From Deltaproteobacteria bacterium (lineage in GTDB: Bacteria > Myxococcota_A > UBA9160 > UBA6930), in contig JAJDAR010000023.1 in NCBI GenBank assembly GCA_029261775.1, forward strand, positions 1-45,468: DNA of 45,468 bases. The letters run 5' to 3'. Below the pieces are notes generated by a model. That model made no database searches, was not told where the DNA came from, and saw nothing but the letters and a program-made list of their open reading frames with translations. Positions 1 to 45,468 of this stretch are shown here, piece by piece. The stretch's first letter is position 1; each line of letters begins with the position of its first letter. Made by a program: the position numbers and the translations under genes.

Positions 1-333
1 CATCAGCGGGATCAGGTAGTTGCCGAAGGCGGCGATCAGCACCGGCATCGCGACCCAGAAGATCATGATGGTGCCGTGATTCGTGACCAGCGAGTTGTAG
101 TTCGCCGGCGTCACGAGCCCCCAGCCCGGGACGGATGCGCCTGGAAAGGCGAGCTGCATCCGGAAGACGTACGCGAAGAAGCCGCCGATCACGGCCATCG
201 CCATGCCCGTGATCATGTACTGGAAGCAGATCATCTTGTGGTCCGTGGACCACAGGTACTTCTTGACGAAGCCCTCTTCGTGATGACCGTGAGCGTCGTC
301 GTGGTGCTGTTCAGTGACTTCCGCGGTGGCCAT
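1..333 (-). CDS. coxA: Cytochrome c oxidase subunit I, N-terminal part (cut by window edge)
   Basis: Catalytic heme-copper subunit of an aa3-type terminal oxidase in the inner membrane; it reduces O2 and pumps protons. Only the first 111 codons are present. The visible protein has a His/Asp/Glu-rich leader (residues 9-20), a first membrane helix around 34-62, and the segment LVTNHGTIMIFW, whose His86 matches the low-spin heme a ligand of the family. The CuB site and most helices lie outside the window. The ATG at 333 is preceded by GGGAGAAGAGG, a good ribosome binding site, and lies 16 nt after the coxB stop, so it is the distal visible gene of the ctaB-DUF420-cytochrome c-peptide-coxB-coxA run. 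Assignment is firm; completeness cannot be judged. Confidence 0.95.
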   Translation of the reverse strand, partial: MATAEVTEQHHDDAHGHHEEGFVKKYLWSTDHKMICFQYMITGMAMAVIGGFFAYVFRMQLAFPGASVPGWGLVTPANYNSLVTNHGTIMIFWVAMPVLIAAFGNYLIPLM

Positions 334-349
334 GGGCCTCTTCTCCCAG

Positions 350-1042
350 CTACGGGGCGGTGATGGCCGCGAGGGACTTCGGCGCGTGCTGCGCCATCCA
401 CATCGCGTGCTGTTCGGGACTCTCGACGTAGACCCTGGCGGGCATCAGGCCGTGGCCGATCCCGCACATCTCCGCGCACTGCACGTCGAACTCGCCGGCC
501 ATGGTCGGCTTGAACCAGCCCTGGATGATGCGCCCCGGGATCGCGTCCTGCTTGAGCCGGAAGACCGGGACCGAGAAGTCGTGCATCACGTCGAGGGAGC
601 TGAGCTCGTAGCGGTAGACCCGGTTCGTCTCCAGGTGCAGCTCGTCGATCTTCGTGATGTCGTCCGGCGTGTCGAGCTCACCGTCGGGGCCGGGGTGGAC
701 GAAGGTCCAGGCCCACTGCTGGGAGACGATCCGAACCGGCGTGTTCTCCTCGGGGATCACCTGCTTGACGTCCACCCAGACCCGGATCGCGGCCGCGAGG
801 ATGAAGACGTCGCAGACGAGGACGAGCAGGTGGGGATAGAACACCCAGTTCTTCTGGCTCTTCACCTCGCCGGTGATCCACTCGGCCTTCACCCCGTCCT
901 TCGCCCGATAGCGGAAAATGAAGTAGAAGAAGACCCCGCTGCAGAGGAAGAACCAGAAGCCGACCAGGACACCGACGAGATTGACGACGAAGTCGATGTC
1001 GGCGGCGTAGGACGAGGCCTGGAGCATGAAGGCTTCGAGCAT
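350..1042 (-). CDS. coxB: Cytochrome c oxidase subunit II
   Basis: Electron-entry subunit of the oxidase: it takes electrons from cytochrome c through the binuclear CuA centre on the periplasmic side. The 230-aa product has two N-terminal membrane helices (about 18-43 and 67-88), the SQQWAWTF aromatic patch (107-114), and a complete CuA ligand set: H154, C189, E191, C193, H197 and M200 in CAEMCGIGHGLM. There is no fused C-terminal cytochrome c domain, so a separate electron donor is needed; the diheme cytochrome encoded two genes upstream is the obvious candidate. No cleavable lipobox is seen. An AGAGG box precedes the ATG. Length is normal for a short subunit II. Confidence 0.97.
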   Translation of the reverse strand: MLEAFMLQASSYAADIDFVVNLVGVLVGFWFFLCSGVFFYFIFRYRAKDGVKAEWITGEVKSQKNWVFYPHLLVLVCDVFILAAAIRVWVDVKQVIPEENTPVRIVSQQWAWTFVHPGPDGELDTPDDITKIDELHLETNRVYRYELSSLDVMHDFSVPVFRLKQDAIPGRIIQGWFKPTMAGEFDVQCAEMCGIGHGLMPARVYVESPEQHAMWMAQHAPKSLAAITAP

Positions 1043-1052
1043 GGGATGACCT

Positions 1053-1157
1053 CTAGAGGATGAAGAGGAAGACGACGGCGATCCAGGCTCCGCAGCCTGC
1101 CATGCCGATCATGAAGAGATGAGTCGCGTACTCCTCGGGCGGACGGATCTTGGCCAT
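1053..1157 (-). CDS. 34-aa single-helix membrane peptide inside the cox operon
   Basis: A short frame (MAKIRPPEEYATHLFM... ending VVFLFIL) between the cytochrome c and coxB genes. It has its own start with an AGAGGA box upstream and ends 10 nt before the coxB start, so it sits in the operon like a real gene. The first 12 residues are polar; residues 13-34 form one hydrophobic helix. By position and shape it could be a small accessory subunit of the oxidase, comparable in kind to the tiny CcoQ/CydX/subunit-IV-type peptides of other oxidases, but I recognise no family in the sequence itself. Evidence is spacing, ribosome binding site and the clean polar-then-hydrophobic layout; homologs would be needed to confirm it. 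Confidence 0.6.
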   Translation of the reverse strand: MAKIRPPEEYATHLFMIGMAGCGAWIAVVFLFIL

Positions 1158-1165
1158 GGAGTCCT

Positions 1166-1810
1166 CTAGTTGGAGAAGGTCATGATGTGCGCGATGACGT
1201 CCTTCATGGCCTGGTCATCCACGAGGATCATCGCCATGCCGCGCATCACGGCGCCATCGGTGTCGAGCGGATCCGAGCCCCGGATCCCCGCCTTGAACTT
1301 CTCGATGCTGCTGTACAGGTACCAGTCGCTGAGCCCGACCAGCGGCGCGCCGTTCGTCGCCTGGACACCCTCGCCGGCCTGACCGTGGCAGGCCGCGCAG
1401 GGCCCGTAGAGGCCCTTGCCGCGCTCCGAGTCACCTCCGATCAGGGTCGCCTCGGGGGTGTGCCGCGGAAGACCCGCGACATGGGCAGCCACGTTGTCGA
1501 CCCACGCATCCGTCTTGAGGAAGCGGACCATCGGACGCATCTTGAGGCCCTCGTGGTCGGCCGCGTGCTTGCCGCGTGCTCCGGTCTGGTACTTGCGCAG
1601 CTGCTTCGCGACGTACCACTCGTCCATGCCCGAGATGGGCGGTGCCGCGACGGCGACGTTGCCCTGCCCGACGCTCCCGTGGCACTGGGTGCAGAGGGCG
1701 AAGATCTGCTCGCCGGTCGGCGCGTCCTCCGCGAGAACGGGGGAAGCCGAGATCGCCAGAGCCCACACGGCCCCGGCGGCGAGGAATCGAAGAGTTCGGA
1801 GCGGCGCCAT
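1166..1810 (-). CDS. Diheme cytochrome c (c4/c553-like), periplasmic
   Basis: A 214-aa exported protein with two cytochrome c domains, each with one heme-binding motif: CTQCH in the first half and CAACH in the second, with later Met residues (MRPM, MRGMAM) that can serve as axial ligands. Two tandem domains of this size are typical of cytochrome c4-type electron carriers feeding cytochrome oxidases. I place the start at the ATG at 1810 because it opens directly into a Sec signal peptide (RTLRFLAAGAVWALAISASPVLA); the frame stays open further upstream, but that extension is Arg/Pro/Gly-rich and unlike protein. It lies just before the 34-aa peptide and coxB, so it is probably the oxidase's electron donor. 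Confidence 0.9.
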   Translation of the reverse strand: MAPLRTLRFLAAGAVWALAISASPVLAEDAPTGEQIFALCTQCHGSVGQGNVAVAAPPISGMDEWYVAKQLRKYQTGARGKHAADHEGLKMRPMVRFLKTDAWVDNVAAHVAGLPRHTPEATLIGGDSERGKGLYGPCAACHGQAGEGVQATNGAPLVGLSDWYLYSSIEKFKAGIRGSDPLDTDGAVMRGMAMILVDDQAMKDVIAHIMTFSN

Positions 1811-1949
1811 CCTGTTTCGTGGTCCTCGAGCCGAGTGTCCAGCCGGGGGCGCCGTCGATCGGCGGACGGACGCCGGGCGCCCCCCCCTCGCTCCCCACCA
1901 CACGGCGCGACCCCGAAGGCCTGCAGCACACGGTGGGAAATCGCGGCGG

Positions 1950-1978
1950 AGTGTCGTTTCCCGAGCGCCGTTCGTCAA
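1950..1978 (-). promoter_or_regulatory. Candidate sigma-70-type promoter for the cytochrome c-coxB-coxA genes
   Basis: On the minus strand TTGACG (1978-1973) is followed after 17 nt by GACACT (1955-1950), about 140 nt before the cytochrome c start. The -35 box matches 5 of 6 consensus bases, the -10 box only 3 of 6. It lies in the 279-nt gap between the DUF420 gene and the cytochrome gene, so ctaB-DUF420 and the structural oxidase genes may be separate transcripts. I see nothing else in this gap. Confidence 0.4.
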
Positions 1979-2089
1979 CCCGAAATGCCCCGCGAAGACG
2001 TTCCGACGAACCCCGCAGGTCCTCGAAATCAAGAGGTTTTCTGCCACACCGGCAACCGGAGCCGAGCCGGGGCGAGCGCGGATTTCGCC

Positions 2090-2524
2090 CTAGCTCGCGG
2101 CCGGATTCAAGGGATACAGCAGCAGGAAGATCACCACGCCGGTGATGGAGACGTACATCCAGATCGGCCAGGCGATCCGCGCCAGCCGCCGGTGGCGCGC
2201 GATCCGCCCACGCAAGCCGAGCACGACCAGGGTGATCGCCAGGAAGGGCACGACCGCCGCCAACACGACGTGGCTGGCCAGGAGCACCAGATACAGGGTC
2301 TTCGCCAGCCCCTCCGCATGGAAGGTCGTGTTCTCGAAGTCCCGAGCGGCCTTGTGCAGCACGTAGAAGGCCAGGAACAGCGTCGAGACCCCGAAAGCCG
2401 CGAGCATCGTGCGGCGGTGGCGATCCACCTCACCGGCCCGGATCAACCGCCTCCCGCGGATCAGCAGCAGCGTGGCCGTGGCGTTCAGGGCGGCGTTCAG
2501 CGCCGGCAGGAACGAGAGGTCCAA
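2090..2524 (-). CDS. DUF420 (CtaM/YozB-like) membrane protein, oxidase assembly
   Basis: A 144-aa integral membrane protein with about four helices. The arrangement (short helix at the N-terminus, basic loop RAGEVDRHRRTM, helices at about 40-60, 75-100 and 120-140) and its position between ctaB and oxidase genes match the DUF420 family. The staphylococcal member CtaM is needed for maturation of an aa3-type oxidase; the same role here is inferred. His residues in the loops (for example in LHKAARDFENTTFHAEG) could bind heme or metal. The start is a TTG 7 nt after the ctaB stop, so the two genes are coupled. Confidence 0.85.
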   Translation of the reverse strand: MDLSFLPALNAALNATATLLLIRGRRLIRAGEVDRHRRTMLAAFGVSTLFLAFYVLHKAARDFENTTFHAEGLAKTLYLVLLASHVVLAAVVPFLAITLVVLGLRGRIARHRRLARIAWPIWMYVSITGVVIFLLLYPLNPAAS

Positions 2525-2531
2525 ACCGGGC

Positions 2532-3425
2532 TCAGGCCAGGAGCAGGTCGGCGATCATCGCGAGGTAGAGCAGGAACAGGTAGCCGAGCGACGTGAAGAA
2601 CACGCGCCGGGCGGCCTCGTCGCTGCGCTCGCGGATCAACCTCACGCCCGCCCACACGAACCAGGCGTTCAGTGCGAGTGCCGCAACTCCGTAGATCGGA
2701 CCGAGCAGCCCCAACGGCACGGGCAGCAGGCTCACGACGACCAGGCCGAGCGTGTACCAGAGCATCCGCCAACGCGTCCGCTCCGGACCGATCGCGGCAG
2801 GCATCATGGGGATCCCGGCCGCCGCGTAGTCGTCGCGCCGGTACAGCGCGATCGCCCAGACATGCGGCGGCTGCCAGATGAACACGATGGCGAAGAGCAG
2901 CAGTCCCGGCACACCGACGCTGCCGTTGACTGCCGCATCTGCGATCAGCGGGGCCGCGGCGCCGGCCGCTCCGCCGATCACGGCGTTGTAGACCGACCGG
3001 GGCTTGAGCCAGATCGTGTACACGAAGACGTAGAAGAGGATGCTGGCCACCCCGAGGCCCGCCGCCGGAAGCCCGCCCGCGGCGTACAGGATCCCCGTCG
3101 AGAGGACCGAGAGCGCGAGGCCGAAGGCGAGCGCGGAGCGCGCCCCGATCGTGGCCGTGGGCAGCGGGCGTGTGCGGGTGCGCTCCATCAAGGCGTCGCG
3201 GTCGCGCTCGACGTACATGTTGAGCGTATTGGCGGCGGCCGCGGCGACGGCGATGCCGAGCAGGGTGATCCCCATGATCGGCGCGGCGGGCCAACCCCCC
3301 GTCGCCATTCCCATGACCGGAAGCGCGGTGAAGATCACGAGCGGCAGGATCCGGGGCTTGGTCAGGGCCAGGTAGCTCGCGAGGCTGCCCCGCGTCTCGG
3401 CTGCTTGTAGGGGGGCGGCGCTCAT
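2532..3425 (-). CDS. ctaB: Protoheme IX farnesyltransferase (heme O synthase)
   Basis: Membrane UbiA-superfamily prenyltransferase that adds a farnesyl group to heme B to make heme O, the precursor of the heme A used by the oxidase below. The 297-aa protein has about nine helices. The first Asp-rich substrate/Mg motif is clear (NTLNMYVERDRDALMERT, with the following RPLP), as is the second conserved loop (YTIWLKPRSVYNAVIGG). Length is normal. The ATG is followed by a short cytoplasmic tail. No ctaA (heme A synthase) is visible in the window; it may lie elsewhere. The first gene of the minus-strand oxidase run, divergent from the EamA gene. TATTCT on the minus strand about 10 nt before the ATG is a possible -10 box. 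Confidence 0.95.
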   Translation of the reverse strand: MSAAPLQAAETRGSLASYLALTKPRILPLVIFTALPVMGMATGGWPAAPIMGITLLGIAVAAAAANTLNMYVERDRDALMERTRTRPLPTATIGARSALAFGLALSVLSTGILYAAGGLPAAGLGVASILFYVFVYTIWLKPRSVYNAVIGGAAGAAAPLIADAAVNGSVGVPGLLLFAIVFIWQPPHVWAIALYRRDDYAAAGIPMMPAAIGPERTRWRMLWYTLGLVVVSLLPVPLGLLGPIYGVAALALNAWFVWAGVRLIRERSDEAARRVFFTSLGYLFLLYLAMIADLLLA

Positions 3426-3503
3426 GGGGGCGTCAGAATACCAACTTGTTCCCGGTCATCGATTGCCGGCAGGAAGGCGCCGGGCCCACCCGGGGAGGAG
3501 CGG

Positions 3504-3509
3504 TAGCCT
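3504..3509 (+). promoter_or_regulatory. -10-like box TAGCCT, 6 nt before the EamA start (leaderless candidate)
   Basis: TAGCCT is followed by exactly six bases (CCGCGG) and then the ATG at 3516. Transcription about 6-7 nt after a -10 box would start at the ATG, giving a leaderless mRNA. The only Shine-Dalgarno-like run (GGGGAGGAG at 3492-3500) lies upstream of this box and would not be in the mRNA. The same layout recurs at 8990, 31793, 40088 and 42047. Confidence 0.5.
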
Positions 3510-3515
3510 CCGCGG

Positions 3516-4385
3516 ATGGGTGGTCTCGAGCTGGCGATGGTGATGGCGAGCGCCCTCCTCCACGCCGGCTGGGGTGCGGCCATCAAGGGCAGCCGCGATC
3601 CGCTCGCCTTCAACGTGGCCCAGGGCTTGCTGACCCTGCTGGTCGGCGTGGCGCTGATTCCATGGGCCGGGCTCGGCGCCATCCCGACGCCCGTGTGGGC
3701 CGTCCTCGGGGCGACCGGCGTCGCCCACGGAGCCTACTGGTACGGGCTGTCCCGCTCCCTCACCGAGACGGATCTCTCCCTCGCGTATCCGATCATCCGC
3801 TCGACCCCCGCCTTCCTCCCCTGGATCGCGGTTCCGCTGCTCGGCGAGCGGATCACATGGATCGGCGGGCTGGGGGTGGCGGTGGTCGTGCTCGGCATCT
3901 GGACCCTGCGAGGTTCCGGCAGCCTGCACAAGCCCGAGCGGCTCGGCCTCGCCTACTTCACCCTCGCCACCACCGTCGCGTACTCGCTGCTGGACAAGCA
4001 GGCGATGGTGCTGATCTCGGCCGGGCCCTGGACCTCCCCCCTGCCGCGGAGTCTCGTCCTGTACTTCCTGATCGGCGCCGTCGGCACGCTCGGCTTCCTG
4101 CCGCTGGCGGCGCATCGGGTGACGCCGCGCAGCCTGCTGACGACCCTGCGGCGAGAGCTGCCCGGCATCCTGGGCGCCGCGCTGATCGGGGTGATCGGCT
4201 ACGGCCTGATCCTCGAGGCCTACCGGACGGCCCCCGCCAGCTACGTCGTGGCCGTCCGCCAGCTGTCCGTGCTCTTTGCCGTGGCGATCGCCGTGCTCGT
4301 CCTGGGGGAACGCGCCAGCCGGCGGCGCGTCCTCGGAGCCGCCGCAACGGTGGTGGGCGTCGCGCTGATCGCCCTGCGAGGATGA
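3516..4385 (+). CDS. EamA-family (DMT superfamily) transporter
   Basis: Inner-membrane drug/metabolite transporter of 289 aa made of two five-helix EamA repeats (about residues 1-130 and 140-289), ten helices in all. Family signatures seen are the GxYWYGLSRSLTETDLSLAYPIIRSTPAFLPW segment at the end of the first repeat (quoted in parts: GLSRSLTETDLSLAYPI) and SYVVAVRQLSVLFAV in the second, followed by LGERASRRRVLGAAATVVGVALIAL, the usual end of EamA proteins. Substrate cannot be predicted; family members export amino acids, sugars or other small metabolites. It is divergent from ctaB and followed after 37 nt by the DUF374 gene. Confidence 0.88.
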   Translation: MGGLELAMVMASALLHAGWGAAIKGSRDPLAFNVAQGLLTLLVGVALIPWAGLGAIPTPVWAVLGATGVAHGAYWYGLSRSLTETDLSLAYPIIRSTPAFLPWIAVPLLGERITWIGGLGVAVVVLGIWTLRGSGSLHKPERLGLAYFTLATTVAYSLLDKQAMVLISAGPWTSPLPRSLVLYFLIGAVGTLGFLPLAAHRVTPRSLLTTLRRELPGILGAALIGVIGYGLILEAYRTAPASYVVAVRQLSVLFAVAIAVLVLGERASRRRVLGAAATVVGVALIALRG

Positions 4386-4422
4386 CCCAGGTGAGCACCT
4401 TCCCCGACGCGAGGATGGCGAG

Positions 4423-5085
4423 TTGAGCCGTCCGCGAGACTCCTGGTCGTACCGGGCTCGTGTTCGCGTACTGGCCTGGCTCGCCGCGGGGCTGCTGCGC
4501 ACGCTCGGCGCGAGCTGGCGCCTGTCGGTGGTCGGCCCCTCGCCCTTCGAGCGCGGTCCCTTCGTCGGCGCGCTCTGGCATCAAGGCCTCCTCGTGGCGG
4601 CCAGCGTCTGGCGACGGCGAGGCATCGCGGTCCCCGTCAGCCGCAGCCGGGACGGCGACCAGATCGACGCCGTGCTGCAACGGCTGGGCTTCGCCGCGAG
4701 CCCGCGCGGCTCGAGCTCCCGCGGCGCGACGTCCCTGCTCCGCGCGATGATCCGCCGGGTCCGCGCTGGCGAGACCCTGGCGATGCTCCCGGACGGGCCG
4801 CGCGGACCGGCGGGCCAGGCCAAGCCCGGGGTCATCGCCCTCGCCAGCGCCGCCGGCGTGCCGATCGTTCCGGTCGGGGTCGCCGCGCGGCCGGCGATCC
4901 GCTTCGGCAGCTGGGATCGCGCGCTGCTGCCGGGACCCTTCGCGCGGGTGGTCTGCCACTACGGAGAACCCTTCGACGTGCCGAAGAAGCTCCGGGGCGC
5001 CGAGCTCGAGGCCCGCCTCGCCGCGCTCGAGCGCGAGCTCCACCGATTGAACCTCGAAGCGGAAGCACGACTCCTTCGCCCATGA
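4423..5085 (+). CDS. DUF374 lysophospholipid-acyltransferase-like protein
   Basis: A 220-aa protein of the DUF374 branch of the lysophospholipid/lipid A acyltransferase superfamily, expected to acylate an envelope lipid at the inner membrane. Visible: an N-terminal hydrophobic stretch (13-30), the ALWHQGLL block with the catalytic-type His near residue 53, SRSRDGDQIDAVLQRLGF, and the hallmark MLPDGPRGPAGQAKPGVIALA followed by GVPIVPVGVAA. I use the TTG at 4423: GAGG sits 8 nt upstream, and the nearby ATG at 4415 runs into a stop after three codons. The last bases overlap the next gene (ATGA), so the two are translationally coupled. The acyl acceptor is unknown. Confidence 0.85.
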   Translation: MSRPRDSWSYRARVRVLAWLAAGLLRTLGASWRLSVVGPSPFERGPFVGALWHQGLLVAASVWRRRGIAVPVSRSRDGDQIDAVLQRLGFAASPRGSSSRGATSLLRAMIRRVRAGETLAMLPDGPRGPAGQAKPGVIALASAAGVPIVPVGVAARPAIRFGSWDRALLPGPFARVVCHYGEPFDVPKKLRGAELEARLAALERELHRLNLEAEARLLRP

Positions 5086-5804
5086 GCGACTCCTCTCCGA
5101 ACGACCGACGCGGATCCCATCTGCGGCTGATGACGTCGAACCTGATGAACGGCCGGGGCGACCCCGGTGCCATCGCCGACCTGATCGCAGAACGGTCCGT
5201 GGACATCGCCTGCTTCCAGGAGCTGGCGCCCGAGCAGGCCGAGGCGATCTCCCGGGTCCTCCCCCACGGCAAGCTCGACCCGCGCACCGATCACGAGGGG
5301 CTGGGCATCGCCCTGCGCTGCCCCGGGCAGGTCGAGCGGCTCCCGATCCCCCAGCGCGACGGGCGGGTCGTGCGGCTCTCGCCGACCGACTGGCCCGAGC
5401 TCGACACGACCCTCGAGGTGCTCGACATCCACGTCCAGGCGCCCCACGCGCGCCCGCCGCCGTGGAAGAACCTGCCGACGCGCCGGGCACAGATCGATGC
5501 GCTGCTCGCCTATCTCGACAGCGTGCCGGCCCCCCATCGGGTGGTCGCGGGAGACTTCAACGCCACACCGCTGTGGCCGGTCTACCGGCGCATGGCAAAG
5601 CGCCTGGTCGACGCACCGCGGGCCTTCGCAAGGGCCCGGGGACGACGGCCGGCCCCCACCTGGGGCCCGCTCATGCTCGACGGAATCCGGCTGCTGCGGA
5701 TCGACCACGTCTTCACCCAAGGTGTGGACACCCCGCACGTCGAGCTGCACCGCGTGCGCGGCACGGACCACGCCGCCCTGGTCGTCGATCTCGAGCTCGT
5801 CTGA
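5082..5804 (+). CDS. Endonuclease/exonuclease/phosphatase (EEP) family hydrolase
   Basis: A 240-aa single-domain metal-dependent phosphoesterase. The EEP fold motifs are all in order: TSNLMN (Asn of the first strand), ACFQEL (metal-binding Glu), DIHVQAPH, AGDFNATP (the catalytic Asp-x-Asn), LLRIDHVFT and GTDHAALVVDL (catalytic Asp-His). There is no signal peptide or membrane segment. Members cleave phosphodiesters in nucleic acids, nucleotides, sphingomyelin or inositol phosphates; the substrate here cannot be read from sequence. Coupling (4-nt ATGA overlap) to the DUF374 acyltransferase hints at a lipid headgroup rather than DNA, but that is inference. It converges on ptsP with a 23-nt gap. 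Confidence 0.9.
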   Translation: MSDSSPNDRRGSHLRLMTSNLMNGRGDPGAIADLIAERSVDIACFQELAPEQAEAISRVLPHGKLDPRTDHEGLGIALRCPGQVERLPIPQRDGRVVRLSPTDWPELDTTLEVLDIHVQAPHARPPPWKNLPTRRAQIDALLAYLDSVPAPHRVVAGDFNATPLWPVYRRMAKRLVDAPRAFARARGRRPAPTWGPLMLDGIRLLRIDHVFTQGVDTPHVELHRVRGTDHAALVVDLELV

Positions 5805-5827
5805 GAGGCCGCCCTGCGCGGGCTCGC

Positions 5828-8230
5828 TCAGTCGTCGCCGTTGCGACCGCGCTCGATCGAGCGCATCAGCCAGTCGCCGATGTCCGGGTGGTCGAGCAGG
5901 CCGGCTTCGCGGAGACGCCGGGCGCCGATCTCGTGCACCTCCCGCGGAGAGCTGGCATCGAGGGCCTCGCGCGCGTCGGTGGCGGCCTTTCCCATGTCGA
6001 GGGCGCGCACGATCTCCTTCACGACCGGCACCGCGCTCGCCACGCCCGAGAGCTCCCCGAGGCCGAGCCCCACCAGGATGGGGACCGCCAGCGGGTTGCT
6101 GGCCATCTCGCCGCAAAGCGAGACGGGGATGCCGTGGCGCGCCGCCGCCCGCACGGTGCGATCGATCAGGTACAGCACCGCGGGATGGAGCGGATCGTAG
6201 AGATGGGCCACCCGCTCGTTGCCCCGGTCCACGGCCAGCGTGTACTGGGTCAGGTCGTTGGTTCCGATGCTGAAGAAGTCGCACTCCCGGGCCAGCACCT
6301 CGGCCGTGACCGCCGCCGCAGGCACCTCGATCATGATGCCGAGGGGCAGCTTCGGATCGAAGGGCACGTCGCGATCCGCGAGCTCGCGCTGGGTCTCCTC
6401 GAGGATCTCCCGCACCCGCCGCAGCTCGTCGAGCTGCGAGACCATCGGGATCAGCAGGCGGACGTTGCCGCGGGTGCTGGCGCGCAGGATCGCCCGCAGC
6501 TGGGCGCGAAAGCTCTCCACGTGGGAGAGCGAGAGCCGGATCGAGCGCCAGCCGAGCTGCGGATTCTCCTCCTCCTCGATGTCCAGGTTGGGGATGGCCT
6601 TGTCCCCTCCGAGATCGAGGGTGCGGATCGTCACCGGGCGGGGCGCCATGGCGGAGGCGGCCTCCTCGTAGAGCTGGTGCTGCTCCTGCTCGCTCGGAAA
6701 GCCCCGGTGGACGAGGGCCAGGAGCTCGGTGCGGAACAGCCCGACCCCCTCGGCGCCGTGGCGCTCGCAGAGCCTCAGGTCGGAGAGCAGTCCCACGTTG
6801 GCGGTGAGATGCACGCGATGGCCGTCCCAGGTCTCGGCAGGGCGCTCCGCCAGCGCATCGAGGTGCTCGAGGGCCACGATCGCCCGGTGCTGCGCCCGCT
6901 CGTACTCGGCGCGCAGGTCCTCGTCAGGGGACAGGAAGATGCGACCCGTGTCGCCATCGACGATCACCTCTTCACCGCGGGTCACCGCGGCCAGGATGCC
7001 GACGGCACCGGTCACCGCCGGAATCTCGAGAGCGCGCGCGAAGATCGCTCCGTGCGAGGTCGGGCCGCCGTGCTCCGAGACGATCGCCGTGATCTTGTCG
7101 GTGTCGAGCATCGCGAAGTGGGCGGGCAGCAGGTTCGAGGCGAACACGACCGATCCGTCGGCCAGCGGATCCGCCTGGTGCCCCACACCGAGCAGCCGGG
7201 CCACGACGCGCTGGCCCACGTCCTGGATGTCCGTCCCGCGCTCGCGGAAGTAGGGATCCTCGATCGCCGAAAAGGTGCGGCGGTACTCCTCCAGCACACG
7301 CTGCAGGGCGGCGAGTGCGCTGCCGGTCTCGCGCACCCCCTCCTCGAGCTTGGCGACGAAGCCCTTGTCCTCGAGGATCTGGATGTGCGTGTTGAAGACG
7401 GCGCTGAAGTCCGCGCCGAAACGACCCCCCATGTCGTCTCGCAGGCCGTGCAGCTCGCGACGAGCGACGTCGACCGCATCCGTGAGATCGCGCCACTCCT
7501 CGGCCGGGTCCTGGCTCGGGGTGTAGTCGGCATCCGCGAGATCGACGTGGTCGCCGAGGAAGTGGGCTCGGCCGATCGCGATCCCTCGTGAGGTCGGAAT
7601 GCCGCGCTGCTCGCGCCGCTCCCCGTCGGGCGCGCTCGCGTCGTGGGTCAGGTGGAGACCCGCCTCGCCGAGCTCGCCGACCACCCGGGCGCGATCCGTC
7701 TCCGAGCCCGCCACCAGGGCGAGAAGCTGGGAGTTCATCACGACGGGGGCGATCAGCCGGGCGCAGGTGTCGAGCAGTTCGAGGTCTTCGTCGCGGAACT
7801 CGCGGCGCACGCGGGTCTGCACGACGAGCACGCCGATCGTGAGGCCGCGCGCGCTGTCCGCGCCCCGCACGATCAGCGGCGCGGCCGCCAGCGACTCGAA
7901 GCGCTCCTCGCCCGTCTCCGGGAAGTAGCGATAGGCCCCGTGGCTCTGGGCGTCGGTGAAGGACAGCGGACGGCCCGCCCGGGCGACGTGACCGACCAGG
8001 CCTTCGCCCGGCGGCAGACGCACCTTGCCCACCGAGCTGCGATCGAGACCGATCGTGGCCTGGAGGATCAGGTGTCGCAGATCGGTGCTGGTCAGGTAGA
8101 CGGAGCAGACGTCGGCGTCCACCCGCTTGGCGACGAGGTCGACGATGTTGTCGAGCGTCTCGCGCAGATCGTGCGAGTGGGAGACGATTCCCGCGACGTC
8201 TGCGAGCAGGGTTTGCCGATCCGCCGGAAT
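5828..8230 (-). CDS. ptsP: GAF-domain phosphoenolpyruvate-protein phosphotransferase (PTS-Ntr enzyme I), non-canonical start
   Basis: First phosphotransferase of the nitrogen PTS: it autophosphorylates from PEP and passes phosphate to NPr. Domains: GAF sensor (about 1-170 of 800), enzyme I N-terminal region, swivelling phosphohistidine domain with GGPTSHGAIFARA (His393), and the C-terminal PEP-binding barrel with DLGGDK, GTNDLTQYTLAVDRGN and SLCGEMASNP. The start is odd. Homology-like sequence (LLADVAGIVSHSHDLRETLDNIV) continues well upstream of the first usable GTG at 8122, yet no ATG, GTG or TTG occurs in frame back to the TAG at 8380. ATT at 8230, preceded by GAGGGGGGTGG, gives a protein that lines up in length with E. 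coli PtsP. I call ATT the start; the GTG at 8122 would remove part of the GAF domain. Confidence 0.88.
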   Translation of the reverse strand: MPADRQTLLADVAGIVSHSHDLRETLDNIVDLVAKRVDADVCSVYLTSTDLRHLILQATIGLDRSSVGKVRLPPGEGLVGHVARAGRPLSFTDAQSHGAYRYFPETGEERFESLAAAPLIVRGADSARGLTIGVLVVQTRVRREFRDEDLELLDTCARLIAPVVMNSQLLALVAGSETDRARVVGELGEAGLHLTHDASAPDGERREQRGIPTSRGIAIGRAHFLGDHVDLADADYTPSQDPAEEWRDLTDAVDVARRELHGLRDDMGGRFGADFSAVFNTHIQILEDKGFVAKLEEGVRETGSALAALQRVLEEYRRTFSAIEDPYFRERGTDIQDVGQRVVARLLGVGHQADPLADGSVVFASNLLPAHFAMLDTDKITAIVSEHGGPTSHGAIFARALEIPAVTGAVGILAAVTRGEEVIVDGDTGRIFLSPDEDLRAEYERAQHRAIVALEHLDALAERPAETWDGHRVHLTANVGLLSDLRLCERHGAEGVGLFRTELLALVHRGFPSEQEQHQLYEEAASAMAPRPVTIRTLDLGGDKAIPNLDIEEEENPQLGWRSIRLSLSHVESFRAQLRAILRASTRGNVRLLIPMVSQLDELRRVREILEETQRELADRDVPFDPKLPLGIMIEVPAAAVTAEVLARECDFFSIGTNDLTQYTLAVDRGNERVAHLYDPLHPAVLYLIDRTVRAAARHGIPVSLCGEMASNPLAVPILVGLGLGELSGVASAVPVVKEIVRALDMGKAATDAREALDASSPREVHEIGARRLREAGLLDHPDIGDWLMRSIERGRNGDD

Positions 8231-8377
8231 GGGTCCACCCCCCTCGAAGGCCGTCGTGTCGGTCCGAGGCGTGGAAGGTACCGGAGGCGGGCCCGGTTCT
8301 CCGGCGGCGTCGATCCGTCGCGGTCCCGAGGCTTCGGCACCGTCGGAGACGTTCCCGTGGACCGGAAGAGGCGATGC

Positions 8378-8701
8378 CTAGTGGGTCGAGAACGGGGATC
8401 CGGTCGGCGTGCCGGGCGGAGTCCCCGACGGCGTACCGGTGGGCGAGCCGGTCGGCTCCCCGGGCAGGGGCTCACGCCGATGCTTCGGCGGGAACACCTG
8501 GTCCTTGTCCTCGAAGCGCAGGCCGAGGGCGAGCAGGATCTTCCGCTTGGTGTCCATGCGGCAGTTCATGCCCTTCTCGACGCTGTGGATCGTTCGCAGG
8601 GCGACCTTGGCCTTGCGAGCGAGCTGCGCCTGGGTCATCAGCCGATTCTCGCGCAGCTCACGCACGCGATTGGGAAAGTTCGTGCTGCTCTCGTTGGTCA
8701 C
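8378..8701 (-). CDS. Small XRE-family (Cro/CI-like) DNA-binding regulator with Pro/Gly/Thr tail
   Basis: A 107-aa protein. Residues 10-66 form a helix-turn-helix of the XRE class (RVRELRENRLMTQAQLARKAKVALRTIHSVEKG), followed by a short helix KRKILLALGL. The C-terminal quarter is low complexity: five tandem four-residue units of the type TGSP/TGTP/SGTP/PGTP between residues 84 and 103. GTG start, with GGGGAT upstream on the minus strand. It is the gene just before ptsP (147 nt from its stop to the ptsP ATT), so co-transcription is likely and regulation of ptsP possible. Its targets are unknown; the AT-rich near-palindrome at 8784-8802 in front of it is a candidate autoregulatory site. Confidence 0.8.
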   Translation of the reverse strand: MTNESSTNFPNRVRELRENRLMTQAQLARKAKVALRTIHSVEKGMNCRMDTKRKILLALGLRFEDKDQVFPPKHRREPLPGEPTGSPTGTPSGTPPGTPTGSPFSTH

Positions 8702-9001
8702 TCGCCGATCCCCATCTCAGGGTCGAGGTCCGGTGGACTTCGTCCGGTCCGCCTCGGTTGAGTCCCGTTTCGACCAGGCGGGCGATTTCTTTAGAGAAAA
8801 TCGGGGCTTGGGTGATGCGACGAGCGTTGGGCGGGAGGCTCCGAAGGCCTTTCTTCCCGGGGGGATGCGGGCCGAGTCGCGTGCTGGCGGAGATCCGGGG
8901 GTCGCGCTGACCGCAGGCCCGGGGCCCCAGCGGCACCCGGGACGAGCCGGCCCCGCCGTCGGCCAGGCCTCCGAGATCGGGCCGGTTGCTACCGTCCGCC
9001 G
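8702..9001. other. 300-bp divergent intergenic region with AT-rich near-palindrome
   Basis: Separates the XRE regulator (minus) from the AsmA-like gene (plus). At 8784-8802 the sequence gatttctttagagaaaatc is a near-perfect inverted repeat and the most AT-rich spot in this part of the window. It is a plausible operator or promoter for the regulator. No convincing gene is seen on either strand. Confidence 0.35.
8990..8995 (+). promoter_or_regulatory. -10-like box TACCGT, 6 nt before the AsmA-like gene start
   Basis: TACCGT, six bases (CCGCCG), then the GTG start at 9002. No Shine-Dalgarno sequence fits in the gap. Same geometry as at 3504, 31793, 40088 and 42047, suggesting a leaderless transcript beginning at the GTG. 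Confidence 0.5.
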
Positions 9002-11647
9002 GTGCGCCGCGGCCTGACCGTCGTCCTGCTGGCCGCCCTGTTCGCAGGAGCTGGCCTGGCCGGGTTCCTGGCCGCCACCCGGCTCGGACCGGAGCACCTG
9101 GCGGCCACCCTCGAGCGCGGCCTCTCCGAGCTCCTCGACACGGACGTCGAGCTGCAGGGGGTGGGAGTCCGCCTGGAACCGGGTTGGCTGGCGTTGGCCC
9201 TCGACCTCGAGAAGGTGACCGCCTGGCCCTCCCCCCAGGGGCATGGTCTCGAGGTCCACGCCGTCCACGGCCGCTTGGACCCGATCGCCTGGCTCACCCG
9301 GGGCGAGCTCCTGCAGTCGGTCGTGCTGGAGGAGGCGCAGCTCGATCTGGCCGCCTTCCGGCGCGAGCCCCGGCCCACGACGGCCCCGGAACCGGACCCC
9401 CTGGTCGAGCACGTCAGCGACCTCGAGGGCCTGGGCGGGTGGCTCCTCGAGTACCTGTGCCCGCTCCCGCCCCTCGACGTCCAGGGGGGCCGGATCCGCG
9501 GACCCGACGGAGGCCCCGAGCCCCTCCTGCAGGACGTGCAAGGCTCCCTCCGCTGCGAGCGGGGACGACCGCGGCTCGGGCTGAAGGGCCGATCCCCGGG
9601 TGGCGGGCGCCTCGACCTTCGGCTCGATCAGGATGCGAGATCGAGCTTCGACGTCGAGCTGGCCCTCGCGGACGTGGAGCTGACCCCCTTTGCCTGGCTC
9701 ACGCGCCCGCTCGCGCTGGCGGGCCGCGTGACCGGGCGGCTGGCATGGACGCACCGCACCCGCGCGCCGCAGATGCTCACGCTCGCGCTCAAGGGGCCGA
9801 GCGTCCGGGCGGTCGTGCCGAGAGACCGAGCTCCGGCGTGGGAGGTGCAGCTGCCCGCGTCCGCCGTGCGCATCGAGCTGGCCGCGACCCGCGCTGACGT
9901 CACGCTCGGCTTCGCAGAATGGCAGGACCAGGGGCTCCGGGTGCGCGCCGAAGGCGGGCTCGAGCTTCCGGTCCGCGACGCCTCGCAGCTCCGACTCGCG
10001 CTGGCGACGGATCGCCTGGACCTGGGCGAGGCGCGGCGCCGTGTGGACCAGCTGCCGGCCGCCGTTCGCGAACCGCTGCTCCTCGTTCTCGAGCGACTCG
10101 AGACCGGCCGCCTGGAGCAGGTGGTGGTCGAGACCCAGACGACCGTGTCCGATTGGAACGAGCTGCTGGCCGGCCGGATCCTCGGCCGCAGCGGAGCGAC
10201 GCGTCTCGAGTTCGACGTTGCCGACGCCTCCGTGCTCGTCGGCGCGACCGAGCGGATGGTCGGCGTCTCGGGACACATGGCCTTCCGCGGGGACGAGGTC
10301 GAGGTCCGCGGGCTGCGCGCCTCGTACCGGAACGAGCCTCTGCCGCGGATCGACGCGATCGTCTCGGGCCTCTCCCACATCCACTCGAGCGACGAGCTCA
10401 ACTGCATCACCCCGCGCTCGGTCCCCGGCCTGCCCGGCATCGAGGAGGTGCAGCGCTGGATCCGCTCGCGCCGCGAGGAGCCCGGCGAAGCCACCTGGCA
10501 ACGCCTCGCAGTCGAAGCCGAATGGCTCGCCCACCCGGCCCTGCTCTGCACCCTCGAGGACGTGATCGCGGAGCTCCGTCCAGAGCCGGGCGGCCTCGCG
10601 ATCGAGCTGTCGCGCGGCGTCTGGGCGAGCATGCCGGTCCAGGCGCACGCCGAGTTCCGCGAGGGCGCGGACGGCGACTGGCGCAAGGGCAGCCTCTCCC
10701 TGCAGGCCAGCGTCCGCCCCGCTTTCGAACCCATGCGCCTCGACCCGCCGGCGCGCCAATGGGCACGCGGGCGCTTCCAGCTGGATGCCACCCGTGCGGG
10801 GAACTGGAAACTCCGCGGAGCCGCGGGCCGCTTCCGCGCGGTGGGGAGTCGGGTCGAGCTGTTCGAGGGCGAGGTCCGGTTGCGGCCCGAAGGGGTCGTG
10901 CAGGCCCACCTCGCCGTCGACCTCGGCTCGGGCCAGGACGTGACGTACCAGGCGGGCCTGCAGCTCGCCGGCATCCCGATCGAGCAGCTCTGGGCCTCCG
11001 GAGTCGACGGGGAATCACCGCTGAACGGCGCATTGCATGGCGCGGCCGAGGTCGAGGGAACCCTGCTCGAGGGCCGACCGCCGCTCGCCCGCGCCAAGGG
11101 GCACTTCACCGCGAACGCGCGGGATGGGCTCCTGCACAAGAGGCTGCCGATCCTGCTGGCGGTGACCGTCGCGAGCGATCGCTGGGACCCCTTCGGCGAC
11201 CGCGATCGCGTGCACTACGACGCCATCGATCTCGCTGGACGCATCGACGGCGGGCAGTTCGAGTTCGAGACCGTCCGCGTCGAGGCGCCGACCTTCCGGA
11301 TGGGCGCCTCGGGCCGTCTCGGCGTCGCGAGTCCGCACGACCTGCAGGGCGTGCTCGGGATCTTCTTCTTTCCCACGCTCGACCGCCTGATCGACCGCGT
11401 GCCCCTGGTCGGTCGCGTGCTGCTCGGATCGAACCGCAACCTGGTCGGCATGTACTTTGCGCTCCAGGGCGAGGTGGCAGAGCCGAAGGCCCGCATCATT
11501 CCCGTGAAGTCCCTGACCGCGGTCGGACCGGCGAGCTTCGTCCTCGAGGAGCTTCCCGACTTCGTGTGGGGGGGCATCCAGCGGATCCAGTCGGTGCTGC
11601 TGCCTCGCGCCGGTGCTGCCAAGAAAGAAGGAAGGACCGACTCGTGA
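9002..11647 (+). CDS. AsmA/YhdP-like envelope protein
   Basis: An 881-aa protein with one N-terminal membrane anchor (about 5-27) and a long, repetitive beta-rich body, as in AsmA-like proteins that span the periplasm and are thought to move or sort phospholipids between membranes. The C-terminal part (about 770-870) has the family-typical AsmA-like C-terminal layout: HDLQGVLGIFFFPTLDRLIDRVPLVG, a Gly-rich turn, then LVGMYFALQGEVAEPKARIIP, closely resembling the end of YhdP. It starts with GTG at 9002 and its stop overlaps the rfaE2 start (GTGA), linking it to LPS core synthesis. Substrate and partners are inferred from the family only. Confidence 0.75.
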   Translation: MRRGLTVVLLAALFAGAGLAGFLAATRLGPEHLAATLERGLSELLDTDVELQGVGVRLEPGWLALALDLEKVTAWPSPQGHGLEVHAVHGRLDPIAWLTRGELLQSVVLEEAQLDLAAFRREPRPTTAPEPDPLVEHVSDLEGLGGWLLEYLCPLPPLDVQGGRIRGPDGGPEPLLQDVQGSLRCERGRPRLGLKGRSPGGGRLDLRLDQDARSSFDVELALADVELTPFAWLTRPLALAGRVTGRLAWTHRTRAPQMLTLALKGPSVRAVVPRDRAPAWEVQLPASAVRIELAATRADVTLGFAEWQDQGLRVRAEGGLELPVRDASQLRLALATDRLDLGEARRRVDQLPAAVREPLLLVLERLETGRLEQVVVETQTTVSDWNELLAGRILGRSGATRLEFDVADASVLVGATERMVGVSGHMAFRGDEVEVRGLRASYRNEPLPRIDAIVSGLSHIHSSDELNCITPRSVPGLPGIEEVQRWIRSRREEPGEATWQRLAVEAEWLAHPALLCTLEDVIAELRPEPGGLAIELSRGVWASMPVQAHAEFREGADGDWRKGSLSLQASVRPAFEPMRLDPPARQWARGRFQLDATRAGNWKLRGAAGRFRAVGSRVELFEGEVRLRPEGVVQAHLAVDLGSGQDVTYQAGLQLAGIPIEQLWASGVDGESPLNGALHGAAEVEGTLLEGRPPLARAKGHFTANARDGLLHKRLPILLAVTVASDRWDPFGDRDRVHYDAIDLAGRIDGGQFEFETVRVEAPTFRMGASGRLGVASPHDLQGVLGIFFFPTLDRLIDRVPLVGRVLLGSNRNLVGMYFALQGEVAEPKARIIPVKSLTAVGPASFVLEELPDFVWGGIQRIQSVLLPRAGAAKKEGRTDS

Positions 11648-12183
11648 GCCAGCGGAGCAAGAAACCCGTCACCGCACGCTCGAGCCAGCGGAGGAAGAAA
11701 CCCGTACGCGCACGGTCGCTCGTGCTCAGCCGAAACGACGTCCAGCGCGAGGTCCGGCGGGCACAGCGCCGAGGCGAGCGCGTGGTGTTCACCAGCGGCT
11801 GCTTCGACCTGCTGCACGTGGGGCACGTGCGCAGCCTGGAGGAGGCGCGGAGCTTCGGCGATCGGCTGGTGGTCGCAATCAACAGCGACGCCTCGGTGCG
11901 CCGGCTCAAGGGACCATCCCGCCCGATCGTTGCGGCCCGGGCACGCGCCGAGGTGCTGGCGGCCCTCGCGTGCGTCGACTGGGTCCTGATCTTCGCTGGC
12001 GCGACGCCCCGCGCGACACTCGCGGCCCTCGCGCCGGACGTGTACGCCAAGGGCGGGGACTGGCCCCTCGAGGTGCTGCTGGCGAATGACGTGCCTCCCG
12101 GCTTTGCAGGAGAGATCCGCCGCCTCCGCCAGATTCCCGGCGCCCGGACCACGCAGCTGATCGAACGGATCCAGGGACGCTGA
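11644..12183 (+). CDS. rfaE2: D-glycero-beta-D-manno-heptose 1-phosphate adenylyltransferase
   Basis: Cytoplasmic nucleotidyltransferase (179 aa) that makes ADP-heptose for the LPS inner core. It is the stand-alone HldC/RfaE2 form, without a fused kinase. The class I motif is intact: VVFTSGCFDLLHVGHVRSL with HxGH at 58-61; further family blocks are VVAINSDASVRRLKGPSRPI, RAEVLAALACVDWV and LAALAPDVYAKGGDW. The start GTG at 11644 overlaps the stop of the AsmA-like gene and is preceded by AAGGAAGG. Residues 1-26 are an extra basic leader made of a tandem repeat (SQRSKKPVTAR / SQRRKKPVRAR), not part of the catalytic domain. No kinase (rfaE1), gmhA or gmhB is seen nearby. Confidence 0.93.
   Translation: MSQRSKKPVTARSSQRRKKPVRARSLVLSRNDVQREVRRAQRRGERVVFTSGCFDLLHVGHVRSLEEARSFGDRLVVAINSDASVRRLKGPSRPIVAARARAEVLAALACVDWVLIFAGATPRATLAALAPDVYAKGGDWPLEVLLANDVPPGFAGEIRRLRQIPGARTTQLIERIQGR
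11647..11718 (+). repeat. 36-bp in-frame tandem duplication at the 5' end of rfaE2
   Basis: Two adjacent 36-bp units, 11647-11682 and 11683-11718, differ at only a few positions. Each encodes a 12-residue basic unit. Because the unit is a multiple of three the frame is kept. Confidence 0.85.
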
Positions 12184-12196
12184 TCGGCGCCTTCCT

Positions 12197-12214
12197 CCTG
12201 CCTTGCCAGGCAGG
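12197..12214. terminator. Perfect hairpin CCTGCC-TTGCCA-GGCAGG after rfaE2
   Basis: A 6-bp perfect stem with a 6-nt loop 14 nt after the rfaE2 stop, in the 96-nt gap before moxR. There is no run of T after it, so it is only a weak terminator candidate. TACCGT at 12252-12257 is a possible -10 box for the moxR operon, with AAGGA at 12265 in the resulting leader. Confidence 0.35.
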
Positions 12215-12279
12215 CGCGAGCCCGGAATCGGCGCCGGGCCGAGAGGCGTCGTACCGTTCGGGGAAAGGACGGTGTGCCC

Positions 12280-13263
12280 ATGGATGACGCGCGCGAGACC
12301 GACAGCACCCTCAAGGCCCTGCGCGAGGAGGTGGGGCGGGTGCTGGTCGGGCAGGAGGAGCTCGTCCAGGGCCTCCTGATCGGGCTGCTGGCCGGCGGCC
12401 ACGTGCTCGTCGAGGGCGTGCCCGGCCTCGCCAAGACGACCGCCGTGCGGACGCTCGCCGAAGTCCTGGGGTTGGGCTTCCGCCGCATCCAGTTCACACC
12501 GGATCTGCTGCCGAGCGATCTGGTCGGGACGCCGATCTTCGTCCCGGACGAGCAGCGCTTCGAGGTCCGCAAGGGACCGATCTTCTCGCCCGTCGTGCTG
12601 GCCGACGAGATCAACCGCGCACCGGCCAAGGTGCAATCGGCGCTGCTCGAGGCGATGGAGGAGCGCCAGGTCACGATCGGCGACGAGACCTTCCCGCTGC
12701 CCGATCCCTTCCTGGTGATGGCCACCCAGAATCCCATCGATCTCGAGGGCACCTATGCGCTGCCCGAGGCCCAGGTCGACCGCTTCCTGCTCAAGGTCCT
12801 GGTGCGCTACCCGAGCGCCGAAGAGGAGCGCGAGATCGTGGCCCGCGACGGTCGGGGCTTTCCGACCGTGAGGGCCGTGGCCGACGCGGAACGGATCGAT
12901 GCCCTGCGCCGACGCACCCGCGAGGTGCACGTCGCCGATCCCATCACGGCCTACGCCGTGCAGCTCGTGCGGGCCACGCGGGAGCCCGAGCTGGCAGGTG
13001 CCCGCCTGGCGACACAGGGCGGTCGCGCTGCATCGGGCTGTGTGGCCGTCGGCGCTTCGCCGCGAGCCTCGCTCTTCCTGATCCGCGCGGCGCGCGCCCG
13101 GGCACTGCTCGATGGCCGCGGCTTCGCGACGCCGCACGATGTGAAGCAGGTGGCCCCGGCCGTGCTGCGGCACCGCTTGATCCTGTCCTACGAGGCGGAG
13201 GCCGACGGCGTCGACATCGAGGAGCTGCTGCAGGGCCTGCTCGACGCCGTGGACACCCCCTGA
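12280..13263 (+). CDS. moxR: MoxR-family AAA+ ATPase
   Basis: A 327-aa MoxR-type AAA+ chaperone, thought to help assemble or activate the von Willebrand factor A proteins encoded downstream. Walker A GVPGLAKT at 46-53, Walker B VVLADE at 105-110, the family segment FTPDLLPSDLVGT, and sensor-1 block MATQNPIDLEGTYALPEAQVDRFLLK. Length is normal. A GTG six bases upstream (12274) is also in frame; I prefer the ATG because AAGGA at 12265-12269 is then at a better distance. Next gene starts 3 nt after the stop. It heads a moxR-DUF58-lipoprotein-BatA-BatB/C-BatD operon. Confidence 0.95.
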   Translation: MDDARETDSTLKALREEVGRVLVGQEELVQGLLIGLLAGGHVLVEGVPGLAKTTAVRTLAEVLGLGFRRIQFTPDLLPSDLVGTPIFVPDEQRFEVRKGPIFSPVVLADEINRAPAKVQSALLEAMEERQVTIGDETFPLPDPFLVMATQNPIDLEGTYALPEAQVDRFLLKVLVRYPSAEEEREIVARDGRGFPTVRAVADAERIDALRRRTREVHVADPITAYAVQLVRATREPELAGARLATQGGRAASGCVAVGASPRASLFLIRAARARALLDGRGFATPHDVKQVAPAVLRHRLILSYEAEADGVDIEELLQGLLDAVDTP

Positions 13264-13266
13264 GCG

Positions 13267-14268
13267 ATGGCGCTCGGATCCGGCCACGGCCCGCTCCGGC
13301 TCTGGGCCTCGCCCGACGGCGAGGCCCAGCCGCTCCGTTCGGGCGAAATGACCCGGGCGGCCCGCATCCTCGAGGTGCGCAGCCGACGCGAGGTCGGCGG
13401 CGCGTTCGTAGGCGGATATCGCAGCGCGTTTCGCGGGGTCGGGATCGAGTTCGAGGAGTCGCGGCCCTACGTCCCCGGCGACGATGTCCGCTTCCTCGAC
13501 GCCGCGGCCACCGCACGCACCGGCCACCCCTACGTCAAGCTCTTCCGAGAGGAGCGCGACCAGACCGTGCATCTGGCCGTCGACGTGTCGGGTTCGATGG
13601 GCTTCGGCAGCGCCCAGCCCGCGGCGCGTACCAAGGCGCTGCTCGCCGCCCGCGTCGCCTCACTGCTCACGGTGGCCGCACTGAAGGCGGGAGATCGCGT
13701 CGGCTTGCTGAGCTTCGACGACCGGCTCCGCGACGAGCTCGAGCCCGCGCGCGGCGGACGCCAGCTCTGGGAGATCCTGCAGCGGCTCGGCGCCAGCGCG
13801 GGCAGCCGGGGTGGAGCGACGGGCCTGGCCGAGTCCCTCGCCCGGGTCCGCAAGGCGGCGCGGCGGCGGGGCCTGATCTTCGTGCTCTCCGACTTCCGCG
13901 ACGAGACCTTCTTCGAGACGCGCGGCGACGGGCCACCGCCGCGAACCGAATGGGTGGCGCTGGCCCGACATCACGATCTGGTCGCCTTGCTGGTACACGA
14001 CCCGCGCGAGGACGATCTGCCGGGCGGCGGCTCGTTGCGCCTGGTCGATCCCGAGCGCCCCGGCCGCCGCCTGCTCGTTCGCAGCGGCAGCGCCCGCGTG
14101 CGCGATCGCTACCGCGTCGCCTGCGAGGTGCGACGGCGCGCCACCCTTCGTCGGCTGCGCGCCGACGGGGCCTCGGTGCTGGCCTTGCGCACCGATCGGG
14201 ACCCGCTCCAGGCGCTGGTGCGCTTCTTCGCGGAGCGCCACGGGGTCAAGCGCCGGAACCACGCGTGA
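13267..14268 (+). CDS. DUF58 domain protein (VWA-like)
   Basis: A 333-aa protein whose DUF58 core is marked by FRGVGIEFEESRPYVPGDDVRFLDAAATARTG (quoted here in parts: EESRPYVPGDDVRFLDAA), followed by a degenerate VWA domain in which DVSGSMGFG keeps the metal-ion-dependent adhesion motif Asp-x-Ser-x-Ser. The usual Trp after FLD is replaced by Ala. No signal peptide or helix is evident, so it is likely cytoplasmic and membrane-peripheral. MoxR-DUF58-VWA gene order is a well-known conserved unit. Its stop overlaps the start of the next gene (GTGA). Confidence 0.9.
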   Translation: MALGSGHGPLRLWASPDGEAQPLRSGEMTRAARILEVRSRREVGGAFVGGYRSAFRGVGIEFEESRPYVPGDDVRFLDAAATARTGHPYVKLFREERDQTVHLAVDVSGSMGFGSAQPAARTKALLAARVASLLTVAALKAGDRVGLLSFDDRLRDELEPARGGRQLWEILQRLGASAGSRGGATGLAESLARVRKAARRRGLIFVLSDFRDETFFETRGDGPPPRTEWVALARHHDLVALLVHDPREDDLPGGGSLRLVDPERPGRRLLVRSGSARVRDRYRVACEVRRRATLRRLRADGASVLALRTDRDPLQALVRFFAERHGVKRRNHA

Positions 14269-15260
14269 GGGTGGCATCGGACCGGCTCTGGATCGCCGCC
14301 CTCGGCGTCGCCCTGCTGGTCGCCTGCGCGGAGCCGCCGGCGGCGACCTCCGAAGAGGCCCCGCCTGCACCGGCGACCCCGCAGGCGATCGCGATCCTGG
14401 AGCCGCCGCGCATCGAGATCGGAGAGACGGCCGTGCTGGAGATCGCGGTCTCCGTCCCGACCGGCAGCCGGGTCGCCGCCCTGCCCGTCCCCGACGAGAC
14501 GCCGGGGCTGTGGGTGCTCTCGGCCGAAGGTCCGACCCTCGAGTCGCACCCCGGTCGTGACGTGCACCGCACCTGGTTCCGCGTCCGCGCGCGAGAGACC
14601 GGGAGCTTTGCCTGGCCCGGCGGCGAGATCCTGGCCTTCGCCCCGGACGGCACGAAGCTGCAGCTCCTCCTCGAGCCCCGGCCCTTCCGGGTCGACTCGG
14701 TGCTGGGCGACCTGCCCGAGCAGCGCAGCTTCTTCTCCTACCGCGAGCCCGAGGCGCCGAGCAACGCCTTCGACAGCCGCAGCCTCTGGCTTGCCGGCGT
14801 GGCTGGAGCGCTCCTGGCACTCGGCGGCGTGGCCCTGGTCGGATTCGTCCGACGGGTGCGCGCGGCCCAGCGTGCGCCCGCGGCGCCGTCGCCCGGCGAG
14901 GCGCCGTGGCGATCCGCCCAGGCCACGCTGGCGGCCGCTACGGAGATCGCCGCCACGGATCCCGTCCGGGCTGCCGACATGGCGTCCGCAGCGCTGCGCA
15001 TCTACGTCGATCGGCGCTTCCGAGCCAACACCGTCACGGCGACCACCGAGGAGCTGCGCGAAACCGAGCCGCCCTTCCTGCTCACCACGCGCTGGGAGCG
15101 ACTCGTCGATCTGCTCGGGCGCCTCGACGAACTTCGTTTCCCCCCCGCCTCCGATGCCTCGGCCCGCCAACAGCGGCTCCTCGCGGTGGTGGGCGAGGCC
15201 CAGGCCTTCATCGAGGATGCGACCCCTCGCGGCAACCTCCCGACGGAGACCCGCGGGTGA
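14265..15260 (+). CDS. Bat-operon lipoprotein with one later membrane helix (DUF4381-like)
   Basis: A 331-aa protein with a lipoprotein signal: hydrophobic stretch 9-20 and lipobox LVAC with Cys21. A beta-rich extracytoplasmic domain follows (about 40-160), then a membrane helix (SLWLAGVAGALLALGGVALVGFV, about 171-193) and a helical cytoplasmic tail. Helix plus tail resembles the DUF4381 proteins found between DUF58 and BatA genes in many Bat operons; the N-terminal domain resembles the BatD-type oxygen-tolerance beta domain. Combining a lipidated N-terminus with a downstream helix is unusual. Start is the GTG overlapping the DUF58 stop; the 3' end overlaps batA (GTGA). Confidence 0.75.
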   Translation: MRVASDRLWIAALGVALLVACAEPPAATSEEAPPAPATPQAIAILEPPRIEIGETAVLEIAVSVPTGSRVAALPVPDETPGLWVLSAEGPTLESHPGRDVHRTWFRVRARETGSFAWPGGEILAFAPDGTKLQLLLEPRPFRVDSVLGDLPEQRSFFSYREPEAPSNAFDSRSLWLAGVAGALLALGGVALVGFVRRVRAAQRAPAAPSPGEAPWRSAQATLAAATEIAATDPVRAADMASAALRIYVDRRFRANTVTATTEELRETEPPFLLTTRWERLVDLLGRLDELRFPPASDASARQQRLLAVVGEAQAFIEDATPRGNLPTETRG

Positions 15261-16357
15261 GCGAGGGCCTGGCCGCAGCCCTGCAGGCTGCGAGCGACGC
15301 GCTGGCGGCCGCCCTGCGTTCCGTCGCCGGATGGCCGGTGGTCGGCTTCGCGGAGCCCCAGTGGCTCGCCCTCGCACCGCTCGTGCTGATCTGGCTGGCC
15401 GCGTGTGCGCTCCATCGCGGACGGCCCGCCCTGGCCTGGCCCGCCCTGGCGGAGGCTCGGGCCGCCGGCGGAAGCTTCATCGATCCGGTGGCCTGGGCGG
15501 CCGGGAGTCTCCGGGGGTTGGCGGCACTGCTCCTGATCGCAGTGCTGGCGAGCCCGATGGGATCCGAGCAGGAGGTGCGACTGCGTCACGACGGCCTCGA
15601 CCTCGTGCTGGCCGTCGATGCCTCGGGCAGCATGCGCGCCCTGGATGCCGAGGGCTCCGGCGCCCCGCGCACCCGCCTCGACCTGGCCAAGGAGGTCGTG
15701 GCCCGCTTCGCCCGGCACCGCGTCGCCGACGGCGACCGGGTCGCGCTCGTGGTCTTCGGAGACCGGGCCTTCACCCAGTGCCCGCTGGCCTCGGACGGCG
15801 CACTCCTGGCCCACGCCCTGTCTCGGGTCGAGGCCGGCATGGCCGGCGAGGCCACGGCGATGGGCGACGCACTCGCCCTCTCGGTCAAACGCGCCGGAGG
15901 AACGGAGGTCGCGGGGGGCAGCGGACCGCGGGCCGGCCGACTCATCGTGCTGCTCACCGATGGTCGCTCCAACGCGGGTCGGGTGCCGCCGGAGGTCGCG
16001 ATGGCGTTGGCCCGCGACGCCGGGGTTCGGGTGCACACGGTCGGCATCGGTGGCGAGGGCCGGGTCGCGATGGCCAACGACCGCGGCGGACGGCGCCTCG
16101 AGCTCGAGCGACACGATCTCGACCGGTCGACCCTCGAGCGGATCGCGACCGAGACCGGCGGGCGCCATTTCGCCGCCCGCTCCTCCTCGGATCTCGGGCG
16201 CGTCTACGACGAGATCGACCAGCTGGAGCGCGTCACGCGGGACGCACCTCCCCGACTGCTGGGCGCGCCCGTACCCGAGCCCTTCCTGGCCACGGCCGGA
16301 GGCCTGCTGCTGCTGCAGATCCTGCTCGCGCGAGTCGTCCAGAGGCGCCTCCCGTGA
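15257..16357 (+). CDS. batA: BatA-type von Willebrand factor A membrane protein
   Basis: A 366-aa inner-membrane protein with a VWA domain facing the periplasm. Helices at about 35-52 and 81-99 precede the VWA domain; a last helix (about 335-357) closes it. The metal-binding MIDAS motif is complete: DASGSM (D121, S123, S125), the Thr in GEATAMGDAL, and the Asp in LLTDGRSN. Bat proteins are linked to stress tolerance and envelope integrity in Bacteroides and spirochetes; the exact function is not established. Translation starts at the GTG overlapping the previous stop and ends in a GTGA overlap with the next gene. Confidence 0.92.
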   Translation: MSEGLAAALQAASDALAAALRSVAGWPVVGFAEPQWLALAPLVLIWLAACALHRGRPALAWPALAEARAAGGSFIDPVAWAAGSLRGLAALLLIAVLASPMGSEQEVRLRHDGLDLVLAVDASGSMRALDAEGSGAPRTRLDLAKEVVARFARHRVADGDRVALVVFGDRAFTQCPLASDGALLAHALSRVEAGMAGEATAMGDALALSVKRAGGTEVAGGSGPRAGRLIVLLTDGRSNAGRVPPEVAMALARDAGVRVHTVGIGGEGRVAMANDRGGRRLELERHDLDRSTLERIATETGGRHFAARSSSDLGRVYDEIDQLERVTRDAPPRLLGAPVPEPFLATAGGLLLLQILLARVVQRRLP

Positions 16358-18072
16358 CGGTCGCCTCGGCCCTGGCCCATCCGGAGTGGCTCTGGCCCGC
16401 CGTGCTCACGCTGGCGGGTGTCGTGCTGGTCGTGGTGCTCGCCTTCCGCCGCGGCGAGCGGAACCTCCGACGGGTGATCGGCGCAACGCCCGGCGGCGCC
16501 GACCGGCGGCTGCGCGATGCGTTGTGCCTTCTGGCGCTCGGTGCGGTCGCGATCGCCCTGCTCGGGCCCCGGATCGGTACCCGAGAGCTGCGGGTGCCGG
16601 CTTCGGGACTCGACGTCGTGGTGCTGCTGGATCTCTCGCGCAGCATGAACGCCACCGACCATGCACCCCACCGCCTGGCGCGGGCATTGCGACTTTGCGA
16701 GGGCGTCCTCGCGCGACTCGGGGAGGGTGACCGGGCCGCCCTCGCCGTGTTTGCCGGCCAGGCCGCCTTGCTGACACCGCTCACGCCCGACAAGAGCGCG
16801 CTCGCCGAGATGCTGCCCGCCCTCGACCCCGGGCTGATGAGCGACACCGGATCCCTGGGCGCGCCGGCAGTCGAGGCGGCGCTGCCCGCCTACGAGGGCT
16901 CGGGGCTGCGACCGAGGGTGCTGCTCGTGGTGAGCGACGGCGAGTTCGGCAAGCTCCCCGAGGAGCTGATCCAGCGTGCGATCCGGGCCGAGCTACGCGT
17001 CATCGCTGTGCTGGTCGGCACCGAGACGGGCGGACGCATCCCCGATCACGGCTCCGACCTGGTCGACGCCTCGGGCGACCCGGTCGTGACCCGACGGCGG
17101 ATCGCGCCGATCGCTCCGCTCGTGGAGGCTACGGGAGGACGCACCTTCTTGACGGACGCTTGGGGAGAGGTCGACCTGCCCGCGCTCGTGAGCGAGGTGC
17201 GGCGCGAGGCCGTGCCGAGCTCCGACGGCATGATCCGACGCCGACTGCCCGTCACCTGGGTCGCGCTGCCGGCGGGCGTGGCTCTGCTCGCCCTCTGCAT
17301 CGAGGCCTGGCCGGGCCTGTGGCGGCGGCGGCGGCGGGCAACGCGGCCGGCCCCGCAGACCGGGTCGCTCGGGGGCGCGCGTCGGCGCTCCGCGTTCCTG
17401 GGCACCCTGCTGGCCGTGGTCTGGCCGGTCGCCGCCGAGCCGCAGCCGGACCCGCGTGCCGAGCTCGAGCGCCGGCTCTCCGCCACGCCGGGCGATGCCC
17501 GCCTGCTGATCGCCCTCGGCCTCGAGCGCGCGCGGGCGGGTGAGACGGACGAGGCGGAGCGCGCCTTCCGCGCCGCGGCCCTGCGCGCGGAGCGGCCCGA
17601 GCTCGCGGCCCTGGCATGGTACGACCTCGGCGTCCTCGCACTCGAGCGGGGCAGGCTCGAGCAGGCGCGCCAGGCATTCTTCGATGCGACCACCGCCAGC
17701 GCCTCCGACCGCAGCCTCGATCGCCAGGCGAAGTTCAACCTCGAGTGGACCCTGGCCGCGCTTCGCGCCGAGCAGGCTCCGCCCCCCGAAGCCCCCGGCG
17801 ACGAGGGAGAGGCGCGCGAAGAGCCGCCGAGCCCGGCGCGGGAGGAGCCGGAGCCGAATGCCGACGCCGAGCCGGACCCGGCCGACGAGACCGGCCGGCC
17901 CGAACCCGCCCCGCAGGCCGAGCCCGAGGAGCGACCCCCCGATGGCCCTCCGCCGCTCGACGAGGAGGCTGCACGGCGCTGGCTCGAAGGCGTGCAGGAC
18001 GACGTCCGGCAGGCGGTCGAGGCGCAGCTCGAGCCGGGCCGGCGCGTGCGTCGCGGCGGTCGGCGCTGGTGA
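16354..18072 (+). CDS. batB: BatB-BatC fusion: VWA domain plus TPR domain
   Basis: A 572-aa protein joining two normally separate Bat proteins. Residues 1-330 are BatB-like: two helices (about 13-30 and 54-71), a VWA domain with MIDAS DLSRSM (D93, S95, S97) and LLVVSDGEFG, and a third helix (about 307-325). After a basic linker comes a short hydrophobic segment (AFLGTLLAVVWPVAA), then TPR-like helices (about 365-475: DARLLIALGLERARAGETDEAERAFRAA and following), a Pro/Glu-rich acidic linker, and a terminal helix ending in an Arg-rich tail. The fused TPR part corresponds to BatC. Overlaps both neighbours by 4 nt. Confidence 0.88.
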   Translation: MTVASALAHPEWLWPAVLTLAGVVLVVVLAFRRGERNLRRVIGATPGGADRRLRDALCLLALGAVAIALLGPRIGTRELRVPASGLDVVVLLDLSRSMNATDHAPHRLARALRLCEGVLARLGEGDRAALAVFAGQAALLTPLTPDKSALAEMLPALDPGLMSDTGSLGAPAVEAALPAYEGSGLRPRVLLVVSDGEFGKLPEELIQRAIRAELRVIAVLVGTETGGRIPDHGSDLVDASGDPVVTRRRIAPIAPLVEATGGRTFLTDAWGEVDLPALVSEVRREAVPSSDGMIRRRLPVTWVALPAGVALLALCIEAWPGLWRRRRRATRPAPQTGSLGGARRRSAFLGTLLAVVWPVAAEPQPDPRAELERRLSATPGDARLLIALGLERARAGETDEAERAFRAAALRAERPELAALAWYDLGVLALERGRLEQARQAFFDATTASASDRSLDRQAKFNLEWTLAALRAEQAPPPEAPGDEGEAREEPPSPAREEPEPNADAEPDPADETGRPEPAPQAEPEERPPDGPPPLDEEAARRWLEGVQDDVRQAVEAQLEPGRRVRRGGRRW

Positions 18073-18128
18073 GAGCGGCTGCGCTCGGGTGCGCGGTGGT
18101 GAGGGCGGCTGCGCTCGGGTGCGCGTTG
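18069..18128 (+). repeat. 30-bp in-frame tandem duplication in the batD signal-peptide region
   Basis: Units 18069-18098 and 18099-18128 differ at two positions only. Each starts with GTG and encodes ten residues of the signal peptide. Confidence 0.9.
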
Positions 18129-19331
18129 GTGTGTCTCGTGCTGCTGCCCGGCGCTCGCGCGGCTGGCGAGGCGCCCGCGCGCTGCCGGGCCAGCGTTCGG
18201 GTCGAGCCGCCCGAAGCCTTCGTGGGTCAGCCGATGACCTGGATCCTGCGCATCGAGCAACGCCGCGATGTGGGCCGCGTGCGCCTCGAGCCGCCTCCGA
18301 CCTTTCCCGCGTTTCGCTCGGAGTGGCTGCCCACCGTCTCCCTGCCGGATCCCGGCGAGGGCCAGCGGGCCTACGAGGAGCGCCGCGCCCTGCACCCGGG
18401 CCACGCGGGCGTGCTCGCGATTCCCGAATCGGGGCTGGTGTGCGAGAGCCCGGACGGAAGCACGGCGGTGCGGCTCCCCCCGACCCGGGTGCGCGTGTTC
18501 GAGCCGCCCCGAGAGGGCCGGCCTGACGGATGGACCGGAACGATCGGGCCACTGGCCATCGACCGGACCGTCACCCCGGAGCAGCTCGCCCTGGGCGGCT
18601 CGATCCGCGTGAGCATCCGGCTGGCAGGCGAGGGCAACGTCTGGACGGCGGACCCCCGGCTCGAGAAGCTGCTCGCCCCCGACCGGGCCGACGTGTTCGT
18701 CCACCCGCCGGACTTCGAGCGCGACGCGGGTCGCACGCTCGTGGTTCGACACTACCAAGTGTATGACGTGGTGCCGCGTCGCGAGGGTCCGCTCGAGCTG
18801 CCGGCGATCCGCATTCCCTACCTCGATCCGCTCTCCCTCCGATACGGCGAGGCCCGGCTCGCGCCCTTCGTGGTCGCGGTGGGCCCCGCGCCGGTGCCGG
18901 AGCCCACGCCGCGAGTGGCGCCGAGCGGGCCCGAATCCGCGGCCGACTCGTCCGCGCCGCGCAGCGGGCTTCTGCTCCCCGGGCTGCTGCTCGTCGCGCT
19001 CGTCGCGGCGGGTCTCGTCGTGCTCCGGCGGCGCGCGGCCGGGCCCGGGGAGCCCTGGCGGTCGGTCGGGGAGCTGGTCGCGAGCGGGGAGACGCGCCTG
19101 GCCGAGGGGGACGTCGATGCGGCGGCGGCGGGGATCACACGAGCGCTGCAGCGCATCCTCGACTCGCGGTCCGAGCGCGAGCGGGGAGAACCCGAAGGCG
19201 ACGCTCTCCAGGTCCTGAAGGAACGTCTCGAGCGGGTGCGCTTCGGCGGGGAGCCCGACGCAGCGGAACTCCGGTCGGCCGTCGCGGAGGGGCTCGAGGC
19301 GCTGCGCGGGCTGCTGGAGCGCGAGCGGTAG
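18069..19331 (+). CDS. batD: BatD-type membrane protein (oxygen-tolerance family)
   Basis: A 420-aa protein: signal peptide, large beta-rich periplasmic region (about 35-290, with the BatD-like [17 protein letters not shown] start and the internal [26 protein letters not shown]-type repeat), a membrane helix (about 299-321, [20 protein letters not shown]), and a helical cytoplasmic tail. It closes the Bat operon. The signal region is odd: its first 20 residues are a duplicated decapeptide ([10 protein letters not shown] / [10 protein letters not shown]), and both copies begin with a GTG, so initiation could occur at 18069 (overlapping the previous stop) or at 18099. Both choices leave a hydrophobic signal. 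Confidence 0.85.
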
Positions 19332-19429
19332 CGCACTCCCGGCGCGAACCCTCCGGCCCGGCAGCTGGGATTGCTACCCTGCGCCGCTCGGCTCGCCTTC
19401 CAGGCGCGAGCGATGCACCGGGAGAGCGC

Positions 19430-21040
<1,611 letters not shown>

Positions 21041-21473
21041 GTTTGCCTGAGCCTCGGCGCGTGCATCGGGGCGGGCTGGGGAGCGGGTCGCTGCGTTCGT
21101 CTCCTCTGCAGCGGGGCGGCGCGGGGTCAGGCCCTCGTCGTCGTCCGACGTCTTCCGGGTCCATCGCGGCCCCGGGCCCGCTCGGAGATCCACCGCTTCG
21201 CGGATCGGACGCAAAGCCGCCGAGCGTCGCTCTCTCCGGGACCCGCCCCCCAGCCGCGAGCCGCCGAGCTTCTGACGGACGGGTGACGGACGGGGACGTT
21301 GGTTTCTTTGCACTGGCAACCCATTGGGCTCGACCCGGTCGCGGGCCTGTGCAATTAAACCAACGTCCCCCTCTTCCGGCCGCGTCCCCTCTTCCGGTCG
21401 TCCCTCTGCGGTTCCCCTCTTCCGGTCGCTCCCTCAAGTCGTGGGCCGGGTGGCCCGGGAGACGCCGTGGGGG
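21041..21473. other. 433-bp noncoding stretch between convergent fumarase and EAL/HDOD genes
   Basis: The first 230 bp look like plain GC-rich intergenic sequence with no supported gene. The right part (21273-21428) holds the palindrome and tandem repeats listed separately. No RNA gene is recognised. Confidence 0.6.
21273..21428. repeat. Palindromic element with flanking short tandem repeats (MITE/REP-like)
   Basis: Two exact tandem copies of TGACGGACGGG (21273-21283, 21284-21294) run into a 14-bp perfect inverted repeat, GGGGACGTTGGTTT (21292-21305) and AAACCAACGTCCCC (21357-21370). The arms continue inward with TTGCAC (21308-21313) and GTGCAA (21349-21354), so about 79 bp can fold into one long hairpin. 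Downstream, the unit CCCCTCTTCCGG followed by YCG occurs three times between 21367 and 21428. The layout resembles palindromic elements mobilised in trans by REP-associated transposases or a small MITE. No transposase is in the window, so mobility is inference. Confidence 0.65.
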
Positions 21474-22709
21474 CTACGCCGCGAGGCCCTGGGACAGGCC
21501 GTGCACCCAGGCGTAGGCCTCGTTCTCCGCGGTCTGGAAGTCGGCGGGGGCGATCTTCGCTTCCTCGAGCAGCTTGTCGAGGCGGTCGAAGGCACACTGC
21601 TCGGAGGCTTCGGTGACGCTCAAGAGCGTACCGAGCGGTCCGTCGTGGCCGATCAGCGCGGCTTCGCTCTCCGGGGCGAGATGGAGCTCGGAGACCACCT
21701 CCTGACAGGGGCGGCCCAGAAGGGCCTCGATCGAGGCCAGCACGCCGACCAGGAAGGCCTGCTCGCAACGCTCGACCGGAGAGCCCTGGACGGCGGCCAG
21801 AAGCTCCATCAGGCGGCCGCGCTTGGCGGCCATCACCAGCAGCGGATCGCGGTGACCCCCCGGCCGGTTGTGGGCGAAGAGCAGGATGGCCACCCAGCGT
21901 TGGAGCTGACGGCGGCCGAGGTAGATGAGCGCGTCCTCGACGCGGGACAGCCGCTGCGCGCGGCCCATCGAGGCCGAGTTCGCGATCCGCAGCAGGCCCA
22001 TGCTCAGGCCGGCGTGGGGCTTCAACGATTCCACGATCTCCCGGTTGTCCGCCTCGGCCTGGATGCGCCCGAGCAGGTCGAGCAACAGCGCCGAGTCGGT
22101 CGACGGCGCGCGGCCGCTCATCACCTGGGGTCGCGCGAAGTAGAAACCCTGGTAGGCGTCGAAACCCATCGCCTTGCAGCGCTCGAACTCCGCCCGGTCC
22201 TCGACCTTCTCCGCGAGCAGCCGGGGTCGGTGGCGGCGCAGTCGCCGAACCAGCTTCTTCAACTTCTTGGGGTCGGTGGCGAGCAGATCGACCTTGACCC
22301 AGTCCACCATCGACAGCATCTCTTCGCGCGGATCACCCGGGACGTAGTCGTCCAGCGCCAGGCGATAGCCGAGCTTGCGCAGTCGCTCGCAGTCCCGGAT
22401 CACCTGCAGCGAGGGTTCGACCGTCTCCAGGATCTCGACGACGATCTTCTCCGGCGGGAGCACCTCGATGAGCCTGGACTCGAGCACCTGCTCGGTCACG
22501 TTGAAGAAGCCGAGCCCCTCTCCGAACACCGCGTCGGGGCCCAGCTGCACGAAGGTGTTGACCACGACCTGGGCCGCGGCCTGGTTCGCGTCGTCGAAGA
22601 CCGCGGTCTGGCTGTCGGCACCGGCGCGATAGAGGATCTCATGGGCCAGGACCCGCTCGCGCGAGTCCACGATCGGCTGCCGCCCGATGAAGACGTTCTC
22701 TTCAGACAC
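21474..22709 (-). CDS. EAL-like plus HDOD domain signalling protein (YuxH type)
   Basis: A 411-aa cytoplasmic protein. The N-terminal half (about 1-200) is a degenerate EAL domain of the YuxH type: VFIGRQPIVDSRERVLAHEILYR, FFNVTEQVL, VVEILETVEP, LALDDYVPGD and KVDLL; key catalytic residues of active phosphodiesterases are not all evident, so it may bind rather than cleave cyclic di-GMP. The C-terminal half (about 205-400) is an HDOD domain (LLLDLLGRIQAEADN through IGHDGPLGTLL). Proteins of this build act in motility or stress signalling. I choose the GTG at 22709 because it gives the usual N-terminus; the frame stays open about 270 nt further upstream without family-like sequence. Confidence 0.88.
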   Translation of the reverse strand: MSEENVFIGRQPIVDSRERVLAHEILYRAGADSQTAVFDDANQAAAQVVVNTFVQLGPDAVFGEGLGFFNVTEQVLESRLIEVLPPEKIVVEILETVEPSLQVIRDCERLRKLGYRLALDDYVPGDPREEMLSMVDWVKVDLLATDPKKLKKLVRRLRRHRPRLLAEKVEDRAEFERCKAMGFDAYQGFYFARPQVMSGRAPSTDSALLLDLLGRIQAEADNREIVESLKPHAGLSMGLLRIANSASMGRAQRLSRVEDALIYLGRRQLQRWVAILLFAHNRPGGHRDPLLVMAAKRGRLMELLAAVQGSPVERCEQAFLVGVLASIEALLGRPCQEVVSELHLAPESEAALIGHDGPLGTLLSVTEASEQCAFDRLDKLLEEAKIAPADFQTAENEAYAWVHGLSQGLAA

Positions 22710-22806
22710 GTCGGGCCTATCGACAGGACTGGCAGCGTCGTGGATGGGGGACCCACCGGAGGACGGTCGGGTCAAACCCCGAGCGCCGCGTTCACTTTCC
22801 GCAAGG

Positions 22807-24969
22807 TCAGGAGCCTGGGGCGTAGTCCCGGGTGGCGGTGGGCAGCACCTCGTCGAGCGACCACGGCATCGGCTTCGTCTTCTCCTGGAGGAAGAGCGGC
22901 ACCTGATCCGCATAGTGGGGCGAGCCGGCATCCAGCGTGGCGCTCCCATACTGGTGGATGGTCTCGACCCGGATCGCACCCGCCCGATCCCACTCGACGA
23001 ACATCACGAAGCAGTCACCGCTCCGGACGTCGTAGGTGCCGTGATCGTCGAGCACGAACGATTCGAGGGCGCGCAGGACGTCGGGCCCTCCGTCGGCGGG
23101 CAGATCGAGCTTGCCGCGGCGGAAGCGGTTGACCTCACCCCAGGTGGGGTCGAGGCGCCCGTGGTGCCGCAGGAGCGCGGCCACGGCGTCGCGGTAGGCA
23201 TCGATCGAAGGCACCGGGTCCGCCCCGCGCATCATCGCCACCACCACCGGGGTCGCCGTCACGATGCCGAGCGCCGCGCTGCGGCTGCTGGCGTCGGCCC
23301 GGAGGTCCCAGCCGGAGAGGATCTCCTGGCCGCGCAGCAGGTCGGGGTCCCGACCGAGCTCCTCGGGGCTGGCCGCCAGCACCTCTTCGACGATCCGCCG
23401 CGCCTCGCTCTGCTCGGAGTACTGCTTGTCGTACTTGTAGGCCCGGAACTCCTCGGCCGTGATGGACGCGTCTCCGCCGTAGAGTTCGAGCGCCCGCAAG
23501 GCGCGATTGGTCATCCGCGTCTCGATCCCACGGCTCTCCTCGTAGTCCTCGCGCGCGAGGTTGTGCGGATCGCTCGTCGCACGAAAGGGATCGTGGTTCG
23601 CGCTGACCACGAAGTGCGAGGGAGGGTTCAGCAGCTGCGGAGTCTCGGAGAAGGGGTGGGTCTCGGTCCACACGAGATCCGATCGATCCCCGGGCAGGTA
23701 GGCCTGCCAATCCCAGCCCGGCTTCCGCTTCGGGGAGCGGGCGTTGTAGACGTAGCCGATGTTCCCCTCGCGATCGGCGTAGACGAAGTTGACCGAAGGC
23801 AGCGCCTGCAGCTCCATCGCAGCGAGCCACTCGTCGAGATTCGTCGCCTTGTTCATGCGGTAGTACTGCTCGAGAGCACGCAGCTCGCCCTCGCCCACGA
23901 AGCGCACCGCGTAGGTACCGTGTGGCCGGCGGAGGGCGGGGCCGTGGGCGGAGCGCAGCAGCTCGCGCCGCGCGGGCCAGCGGAGCCTGCCGAGCAGGCG
24001 CACGGCGAACGAAGCCTCCCCCTTCTCGAAGTCGCGCCAGCCGCCGTCGTAGCGGTACCGGTCGGGATCGGCGGGGTCCGTTTCGAGCACGTACACGTCG
24101 GAGAGATCGGGCTGGTTCACCGTGCTCGCCCAACCGAGATGGCGGTTCGTGCCGTGGAGCATCAACGGGGAGCCCGGGAACACGCCGCCGGCCACGTCCC
24201 AGCCCTCCTCGCTGTGCAGGCGGACCTCGTACCAGGCCACCGGCCCCGTGTAGGGCTGGTGGGAGTTCACGAGCAGCCGGGTGGCACCGTCGGCCGAGCG
24301 GGCCGGCGCCACGGCGACGGCGTTCGAGCCGAGCGGTGGCTGCGGCCGATCGTCACCCAGATGGAAGGCCCGCTCGGTGGGCTGCAGGGCGAGCTCCCGC
24401 TTCCGGTCCTCCTCGAAGAGCTCGAGCAGGGTCTGCTGGAAGCCGTAGAAGAGCGGCATCTTCAGCACGAACCCGGCGACCAGGTCCTTCCCCGTGGCGG
24501 GAACGACGCCCGGTAGCACCTCGTCGGGGTGCAGTGCCGCATAGTGGTTCACCCCGACGGCATAGGCCTCGGCGATCGCGCGCGTGGCAGGCGAGAGCTC
24601 GCGCTCGTATCCCTCGTGCACGGCGTCCCACACGCCCATCCATTGCACCATGAAGTCGATCGGCGCCGCATCGAACCCGTCGATCGACGCGAGGCGGCCC
24701 CGGGTCGCGAGGAGCACCTTCTGGATCGTCAGGAAGTCGTCCTCGGAGTGGGCGAAGGCCAGGCCGTAGGCGACGTCGGCGTCGCGGCGACCGTGGATGT
24801 GCGGGACACCCCACGCGTCCCGCACGATGCGCACCTCGTAGTCCCGGGCGGCGGCCAGCAGCGGTGCGGCATCGAAGGCAACCCGCTCGGGCTGCAGAGC
24901 CCACAGCAGCACCAGACCGGCGCCGACGAAGAGTGTCAGGAAGAAGATCGCGATCGCGCGCTTGAGCAA
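22807..24969 (-). CDS. Penicillin-acylase-family N-terminal-nucleophile amidohydrolase
   Basis: A 720-aa exported or membrane-anchored Ntn hydrolase that cleaves amide bonds of acylated amines; relatives hydrolyse penicillins, acyl-homoserine lactones or other N-acyl compounds. Residues 5-24 form a signal/anchor. The precursor layout is clear: alpha chain (about 30-200) with VRIVRDAWGVPHIHG, spacer, then the autoprocessing site G214-S215 in PLGSNAVAVAP, where Ser215 becomes the beta-chain N-terminal nucleophile. Later family blocks: NSHQPYTGPVAWYEVRLH, GTNRHLGWASTVNQPDLSDVY, and the Asn in FVVSANHDPF. The start is a TTG preceded by AAGGGGAA. The substrate, possibly a signal lactone, is not determinable. 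Three phased repeats lie upstream. Confidence 0.9.
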   Translation of the reverse strand: MLKRAIAIFFLTLFVGAGLVLLWALQPERVAFDAAPLLAAARDYEVRIVRDAWGVPHIHGRRDADVAYGLAFAHSEDDFLTIQKVLLATRGRLASIDGFDAAPIDFMVQWMGVWDAVHEGYERELSPATRAIAEAYAVGVNHYAALHPDEVLPGVVPATGKDLVAGFVLKMPLFYGFQQTLLELFEEDRKRELALQPTERAFHLGDDRPQPPLGSNAVAVAPARSADGATRLLVNSHQPYTGPVAWYEVRLHSEEGWDVAGGVFPGSPLMLHGTNRHLGWASTVNQPDLSDVYVLETDPADPDRYRYDGGWRDFEKGEASFAVRLLGRLRWPARRELLRSAHGPALRRPHGTYAVRFVGEGELRALEQYYRMNKATNLDEWLAAMELQALPSVNFVYADREGNIGYVYNARSPKRKPGWDWQAYLPGDRSDLVWTETHPFSETPQLLNPPSHFVVSANHDPFRATSDPHNLAREDYEESRGIETRMTNRALRALELYGGDASITAEEFRAYKYDKQYSEQSEARRIVEEVLAASPEELGRDPDLLRGQEILSGWDLRADASSRSAALGIVTATPVVVAMMRGADPVPSIDAYRDAVAALLRHHGRLDPTWGEVNRFRRGKLDLPADGGPDVLRALESFVLDDHGTYDVRSGDCFVMFVEWDRAGAIRVETIHQYGSATLDAGSPHYADQVPLFLQEKTKPMPWSLDEVLPTATRDYAPGS

Positions 24970-25000
24970 GCCGTTCCCCTTTCCGCGGGCGACGACCTTA

Positions 25001-25055
25001 CCAGAGGCCCGGCAGACTGAGGGTCAGAGGCCAGCCAGACTGAGGGTCAGAGGCC
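25001..25055 (-). repeat. Three 23-bp-phased direct repeats upstream of the acylase gene
   Basis: On the plus strand cagactgagggtcagaggcc occurs perfectly at 25013-25032 and 25036-25055. A third, partial copy of the same core (GGCCTCTG on the minus strand) sits at 25009-25002. The cores begin at 25055, 25032 and 25009, exactly 23 bp apart. The last one abuts TAAGGT (minus strand), a possible -10 box of the acylase gene. This could be an iterated operator or a simple local duplication. Confidence 0.7.
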
Positions 25056-25075
25056 CGCCAGCCGCCGAACGCGTA

Positions 25076-25900
25076 TCAGGGGCGATCGTGCAGGGGCCCA
25101 TCCGGCAGGCCGCCACCGACGTCCGTGAAGCCGTACGCGTCCGCGAGCGTCCGGGATGCGACGGCCTGGCCCGACCACCGCACGACCTTCGGATCCGCCG
25201 CCAGATGGGCGATCGCCCGGCCCGTGAAGCGCTGGGACTCCGCGCCCTCGAAGTTCAACCCCGGCAGCTGCTTGGCCGCGCCACGGGTACGCTCGGTCAG
25301 CACCAGGCCGGGCCAGAGCGACACGACGGCCACGCCGTGGTCGCGCAGCTCGTGGGCGGTATCGGCGGTGATCCGGTCGAGGGCACACTTGCCGACACCG
25401 TACACGACGTGCCAGGCGTACTCCTGCGCGCCGGACGAGCTGACGTTCGCGATCAGGCCGGCGCCGGCCGGCACCATGCGCTGGGCAGCATGCACGCTGG
25501 CCACGTAGGCCGACCGCGTCCCCACGTCGATCATGTCGTCCCAGTTCGAGAGCGGCAGCTCCCAGAAGGGCCGACCCGAAGTGAGCTCCTTGGGGATCAG
25601 GAAGGCGTTGTTCACCAATACGTCGAGCCGGCCGCACTCCTCGTCGACCCGGGCGAAGAGCCGTTCGACGGCCGCGTCGTCGCGGTGATCGCACGGCACC
25701 GCGACCGCCTCCCCTCCCGCCTCGGTGATCTCGGCCACCGTCGCGCCGACCGTCCCCGGCAGCGGAGCCTGTCCCTCCTCGACGGTGCGACCGGTGACGT
25801 AGACCTTCGCGCCCGCAAGACCCAGCTCGAGGGCGCAGCCCTTGCCGATGCCTCGGCTCCCGCCCGTCACGATCGCGATGCGGCCGGCGAGCGGTTTCAA
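25076..25900 (-). CDS. Short-chain dehydrogenase/reductase (DHRS1-like)
   Basis: A 274-aa NAD(P)-dependent oxidoreductase with a classical SDR fold. Cofactor motif TGGSRGIG at 12-19, NNAF at 97-100, catalytic Ser within VSSSG (153-157), and Y167/K171 in YGVGK. The region PFWELPLSNWDDMIDVGTRS and the extended C-terminus resemble the DHRS1 branch, whose members act on steroids and carbonyls. The start is the TTG at 25900, overlapping the amidohydrolase stop (TTGA) with AAGGA upstream; the frame stays open further but overlaps the neighbouring gene. Second gene after the amidohydrolase in a probable catabolic operon; substrate unknown. Confidence 0.9.
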   Translation of the reverse strand: MKPLAGRIAIVTGGSRGIGKGCALELGLAGAKVYVTGRTVEEGQAPLPGTVGATVAEITEAGGEAVAVPCDHRDDAAVERLFARVDEECGRLDVLVNNAFLIPKELTSGRPFWELPLSNWDDMIDVGTRSAYVASVHAAQRMVPAGAGLIANVSSSGAQEYAWHVVYGVGKCALDRITADTAHELRDHGVAVVSLWPGLVLTERTRGAAKQLPGLNFEGAESQRFTGRAIAHLAADPKVVRWSGQAVASRTLADAYGFTDVGGGLPDGPLHDRP

Positions 25901-27405
25901 TCTGTGCCGTCCTTGGCCAGCCTGGCCAGCTCGCTCTTCGCCGCCTCTTCGACGCGGGTCCCCGCGAAGAAGTCCGGATTGAGGCGCGTGTAGAAGCGGA
26001 GGGGATTCGTGAAGACGAAGTCGCGGAAGTCGTCGGTGTCGATCCTCTCGTCCTCGACCAGCTCCCAGGCCTCGTGCAGGATCCCGGTCATGTCGGGCAC
26101 GTCCCAGTGTCCCATGTCGCTCGAGAACATCGCCCGCAGCCGGGCCCCCATCGGGTTGGCCTTGCGATCGAAGGCCCAGGCCACCGTCGGGTCGTCCGCC
26201 TCGCAGCCGAAGTAGAAGTGGGGCACGAAGCGGTCCCGCACGTCCTCTGCGCTCTCGATGCCGCAGGCCTCCCACTCGTCGAGGAAGGGCGGCTCGGGCT
26301 CGAGCTTGCGGAAGGCGTCGACCAGGCCCGGCACCTCGGGATGGAAGTGGTCGTCGCGCCACGTCGAGAACAGCTCGAGCACCAGCTCGGCATCGATCCG
26401 GCTCGGGTCGAGGTGCCCGATGGTCTCGCGATTGCGCTTCTCCCAGTGCGAAAGGATGTCGGCGTACAGGATGCAGCCCCAGCCCACGCCCCCCTCGAGC
26501 AGGCCGAAGGCCAGCTCGGGGAAGCGGTGCGTGACGCCGCCCATGAAGAGCGAGCGGCAGAAGGCCTCGGCGCTCGCCGCGAAGGAGCCCAGGTGGTTCG
26601 CCATGTAGCTCGAGGGCGAGCGCCGGCTTCCCCAGCCCATGCCGGGCGTATGCGAGGAGGGCACGACGCGGAGCTCGACACAGCGCCGCCAGAACGGATC
26701 GTAGTCGTGGGCCGAGTCGAGACCGAGCGCGTCGATCCGATCGCCCGAGCCCGATCCCCAGTTGGGGCGGGTCGGGTCGATCTCGGCCGGGCCTTCGCCG
26801 ATCGGTCGGTGCACGAGCCCGTTGATCATGATCGCCTTCAGCCCCAGCTCACCCACCGCGTGCTCGAGCTCGGCGATCGCCTCCTCGGGGGTGTGCATCG
26901 GGATCTGGGCGGCGGGCGTCATGCGATCGGCGTAGGGCGCGTAGACCTCGGCGTTGAACGCGTTCAGTGCGCGACAGGCGACCTGGCGGATCTCGTCGTC
27001 CTTGATGGCCGTGGTGGTCAGCGTGCGACTCCCGTAGAGCACGGCGAAGTCGATGCCGAAGTCGTCGAGTCGCTGGTGCAGGAGCTTGGGCAGGTGCGCG
27101 GTGGCCCGATCCAGCGTGTTGGCGGCGGGCAGCGACCACCACGACGGACGCGTCGCCCAGATCTCGCGACGCTCCTGCCAGCTGAGCTGACTCCAGGGAC
27201 GCAGCACCATGTCGTCGAAGTCCATGCCGCCGACCTGGCGGAAGCGCTTGGCCAGGTCACCCCCTCCGATGTCCTTCACGAAGTCCTCGAAGAAGGGCAT
27301 GAAGACCGGGGCCGTCTCGATGATGTGACCATCCGCATCGATGACCGGGTGGCCGAGCTCCCGCCGCACCCGTCCGCCCGCCGTGTCGCCCGATCCGATC
27401 GTCAT
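25897..27405 (-). CDS. Amidohydrolase family protein (ACMSD/amidohydrolase-2 type)
   Basis: A 502-aa TIM-barrel metal-dependent hydrolase or decarboxylase. The N-terminal strand carries VIDADGHIIE (21-30) with the metal-binding Asp-x-His; other family blocks are the YGSRTLT segment, the ALNAFNAEVYAPYADRMTPAAQIPMHTPEEAIAELE region (in parts), SSHTPGMGW, and FGLLEGGVGWGCILYADILSHWEKR near the end. Acidic C-terminal segment NPMGARLRAMFSSDMGHWDVPDMT is typical of the long, actinobacterial/deltaproteobacterial branch of this family. ATG start with GGAGGAG upstream, overlapping the preceding gene by 4 nt (ATGA) and the SDR by 4 nt (TTGA). Substrate unknown. Confidence 0.88.
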   Translation of the reverse strand: MTIGSGDTAGGRVRRELGHPVIDADGHIIETAPVFMPFFEDFVKDIGGGDLAKRFRQVGGMDFDDMVLRPWSQLSWQERREIWATRPSWWSLPAANTLDRATAHLPKLLHQRLDDFGIDFAVLYGSRTLTTTAIKDDEIRQVACRALNAFNAEVYAPYADRMTPAAQIPMHTPEEAIAELEHAVGELGLKAIMINGLVHRPIGEGPAEIDPTRPNWGSGSGDRIDALGLDSAHDYDPFWRRCVELRVVPSSHTPGMGWGSRRSPSSYMANHLGSFAASAEAFCRSLFMGGVTHRFPELAFGLLEGGVGWGCILYADILSHWEKRNRETIGHLDPSRIDAELVLELFSTWRDDHFHPEVPGLVDAFRKLEPEPPFLDEWEACGIESAEDVRDRFVPHFYFGCEADDPTVAWAFDRKANPMGARLRAMFSSDMGHWDVPDMTGILHEAWELVEDERIDTDDFRDFVFTNPLRFYTRLNPDFFAGTRVEEAAKSELARLAKDGTD

Positions 27406-27944
27406 GATCGCTCCTCCGGGCCGGCTCCGGCCGCTTCCTCGTGCTGGTAGCGCAGCCGGTAGGCCGCTTCCGTGATCCGCGGAAGCGCTTCTTCGACGGC
27501 GGCGGCATCGACCCTGGCAGCGAGCTCCGGAGCGCCGGCCCGCGCCAGCATCTGCGGCAGTCGGGTGCGGATCCGGTCGATCGCCCAGCCGAGCGGATCG
27601 CCGTCCGCGAACGGATCGAGGTGCACCATTTCGTTGGCCCGATCCCGCCAGGACACGTAGTGATAGTGGGGGTCCTCGGCGAAGCAGTCGAAGCGCAGGA
27701 ACTCGCGGCGCTCACCATCCTGCTCGCCCACGACGTGCAGCGAGACGCCGCGGTCGTCGAGCTCGGTGACCTGGCCGCGCTCGTCGCCCGCGGCAGAGGC
27801 CAGATCCGCAGCCGCGGCGACTGCGTCGTTCAGCAGGCGGTACTCGACGCCGACCTCGACCGGGCCCGCGCGGAACCAGGTCGTGTGGGCCTCGATGGGC
27901 GGAATGGGCATCACGCTGTAGCGGGTGATGTGGCTCGAGCTCAC
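27402..27944 (-). CDS. Unrecognised 180-aa protein in the SDR/amidohydrolase group
   Basis: I do not recognise this family. The protein is soluble, with a beta-rich first half (VEVGVEYRLLNDA, RGVSLHVVGEQDGERREFLRFDCF), a striking AEDPHYHYVSWRDRANEMVHLDPFADG segment rich in His and Asp (quoted in parts: EDPHYHYVSWRDRANE), and a helical C-terminal half. The HYHY run could bind metal. I choose the GTG at 27944 with GGAGG 4 nt upstream; an in-frame ATG lies 11 codons later. TAGACT at 27969-27964 (minus) is a possible -10 box. It overlaps the amidohydrolase start, so the two products are probably made together, perhaps as substrate-handling partner or pathway enzyme. Confidence 0.75.
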   Translation of the reverse strand: MSSSHITRYSVMPIPPIEAHTTWFRAGPVEVGVEYRLLNDAVAAAADLASAAGDERGQVTELDDRGVSLHVVGEQDGERREFLRFDCFAEDPHYHYVSWRDRANEMVHLDPFADGDPLGWAIDRIRTRLPQMLARAGAPELAARVDAAAVEEALPRITEAAYRLRYQHEEAAGAGPEERS

Positions 27945-27993
27945 GGCTCCTCCGGGGCCGGGCAGTCTAGCCCGGAGCCGCGGAGCCACGCTT

Positions 27994-28596
27994 CTATCCC
28001 GGGCCCAGCACCGCCAGCGCAATTGCGTCCCCGAGCCGATCGTTGCCCCAGAAGATCTCCTCCCCCACCCGCAGGGTCGGCGCACCGAAGATCCCCGCGC
28101 GCCTCGCCTGCTCGGTCTGTTCCCGCAGCCGCTGCTTGTTCGCGGCGGTATCGGCCTGCTCCAGGAGGGGACCCGGCGCCTGGCCGAAGCCCTCGACCAG
28201 ACCCGAGATCACCGCACTGTCCGCGATGTCGAGATCCTCGGCGAACTCCGCGTGATAGACGGCCCGGCTGAAGCCCGGACCGAAGCCCAGATCCAGCGCG
28301 ACCAGGGCCACCCGTGCCGCGAGCAGGCCGTTGCGGGGAAACGCGGACGGCTTGCGGAAGGCCAGGCCGTAGCCCTCACAGAGCCGCTCGACGTCTCGCC
28401 ACATGTAGCGGCCCTTGGTCGGAAAGACGTTGAACGGGGAGTCATCCAGTCCCTGCTCGCGAAGGATCGGTCCCAGCAGGAAGGGTTTCCAGACGACCTC
28501 GAGCCGGGCGGCCTCGGCGACGGCCTCGATGCGCGAGGCCGTGAGGTAGGAATAGGTGCTGGCGAACTCGTACCAGAACTCGAGCGGTCTCGGCAT
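27994..28596 (-). CDS. 2-hydroxychromene-2-carboxylate isomerase-like (DsbA/GST-kappa) protein
   Basis: A 200-aa thioredoxin-fold protein. The N-terminus LEFWYEFASTYSYLTASRI is typical of HCCA isomerases, which use glutathione to isomerise intermediates of naphthalene and related aromatic degradation; further blocks are WKPFLLGPIL, NVFPTKGRYMWRDVERLC and the C-terminal GIFGAPTLRVGEEIFWGNDRL. There is no CxxC, as expected for this branch. ATG at 28596 with AGGA upstream. It is transcribed the same way as the unknown-amidohydrolase-SDR genes 49 nt downstream, so it may belong to the same aromatic or xenobiotic pathway. Confidence 0.88.
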   Translation of the reverse strand: MPRPLEFWYEFASTYSYLTASRIEAVAEAARLEVVWKPFLLGPILREQGLDDSPFNVFPTKGRYMWRDVERLCEGYGLAFRKPSAFPRNGLLAARVALVALDLGFGPGFSRAVYHAEFAEDLDIADSAVISGLVEGFGQAPGPLLEQADTAANKQRLREQTEQARRAGIFGAPTLRVGEEIFWGNDRLGDAIALAVLGPG

Positions 28597-28702
28597 GCTG
28601 CGTCCTACGCAAGGGTGCGCTGAGGCTATCACCCCGGAACGTCTCGCTCTCGCGGGGCGTCGAGATCGGCTCGATGGCCCTTCGACATGGCCGCGCACCC
28701 TG

Positions 28703-28740
28703 TACTCTCTGCCTGCGGGCGAGAAGCCCGCAGAGGGAGG
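28703..28740 (+). promoter_or_regulatory. Possible -10 box and leader hairpin before the DUF3015 gene
   Basis: TACTCT (28703-28708) is a -10-like box. It is followed by a perfect 8-bp hairpin, CTGCGGGC-GAGAA-GCCCGCAG (28713-28733), and directly by the Shine-Dalgarno AGGGAGG (28734-28740). If transcription starts around 28715 most of the stem is in the leader and abuts the ribosome binding site. Confidence 0.4.
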
Positions 28741-28747
28741 ATGAGGA

Positions 28748-29233
28748 ATGAGGATGATTCGGGGATTGCGTTCGGCTCTGCTGGCGGCGGCTCTGGGCCT
28801 CGCGCTCGTGGCAGCACCCGCACTGGCCGACAACGACGTCGGCTGCGGGATCGGCACGAAGTTCATGGAGGGAAAGGAAGGGCTCGTTTCCCACGTGCTG
28901 GCGTCCTGCACGAACGCCTACACGCTGCAATCGGTGTCGCTGACCTTCAACTTGTTCGGTTGCGACGGAACGGGCCCGGTCACCGCCGACGCCCAGCTGC
29001 GGAAGTTCGCGGCCTCGCACATCGACCAGCTCGCGCGGGACGTGGCCCGCGGTGAGGGCGAGGCGCTCGCGGCCTTTGCCCACCTGCTGCAGCTGCCGGT
29101 CGAGCTGCACGGCACCTTCGGGGAGTTCACCCAGATCCACTTCACGGAGCTGTTCCCGGGCGAGAGCGTCGATTCGAACGAGATGATCGACGCGTTCTAT
29201 CGACTGCTCGGCGAACACGCCGTCCAGAGCTGA
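28748..29233 (+). CDS. DUF3015 family exported protein
   Basis: A 161-aa protein with a Sec signal peptide (about 1-27, cleaving after ALA) and the DUF3015 pattern NDVGCGIGTKFMEGKEGLVSHVLASCTNA with following CDGTG. Mature protein has Cys residues that could pair in the periplasm. The C-terminal half is predicted helical (QLARDVARGEGEALAAFAHLL). Family function is not known. GGGAGG lies 7 nt before the ATG. It is followed after 57 nt by a DUF4105 gene on the same strand; I recall these two families as frequent neighbours, which suggests a shared envelope role. Confidence 0.85.
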   Translation: MRMIRGLRSALLAAALGLALVAAPALADNDVGCGIGTKFMEGKEGLVSHVLASCTNAYTLQSVSLTFNLFGCDGTGPVTADAQLRKFAASHIDQLARDVARGEGEALAAFAHLLQLPVELHGTFGEFTQIHFTELFPGESVDSNEMIDAFYRLLGEHAVQS

Positions 29234-29290
29234 GATCCGCCGGGGGTCCGGTCGCCCCGCGGCGTCCGGATCCCCGGCCTCCAGCCCCCC

Positions 29291-31195
29291 TTGCGCCGCA
29301 TCGCCCTGCTGACGGCTGCGCTCCTGCTGGCGCAGGGCCTGCCCGCCCGCGGAGCCGACGTCGAGGACCTGCTCGACGTCGCCCGGGAGCGGGCGCTCGC
29401 CTCGCATCCCGCCTGGCGGGCCCTGCTCCACGTCGTACCAGGTCGCCTCGGCCAGACCCCTCACAGCGAGATCCCGCAGGGCCCCTTCTTCCTGAGCGGA
29501 CGCGGCGCGGAGGACCCGGCCGCGGAGCTCGAGGCGACCCTCCGCGGTTGGCTCGCCGGCCCGCAGCGGGGGGACGACGCGATCCATTGCCGGTTCCCGG
29601 CACGCACGCGCTGGCTGGCCGATCAGCTCGGGCTCGCCGGGTCCGGATCCGACGCTGCCTGCCCGGCACTGGACACGTGGCGCGAGAAGCTGTCGCCCCG
29701 CGGCATCACGCTGATCTTCGCCGAAGCCTTCATGAACAACCCGGCATCGATGTTCGGTCACACCCTGCTGCGACTCGACGTCGCCGACCCTTCGGCGCCT
29801 CGCAACCTGCTCGCCTTTGCCATCGACTTCACCGCCAGCACGGGAGGAGACGCCGGGCCCATCTTCATGGCGAAGGGGAGCTTCGGTTTCTACCCCGGCC
29901 GCTTCGGCTTGAGCCCCTACTACGAGAAGCTCGAGGTCTACGCGGACTGGCAGAACCGCGACATCTGGGAGTACCCGCTGGATCTCGACGCGGCAGAAGT
30001 CGAACGCGTGCTGCTCCACCTGTGGGAGCTCGACGACATCGCGATCCCCTACTACTTCTTCCGCCAGAACTGCTCGTACCAGCTGATCCGCCTGCTCGCG
30101 GTGGCGAGGCCTCAGCTCGGGTTGCGTCACGGTTTTCCGGTCAGCGTGATCCCGGTGGATACGGTTCGCGACGCACTCGGGGAGATCGGACTGCTCGGCG
30201 AACCGCGCTTCCGCGCCTCGCCTGCGGCCGAGCTGCGGGTCGCGCTGGCCGAACTCCCGAAGGCGGGGAGACGCCTCGCGCTGGAGCTTGCGCGGGGCAT
30301 CGCGGAGCCGGAGGATCCCCGGGTCGCGGCTCTCGACGACGGGGAACGCGCTGCGGTGCTCGGCGCCGCGGCCGCGGCGGTCCGCTACGCGTTCGTCCAG
30401 GACGATCGCCCGGACCCGGAGCTCCGCGAACGCTCCTACCGCCTGCTCGTCGCGCGCAGCCGCGCGGGCAAGGTCCAGGCGCCAGCGGTCCCCCGGCCCG
30501 CGGTCCGGCCGGACCAGGGCCACGGCACCGCCATCGCCGAGCTCGGCGCCGGGCTCGAGGACGACGAGGCGTTCCTCGAGCTGCGCGTCCGACCCGCGTT
30601 CCACGGGCTGCTCGACCCGGCGGCGGGGTTCCCGCGCGACTCGACGATCGGCGTGCTCGACACGAGGCTGCGCTTCTATCCCGGCGCGAACCGGGTCCGG
30701 CTCCACGAGCTGGTGCTGGTCGAGCTGCAGTCGAACACGCCGCGGGACGACTTCTTCCAGCCTCTCTCCTGGGGCCTCGAAGCCGGCCTGCGAACGCGCC
30801 GCTTCCCCGACGGAGACGACCTCGACCGGGCTCTGGTCTTCCGGGCCGGCGGGAGCCTCGGCCTGACCTGGGCTCCCGGCGACGGCGCGGTCACGCTCTA
30901 CGGGCTGGCGCTCGCGCGGCTCGAGATCGGCTCGGGCTTCGATCGCGGCGTGGCGGCCGGTCCGGGTGTGGAGCTGGGGGTGGGGGTCGAGACGCCGGAC
31001 GATCGCTTCGAAGGCCGGTTGTTCGCCCGCGGGCTGCACTTCCTCGCTGGCGAACCCGCGACCCCGCTGGCGGCCGGCCTCGGCGGTCGGCTCACGCTCG
31101 GTCGACGCACGGCGCTGCTGGCCGAGCTGACCGCGCAGCACTTCGATGGCGAGAGCTGGCTCGACGCCAGGCTCGGCCTGCGCTGGAGCTTCTGA
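29291..31195 (+). CDS. DUF4105 / Lnb N-terminal-domain-like envelope protein with a beta-barrel-like C-terminus
   Basis: A 634-aa exported protein. Residues 1-21 are a signal peptide. The DUF4105 domain (about 100-300) shows AFMNNPASMFGHTLLRL with His157 and YYFFRQNCSYQLIRLL with Cys261, the probable Cys-His catalytic pair shared with the periplasmic domain of the lipoprotein transacylase Lnb and NlpC/P60-like enzymes. The remainder (about 380-634) is a series of amphipathic strands ending RLGLRWSF, with terminal Phe, as in outer-membrane barrels. This suggests a Cys enzyme displayed at the outer membrane. The start is a TTG without a clear ribosome binding site; the frame does not offer a better one that keeps the signal peptide. 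Confidence 0.8.
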   Translation: MRRIALLTAALLLAQGLPARGADVEDLLDVARERALASHPAWRALLHVVPGRLGQTPHSEIPQGPFFLSGRGAEDPAAELEATLRGWLAGPQRGDDAIHCRFPARTRWLADQLGLAGSGSDAACPALDTWREKLSPRGITLIFAEAFMNNPASMFGHTLLRLDVADPSAPRNLLAFAIDFTASTGGDAGPIFMAKGSFGFYPGRFGLSPYYEKLEVYADWQNRDIWEYPLDLDAAEVERVLLHLWELDDIAIPYYFFRQNCSYQLIRLLAVARPQLGLRHGFPVSVIPVDTVRDALGEIGLLGEPRFRASPAAELRVALAELPKAGRRLALELARGIAEPEDPRVAALDDGERAAVLGAAAAAVRYAFVQDDRPDPELRERSYRLLVARSRAGKVQAPAVPRPAVRPDQGHGTAIAELGAGLEDDEAFLELRVRPAFHGLLDPAAGFPRDSTIGVLDTRLRFYPGANRVRLHELVLVELQSNTPRDDFFQPLSWGLEAGLRTRRFPDGDDLDRALVFRAGGSLGLTWAPGDGAVTLYGLALARLEIGSGFDRGVAAGPGVELGVGVETPDDRFEGRLFARGLHFLAGEPATPLAAGLGGRLTLGRRTALLAELTAQHFDGESWLDARLGLRWSF

Positions 31196-31219
31196 GCTCC
31201 CGCGCGCGACCCGCGCCGG

Positions 31220-31786
31220 CTACCAGCCCTCGGTTCCGGGCTCGCCCTTGAAGGGCCCCTTGATCTCGTCCGTCACCCAGCCGCCGTAGAAGGGGCCGGG
31301 CTGGGGTCGCACGCGCTCGTCCCCCAGATAGCAGGCGTCCACCCGCCCCGGGTAGAAGGCCAGGTGATCCCGCAGCGCGGCGTACTCGGGATCGGGCGTC
31401 GGGTACGACCAGGCGGCGCGCTCTGCCACGCGTTCGCCGACCCGCAGGTCGTGGTAGCGCGCGAGCCCCTTCCACTCGCAGAAGGATTCCGCTTCGTTCG
31501 CGACGAGCACGCTCTCGTCGACGTCGTCCCGGGGCACGTAGTAGACGGGGGGGCTCGCGGTCTCGGCGACCCGCAAGGCCCGGTCCGAGCGGGCCACCAC
31601 CCTGCCCGCGAGCTCCACGCGAACGCTGCGCGTCGCGCGACTGAGCCGCGGCGGCCTGGGGTAGTCCCAGACGGACTCCTCGCCCGGGCCGACCGGCTCC
31701 ACGCGGCGGGGTCGGCCGCGACGCAGATTGCGGAAGTGCTCCCGGGCCGCGGCGAGATCGGAGGGTCGCGCGGGGTCGTCCACCAT
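31220..31786 (-). CDS. DUF427 domain protein
   Basis: A 188-aa soluble protein. The DUF427 core is easily recognised: ESVWDYPRPPRL, FCEWKGLARYHDL, AAWSYPTPDPEYAALRDHLAFYPGRVDACYLGDERVRPQPGPFYGGW (in parts: AFYPGRVDACYLGDE). The domain is common but its function is not established. The ATG at 31786 has a TAGGGT box exactly 6 nt upstream and no Shine-Dalgarno, so it may be a leaderless transcript. It converges on the DUF4105 gene and is divergent from the cyclase operon. Confidence 0.9.
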   Translation of the reverse strand: MVDDPARPSDLAAAREHFRNLRRGRPRRVEPVGPGEESVWDYPRPPRLSRATRSVRVELAGRVVARSDRALRVAETASPPVYYVPRDDVDESVLVANEAESFCEWKGLARYHDLRVGERVAERAAWSYPTPDPEYAALRDHLAFYPGRVDACYLGDERVRPQPGPFYGGWVTDEIKGPFKGEPGTEGW

Positions 31787-31792
31787 GGCTCG

Positions 31793-31798
31793 ACCCTA
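31793..31798 (-). promoter_or_regulatory. -10-like box TAGGGT, 6 nt before the DUF427 start
   Basis: On the minus strand TAGGGT, then CGAGCC, then the ATG at 31786. Same geometry as at 3504, 8990, 40088 and 42047. Confidence 0.5.
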
Positions 31799-31858
31799 GC
31801 CGAGCCGCCGCCAGCGTCCGCCCGGACGCGAGCCGGCGCCTCGTTGGGTCCCCTCAAG

Positions 31859-31891
31859 CCCCGCTCCTGCGGCTCCGAGGAGCAGGCGGGG
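31859..31891 (+). other. Bulged hairpin just before the cyclase start
   Basis: CCCCG (31859-31863) pairs with CGGGG (31887-31891) and CCTGC (31866-31870) with GCAGG (31882-31886), leaving a 2-nt bulge and an 11-nt loop that contains GAGG. It ends 6 nt before the ATG at 31898, so it covers the only Shine-Dalgarno-like bases. Confidence 0.35.
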
Positions 31892-31897
31892 GACCCG

Positions 31898-34102
31898 ATG
31901 GCCCGCTTCCGCATCCTCGTGCCGCTGTTGGCCCTCGCCTGCGGCCTGGCCGTCTACGGCGCGCAGCCTACGGCGCTCGAGACCCTGCGCCACCAGGCCT
32001 TCGACCAGCTCCAGCGTCTCCATCCCCGGACGTACCGCGATGCCGGGGTCCGGGTCGTCGACCTGGACGACGCAAGCCTGGCGAAGATCGGCCAGTGGCC
32101 GTGGTCGCGCTCGACGGTGGCGCGACTCGTCGACCGGCTGCACGAGGCCGGGGTGGCGGCAATCGCCTTCGACATGGCTTTCGCGGAGCCGGACCGCACG
32201 GCGCCTTCCCGGCTGGTCGAGAGCTGGCCGCAGGCCCGGGAGCGGAGCGCGCTGCATGCCGAGCTCCTCGCGCTTCCCGACCCCGACGAGGCGCTCGCTC
32301 GCAGCTTCGCCCGCGCGCCGGTCGTGACCGGCTTCTTCCTCGGCCAGGGCGACACCGTGCGGGTGCCGATCGCCAAGCCGGACCTGCTGGTCGGCAAGGA
32401 CCGCGCCTCGAAGAGCGATCCGCTGCGACGGGTGCCTCGCTTCGAATCGGCCGTGTCGAACCTGCCCGCGCTCGAGGCGGCGGCCCGCGGCAACGGGTCG
32501 GCCAACGGGTCGGCCGACGCCGACGGCGTGCACCGCCGGATCCACCTGCTCTACCGGTTCGGCGACGAGCTGCTGCCCGGGCTCGCACTGGAAGCCCTTC
32601 GCGTCGCGATCGGAGGCGAGCGCATCCTGGCCCGCGCGGACGACGCCGACGGTGATCTCGGAATCTCCGAGGTGGCCTTGCCGCCTCGCTTCCGGATCCC
32701 CACCGACCCGTCGGGCGCGGTCTGGCTCCACTACGCCGAGGACTGGCGACGGCGCACGCTCCCGGCCTGGCGGGTGCTCGACGGAGAGGTCGGCGATCGC
32801 GAGCTGGCAGGGACCCTCGTCTTCGTCGGCACCAGCGCGGTCGGCCTTCGCGATCAGCGGCCAGCCCCTCTCGACCCCTACCTGCCGGGCGTGATGCTCC
32901 ACGCCGAGCTCGTGGAGCACGTGATCCTCGACCACCACCTGGTGCGGCCCGGTTTCATGCTGGGCGCCGAATGGCTCGTCACCGCCTGCTTTGGCCTGGC
33001 CGTGATCCTGATCGTGAGGTTCAGCAACGCGCTGATCGGTGCAGCCCTCGCGCTCACCGTCACCGGAGGAGCGGTCGGCCTGTCGCTCTGGGCCTTCACG
33101 GAGCACCTGTGGCTGATCGACCCCGTCACACCGACCCTCGGCATCTTCACCGTGTTCGGCCTGAGCTCGGTCCTCGGACAGCTCTCGGAGGAGTCGCAGA
33201 AGCGCCAGGTGCGCAGCGCCTTCGGACACTATCTCGCGCCGGCCATGGTCGAGGAGCTCTCGACGCACCCGGAGCGGCTGCGCCTCGGGGGCGAGATGCG
33301 CGAGCTGAGCTTCCTGTTCTGCGACGTGCGCGGCTTCACCACGTTGTCCGAACGCATGGAGCCCGAAGAGCTCACCCGCCTGGTGAACAGGCTCCTCACT
33401 CCCCTGACCGAAGTGATCCTGGAGACGCGCGGCACGATCGACAAGTACATGGGCGACTGCGTCATGGCGTTCTGGAACGCGCCGCTCGACGTTCCCGACC
33501 ATGCCAGCCTGGCCTGTCAGGCCGCGCTCGAGATGCTCGACGCCCTCGAAGCCCTCAACGCCCGGCTCGGGGCCGAAGCGGCCCGGGAGGGGCGTCCCTT
33601 CGAGCCCCTGCGCGTGGGCGTCGGCGTGAACACCGGGCCCGCCTGCGTCGGGAACCTCGGCAGCCGCCAGCGCTTCGACTACTCGGTCATCGGCGACGCG
33701 GTCAACCTCGCCTCCAGGCTCGAAGGCCAGTCCAAGACCTATGGCGTGGACATCGTGATCGGCGAGGCCACCCGTCTCGCCGTCCCGGACCGGGCCGCGC
33801 TCGAGCTCGATCGGCTCCGGGTCAAGGGCAAGCGCGAACCGGTGCAGATCCATGCCTTGCTGGGCGACGCCGAGGTAGGGCGAAGGCTCGACTTCGTCGA
33901 GCTGCGCGGACACCACGACGCCATGCTGAAGGCCTACCGGGCCCAGGAGTGGGACGATGCGCTCGAACGGATCGAGGAGTGCGGGGTTCGCGCCCCGCAG
34001 CTCGAGATCTTGTACGCGCTGTACCGCGAGCGGATCGAGCGCTACCGGGACGACCCGCCGGGCGCGGGCTGGGACGGCGTCTTCACCGCCACCACGAAGT
34101 AG
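31898..34102 (+). CDS. CHASE2-domain class III adenylate/guanylate cyclase
   Basis: A 734-aa membrane receptor. The N-terminal helix (about 5-22) leads into a CHASE2 extracytoplasmic sensor (about 25-340; VRVVDLDDASLAKIGQWPWSR, VAAIAFDMAFAEPDR, GTLVFVGTSAVGLRDQRPAPLDPYLPGVMLHA, seen in parts), then three helices (about 360-430), and a cytoplasmic class III cyclase domain (about 460-640): FLFCDVRGFTTLSERM with the first metal Asp, DKYMGDCVMAFWNAP with the second, VGVGVNTGPACVGNLGS and YSVIGDAVNLASRLEGQSK. A helical tail follows. It should make cyclic AMP or GMP in response to a periplasmic signal. It heads the Slam-like/FecR/FecR genes. Residues around 195-205 contain a GSAN repeat. The frame is open upstream, but the ATG at 31898 begins the family-like sequence. 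Confidence 0.93.
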   Translation: MARFRILVPLLALACGLAVYGAQPTALETLRHQAFDQLQRLHPRTYRDAGVRVVDLDDASLAKIGQWPWSRSTVARLVDRLHEAGVAAIAFDMAFAEPDRTAPSRLVESWPQARERSALHAELLALPDPDEALARSFARAPVVTGFFLGQGDTVRVPIAKPDLLVGKDRASKSDPLRRVPRFESAVSNLPALEAAARGNGSANGSADADGVHRRIHLLYRFGDELLPGLALEALRVAIGGERILARADDADGDLGISEVALPPRFRIPTDPSGAVWLHYAEDWRRRTLPAWRVLDGEVGDRELAGTLVFVGTSAVGLRDQRPAPLDPYLPGVMLHAELVEHVILDHHLVRPGFMLGAEWLVTACFGLAVILIVRFSNALIGAALALTVTGGAVGLSLWAFTEHLWLIDPVTPTLGIFTVFGLSSVLGQLSEESQKRQVRSAFGHYLAPAMVEELSTHPERLRLGGEMRELSFLFCDVRGFTTLSERMEPEELTRLVNRLLTPLTEVILETRGTIDKYMGDCVMAFWNAPLDVPDHASLACQAALEMLDALEALNARLGAEAAREGRPFEPLRVGVGVNTGPACVGNLGSRQRFDYSVIGDAVNLASRLEGQSKTYGVDIVIGEATRLAVPDRAALELDRLRVKGKREPVQIHALLGDAEVGRRLDFVELRGHHDAMLKAYRAQEWDDALERIEECGVRAPQLEILYALYRERIERYRDDPPGAGWDGVFTATTK
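32491..32514 (+). repeat. 12-bp in-frame tandem repeat in the cyclase sensor domain
   Basis: Two exact copies of CAACGGGTCGGC, giving GNGSANGSA in a loop of the CHASE2 domain. Confidence 0.8.
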
Positions 34103-34164
34103 CGGCGACCTCCCCGCGACCGGCTCGCTGATGTGCAGGCTCGGGTGGAAACGCCCTCTCCGGA

Positions 34165-34192
34165 ACCGGAAAGCGACTGCCGATCTTCCGGT
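34165..34192. other. Inverted repeat ACCGGAA-N14-TTCCGGT before the Slam-like gene
   Basis: A perfect 7-bp inverted repeat with 14 bp between the arms, in the 114-bp gap between the cyclase and the Slam-like gene. It may be an operator or a transcript hairpin; no T run follows. Confidence 0.4.
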
Positions 34193-34216
34193 GTGATCTC
34201 ACGCTCGGAGACCCGC

Positions 34217-35629
34217 ATGCGACCGGTCCCTTTTGCGCTCCTCCTGTCCGCCGCCCTGACGGCCGGCGCCACCTTGCCCGCGTTGGCGCAGGTGCGCTCG
34301 TCCGACCAGGAGCGCGAGTCGATCGAGCGAAGCTCGGAAACGGGCCGGGAGGCGCTCGAGGCCGCCCGCGAGGCCGAGCGACTGACCGCTTCGGGCGCGG
34401 GCGTGACCTACGCGGACGTCCTCGCGAACCCCGACGACGCCGCCCTGAACTATCGCTGGGCCAATGCCCAGGTCGCCCGCGGCGATCTGAAGGGCGCGGC
34501 CGCGACCCTCGAACGGATCCTCCTGCTCGCGCCCGAGCTCGCGCAGGTCCGGCTCTTTCGCGCGATCGTGCTCTACCGGCTCGACGATCTCGCCGGGGCC
34601 GAAACCGAGCTCGAAACCCTTCGGGAGACGCAGCTCACTCCGGAGCTGGCCGCGACCGCCGCCGACTACGCCCGCCGCATCGACCGCCGCCAGCAGCAGC
34701 TCCGCGGCTCCTTCAGCCTGTCGGGCGGCGCACAGTTCGACGACAACCGCACCTCATCGCCGCACTCGGACACGCTCTTGATCCGGGACTTCCGCTTCCA
34801 GCTCGGCGACGGCGCCACCGAAGACGACGACTACGCGTACCTCGCGATCGGCGACCTCTCCTTCGAGCGCGACGTCGGCGCACAGGAGCAGCACACCCTG
34901 TTCGGCCGGCTGACCTACTACAACGCCGAGCAGGAGAAGCTCGACCGCTTCGACGTGCGCTCCGCAGGCATGGACGTCGGTCTGCTCTACCGGACCCGTC
35001 CCATCGACTGGACCTTCAAGCTGTCGAGCAGTCTGGTGGACCTCTCCTCCGAGAAGTTCGTGCGTACCCTCGGCGGCGAGATCCGCGCCGAGCGGCGACT
35101 CTCGCCGACCACCCTCGGTCGCGCCCTCGCGCGGCTCGAGTACTTCGACTACGACGGCATCCCGGATTCGCCGCGCGCGTACCAGCGCACCGGCTTCGAG
35201 TCGACGCTGGGCAGCGAGCTCGAGTTCACGCTCTCACCGAGCCACCGGACCCTGCTGGCGCTCGGCGTGCGCAACCGCTCCGCGGACAAGCGCTTCTACA
35301 GCCACTACGGACCGACCGGAGGCATGCAGCACACCTGGCTGCCGGGCGGCGGGCAGTTCGTCGTGGCCGGCGCCACGCTCGACTGGAATCGCTACAAGGA
35401 CGCCCAGACCTTCCTCAGCACCAAGATCCGGCGCGAGCTGGAGGTGCGCTCGCGACTCCTCTACGGAGCGCCGCTGTCCTTCCTCTCGGCGGGCTTGCTC
35501 GGCGGCACGGTGGGAGACGTCGTGCTCTCGCTCACCGGCGAGTACCTGTGGGTCTCGTCGAACCTCCCGAACTTCACGTACGACAACCTCAAGCTGGGCT
35601 TCCTCGTGACGAAGCGCTGGGACTTCTGA
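34217..35629 (+). CDS. Slam-like (DUF560) outer-membrane protein: TPR domain plus beta barrel
   Basis: A 470-aa outer-membrane protein. Signal peptide 1-24 (ending LPALA), a helical linker, then TPR-like helices (about 60-150; NYRWANAQVARGDLKGAAATLERILLLAPELAQVRLFRAIVLYRL, in parts) ending in ADYARRIDRRQQQLRG, and a C-terminal barrel of amphipathic strands (about 165-470, starting SLSGGAQFDDNRTS and ending VTKRWDF with terminal Phe). Order, length and the YxxxIDRR / D-x-N transition match surface lipoprotein assembly modifiers, which move specific partner proteins to the cell surface. ATG with GGAG upstream. The next gene starts 1 nt after the stop, so the FecR proteins are its likely cargo. 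Confidence 0.75.
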   Translation: MRPVPFALLLSAALTAGATLPALAQVRSSDQERESIERSSETGREALEAAREAERLTASGAGVTYADVLANPDDAALNYRWANAQVARGDLKGAAATLERILLLAPELAQVRLFRAIVLYRLDDLAGAETELETLRETQLTPELAATAADYARRIDRRQQQLRGSFSLSGGAQFDDNRTSSPHSDTLLIRDFRFQLGDGATEDDDYAYLAIGDLSFERDVGAQEQHTLFGRLTYYNAEQEKLDRFDVRSAGMDVGLLYRTRPIDWTFKLSSSLVDLSSEKFVRTLGGEIRAERRLSPTTLGRALARLEYFDYDGIPDSPRAYQRTGFESTLGSELEFTLSPSHRTLLALGVRNRSADKRFYSHYGPTGGMQHTWLPGGGQFVVAGATLDWNRYKDAQTFLSTKIRRELEVRSRLLYGAPLSFLSAGLLGGTVGDVVLSLTGEYLWVSSNLPNFTYDNLKLGFLVTKRWDF

Positions 35630-35630
35630 G

Positions 35631-37043
35631 GTGCGACTCCGCCTGCTGGCGCTGGTGGGCTGCTGGCTGGCCCTGCCGGGCTCTGCGGGGGCCGCCGTCC
35701 AGGCGGGCGTCGCCGCAGCGGTCCGCGGCGCCGTGACCCTCGACCGCGGCGCGGTCGTCGGCCAGCAGGTGTCGAGCGGCGATCCGATCCGCCTGGGAGA
35801 CGTCCTCCAGACGGGCGCCGACGGCGGCATGCAGGTGCTGCTGCTCGACGAGACCGTCTTCACGCTCGGCGCGAGCAGTCGCCTGGTGATCGACGAGTTC
35901 GTCTATGCCCCCGACGGGCGGGAGGGTCGGCTCGGCGCACGGCTGGTGAAGGGCGCCTTCCGCTTCGTCACGGGACGGGTCGCGGACGATCACCCCGAGA
36001 ACGTCGAGCTGAAGCTTCCCAACGGAACGATCGGCATCCGCGGCACGGTCGCGGAGGCCGTGGTCGAGGGGGACCACAGCCGCGTCCTGCTCGTCGGCCC
36101 CGGCCCCACCAACGACGCCTCGGAGCGGGTCGGCGCCCTGCTCGTCCGTGCCGGGGGAATCACGCGCGAGCTGCTCACCCCGGGCTTCGAGGTCGTGATC
36201 GGCGCCGATCACATCCCCTCGCTGCCCGCGCGGATCGAGTCGCCGCTTCCCTTTTCCTCCCCGTCGCCTGAGGCGGAGCGACCCGCCCAGCCTCCGACAG
36301 CGCCCACCCGGCCGGCCCAGGCCGTGCTGCCGGCGGCCTCCCCAGACACCGACCCGGCGGGATCGACGCGCGCTGCGGGAATCCCGCGCGCCGTGGCGCG
36401 ACTCGCGGCCGTGCGGCGCGCCGTCGAGGCGGAGACCTCCACCACCGAATCCGAGCAGTCGGGATCGGCCCCACGCAAGCTGGGCACGGCGAATCTGGTC
36501 CCGGGCCAGAAGGGCTTCGACCTGGGCCTGCTGCTGGAGAAGGGACAGATCGATCCCTCCATCCTGCTGCCCCCCGCCGGTCTGCCCGACGCCAACACGC
36601 CGAGGTCCCACCTGGCGGCCGTCGCGAGCTTCTTCCCGGGCCGCTTCGAGTGGCGTTTCGACGACAAGCCTTTCAACGGCGGAAACGTCGCGGGGCGCTT
36701 CGACCTGAACGTGGTGATCGACTTCGGCAACGAGGTCGTGGCGATGGGCTTCGGGGATCTGGTCTCGGCCGCCTTCCTGACCAACGGCTCCGGAAAGCCG
36801 GTGTTCGACGTGCGTTCCTTTGCGGGCGGAGGCTCGAACGACGCGGTCTTCTTCATGGGCGGCACCTACGACGAGCCCGGGATCGCCTGCGGAACGGGCT
36901 GCGACGTCGACCTCGTGACCCGGTTCCTGAATCGCAACGGCAACGTCGCGAGCCACGCCGACTTCGTCCTCCAGGTCCAGGCGCCGGGCAAGACCGGCGT
37001 CTTCCAAAGCAGTGAAACCCCCGTCCTCCAGGTGATTCCGTGA
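35631..37043 (+). CDS. FecR-domain secreted protein, first of a tandem pair
   Basis: A 470-aa exported protein: signal peptide (1-20), a FecR domain (about 22-170; VAAAVRGAVTLDRGAVVG, DVLQTGADGGMQVLLLDETVFTLG, SRLVIDEFVY, NGTIGIRGTVAEAVV), a Pro/Ala-rich linker (about 195-270), and a C-terminal domain (about 320-470) with GRFDLNVVIDFGN and CGTGCDVDLVTRFLNRN. There is no membrane helix or anti-sigma region and no sigma factor gene nearby, so it is not an ordinary FecR signalling protein; it should be outside the inner membrane. The start GTG lies 1 nt after the Slam-like stop. Its paralog follows at 37040. Confidence 0.88.
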   Translation: MRLRLLALVGCWLALPGSAGAAVQAGVAAAVRGAVTLDRGAVVGQQVSSGDPIRLGDVLQTGADGGMQVLLLDETVFTLGASSRLVIDEFVYAPDGREGRLGARLVKGAFRFVTGRVADDHPENVELKLPNGTIGIRGTVAEAVVEGDHSRVLLVGPGPTNDASERVGALLVRAGGITRELLTPGFEVVIGADHIPSLPARIESPLPFSSPSPEAERPAQPPTAPTRPAQAVLPAASPDTDPAGSTRAAGIPRAVARLAAVRRAVEAETSTTESEQSGSAPRKLGTANLVPGQKGFDLGLLLEKGQIDPSILLPPAGLPDANTPRSHLAAVASFFPGRFEWRFDDKPFNGGNVAGRFDLNVVIDFGNEVVAMGFGDLVSAAFLTNGSGKPVFDVRSFAGGGSNDAVFFMGGTYDEPGIACGTGCDVDLVTRFLNRNGNVASHADFVLQVQAPGKTGVFQSSETPVLQVIP

Positions 37044-38374
37044 CGCCTCGACTCCTCCGCCTCGTCCTCCTCCTCGCCGTGCTCGGACCGGGCGCCGGCT
37101 ACGCAGGCGTTCCCGCCGGCGTGGCCGCCGCCGTCCGCGGGTCGGTCTCCCTGGACCGGGCTCCCGAGATCGGGCGCCGCGTGGCGAGCGGCGATTCGAT
37201 CCACCTCGGGGACATCCTGCAGACGGGCCCGAAGGGGGGCATGCAGCTCCTGCTGCTCGACGAGACGGTCTTCACCCTGGGACCGGACAGCCGCCTGGTG
37301 ATCGACGAGTTCGTCTACGACCCGGGCCAGCACGGTGGCAAGATGCAGGTCCGACTGGCGAAGGGCGTGTTCCGCTTCGTCACCGGCAAGATCGCCCGGG
37401 ACGAGCCCGAGAACGTGGACCTCGAGCTGCCGGTCGGCAGCATCGGCATTCGCGGCACGATCGGCGGTGCACGGGTCGGAGCGCAGGAGAGCGTCGTCGC
37501 GCTGCTCGGACCCGGACCGCTGAACGACGCGGACGAGCGCATCGGCGGGCTCGTGGTGCGGACGCCGGGCGGGGAGCGCGAGATCGTGACCCCCGGATGG
37601 GCGGTCACGATCTCGGGCGCGGGGCCTCCCTCGGTCCCCTTCCACGCGGGACCGGGCGGCTTCCTTCCACCCGCACCGCCGCAAGCACCCGGCCCTCCGC
37701 CGGGCTCCCGCCCTGCGCCTGCGGGATCGGATGGATCGGGCCTCGATCCCGAAGAGTCGGCAGGAGCGGTTCGCGCCGGCGGCCTGGTGGCCGGCCGCAC
37801 GCCCCGCCAGGTGGCCCGCCAGGGGGCCGCGCTCGAGGGACTCGACCCGTCGGGGCTCCGCACGCCGGACGAGCAGAACCTCCAGACCTTCGTGCCCGAG
37901 TTTGCGGGCCAGGGCCTGAACTTCCCGGACGGGATCACCCGCGTCGTCGAGCTGGTCCAGTACTCGAACCAGTTCCAGGGCTCGCTGCACTGGGAGATCA
38001 AGGGCGCCCTGCTGAACACGCCCCCGACCGGCATCTTCGATGCCGAGGTCATCGTCGACTTCGCCAAGCGCGACGTCGGCTTCAAGTTCGAGAAATTCAA
38101 CTCCCTGACCTTCGTGACCAGCGGAATGGGCGCGCCCCTGGCCGTGGCCAGGCCCTTTGCCTCCGGATCGAACGGCAACGCGGACTTCGTCCTCACGGGC
38201 CAATACATCGAGCCCTCGGGATGCGTCCCCTGCAACGTCACGTTGAACTCGCGCTTCTCCAACCGGAACAACCAGCCGGCGCGCGAGGGAGACTTCTTCA
38301 TCGTGATCTCGAATGGCGGAACGGTGGCGACCTCCGGTCCCTTCAAGGGGCCGCCGACTCTCATCATGCCATGA
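37040..38374 (+). CDS. FecR-domain secreted protein, second of a tandem pair
   Basis: A 444-aa paralog of the preceding gene, clearly from a tandem duplication: long stretches of the FecR domain are near-identical at DNA level (the SRLVIDEFVY region). Signal peptide 1-22, FecR domain about 24-170 (GDILQTGPKGGMQLLLLDETVFTLG, GSIGIRGTIGGA), Pro-rich linker (about 200-240), and a C-terminal domain (about 300-444) with GIFDAEVIVDFAK and CVPCNVTLNSRFSNRN. The C-terminal domain is more diverged than the FecR domain, as for a part in contact with different ligands. GTG start overlapping the previous stop (GTGA). Confidence 0.88.
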   Translation: MTPRLLRLVLLLAVLGPGAGYAGVPAGVAAAVRGSVSLDRAPEIGRRVASGDSIHLGDILQTGPKGGMQLLLLDETVFTLGPDSRLVIDEFVYDPGQHGGKMQVRLAKGVFRFVTGKIARDEPENVDLELPVGSIGIRGTIGGARVGAQESVVALLGPGPLNDADERIGGLVVRTPGGEREIVTPGWAVTISGAGPPSVPFHAGPGGFLPPAPPQAPGPPPGSRPAPAGSDGSGLDPEESAGAVRAGGLVAGRTPRQVARQGAALEGLDPSGLRTPDEQNLQTFVPEFAGQGLNFPDGITRVVELVQYSNQFQGSLHWEIKGALLNTPPTGIFDAEVIVDFAKRDVGFKFEKFNSLTFVTSGMGAPLAVARPFASGSNGNADFVLTGQYIEPSGCVPCNVTLNSRFSNRNNQPAREGDFFIVISNGGTVATSGPFKGPPTLIMP

Positions 38375-38406
38375 GCCGATTGCGCCGCCGGCGCGGCTGA
38401 TCGACC

Positions 38407-38426
38407 CTCTCCTCTCCGGAGGAGGG
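38407..38426 (+). promoter_or_regulatory. Hairpin that hides the Shine-Dalgarno of the alpha/beta hydrolase gene
   Basis: CTCTCCTC (38407-38414), loop TCCG, GAGGAGGG (38419-38426): eight pairs including one T-G wobble. The right arm is the ribosome binding site GGAGGAGG, 6 nt before the GTG at 38433. Folding would block initiation unless opened by a factor or heat, or it could also end the FecR transcript. Confidence 0.45.
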
Positions 38427-38432
38427 ATCGTC

Positions 38433-39356
38433 GTGCGCAAGTTCCTGGTTCTGTTCGTGATCGCGATTGCGGTGCTGCTGGTGGTCCCGCCGCTCTGGTT
38501 CACCCTTTCGCCGGCCGAGTCGCCGGATCTGCCGCCGGCCGGACGCCAGGTCGAGATCGGCGGCGGTCAGCCCATCCACGTCCTGGAGCAGGGTGCCGGA
38601 CCGCCGGTGGTGCTGCTTCACGGTCTGCCGGGCACCGCGTACGACTGGCAGCTGCTCTCGAAGGAGCTGGCCGACCGGGGCTTCCGCGCGATCGCCATCG
38701 ATCGGGCCGGGTACGGTCACTCGGACCCGCGACCCGCCGACACGCGGCACACCGTGGAGCGGAATGCCGAGGAGCTGATCGCGACGCTCGATGCCCTGGG
38801 CCTCGACCGTGTCAGCCTGGTCGGCTGGTCCTACGGCGGCGTGGTCGCGATGTTTGCCGGCGAGGACCACCCCACCCGGTTCGACCACCTGGTGCTCGTC
38901 GGCACGGGAGGACCGGACTCCGCGGAGGCGCGCCCGCCCGAGCCGCCGGGCTTCATGCGCTTCCTGTACTCGGACCCCGTGCTCGCCTGGCGCAGCCGGG
39001 TGCCCCCGGTGGGCCGCGCCTTGATCGAAGCGATCAGTCGCACGGCCTACAGCGATCAGCCGATGCCGGCCTGGTGGCTGCCTCTCGTGCAGGCGAACTT
39101 CGCGCGCCGCGCGACGCTGCTGACCTATCGGGGCGAGATGTTCACGATCGAGGGCGAGTTCGATCCCTCGGCGATCCGCATTCCGACGCTGATCCTCCAT
39201 GGCGACGACGACCGGCTCGCCCCCGTCGCGATCGCGAACTACCTGGGTGGCGTCATCCCCGAGGCGAAGCTGCAGATCGTTCCCGGCGGGAGCCACATGC
39301 TGCCGGTCGTCGAGGCGAGGGTGGTGGCCGACGCGATCGCCGCGTTCGTGCGTTAG
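38433..39356 (+). CDS. Membrane-anchored alpha/beta hydrolase
   Basis: A 307-aa alpha/beta-hydrolase with an N-terminal signal-anchor helix (3-25), so the enzyme is in the periplasm or tethered to the membrane. Catalytic triad: nucleophile S133 in GWSYGG, D260 in HGDDDRLAP, H288 in GGSHML; oxyanion region HGLPG at 63-67. A cap region lies at about 160-240. The substrate is unknown; esters or lactones are typical. GTG start with a very strong GGAGGAGG. It ends in a 3-nt overlap with the convergent methyltransferase stop. Confidence 0.9.
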   Translation: MRKFLVLFVIAIAVLLVVPPLWFTLSPAESPDLPPAGRQVEIGGGQPIHVLEQGAGPPVVLLHGLPGTAYDWQLLSKELADRGFRAIAIDRAGYGHSDPRPADTRHTVERNAEELIATLDALGLDRVSLVGWSYGGVVAMFAGEDHPTRFDHLVLVGTGGPDSAEARPPEPPGFMRFLYSDPVLAWRSRVPPVGRALIEAISRTAYSDQPMPAWWLPLVQANFARRATLLTYRGEMFTIEGEFDPSAIRIPTLILHGDDDRLAPVAIANYLGGVIPEAKLQIVPGGSHMLPVVEARVVADAIAAFVR

Positions 39357-40081
39357 GTCCGCGGGCCGTTCTCGATCGGCCGGGGTCGCCGCCCGAAGAC
39401 GAAGAAGGTCGTCCGCAGACCGACCTGTGCGTAGAGCCAGGCCAGCGCGTGGAGCTTGGCGCCCTTCCGGTGGTTGGGGTGCTCCGCGACCAGCGCGAGA
39501 TGGTGTTGCCGTCCCAGCGCCTCGAGGGCCGCCCGCGCCCGCGCCATGTGGTGCACGATCAGCAGTCCGTCGTCGGCGAGCCAGTCCTGTGAGGCCCGCT
39601 CGAAGAGCCGCGGGGTGAAGCCCGGCGCGCTCGCCCAGCGGCGCTCGACGCCCGCCAGATCGGCCTCGGAGAAGGGAGGCCCACAGAGCACGACGCCGAA
39701 GCACCGGCCGAGCTCCAGGCTCGCCGCATCGCCCTGCCGAGCCTCGAGGTTCCGGATCCCGAGGCGCTCCGCGTTGAGACGCGTGCTCCGCACGGCGGCG
39801 GGATTCACGTCGATCGCGAGCACGGAGGCACTGCGCGGCGCGGCCGCCAGACCGAGCACCCCGGAGCCGCATCCCACGTCGAGAACGTCGCGACCCGTTG
39901 GAACGTGTGGAGCGACCCGCACCTCGTTCTGGATCGGCTTGTAGACGCTCGGCTCCACGCGCAGTCGCATGCCGTCGAGCTCGATCCACGGCGAGAGCCG
40001 GTTCAACAGCGCCGCCCAGCGGTAGTAGGCCGCGATCAGCCAGCTGGGAAAGGACGGGAGGAGATCGGGGCCCGATTCCAT
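39353..40081 (-). CDS. Class I SAM-dependent methyltransferase (RsmC/PrmC-like small domain)
   Basis: A 242-aa methyltransferase. The SAM-binding motif I is VLDVGCGSG (66-74), followed by VLAIDVNPAAV (motif II), and CGPPF at 133-137 corresponds to the NPPF/NPPY motif of N-methyltransferases acting on RNA bases or glutamine amides. The Arg-rich N-terminal part includes YKPIQNEVRVAPHVPTG. Substrate could be rRNA or protein; Cys in place of Asn in the CGPPF motif argues against a standard glutamine/adenine N6 methylase. ATG with TAGTCT exactly 6 nt before it and no Shine-Dalgarno. Converges on the alpha/beta hydrolase: the TAA and TAG stops overlap. Confidence 0.85.
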   Translation of the reverse strand: MESGPDLLPSFPSWLIAAYYRWAALLNRLSPWIELDGMRLRVEPSVYKPIQNEVRVAPHVPTGRDVLDVGCGSGVLGLAAAPRSASVLAIDVNPAAVRSTRLNAERLGIRNLEARQGDAASLELGRCFGVVLCGPPFSEADLAGVERRWASAPGFTPRLFERASQDWLADDGLLIVHHMARARAALEALGRQHHLALVAEHPNHRKGAKLHALAWLYAQVGLRTTFFVFGRRPRPIENGPRT

Positions 40082-40087
40082 GGCGAG

Positions 40088-40093
40088 AGACTA
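40088..40093 (-). promoter_or_regulatory. -10-like box TAGTCT, 6 nt before the methyltransferase start
   Basis: On the minus strand TAGTCT, CTCGCC, then the ATG at 40081. Leaderless geometry as at 3504, 8990, 31793 and 42047. Confidence 0.5.
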
Positions 40094-40116
40094 GCTTCGG
40101 ACGCGGGAGCCTTCGG

Positions 40117-40140
40117 TACCCTCCCGGTTCATCCGGGAGG
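40117..40140 (+). promoter_or_regulatory. -10-like box and inverted repeat over the M20 peptidase translation start region
   Basis: TACCCT (40117-40122) is a -10-like box 23 nt before the ATG, giving a short leader with GGGAGG (40135-40140) at normal spacing. An 8-bp perfect inverted repeat, CCTCCCGG-TTCAT-CCGGGAGG, covers 40120-40140. If transcription starts near 40129 the left arm is not in the RNA, so the repeat more likely acts in DNA (operator) than as a hairpin. Confidence 0.4.
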
Positions 40141-40145
40141 AATCC

Positions 40146-41582
40146 ATGCGCCGTCCTTCGTTCCCGCCCCTGATCGCCCTGACGATCCTTTTGGGCACTG
40201 CGCCTGCGAGCGTGCTGGCCACTGCGCCTGCGAGCGCAGAGCCGGTGGTCGCGAGGGAGGTCGCCGAGCGGCTGGCTGCGGCGATCCGCTTCCCGACCGT
40301 GAGCCATCAGGACCCCGAGCAGTTCGATGGGGCGCCCTTCGATGCACTGCTCGACTACCTGGCAGAAACCTATCCCCGCACCCATGCACTCCAGGTCGAG
40401 CGGGTGAATCGGCACAGCCTGCTGATCGAATGGCCGGGCAGCGACGCCAGCCTGCCCCCGGCACTCTTCATGTCCCACCTCGACGTGGTGCCGGTCGAGC
40501 TTGCCGCTGCCGAGGGTTGGACCCATCCGCCCTTCGCGGGAGTGATCGCCGACGGCTTCGTCTGGGGCCGCGGGGCCCTCGACGTGAAGAACGGCGTGAT
40601 CCTGTGGCTCGAGGCCGCCGAACGTCTGCTCGCATCCGGCTTCACGCCACAGCGCAGCCTGTTCTTCGCCTTCGGCCACGACGAGGAGATCGGAGGCGAG
40701 GCCGGGGCGGCGAAGATCGCCGCCCGCCTGAAGGAGAAGGGACTCCACTTCGCCTTCCTCGTCGACGAGGGCGGCTTCATCTCCGAGGATCTCGGCCTCG
40801 TGCCCGGCCGACGCGTCGCGCAGATCAACACGGCCGAGAAGACCTACTTCACGATCCAGATCACGGCGCGGGGCGAGGGCGGCCACTCCTCGACCCCGCC
40901 CCCGCACACGGCCGTCGGCAAGCTCGCCACGGCGATCCATCGGCTCGAGGCGAATCCGCTGCCCCTGCGGTTGACCCGACCCGTGCGCGACCTGCTCGAG
41001 GCGCTCGCTCCGCATGTGCCGACCGGCCGACGCCTCGCGCTCGGCAACCTCTGGCTCACGGCGCCCTTCGTGATCCGGAGCATGGCGGAGGACCCCTTCC
41101 AGGCGGCCCTCCTGCGCACGACCACAGCCGTCACGATGGTCGAGGGGGGGGTCAAGGAGAACGTCGTTCCGAAGCACGCGAGCGCGACCGTGAACTTCCG
41201 GATCCTGCCCGGCGAGACTCCGGACGACGTCCTCGACCACGTGCGACGCACCATCGCCGACCCGGAGATCGAGATCTCCCACACCGAGTGGTCGGCAGCA
41301 CCCCGGCCCGGACGGGTGACCGGCCTGGGGTATGGCGTGCTGCAGGACGCGGTCGAGGCGGTCCATCCCGACGTCGTGGTCGTCCCCGGCATGCTGATGG
41401 GCGCCACCGACACCCGCCACTTCGCGGATCTCGTGGAGGACGCCTACCGGTTCATCGGCAACAGCGTCACGCGCGCCCAGGTCACCGGCTTCCACGGCAC
41501 CGACGAGCGGATCGGCGTCGACTCGATGGGCGACGGCGTGCGCGTGCACGAGGAGATCCTGCGCCGCGCCGGCACGCCCTAG
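40146..41582 (+). CDS. M20 family metallopeptidase (PM20D1/CPS1-like), exported
   Basis: A 478-aa exported di-zinc amidohydrolase. After the signal peptide (about 1-32) the zinc site is complete: H111 and D113 in SHLDVVPV, D146 in GRGALDVKNG, E180-E181 in GHDEEIGG, a later Asp in the MGATDTRHF block, and the final His in TGFHGTDERI. The dimerisation domain sits in the middle. The closest family look is carboxypeptidase S / PM20D1, which hydrolyses or makes N-acyl amino acids. Fits with an acyl-amide theme also seen in the acylase at 22807. The signal peptide contains an 8-residue duplication (TAPASVLA / TAPASAEP). Confidence 0.92.
   Translation: MRRPSFPPLIALTILLGTAPASVLATAPASAEPVVAREVAERLAAAIRFPTVSHQDPEQFDGAPFDALLDYLAETYPRTHALQVERVNRHSLLIEWPGSDASLPPALFMSHLDVVPVELAAAEGWTHPPFAGVIADGFVWGRGALDVKNGVILWLEAAERLLASGFTPQRSLFFAFGHDEEIGGEAGAAKIAARLKEKGLHFAFLVDEGGFISEDLGLVPGRRVAQINTAEKTYFTIQITARGEGGHSSTPPPHTAVGKLATAIHRLEANPLPLRLTRPVRDLLEALAPHVPTGRRLALGNLWLTAPFVIRSMAEDPFQAALLRTTTAVTMVEGGVKENVVPKHASATVNFRILPGETPDDVLDHVRRTIADPEIEISHTEWSAAPRPGRVTGLGYGVLQDAVEAVHPDVVVVPGMLMGATDTRHFADLVEDAYRFIGNSVTRAQVTGFHGTDERIGVDSMGDGVRVHEEILRRAGTP
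40196..40236 (+). repeat. 24-bp in-frame tandem duplication in the M20 peptidase signal peptide
   Basis: CACTGCGCCTGCGAGCG occurs at 40196-40212 and again at 40220-40236, a 24-bp period. It adds eight residues at the signal-peptide cleavage region. Confidence 0.85.
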
Positions 41583-41613
41583 CCACCCCGCAGGTTCCGG
41601 CGCAGGCCGGGGC

Positions 41614-41630
41614 CGGTTGTGTTACAACCG
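41614..41630. promoter_or_regulatory. 17-bp palindrome CGGTTGT-GTT-ACAACCG before the small membrane protein
   Basis: A perfect 7-bp inverted repeat with a 3-bp centre, ending 5 nt before the ATG at 41636. No Shine-Dalgarno lies between it and the start. It could be an operator overlapping a -10 region (TACAAC at 41623-41628) or an RNA hairpin. Confidence 0.4.
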
Positions 41631-41635
41631 ACGCC

Positions 41636-42049
41636 ATGGTCAGGGCCTACAGGATCCTGTGTGGCGTGCTCGGCGTGGCCTTCGTGGTCTTCGGCCTGGG
41701 CGCCTTCGTCTCCTTCTTCGGCTTTCACGCACCGGGCAGCGCCGGCCTCGGCGAGCCGCTGCCCGTCGGACCCAACGGCGTGTACTTCGTGGCGTTCACC
41801 GGCAGCTGTCTGGTCGGATGGGGTGGCTGCCTGCTGGGAGCTGCGCGCCGACCCGAGGCCGCGCCCTGGATCGCCACGGCCACGGCCACCGGCCTGGTCC
41901 TGAACGCCGTGTACCGGATCTTCGTCTGGATTCTGGGCGACTATCACGCTCTCGGGAACCTGCCGCGCGTCGAGGCGGGGCTGTTCCTGCTGCTGGCCCT
42001 GGCCCTGCTCTGGCTCCGACCCCCTGCCAGCGCAGCGAAGGCGTCCTAG
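41636..42049 (+). CDS. Small four-helix membrane protein (DUF4345-like size), function unknown
   Basis: A 137-aa integral membrane protein with four helices (about 8-28, 48-70, 77-95 and 112-130), short loops and a basic N-terminus (MVRAYRIL). Layout and length recall small uncharacterised membrane proteins such as the DUF4345 group, but I cannot make a firm match. It lacks a Shine-Dalgarno and is preceded by the palindrome at 41614-41630. The selenoprotein gene begins 9 nt after its stop, so the pair may be co-expressed. Confidence 0.75.
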   Translation: MVRAYRILCGVLGVAFVVFGLGAFVSFFGFHAPGSAGLGEPLPVGPNGVYFVAFTGSCLVGWGGCLLGAARRPEAAPWIATATATGLVLNAVYRIFVWILGDYHALGNLPRVEAGLFLLLALALLWLRPPASAAKAS

Positions 42050-42057
42050 GCTTTCGC
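42035..42057 (+). other. Hairpin spanning the stop of the small membrane protein and the selenoprotein start
   Basis: GCGAAGGC (42035-42042) pairs with GCTTTCGC (42050-42057), eight pairs with one G-T wobble and loop GTCCTAG. It ends 1 nt before the ATG at 42059 and contains the TAG stop of the upstream gene. Relevant only if the two genes share a transcript. Confidence 0.35.
42047..42052 (+). promoter_or_regulatory. -10-like box TAGGCT, 6 nt before the selenoprotein start
   Basis: TAGGCT, TTCGCG, then the ATG at 42059; no Shine-Dalgarno. Its TAG is also the stop codon of the upstream gene, so chance is a greater worry here than at the four other sites. Confidence 0.35.
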
Positions 42058-42058
42058 G

Positions 42059-42658
42059 ATGCTTCGCTGGGTCGCCACCGCCTTCATCGGCGCACTGCTC
42101 GTGCTGACTCTGGTGCTGCCCGGCACGAGCCTCGGCCGGCGCGGTACCGAGAGCGCCACGCGCATGGAGACGGCGGGAGAGTCGAGCTTCGTGGGTCGGC
42201 CCTTCCCGCCGCTGGCCTTGCGCACGCCGGAGGGCGAAGCCATCCCGTGGGAGACCCTGCAGGGCCACCGCGTGCTCATCACCCTGGAACGGAGCGTGGA
42301 CTGGTGACCCTACACCAAGGCGCGGCTCGTGGAGCTGCGGCGGACCTTCGAGGAGGTGCCCGACCTGAAGCTGGTCTACGTCCTCCCGGACAACCAGTGG
42401 AACGAGAAGTCGACCCTCTTCGTCGAGAGCAACCGCATGCGCAATCGCATCCTGTTCGCGGTGGATCCGGGAAGCACAGCCGTGGATCTGCTGGGCCTCC
42501 GGCGCGAGAACCCGGAGCCGATCGAGGAGGGCGTGCCGCATCCCGCTACCTTCCTGATCGACCGCGACGGCATCGTGCGCTTTGCGGACGTGCGCGAGGA
42601 CTTCCACATCTGGATCGACTCGGGCTTCGTGCGGGAGGCGCTCGCCGCCATCCCCTGA
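42059..42658 (+). CDS. Redoxin (peroxiredoxin-like) selenoprotein with in-frame TGA as selenocysteine
   Basis: One 199-aa thioredoxin-fold protein read through a TGA at 42305-42307 (codon 83). Signal-anchor helix 5-22, then SSFVGRPFPPLALRTPEG, the redoxin opening, and the active-site segment ERSVDW-Sec-PYTKARLVELRRTF. Cys-containing relatives have DWCPYCKAQLVEL here, so the TGA falls exactly on the peroxidatic/first redox Cys, while the second Cys is Thr (Sec-x-x-Thr). Family sequence resumes in the same frame (LVYVLPDNQWNEKSTLF, PHPATFLIDRDGIVRFADVREDF). A SECIS-like stem-loop follows at 42321-42339. Predicted role: thiol peroxidase or disulfide reductase on the periplasmic side. Calling two separate short genes would be a mis-annotation. 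Confidence 0.85.
42321..42339 (+). promoter_or_regulatory. Bacterial SECIS-like stem-loop
   Basis: CGCGGCTC (42321-42328), loop GTG (42329-42331), GAGCTGCG (42332-42339): eight pairs with one G-U wobble. The loop begins 22 nt after the TGA and has G as its first base. This agrees with the known bacterial SECIS rules: short apical loop with a G in the first two positions, about 16-37 nt from the UGA, stable upper stem. The element is inside the coding frame, as usual in bacteria. Confidence 0.7.
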
Positions 42659-43662
42659 CTGCGATCTGCGCCGTCGCCCTCGCGGCGGCCTGTCTGGCGG
42701 CGCCGGCCCTCTCGGAGGAGAGCCGGCGCTTCTCGTTCCGGTACGCGGCCGAGATCGGGCCGATCGAGAAGGGCGCCGGTCCCGTCCACGTCTTCGTGCC
42801 CCTGCCGCGGGTCAGCGAGGAGCAGACCGTCGTCGAGCTGGGTGTGCGGGCCTCGATCCCGGGGGTCGTCGAGCAGGAGACGACCTACGGCAACCGCTTC
42901 TGGCACGGGCAGCTGGCCGCGTCGACGGGTGAGCCCGTCCGCGTCCAGATCGACGCCACGATCGAGCGCCGCGCCCACCGGGTCGCGCCGGCGGCGGGGC
43001 CCTGGCCCGACGGGGCCGAGCGTGAGACCCACCGTCGTTTCCTCGAGGCCAACCAGCACGTGGCAGTCGGCCACGAGGTGCTCGATCCGATCCTGGCCGA
43101 GATCCGGGCGGCGCGTGCCAGCGACGGACCGAGCGACACCGCGCGCGCGATCTACGACTGGGTCGTCGACCACGTCGAGTACAAGAAGGTCGGCACCGGG
43201 TGGGGCAACGGTGACACCTTCTGGGCCTGCAGCGAACGCTACGGCAACTGCACCGACTTCCACGCGCTGTTCACGTCGCTTGCGCGTACCGAGGGCATCC
43301 CGGCGCGCTTCGAGATCGGCTTCCCCGTCCCGGAGGATCGCGAGCACGGTGACATCGGCGGCTATCACTGCTGGGTGCAGTTCTACCTGCCCGGCAGCGG
43401 CTGGATCCCGGTCGATGCATCCGAGGCCTTCAAGCACCCCGAGCGGCGCGAGCAGCTGTACGGCGGCCAGCCCGCCGATCGCATCCACCTGACGACCGGC
43501 CGCGACCTGCAGCTCGGGCCCGATCACCGGGACGAGCCGCTCAACTACTTCGTCTACCCCTACGTCGAGGTCGGCGGCCGGGCGTGGGAGGGCCCGATCG
43601 AGAAGGCCTTCCGCTTTGCGGCGAGCCAGGACCCGCTCACGACGCCCGTCGGTGGCGAGTAG
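42655..43662 (+). CDS. Transglutaminase-like Cys protease-fold protein, exported, CTG start
   Basis: A 335-aa protein with a signal peptide (about 1-19, AICAVALAAACLAAPALS), a beta-rich domain (about 25-110) and a transglutaminase-like core (about 160-260). The catalytic triad is complete: C199 in YGNCTDFH, H238 in YHCWVQF, D254 in VDASEAF. The start is unusual: the only codon that keeps the signal peptide is CTG at 42655, in a 4-nt CTGA overlap with the selenoprotein stop; no ATG, GTG or TTG is available in frame nearby. Coupled translation from the selenoprotein is therefore likely. Substrate may be a peptide or an exported protein. Confidence 0.88.
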   Translation: MTAICAVALAAACLAAPALSEESRRFSFRYAAEIGPIEKGAGPVHVFVPLPRVSEEQTVVELGVRASIPGVVEQETTYGNRFWHGQLAASTGEPVRVQIDATIERRAHRVAPAAGPWPDGAERETHRRFLEANQHVAVGHEVLDPILAEIRAARASDGPSDTARAIYDWVVDHVEYKKVGTGWGNGDTFWACSERYGNCTDFHALFTSLARTEGIPARFEIGFPVPEDREHGDIGGYHCWVQFYLPGSGWIPVDASEAFKHPERREQLYGGQPADRIHLTTGRDLQLGPDHRDEPLNYFVYPYVEVGGRAWEGPIEKAFRFAASQDPLTTPVGGE

Positions 43663-43668
43663 CCGGGC

Positions 43669-44685
43669 TCAGGCGAAGAGCGCCTCGCATCCGGTCCCGG
43701 CCAGGATCGCGTCCACGGCCTGACGGTCGGCCGGGGCCAGCCCGGCGTGGTGCTCACGCAGCCAGCCCAGGCACTTGCGCTGATAGGGGAAGGGCTTCTG
43801 CACCCACTCGCGGCCATCGATCTCGCAGCGGACCTGGTCGGCGCCGGCCTCCAGAGCCCGAGCGTTGGCGAGCAGGAAGGGCGGGTAGACCCGGCCGACC
43901 TCCTCGAGAAGAGCGCGCAGCGTCGCGGGGATCGCCTCCCGGGCGGTCCAGTCGTCGTCGCCCACCTCGAGCCCCGACAGGTCCTCGACGATCTCGGTCC
44001 ACGCGTACACCCGCGCGGACGAGTCGATCGCCACCGCGGCCGAGGTGGGATCGAAGAGCACGAGCTGCGTGAGCTGCCCGAACAGGCCGAAGTCGCTCGA
44101 CGCGGGCCTTCGACCCAGCAGGTAGGGCTGGGTCGTGAGGTGGGCGTCGAGGAGCGTCAGCAGTCGTTCGTAGCTGGCCTCGATGACCGGGGCCGTCGTC
44201 TGGTTCGAGCCGACCACCCACAGGCGCTCGACCTGACGCTCGCTGATCACCTTCCGCATCTGCTCGTGCTGGGCCGCGGGCAAGTCGATCTGCGCCCAGA
44301 GCGGCAGCACCCTGCCGGCCTTCTCGACGTCCGGCGCGAAGGCCCAGCGGTAGTGGAACATCATCTTCGTGACCCACTCGTCCGCGTAGTCCTCGAGCAG
44401 CGCGTCGAGGAACGCCATCGCGGGATCCGGCGGGATCACGGTACGCCCCTCGTAGCGGCCCTCGAGCTCCCGGATCAGCGGAGTCGAATCGACGGCCGCC
44501 CTCTTCTCCTCGGGAAACACGAGGATCGGCATGATCTGCACCGGGATCGGCGGCAGGTTCTGCCGCTGCTGTCCGTTGGTGATGCACCAGCGATGGGGAA
44601 TGCGGCGGTAGCGCAGGACGGCGAGCAGCTTGCGGCTGTAGGGCGAGCCAGGGGCGCCATGGATCTCGAGCGGCGAGTCGGACAT
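43669..44685 (-). CDS. Glutathione S-transferase family protein
   Basis: A 338-aa soluble protein. N-terminal thioredoxin-like GST domain (about 8-85): LEIHGAPGSPYSRKLLAVLRYRRIPHRW, IMPILVF with the cis-Pro, and DSTPLIRELEGRY, the glutathione gamma-Glu binding segment. The active-site motif is SPYS rather than CPYS. The C-terminal helical domain is long, with LLGRRPASSDFGLFGQL, the conserved N-capping box. Likely conjugates or reduces an organic substrate. ATG at 44685 with a near-perfect AAGGAGGT. A 19-bp palindrome lies in its promoter, so it is probably controlled by a ligand-sensing repressor encoded elsewhere. Confidence 0.88.
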   Translation of the reverse strand: MSDSPLEIHGAPGSPYSRKLLAVLRYRRIPHRWCITNGQQRQNLPPIPVQIMPILVFPEEKRAAVDSTPLIRELEGRYEGRTVIPPDPAMAFLDALLEDYADEWVTKMMFHYRWAFAPDVEKAGRVLPLWAQIDLPAAQHEQMRKVISERQVERLWVVGSNQTTAPVIEASYERLLTLLDAHLTTQPYLLGRRPASSDFGLFGQLTQLVLFDPTSAAVAIDSSARVYAWTEIVEDLSGLEVGDDDWTAREAIPATLRALLEEVGRVYPPFLLANARALEAGADQVRCEIDGREWVQKPFPYQRKCLGWLREHHAGLAPADRQAVDAILAGTGCEALFA

Positions 44686-44709
44686 TGGACCTCCTTGGGC
44701 CCTCATATA

Positions 44710-44728
44710 GTGACACGCGTAGTGTCAC
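44710..44728. promoter_or_regulatory. Operator-like palindrome GTGACAC-N5-GTGTCAC in the GST promoter
   Basis: A perfect 7-5-7 inverted repeat (centre GCGTA) 25 nt upstream of the GST ATG. On the minus strand it lies between TTGATT and TATATG, possible -35 and -10 boxes, where a bound repressor would block transcription. Size and position are typical of TetR- or MarR-type operators. It also lies 13 nt from the end of the metallo-beta-lactamase-fold gene, which is transcribed toward it. Confidence 0.65.
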
Positions 44729-44740
44729 GAATCAACCGAC

Positions 44741-45468
44741 TCAGGGGTGCTGGCGAAGGCTCGCCAGGCACAGGCGCAAGAAGGTCTCCGGCTTCATGAA
44801 GCCACCTCCCCAGCGGGCGTCGAGATCTGCGGTGGGCGTGGCGGCCAGGATCTCCTCGTCGCTGTGCCCCGCGCCGATGGCCTCCTGCAGGCGGTCGCGG
44901 ACCAGGGCGAGCATGTCCCGATAGCCGCTCAGCTCCGCGCGATTCGACAGGGCTCCGTGGCCCGGAATGATGCGCGTCTCGTCGCCGGCGAGCGCCAGGG
45001 CCGCGTCGACCCCTGCGATCATGCCGATCAGGCTTCCGCCGCTGTCGACGTCGATGAAGGGGTAGAAACCGTTGAAGTAGACGTCGCCGAGGTGCAGCAC
45101 ATCCCTGCCGGCGAAGTGCAGGATCGCGTCGCCGTCGGTGTGGGCGGCGGCCGCGTGGCGCGCGTGCACGTGGATTCCGTTCAGGTGGAAGCTCAGCTCC
45201 TCGCTGAAGGTGATGACGGGCAACGCGACCTTCGGCGAGGCGGGAACCTCCCGCCCGCGGGCCTTCATCACCTGCCGGACGCTCATCCGCTCGCGCACGT
45301 TCTCGTGCGCGACGATCACCGCACCCGCCTTGCCGAGGTTCTCGTTGCCGCCGGTGTGATCCCCGTGCCAGTGGGTGTTGATCACGTAGCGCACCGGCCC
45401 CGCGCCCAGCGCTGCGATCGCCGCCTGGATCTTCTCCGTGAGCGGAGCGAACTGGTCATCGACGAGGA
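44741..45468 (-). CDS. Metallo-beta-lactamase-fold hydrolase (cut by window edge)
   Basis: The last 241 codons of a zinc hydrolase whose start lies beyond the right edge; the frame is open from 45466. The zinc motif HWHGDH is present in YVINTHWHGDHTGGNE, followed by the AHTDGD and LGDVYFNGFYPFID blocks and the final His in IIPGHGALSN. The Gly-rich GGSLIGMIAGVDAALALAGDETRIIPGHG region is typical of the exported, quinoprotein-associated or lactamase-like branch of the superfamily. Same strand as the GST, 56 nt upstream of it. The reaction cannot be specified; a signal peptide cannot be checked because the N-terminus is missing. Confidence 0.9.
   Translation of the reverse strand, partial: LVDDQFAPLTEKIQAAIAALGAGPVRYVINTHWHGDHTGGNENLGKAGAVIVAHENVRERMSVRQVMKARGREVPASPKVALPVITFSEELSFHLNGIHVHARHAAAAHTDGDAILHFAGRDVLHLGDVYFNGFYPFIDVDSGGSLIGMIAGVDAALALAGDETRIIPGHGALSNRAELSGYRDMLALVRDRLQEAIGAGHSDEEILAATPTADLDARWGGGFMKPETFLRLCLASLRQHP

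Follow-up and report, generated by a model that had tools for sequence, protein, structure and literature searches.

In S. meliloti, NsrA, an outer-membrane signal receptor, and CyaK, its partner CHASE2 adenylate cyclase, are both required for signal-induced cAMP (PMC7529298). As read from the S. meliloti DNA, NsrA is a single chain of 1202 aa in which a FecR domain (aa 66-160, 2e-15) is followed by TPRs and a barrel region, with the start of CyaK overlapping the stop of NsrA. This order of domains probably places the FecR domain of NsrA in the periplasm, close to CHASE2 of the cyclase, unless the barrel of NsrA itself exports that domain. Another FecR protein of S. meliloti, SMc02177, encoded beside cyaD1, was reported to be dispensable for signal perception (PMC5498481). 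In Campylobacterota, a cluster encoding a CHASE2 cyclase, a phosphodiesterase, a FecR outer-membrane protein and a TPR protein has been proposed to form a single pathway (PMC9239204), and in Burkholderia the BiofilmReg operon, in which a FecR-LysM protein is encoded beside a CHASE2 histidine kinase, is needed for biofilm (PMC5192318).

The Slam proteins of the type 11 secretion system (T11SS; DUF560, PF04575), whose cargoes include TbpB, fHbp, NHBA and hemophilin, combine TPRs with a 14-strand barrel, and the neighbouring partner gene encodes an N-terminal domain, a linker and a C-terminal beta barrel, which has eight strands in cargo of the TbpB/fHbp kind. The main texts of the T11SS surveys PMC8406197 and PMC12282271 make no mention of FecR, cyclase or CHASE2, and no paper joining Slam/T11SS with CHASE2 cyclase signalling was found in the literature searched, which consisted of main texts, for the most part from non-subscription journals. 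The parts are known, while the combination of a Slam-type barrel, FecR and a CHASE2 cyclase appears to be undescribed.

Such a combination is found in the window, i.e. the whole stretch of 45,468 nucleotides from a Deltaproteobacteria bacterium (GCA_029261775.1 JAJDAR010000023.1:1-45468) that was analysed here, where a locus of four plus-strand genes would link Slam/T11SS export with CHASE2 cyclase signalling. Its features are as follows:

31898..34102, plus strand: CHASE2-domain class III nucleotide cyclase, 734 aa (Pfam; catalytic residues as in S. meliloti CyaK)
34217..35629 (alternative GTG 34133), plus strand: Slam/T11SS-like outer-membrane protein, 470 aa (Pfam TPR; AF2; profile match to SlipAM proteins)
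34409..34693, plus strand: predicted periplasmic TPR helices of the barrel protein, aa 65-159 (AF2 secondary structure; TPR_19)
34703..35623, plus strand: predicted 14-stranded beta barrel, aa 163-469 (AF2 strand count)
35631..37043, plus strand: FecR1, 470 aa, with signal-type N-terminus, FecR domain, linker and C-terminal domain (Pfam FecR 3.4e-8)
37040..38374, plus strand: FecR2, 444 aa (Pfam FecR 1.2e-7; orthologues in G001, G003, G004)
37112..37615, plus strand: FecR domain of FecR2, aa 25-192 (AF2; Foldseek 4m0h, 6ovk, 5ix9)
37637..37924, plus strand: predicted disordered linker of FecR2, about aa 200-295 (low pLDDT in the AF2 model)
37937..38371, plus strand: C-terminal beta-barrel-like, putatively T11SS-cargo-like domain of FecR2, about aa 300-444 (AF2 pLDDT mostly >90; Foldseek)

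The first-pass annotation had described four same-strand genes with close junctions between the last three, and the coordinates confirm this: the barrel gene and FecR1 are separated by 1 nt and FecR1 and FecR2 overlap by 4 nt, while the cyclase stop precedes the barrel start by 114 nt (ATG 34217) or 30 nt (GTG 34133). A promoter and terminator scan gave no signal above chance.

Like NsrA-CyaK, the locus brings together a FecR domain, TPRs, an outer-membrane barrel and a CHASE2 class III cyclase, but here FecR and the TPR-barrel are encoded by separate genes rather than in one chain, the Slam-like barrel measures about 300 aa, and an extra, cargo-like domain stands at the C-terminus of the FecR proteins. 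Since the parts are fused in one species and separate but linked elsewhere, the analogy suggests that FecR, TPR-barrel and CHASE2 cyclase probably work together. The predicted layout of barrel protein and partner is that of Slam/T11SS, from which the locus differs in that its sequence lies below the Pfam cut-offs, the N-terminus of the cargo would be FecR, and a cyclase is linked. The Campylobacterota cluster, in contrast to the locus, contains a phosphodiesterase, and a Slam or cargo relation is absent from the main text describing it (PMC9239204). BiofilmReg shares with the locus a FecR protein adjoining a CHASE2 receptor but consists of a histidine kinase and response regulator with a LysM-FecR protein and no barrel (PMC5192318).

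The cyclase has a CHASE2 domain at aa 17-368 (Pfam, 2e-54) and a Guanylate_cyc domain at aa 468-650 (6.5e-22), in which the two metal aspartates, the lysine and the Asn/Arg pair of class III enzymes are intact at the positions seen in S. meliloti CyaK, so that both the receptor domain and the catalytic residues of a CHASE2 class III cyclase are present in the window protein. By analogy with CyaK, the candidate product is probably cAMP, and the ten cNMP-binding domain matches in the genome could be its readers.

The barrel protein had been assigned to the Slam (DUF560) type from the window alone. Its AF2 model (pLDDT 85.9) is consistent with the TPR-barrel structure of Slam, with N-terminal TPR helices and a C-terminal barrel of 14 predicted strands; the window sequence itself stays below threshold, with no SlipAM match (Pfam) at E<=1, and hence none at the curated cut-off, and a TPR_Slam match at E about 0.09. 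Among 36 barrel relatives, SlipAM matches 12 and TPR_Slam 13, and in loci of the same kind SlipAM exceeds its curated cut-off (L052 4e-7, L188 6.7e-9, L190 5.3e-7, L163 1.6e-8 and L130 8e-14). Comparison by HHalign of the barrel family with SlipAM proteins of the window's order gave 99.8% over 382 columns spanning TPR and barrel, against 0.2% in the reversed control, and the barrel-family HMM also matched barrels adjoining ordinary TbpB_B_D cargo. PDB sequence searches with the barrel protein returned no useful match, and plasmid records contained no close relative of the barrel at E 1e-5. Judged by its relatives, the profile comparison and the predicted model, the window barrel is assigned to a distant branch of the Slam/T11SS family.

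As had been proposed, both FecR proteins appear to be secreted: in a hydropathy scan each has a single signal-type segment, located at the N-terminus, and neither has an inner-membrane helix. They align with 42% identity and have homologous C-terminal domains. In the AF2 model of FecR2 the FecR domain is followed by a disordered linker and then by a confidently modelled beta domain at the C-terminus. For the FecR domain, Foldseek finds FecR/PupR periplasmic domains and, for part of it, the cell-surface anchoring domain 5ix9 (1.4 A over 63 columns), so that the N-terminus resembles an adhesin retention module acting from the periplasmic side; the NCBIfam model retention_LapA scores 16 bits on FecR2, below its cut-off of 50, and has weak matches in 19 of 29 FecR relatives (best 1e-5).

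The C-terminal domain of FecR2 is suggestively cargo-like by Foldseek, which matches its predicted structure to fHbp, NHBA and the TbpB C-lobe, with modest cargo E-values of 0.003 and above and with fHbp alignments that extend across both domains of FecR2. All three proteins are known or counted as Slam cargo, or are close to Slam cargo. TbpB and fHbp are treated as such in the T11SS literature (PMC8406197). The FecR C-termini of the window do not reach the Pfam thresholds for Slam cargo, and HHalign of the window-type C-domain gives 17-40% with cargo and 40% with alphaproteobacterial intermediates, which is why, for the window, it is predicted structure and gene position that carry the cargo claim. 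Alphaproteobacteria add an independent line of evidence, by sequence. In Paracoccus aminophilus and Shinella, the FecR proteins of barrel-FecR-CHASE2 loci have weak TbpB_B_D and FHBP_C matches and are the sole TbpB_B_D matches on their plasmids; a cargo HMM made from another 20 TbpB_B_D domains matches six FecR C-termini of such alphaproteobacterial loci (9e-16 to 2e-8); and their joint profile, for which L163 was added, gives 98.9% against canonical cargo (HHalign). By profile, then, the alphaproteobacterial FecR C-termini match the T11SS cargo domain. The idea that the FecR proteins are cargo of the barrel thereby gains real, if partial, support: a cargo-like C-terminal barrel is indicated by structure prediction in the window and by sequence in Alphaproteobacteria, while the surface role envisaged for the FecR domain gains none. 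In 80 genomes of the window's order TbpB_B_D had no match at E 1e-3, a result made uninformative by control genomes that likewise had none.

The gene neighbourhood proved to be strongly conserved, so that the first of the three refuting conditions set by the first-pass annotation did not materialise, and nor, given the predicted barrel structure, did the second. When genome contigs were scanned with the barrel profile, 41 loci emerged, under the labels Deltaproteobacteria, Myxococcales, Alphaproteobacteria, Omnitrophica/Omnitrophota and Elusimicrobia. A FecR gene lies directly 3' of the barrel in 31 of the 32 that extend far enough, and 13 of the 14 whose neighbourhood is covered on both sides include a CHASE2 cyclase. 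Sister genomes of the genus have the order cyclase-barrel-FecR with a single FecR closest to FecR2, the copy conserved there, while the arrangement in three further genomes of the order is barrel-FecR(-FecR)-cyclase. Across loci the cyclase is co-directional, divergent or convergent relative to barrel-FecR, from which it follows that barrel and FecR form the fixed pair. In a second sample, drawn to lessen the bias of the barrel seed and consisting of 80 CHASE2 loci split evenly between Alphaproteobacteria and the window's phylum (40 each), FecR occurs in 22/22 loci with a family barrel versus 20/58 without (Fisher p 2e-8), the barrel counts favouring the family's relatives as the barrel and FecR models used for classification came from the barrel-seeded loci. 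In 21 of these 22, FecR is the next gene after the barrel, on the same strand; a gene adjoining the T11SS-type barrel, a trait of T11SS cargo, is thus seen in both samples, and a signal-type N-terminus, another such trait, in the FecR proteins of the window. The barrel-FecR-CHASE2 linkage is far above chance. It is seen again in genomes labelled Deltaproteobacteria/Myxococcota, in Alphaproteobacteria and in Omnitrophota and Elusimicrobiota, which widens the range of candidate T11SS loci to include Omnitrophota and Elusimicrobiota genomes as well as the window's phylum.

For the periplasmic input of CHASE2 receptors, on which little has been described to our knowledge, FecR is a concrete and testable candidate partner. 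The gene set suggests a device that informs the cell interior about its surface, and we give an even chance to a trans-envelope sensor based on a Slam-like (type 11) translocator, in which the cargo signals to the cyclase. In such a sensor, the TPR-barrel protein would place the C-terminal mini-barrel of FecR in the outer membrane or pass it across, in the manner of Slam with TbpB and fHbp, while the N-terminal FecR domain, tethered by the flexible linker of about 100 residues, would stay periplasmic and contact CHASE2. Ligand binding by the exported head, its contact with a surface or a failure to export it would then be signalled via FecR to CHASE2, altering a cyclic-nucleotide output, probably cAMP, that would be read by CRP-type proteins. 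This would also give FecR proteins lacking a sigma factor a function. The sensor is favoured in view of NsrA-CyaK, the experimentally studied relative with a fused NsrA, of the domain order that points to a periplasmic FecR, and of the single-pathway proposal for Campylobacterota; the gene linkage, the relation of the barrel family to Slam, the cargo-like C-terminal domains, the resemblance of the FecR N-terminus to a retention module and the cNMP-binding domain matches also speak for it. More tentatively, and at rather less than even chances, an exported protein passing through the type 11 translocon may keep its N-terminal FecR/retention-type domain periplasmic, and this domain would serve CHASE2 as a switch for occupancy or tension. 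If true, this cargo-tether sensor would turn the condition of the bacterium's own surface cargo into a cyclic-nucleotide signal, and would be both a new kind of trans-envelope signalling and a case of T11SS cargo with an inward signal. It has to be noted that the dispensability of SMc02177, the below-threshold window barrel and C-termini, the modest Foldseek E-values, the weak profile link of the C-domain and a FecR tail length that does not follow the barrel in the window's phylum speak against a sensor.

The reading that survives best beside the sensor, though we consider it unlikely, is a split NsrA-type receptor without export, in which the barrel would be a surface receptor, the FecR proteins wholly periplasmic adaptors linking the barrel/TPR part to CHASE2, and the C-terminal mini-barrel a docking domain only. 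NsrA, as a receptor partner of CyaK with FecR, TPR and barrel in one chain, speaks for it, as do the occurrence of FecR in some CHASE2 loci that have no family barrel and the below-threshold scores of the window barrel for the Slam type. A plain adaptor, however, needs no T11SS-cargo-type C-terminus of the kind matched by cargo profiles in Alphaproteobacteria, and the barrel belongs to a protein-exporting family.

Full surface display, with the whole FecR protein exported to act externally in adhesion or ligand binding and the role of the cyclase limited to regulation or monitoring of the operon, is improbable. It is in keeping with the cargo-type C-terminus and with the weak NCBIfam names found among the 29 FecR relatives, the Leptospira surface adhesin Lsa33 in 25 and LipL45 in 9, and it comes nearest to the first-pass annotation, which had put the FecR domains at the surface. 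That placement is less well supported: the periplasm is the likelier site, as FecR precedes the TPRs in NsrA and the FecR fold is that of periplasmic domains of cell-surface signalling and of a periplasmic-side retention module. Set against both the split receptor and full display, the sensor keeps about half of our confidence.

Less probable again is a pore like those of polysaccharide exporters (BcsC, PgaA, PelB), with FecR and cyclase regulating matrix export. The TPR-plus-barrel layout would suit it. The Foldseek matches of the barrel model in the PDB, among those listed, are general outer-membrane barrels and TPR-barrel exporters including BcsC and PelB, with no Slam structure, and the Burkholderia operon is needed for biofilm (PMC5192318). 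T11SS barrels, however, have 14 strands versus 16 in PgaA (PMC8406197), and it is the former number that is predicted here; moreover, the annotated neighbours include no polysaccharide synthase, and the partners carry putative protein-cargo domains. Classical FecI/FecR/FecA sigma-anti-sigma signalling, which shares the periplasmic FecR fold, is scarcely credible and was rejected, as its defining features fail: the FecR proteins have no cytoplasmic anti-sigma domain or inner-membrane helix, none of the genome's 29 Sigma70_r2 matches is on the window's contig, and, as the first-pass annotation had said, no TonB receptor is found among the adjoining genes (Pfam).

In Alphaproteobacteria, the length of the FecR tail is associated with the presence of the barrel (p 4e-4), an association absent in the window's phylum (p 0.90) and therefore not used as general support. 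Tistlia consotensis and Paracoccus aminophilus, both non-pathogenic, are possible experimental models. In the 5.3-Mb genome of the window, the two FecR domains of the locus are the only ones found.

In Tistlia consotensis, the genes follow the tandem order barrel-FecR-barrel-FecR-cyclase (locus L078, 9767-17704), the pair of barrel and FecR genes being duplicated as one unit. Another arrangement is seen in the Elusimicrobia-type loci (L062, L063, L068, L071, L077, and L081), where an extra gene lies past FecR on the opposite strand, convergent to it, and its product matches the barrel family weakly, by TPR; this gene possibly encodes a further component of the system. Among the loci with enough downstream sequence, only one, in an Azospirillum-labelled MAG (L083), lacks a FecR gene following the barrel. 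The only Bacteroidota-named match in the barrel-profile scan, CP051228.1 (L073), is named Mesoflavibacter, a label which may be wrong.

Upstream of the window locus lies a pair of genes identified by domain matches, for which no match was found near the barrel in the relatives whose neighbourhoods were compared:

28748-29233, + strand: DUF3015 protein, first of the pair
29291-31195, + strand: DUF7843-Lnb_N-DUF7840 protein, second of the pair

The genome of the window also encodes, on a different contig (C529, 8772-9119; L039), a separate, second SlipAM-type protein, which exceeds the Pfam cut-off.

In the aligned FecR proteins, the start of the FecR domain (approximately residues 25-90) is related in both sequence and fold to the retention or anchoring module of LapA/MpAFP, a likeness that connects the anti-sigma CSS domains with adhesin retention.

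On two Rhizobiaceae plasmids, NHLP bacteriocin export genes adjoin the CHASE2-FecR locus:

L095, 8116-14103, plasmid: Shinella CHASE2-FecR locus with NHLP neighbours
L094, 1364-4773, plasmid: Ensifer CHASE2-FecR locus with NHLP neighbours

The Ensifer locus encodes a short FecR protein and a TPR protein from which the barrel has been lost.

What the first reader, a model, noticed from the sequence alone, without database searches (positions are those of the whole stretch)
42059..42658. Hidden selenoprotein: redoxin with TGA at the active-site Cys and a SECIS-like hairpin
Seen: two open frames (42059-42307 and 42329-42658) lie in the same frame and are split by one TGA. The codon falls exactly where peroxiredoxin-like proteins have the redox Cys (ERSVDW-TGA-PYTKARLVEL). 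A stem-loop (42321-42339) with a G-first 3-nt loop starts 22 nt after the TGA. Known: Prx-like and other thioredoxin-fold selenoproteins exist in deltaproteobacteria and marine metagenomes, and bacterial SECIS elements follow this geometry. Inference: TGA encodes selenocysteine. The second Cys being Thr makes a Sec-x-x-Thr site, which is less common. Automated annotation would report two truncated fragments.
Basis: partly seen in the sequence, partly recalled or inferred. Interest (0 to 1): 0.9.

Follow-up and report, generated by a model that had tools for sequence, protein, structure and literature searches.

The report
Membrane redoxin made with selenocysteine
What looks like a broken gene is one intact gene whose internal stop codon is most likely read as the rare amino acid selenocysteine, giving a membrane-anchored redox enzyme of a type not listed in the catalogues consulted, found together with a small membrane protein of unknown function.

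Summary
Confirmed and extended. Window 42059-42658 (+) is one AhpC/TSA-type redoxin gene with an in-frame TGA at codon 83. Of 30 family members aligned (own included), 28 have TGA there and 2 have Cys codons; a third Cys member is known. A hairpin at 42321-42339 fits the published bacterial SECIS model. All 8 pairs hold in 27 of 28 TGA members; in 2000 synonymous shuffles at most 4 of 28 reached even 7 contiguous pairs. In the three Cys members it is largely lost in two and slightly damaged in one. The genome holds tRNA-Sec, selA and selD; selB was not found in this fragmented draft, but all four congeners have it.

New here: the motif is U-P-x-T, with Sec at the first position of a CxxC-type site, not the TxxU site of canonical peroxiredoxins; two review tables list no PF00578 selenoprotein with UxxT. 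Nearly all members lack Cys and the protein starts with a hydrophobic helix. An upstream four-helix protein of no known family is found in exactly the same 34 genomes. In this genome 15 of 20 PF00578 matches carry an active-site TGA. A new variant of a known kind; chemistry and partner role untested.

The parts
42059..42658 (+). Selenoprotein gene: AhpC/TSA-type redoxin with N-terminal hydrophobic helix, 199 aa with Sec at residue 83; its own stop is also TGA (42656-42658)
42305..42307 (+). Sec codon TGA (motif W-U-P-Y-T)
   Evidence: 28 of 30 family members TGA, 2 Cys codons
42321..42339 (+). bacterial SECIS-type hairpin: stem 42321-42328 with 42332-42339, loop GTG 42329-42331
42062..42124 (+). 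codons 2-22: N-terminal hydrophobic helix, probable membrane anchor
   Evidence: helix 2-22 in the predicted structure; hydrophobic in relatives
41636..42049 (+). partner gene: 137-aa protein of four long, mostly hydrophobic helices (four-TM inferred), no known family found, 9 nt upstream of the redoxin

Best explanation
This is a genuine selenoprotein gene. UGA at codon 83 is decoded as selenocysteine by the standard bacterial route (tRNA-Sec made with SelA/SelD, delivered by SelB bound to the hairpin just downstream). The product is a redoxin domain of peroxiredoxin/TlpA type, probably tethered to the inner membrane by an N-terminal helix, with Sec as its only redox residue (U-P-x-T). I infer that it works as a one-Sec thiol peroxidase or reductase: the selenol attacks a peroxide or an oxidised thiol, and the resulting Se-OH or Se-S is reset by an external thiol or through the membrane partner encoded 9 nt upstream. 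Shown here by computation: conserved Sec codon, SECIS-type hairpin, constraint on the downstream half, near absence of other Cys, the gene pair. Inferred: catalysis, direction of electron flow, topology, role of the partner. The confidence given is for the Sec reading; for peroxidase-type chemistry I would put about 0.5.
For: At codon 83, 28 of 30 family members (own included) have TGA, 2 have TGT/TGC; of the 34 genomes with a strong match (E <= 1.5e-45) among 191, 31 have one TGA inside the match and 3 none; L126, the third Cys form, reads TGC. ERS-x-DW-[UC]-P-x-TK is unchanged in all 22 rows of A1. dN/dS after the TGA is 0.16-0.27 in five pairs, dS above 1 in two. SECIS: 223 of 224 pair cells kept against mean 154.5, maximum 176 in 2000 synonymous shuffles; stem codons almost frozen, loop codon free; three members carry a C-G to G-C double change at the top pair. 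Hairpin largely lost in Cys forms L040 and L126. tRNA-Sec 67.7 bits, anticodon TCA by ARAGORN, selA 525 bits, selD 276 bits. Predicted structure (mean pLDDT 80.6) aligns with peroxiredoxin-fold chains at Z 15.6-17.4 in the 50 entries shown. 27 of 28 Sec forms have no Cys; L044 has one, in the anchor.
Against: selB was not found in this genome; I read that as an assembly gap (578 contigs, 93% complete), since all four congeners have it above cut-off. Seven of the eight hairpin pairs never vary, so covariation rests on one pair, and the count of pairs with a double change (1) is reached by 188 of 500 shuffles. Cys form L030 lost only the top pair and still folds at -10.6 kcal/mol, and Sec form L044 lost the same pair, so those two say little. 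The hairpin overlaps a strongly conserved peptide. No expression, selenium or activity data exist. The peroxiredoxin PxxxTxxC motif is absent.
Confidence: 0.93

Rival explanations
1. Pseudogene or sequencing error: TGA is a real stop or an error for TGC/TGT, leaving two fragments.
For: Two separate ORFs in a draft genome. Three family members carry Cys codons.
Against: The same TGA in 28 of 30 family members from different genomes; purifying selection downstream; frozen hairpin codons.
Confidence: 0.01
2. UGA is recoded, but to another residue (reassigned code, or plain readthrough by a near-cognate tRNA).
For: selB is not seen in this assembly.
Against: TGA is the terminator of 19 of the 30 family genes, this one included; tRNA-Sec(TCA), selA and selD are present; the only exchange seen is to Cys; a SECIS-type hairpin is selected.
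Confidence: 0.02
3. The protein is Sec-containing but not a peroxidase: it is a ResA/TlpA-like thiol-disulfide reductase or isomerase serving a particular envelope protein, with the upstream membrane protein as electron donor or scaffold. (This rivals the chemistry, not the Sec reading.)
For: The five profile alignments shown (ResA and four 'thioredoxin family' chains) place Sec on their first active-site Cys; TlpA also matched, alignment not shown. Many of 22 members weakly match NCBIfam TlpA (20) and ResA (19) models, 5 MauD. Membrane partner in the same genomes.
Against: The second Cys of CxxC is Thr in all 30; structural matches are led by peroxiredoxins; the partner shows no conserved Cys.
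Confidence: 0.4

Closest known systems
Prx-like thiol:disulfide oxidoreductase selenoproteins (PF00578, UxxC/UxxU; 'Prx-like 1' of the GOS survey)
   Same: Same Pfam domain; Sec at the first position of the active-site motif; UxxC paralogues in the same genome.
   Different: Second position is Thr, not Cys/Sec; hydrophobic N-terminal helix; no Cys; fixed partner gene.
Sec peroxiredoxin (PF00578, TxxU)
   Same: Peroxiredoxin fold; single active Sec; paralogues L160 and L163 here are of this type.
   Different: Sec is three alignment columns earlier (UxxT, not TxxU); no PxxxT before it.
Glutathione peroxidase-like selenoproteins (PF00255, UxxT)
   Same: Same Sec-x-x-Thr pattern (motif as listed in PMC13188914).
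   Different: Different Pfam family; PF00255 did not appear among Pfam matches up to E 1.
ResA/TlpA/CcmG thiol-disulfide oxidoreductases
   Same: Redoxin domain; Sec aligns with the first Cys of ResA; N-terminal anchor (recalled for these families).
   Different: No CxxC; Sec with Thr.
Mycobacterium tuberculosis AhpE (1-Cys peroxiredoxin)
   Same: Fold Z 16.0, 2.6 A over 147 residues; one active residue.
   Different: Soluble, Cys, PxxxTxxC motif (recalled).

Membership tests
Bacterial selenoproteins | In-frame UGA at a site held by Cys in homologues | tested here: met
   28 TGA, 2 Cys codons in 30; a third Cys form
Bacterial selenoproteins | bSECIS: loop 3-9 nt, stem 4-16 bp, G in first two loop bases, 16-37 nt from UGA to loop, MFE <= -7.5 | tested here: met
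   8 bp, GTG loop, 21 nt, -11.8 kcal/mol; criteria from PMC13188914 section 5; 15.1% of ordinary codons also pass
Bacterial selenoproteins | selA, selC and selD in the genome | tested here: met
   a second tRNA-Sec match just over cut-off (48.3 bits, L002) is tRNA-Ser by ARAGORN
Bacterial selenoproteins | selB in the genome | tested here: inconclusive
   not found in G000; above cut-off in 4 of 4 congeners and 81 of 117 genomes
Bacterial selenoproteins | Sec in the mature protein | not testable with these tools
   needs mass spectrometry or 75Se labelling
PF00578 AhpC/TSA | Pfam gathering score | tested here: met
   44.8 bits against 26, Sec read as Cys
Canonical peroxiredoxins | PxxxT(S)xxC/U motif at the active residue | tested here: not met
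   ERS[VIL]DWU in 30 of 30: no T/S at -3; Sec three columns before the TxxU Sec of paralogues
Prx-like UxxC/UxxU selenoproteins | Cys or Sec at +3 | tested here: not met
   Thr in 30 of 30
Known NCBIfam selenoprotein subfamilies | match above a curated cut-off | tested here: inconclusive
   member 1 has one match, 12.5 bits against 359; the table gives E-values but no scores for the other 21

The most novel reading that the evidence does not exclude
The Sec redoxin and the orphan four-helix membrane protein form a dedicated two-component membrane redox enzyme, confined to this bacterial class, in which a Cys-free, one-Sec active site is recharged directly through the membrane protein (for example from the quinone pool, or in lipid hydroperoxide chemistry) rather than by thioredoxin or a second Cys.
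Probability: 0.3. Interest if true: 0.72.

Novelty: new variant of a known kind. Interest (0 to 1): 0.55.

Why it matters
The reviews consulted split PF00578 selenoproteins by motif and list no UxxT form, so by their rule this is an unlisted subfamily. It comes with a co-occurring partner gene that gives a handle on function. The tree needs three separate Sec/Cys changes; if these are Sec-to-Cys losses, as I read them, they add to cases that the 2026 review calls rare and mainly limited to FdhA and SelD. It also points to uncultured Myxococcota-related genomes rich in Sec redoxins: three quarters of the PF00578 matches in this genome and 0 to half in five relatives carry a TGA. Standard gene calling would cut such genes in two.

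Tried and rejected
Rejected: pseudogene/error, reassigned code, chance hairpin (see rivals). Taking the missing selB as a refutation: dropped. The partner as a DoxX/MauE/DsbD-like protein: none of these is among the 16 Pfam families listed for its 17 members at E up to 10 (the tool's filters drop most weak matches), Foldseek has nothing at E <= 0.001 (best TMEM35A/NACHO, E 1.0), VIA best is Z 10.1 to tetraspanin CD53, inside the range the tool warns about for helical bundles; no family is assigned and none excluded. Other TGA-split genes in the window: a crude filter named 4 places; besides this one (42305) the other three (12181, 13261, 29231) look like ordinary gene ends by eye and were not followed. 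Plasmid collection: two distant matches. The first script misread minus-strand loci; its rows were dropped and redone. In one search a partial second match in G054 (C304, 3.6e-20) and all weaker rows were left out of the 34. A taxonomy look-up gave nothing. Papers: listings; PMC13188914 abstract, sections 5, 7 (parts 1-2 of 3) and 10, plus passages; PMC9312934, PMC1088965 and PMC2398784 passages only. The statement that no PF00578 UxxT selenoprotein is listed rests on these; subscription papers and supplements were not read. 'UBA9160' (searched) was my guess at the lineage and comes from no call.

Full report
OBSERVATION. Window 42059-42658 (+) is a single reading frame with one internal TGA at 42305-42307. 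Read as Sec it gives 199 residues. A Pfam AhpC-TSA match (44.8 bits, cut-off 26, Sec read as Cys) runs over residues 45-175, across the TGA. GC3 is 0.90 before and 0.93 after it. In a search of 191 genomes, 74 had some match at E <= 0.001. I treat 34 genomes as strong (best match E <= 1.5e-45): in 31 of them the match has one TGA inside, in 3 none. The remaining rows are weaker redoxin relatives and one partial second copy in G054.

SELENOCYSTEINE. The tool returned loci for 30 of the 34 strong matches (own included). At codon 83 they read TGA in 28, TGT in L030 and TGC in L040. That L126 is the G056 match is inferred from its position. ERS-x-DW-[UC]-P-x-TK is invariant in the 22 rows of A1. 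dN/dS downstream of the TGA is 0.16-0.27 in five pairs (0.14-0.34 upstream), with dS above 1 in two, so the values are rough. TGA also ends 19 of the 30 genes, this one included, which speaks against a reassigned code.

SECIS. The hairpin is 8 bp with loop GTG, 21 nt after the TGA, -11.8 kcal/mol, and meets the published bSECIS criteria (criteria in PMC13188914 section 5). Alone this is weak: 1310 of 8667 codons of 18 presumed window genes meet the same criteria, and 3.4% of synonymous shuffles of this one sequence reach its energy. Across the 28 TGA members, 27 keep all 8 pairs; in 2000 synonymous shuffles of the set, a mean of 0.67 and at most 4 of 28 sequences reached 7 or more contiguous pairs. 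In the 30 members the stem codons hardly vary (GCG 26 of 26 Ala, CGG 29 of 30, CTC 25 of 30, GAG 26 of 26 Glu, CTG 30 of 30), while the loop Val codon does (GTG 20, GTC 8, GTT 2). Three members changed the top pair on both sides; L044 lost it; the other seven pairs never vary, so the number of pairs with a double change (1) is not unusual (188 of 500 shuffles), whereas pairing (99.6%) and covariation score exceed all 500 shuffles, and sliding the partner strand drops pairing to 46% or less. Cys forms: L040 keeps 5 of 8 pairs, L126 has no such hairpin, and L030 lost only the top pair and still folds at -10.6 kcal/mol. A tree of 36 rows needs three separate changes for the three Cys rows, and well-supported branches also force three. 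I read them as Sec-to-Cys losses; the direction is inference, least sure for L040, which hangs on an unresolved fork at the base of the family.

MACHINERY. G000 has tRNA-Sec (67.7 bits; ARAGORN calls anticodon TCA), selA (525 bits) and selD (276 bits). selB was not found with TIGR00475 (8 matches, none over cut-off) nor with a congener's SelB protein (3 matches); the three best are by my reading IF-2, EF-Tu and LepA. All four same-genus genomes have selB above cut-off, and 81 of 117 genomes do. I take this as a gap in a 578-contig draft.

WHAT THE PROTEIN IS. The model (18 rows, mean pLDDT 80.6) has a helix at 2-22; structural matches start at about residue 42. VIA-align places it with peroxiredoxin-fold chains (best Z 17.4, Bcp4; AhpE 16.0), Foldseek also with ResA. 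By sequence profile the best solved relatives are thioredoxin-family and ResA chains; in the five alignments shown, Sec falls on their first active-site Cys. Aligned with 15 paralogous matches of its own genome, its Sec falls in the UxxC column, three columns before the Sec of the two TxxU peroxiredoxins. So it is peroxiredoxin-like but not a canonical peroxiredoxin. 27 of 28 Sec forms contain no Cys; L044 has one, in the anchor. Hence no internal resolving Cys: an external thiol or the membrane partner must reset the Sec (inference). Gln113 and Trp185 are invariant in A1; a glutathione-peroxidase-like role for them is only a thought from recall. Which side of the membrane the domain faces was not tested.

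PARTNER. A 137-aa protein of four long, mostly hydrophobic helices (window 41636-42049; model mean pLDDT 89.5) ends 9 nt before the redoxin. It is found beside the redoxin in 29 of 29 other loci of the set, L044 only in part because the contig ends. The gap, measured to the start of the aligned redoxin in 29 of 30 loci (L044 dropped), is -4 to 34 nt in 28 and 110 nt in L048; 10 of 29 overlap by 1-4 nt. Its profile matches 35 of 182 genomes. The 34 strong ones (E <= 3.3e-42) are exactly the 34 with the strong redoxin; the 35th (G049) is weak at 4.1e-8, and G054, G057 and G089 have a second, partial match (set comparison). In 33 of 34 the two lie on one contig; in G056 they start at bases 10 and 44 of two contigs. 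No Pfam or NCBIfam family matches it convincingly, no solved fold at E <= 0.001, and it shows no conserved Cys. All strong cases of either gene lie among G000-G089 (own genome to same class); none of the same-phylum genomes searched beyond the class has a strong match.

THE GENOME. PF00578 gives 20 matches in G000 at E <= 0.001, 19 over cut-off, two of them in one frame; 15 have one in-frame TGA. Each TGA sits in an active-site context (TPGU, WUPPC, WUPYC, WUPFC, WUGC, YUGC, ULFC, UPPF and this UPYT); for L177-L179 this is by eye, they were not in the alignment. 13 of the 15 (this gene included) meet the bSECIS criteria, against 15.1% of ordinary codons. Relatives, my count: 12 of 24 (G036), 9 of 22 (G017), 5 of 15 (G005), 4 of 13 (G014), 0 of 8 (G007); where those TGAs lie was not checked.

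KNOWN OR NEW. Table 1 of PMC13188914 (119 families/subfamilies, split by domain and Sec motif) lists PF00578 with TxxU and UxxC/UxxU, and redoxin relatives with UGC, UxxS, UxxC (PF08534) or CxxU (Prx-SUH); UxxT appears for GPX-like, OsmC-like and distant Grx-like proteins, and in variants such as VPGUxxT, DUF3179 (UxxC/T) and SaoB (CUxxT). The 2005, 2008 and 2022 papers agree in the passages I saw. So Sec-x-x-Thr is known, Sec in PF00578 is known, and their combination with an N-terminal helix, no Cys and a fixed partner is not listed there. NCBIfam shows no evident model for it. Verdict: new variant of a known kind. The Sec claim is about as strong as sequence alone allows; the reaction and the partner's role are open.

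Noticed in passing
G000 loci L160-L179: 15 of 20 PF00578 matches in the genome carry a TGA in an active-site context: a Sec-rich redoxin complement; the full selenoproteome was not counted.
   Followed up: partly
L127-L159 (Gemmatimonadota, Acidobacteria and other MAGs): Distant relatives with a motif like FYRGxW-U-P-[YW]-C are mostly TGA too: 31 of 33 contain TGA, L128 has Cys and L147 does not cover the site.
   Followed up: no
G074:C211, G064:C1, G076:C60, G054:C161: selB lies beside another TGA-containing redoxin match in these four relatives.
   Followed up: no
window 42655-43662 (+): Transglutaminase-like gene whose frame overlaps the redoxin stop; its start codon is not settled (CTG at 42655 is possible); found as neighbour only in the same genus.
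   Followed up: partly
G021:C140 and G025:C29, C192: Two tRNA-Sec matches in one genome: on one contig in G021, on two contigs in G025.
   Followed up: no
G074: Two selB matches above cut-off in one genome (C428 and C211).
   Followed up: no
window 35631-37043 and 37040-38374 (+): Two adjacent FecR-domain genes in tandem.
   Followed up: no
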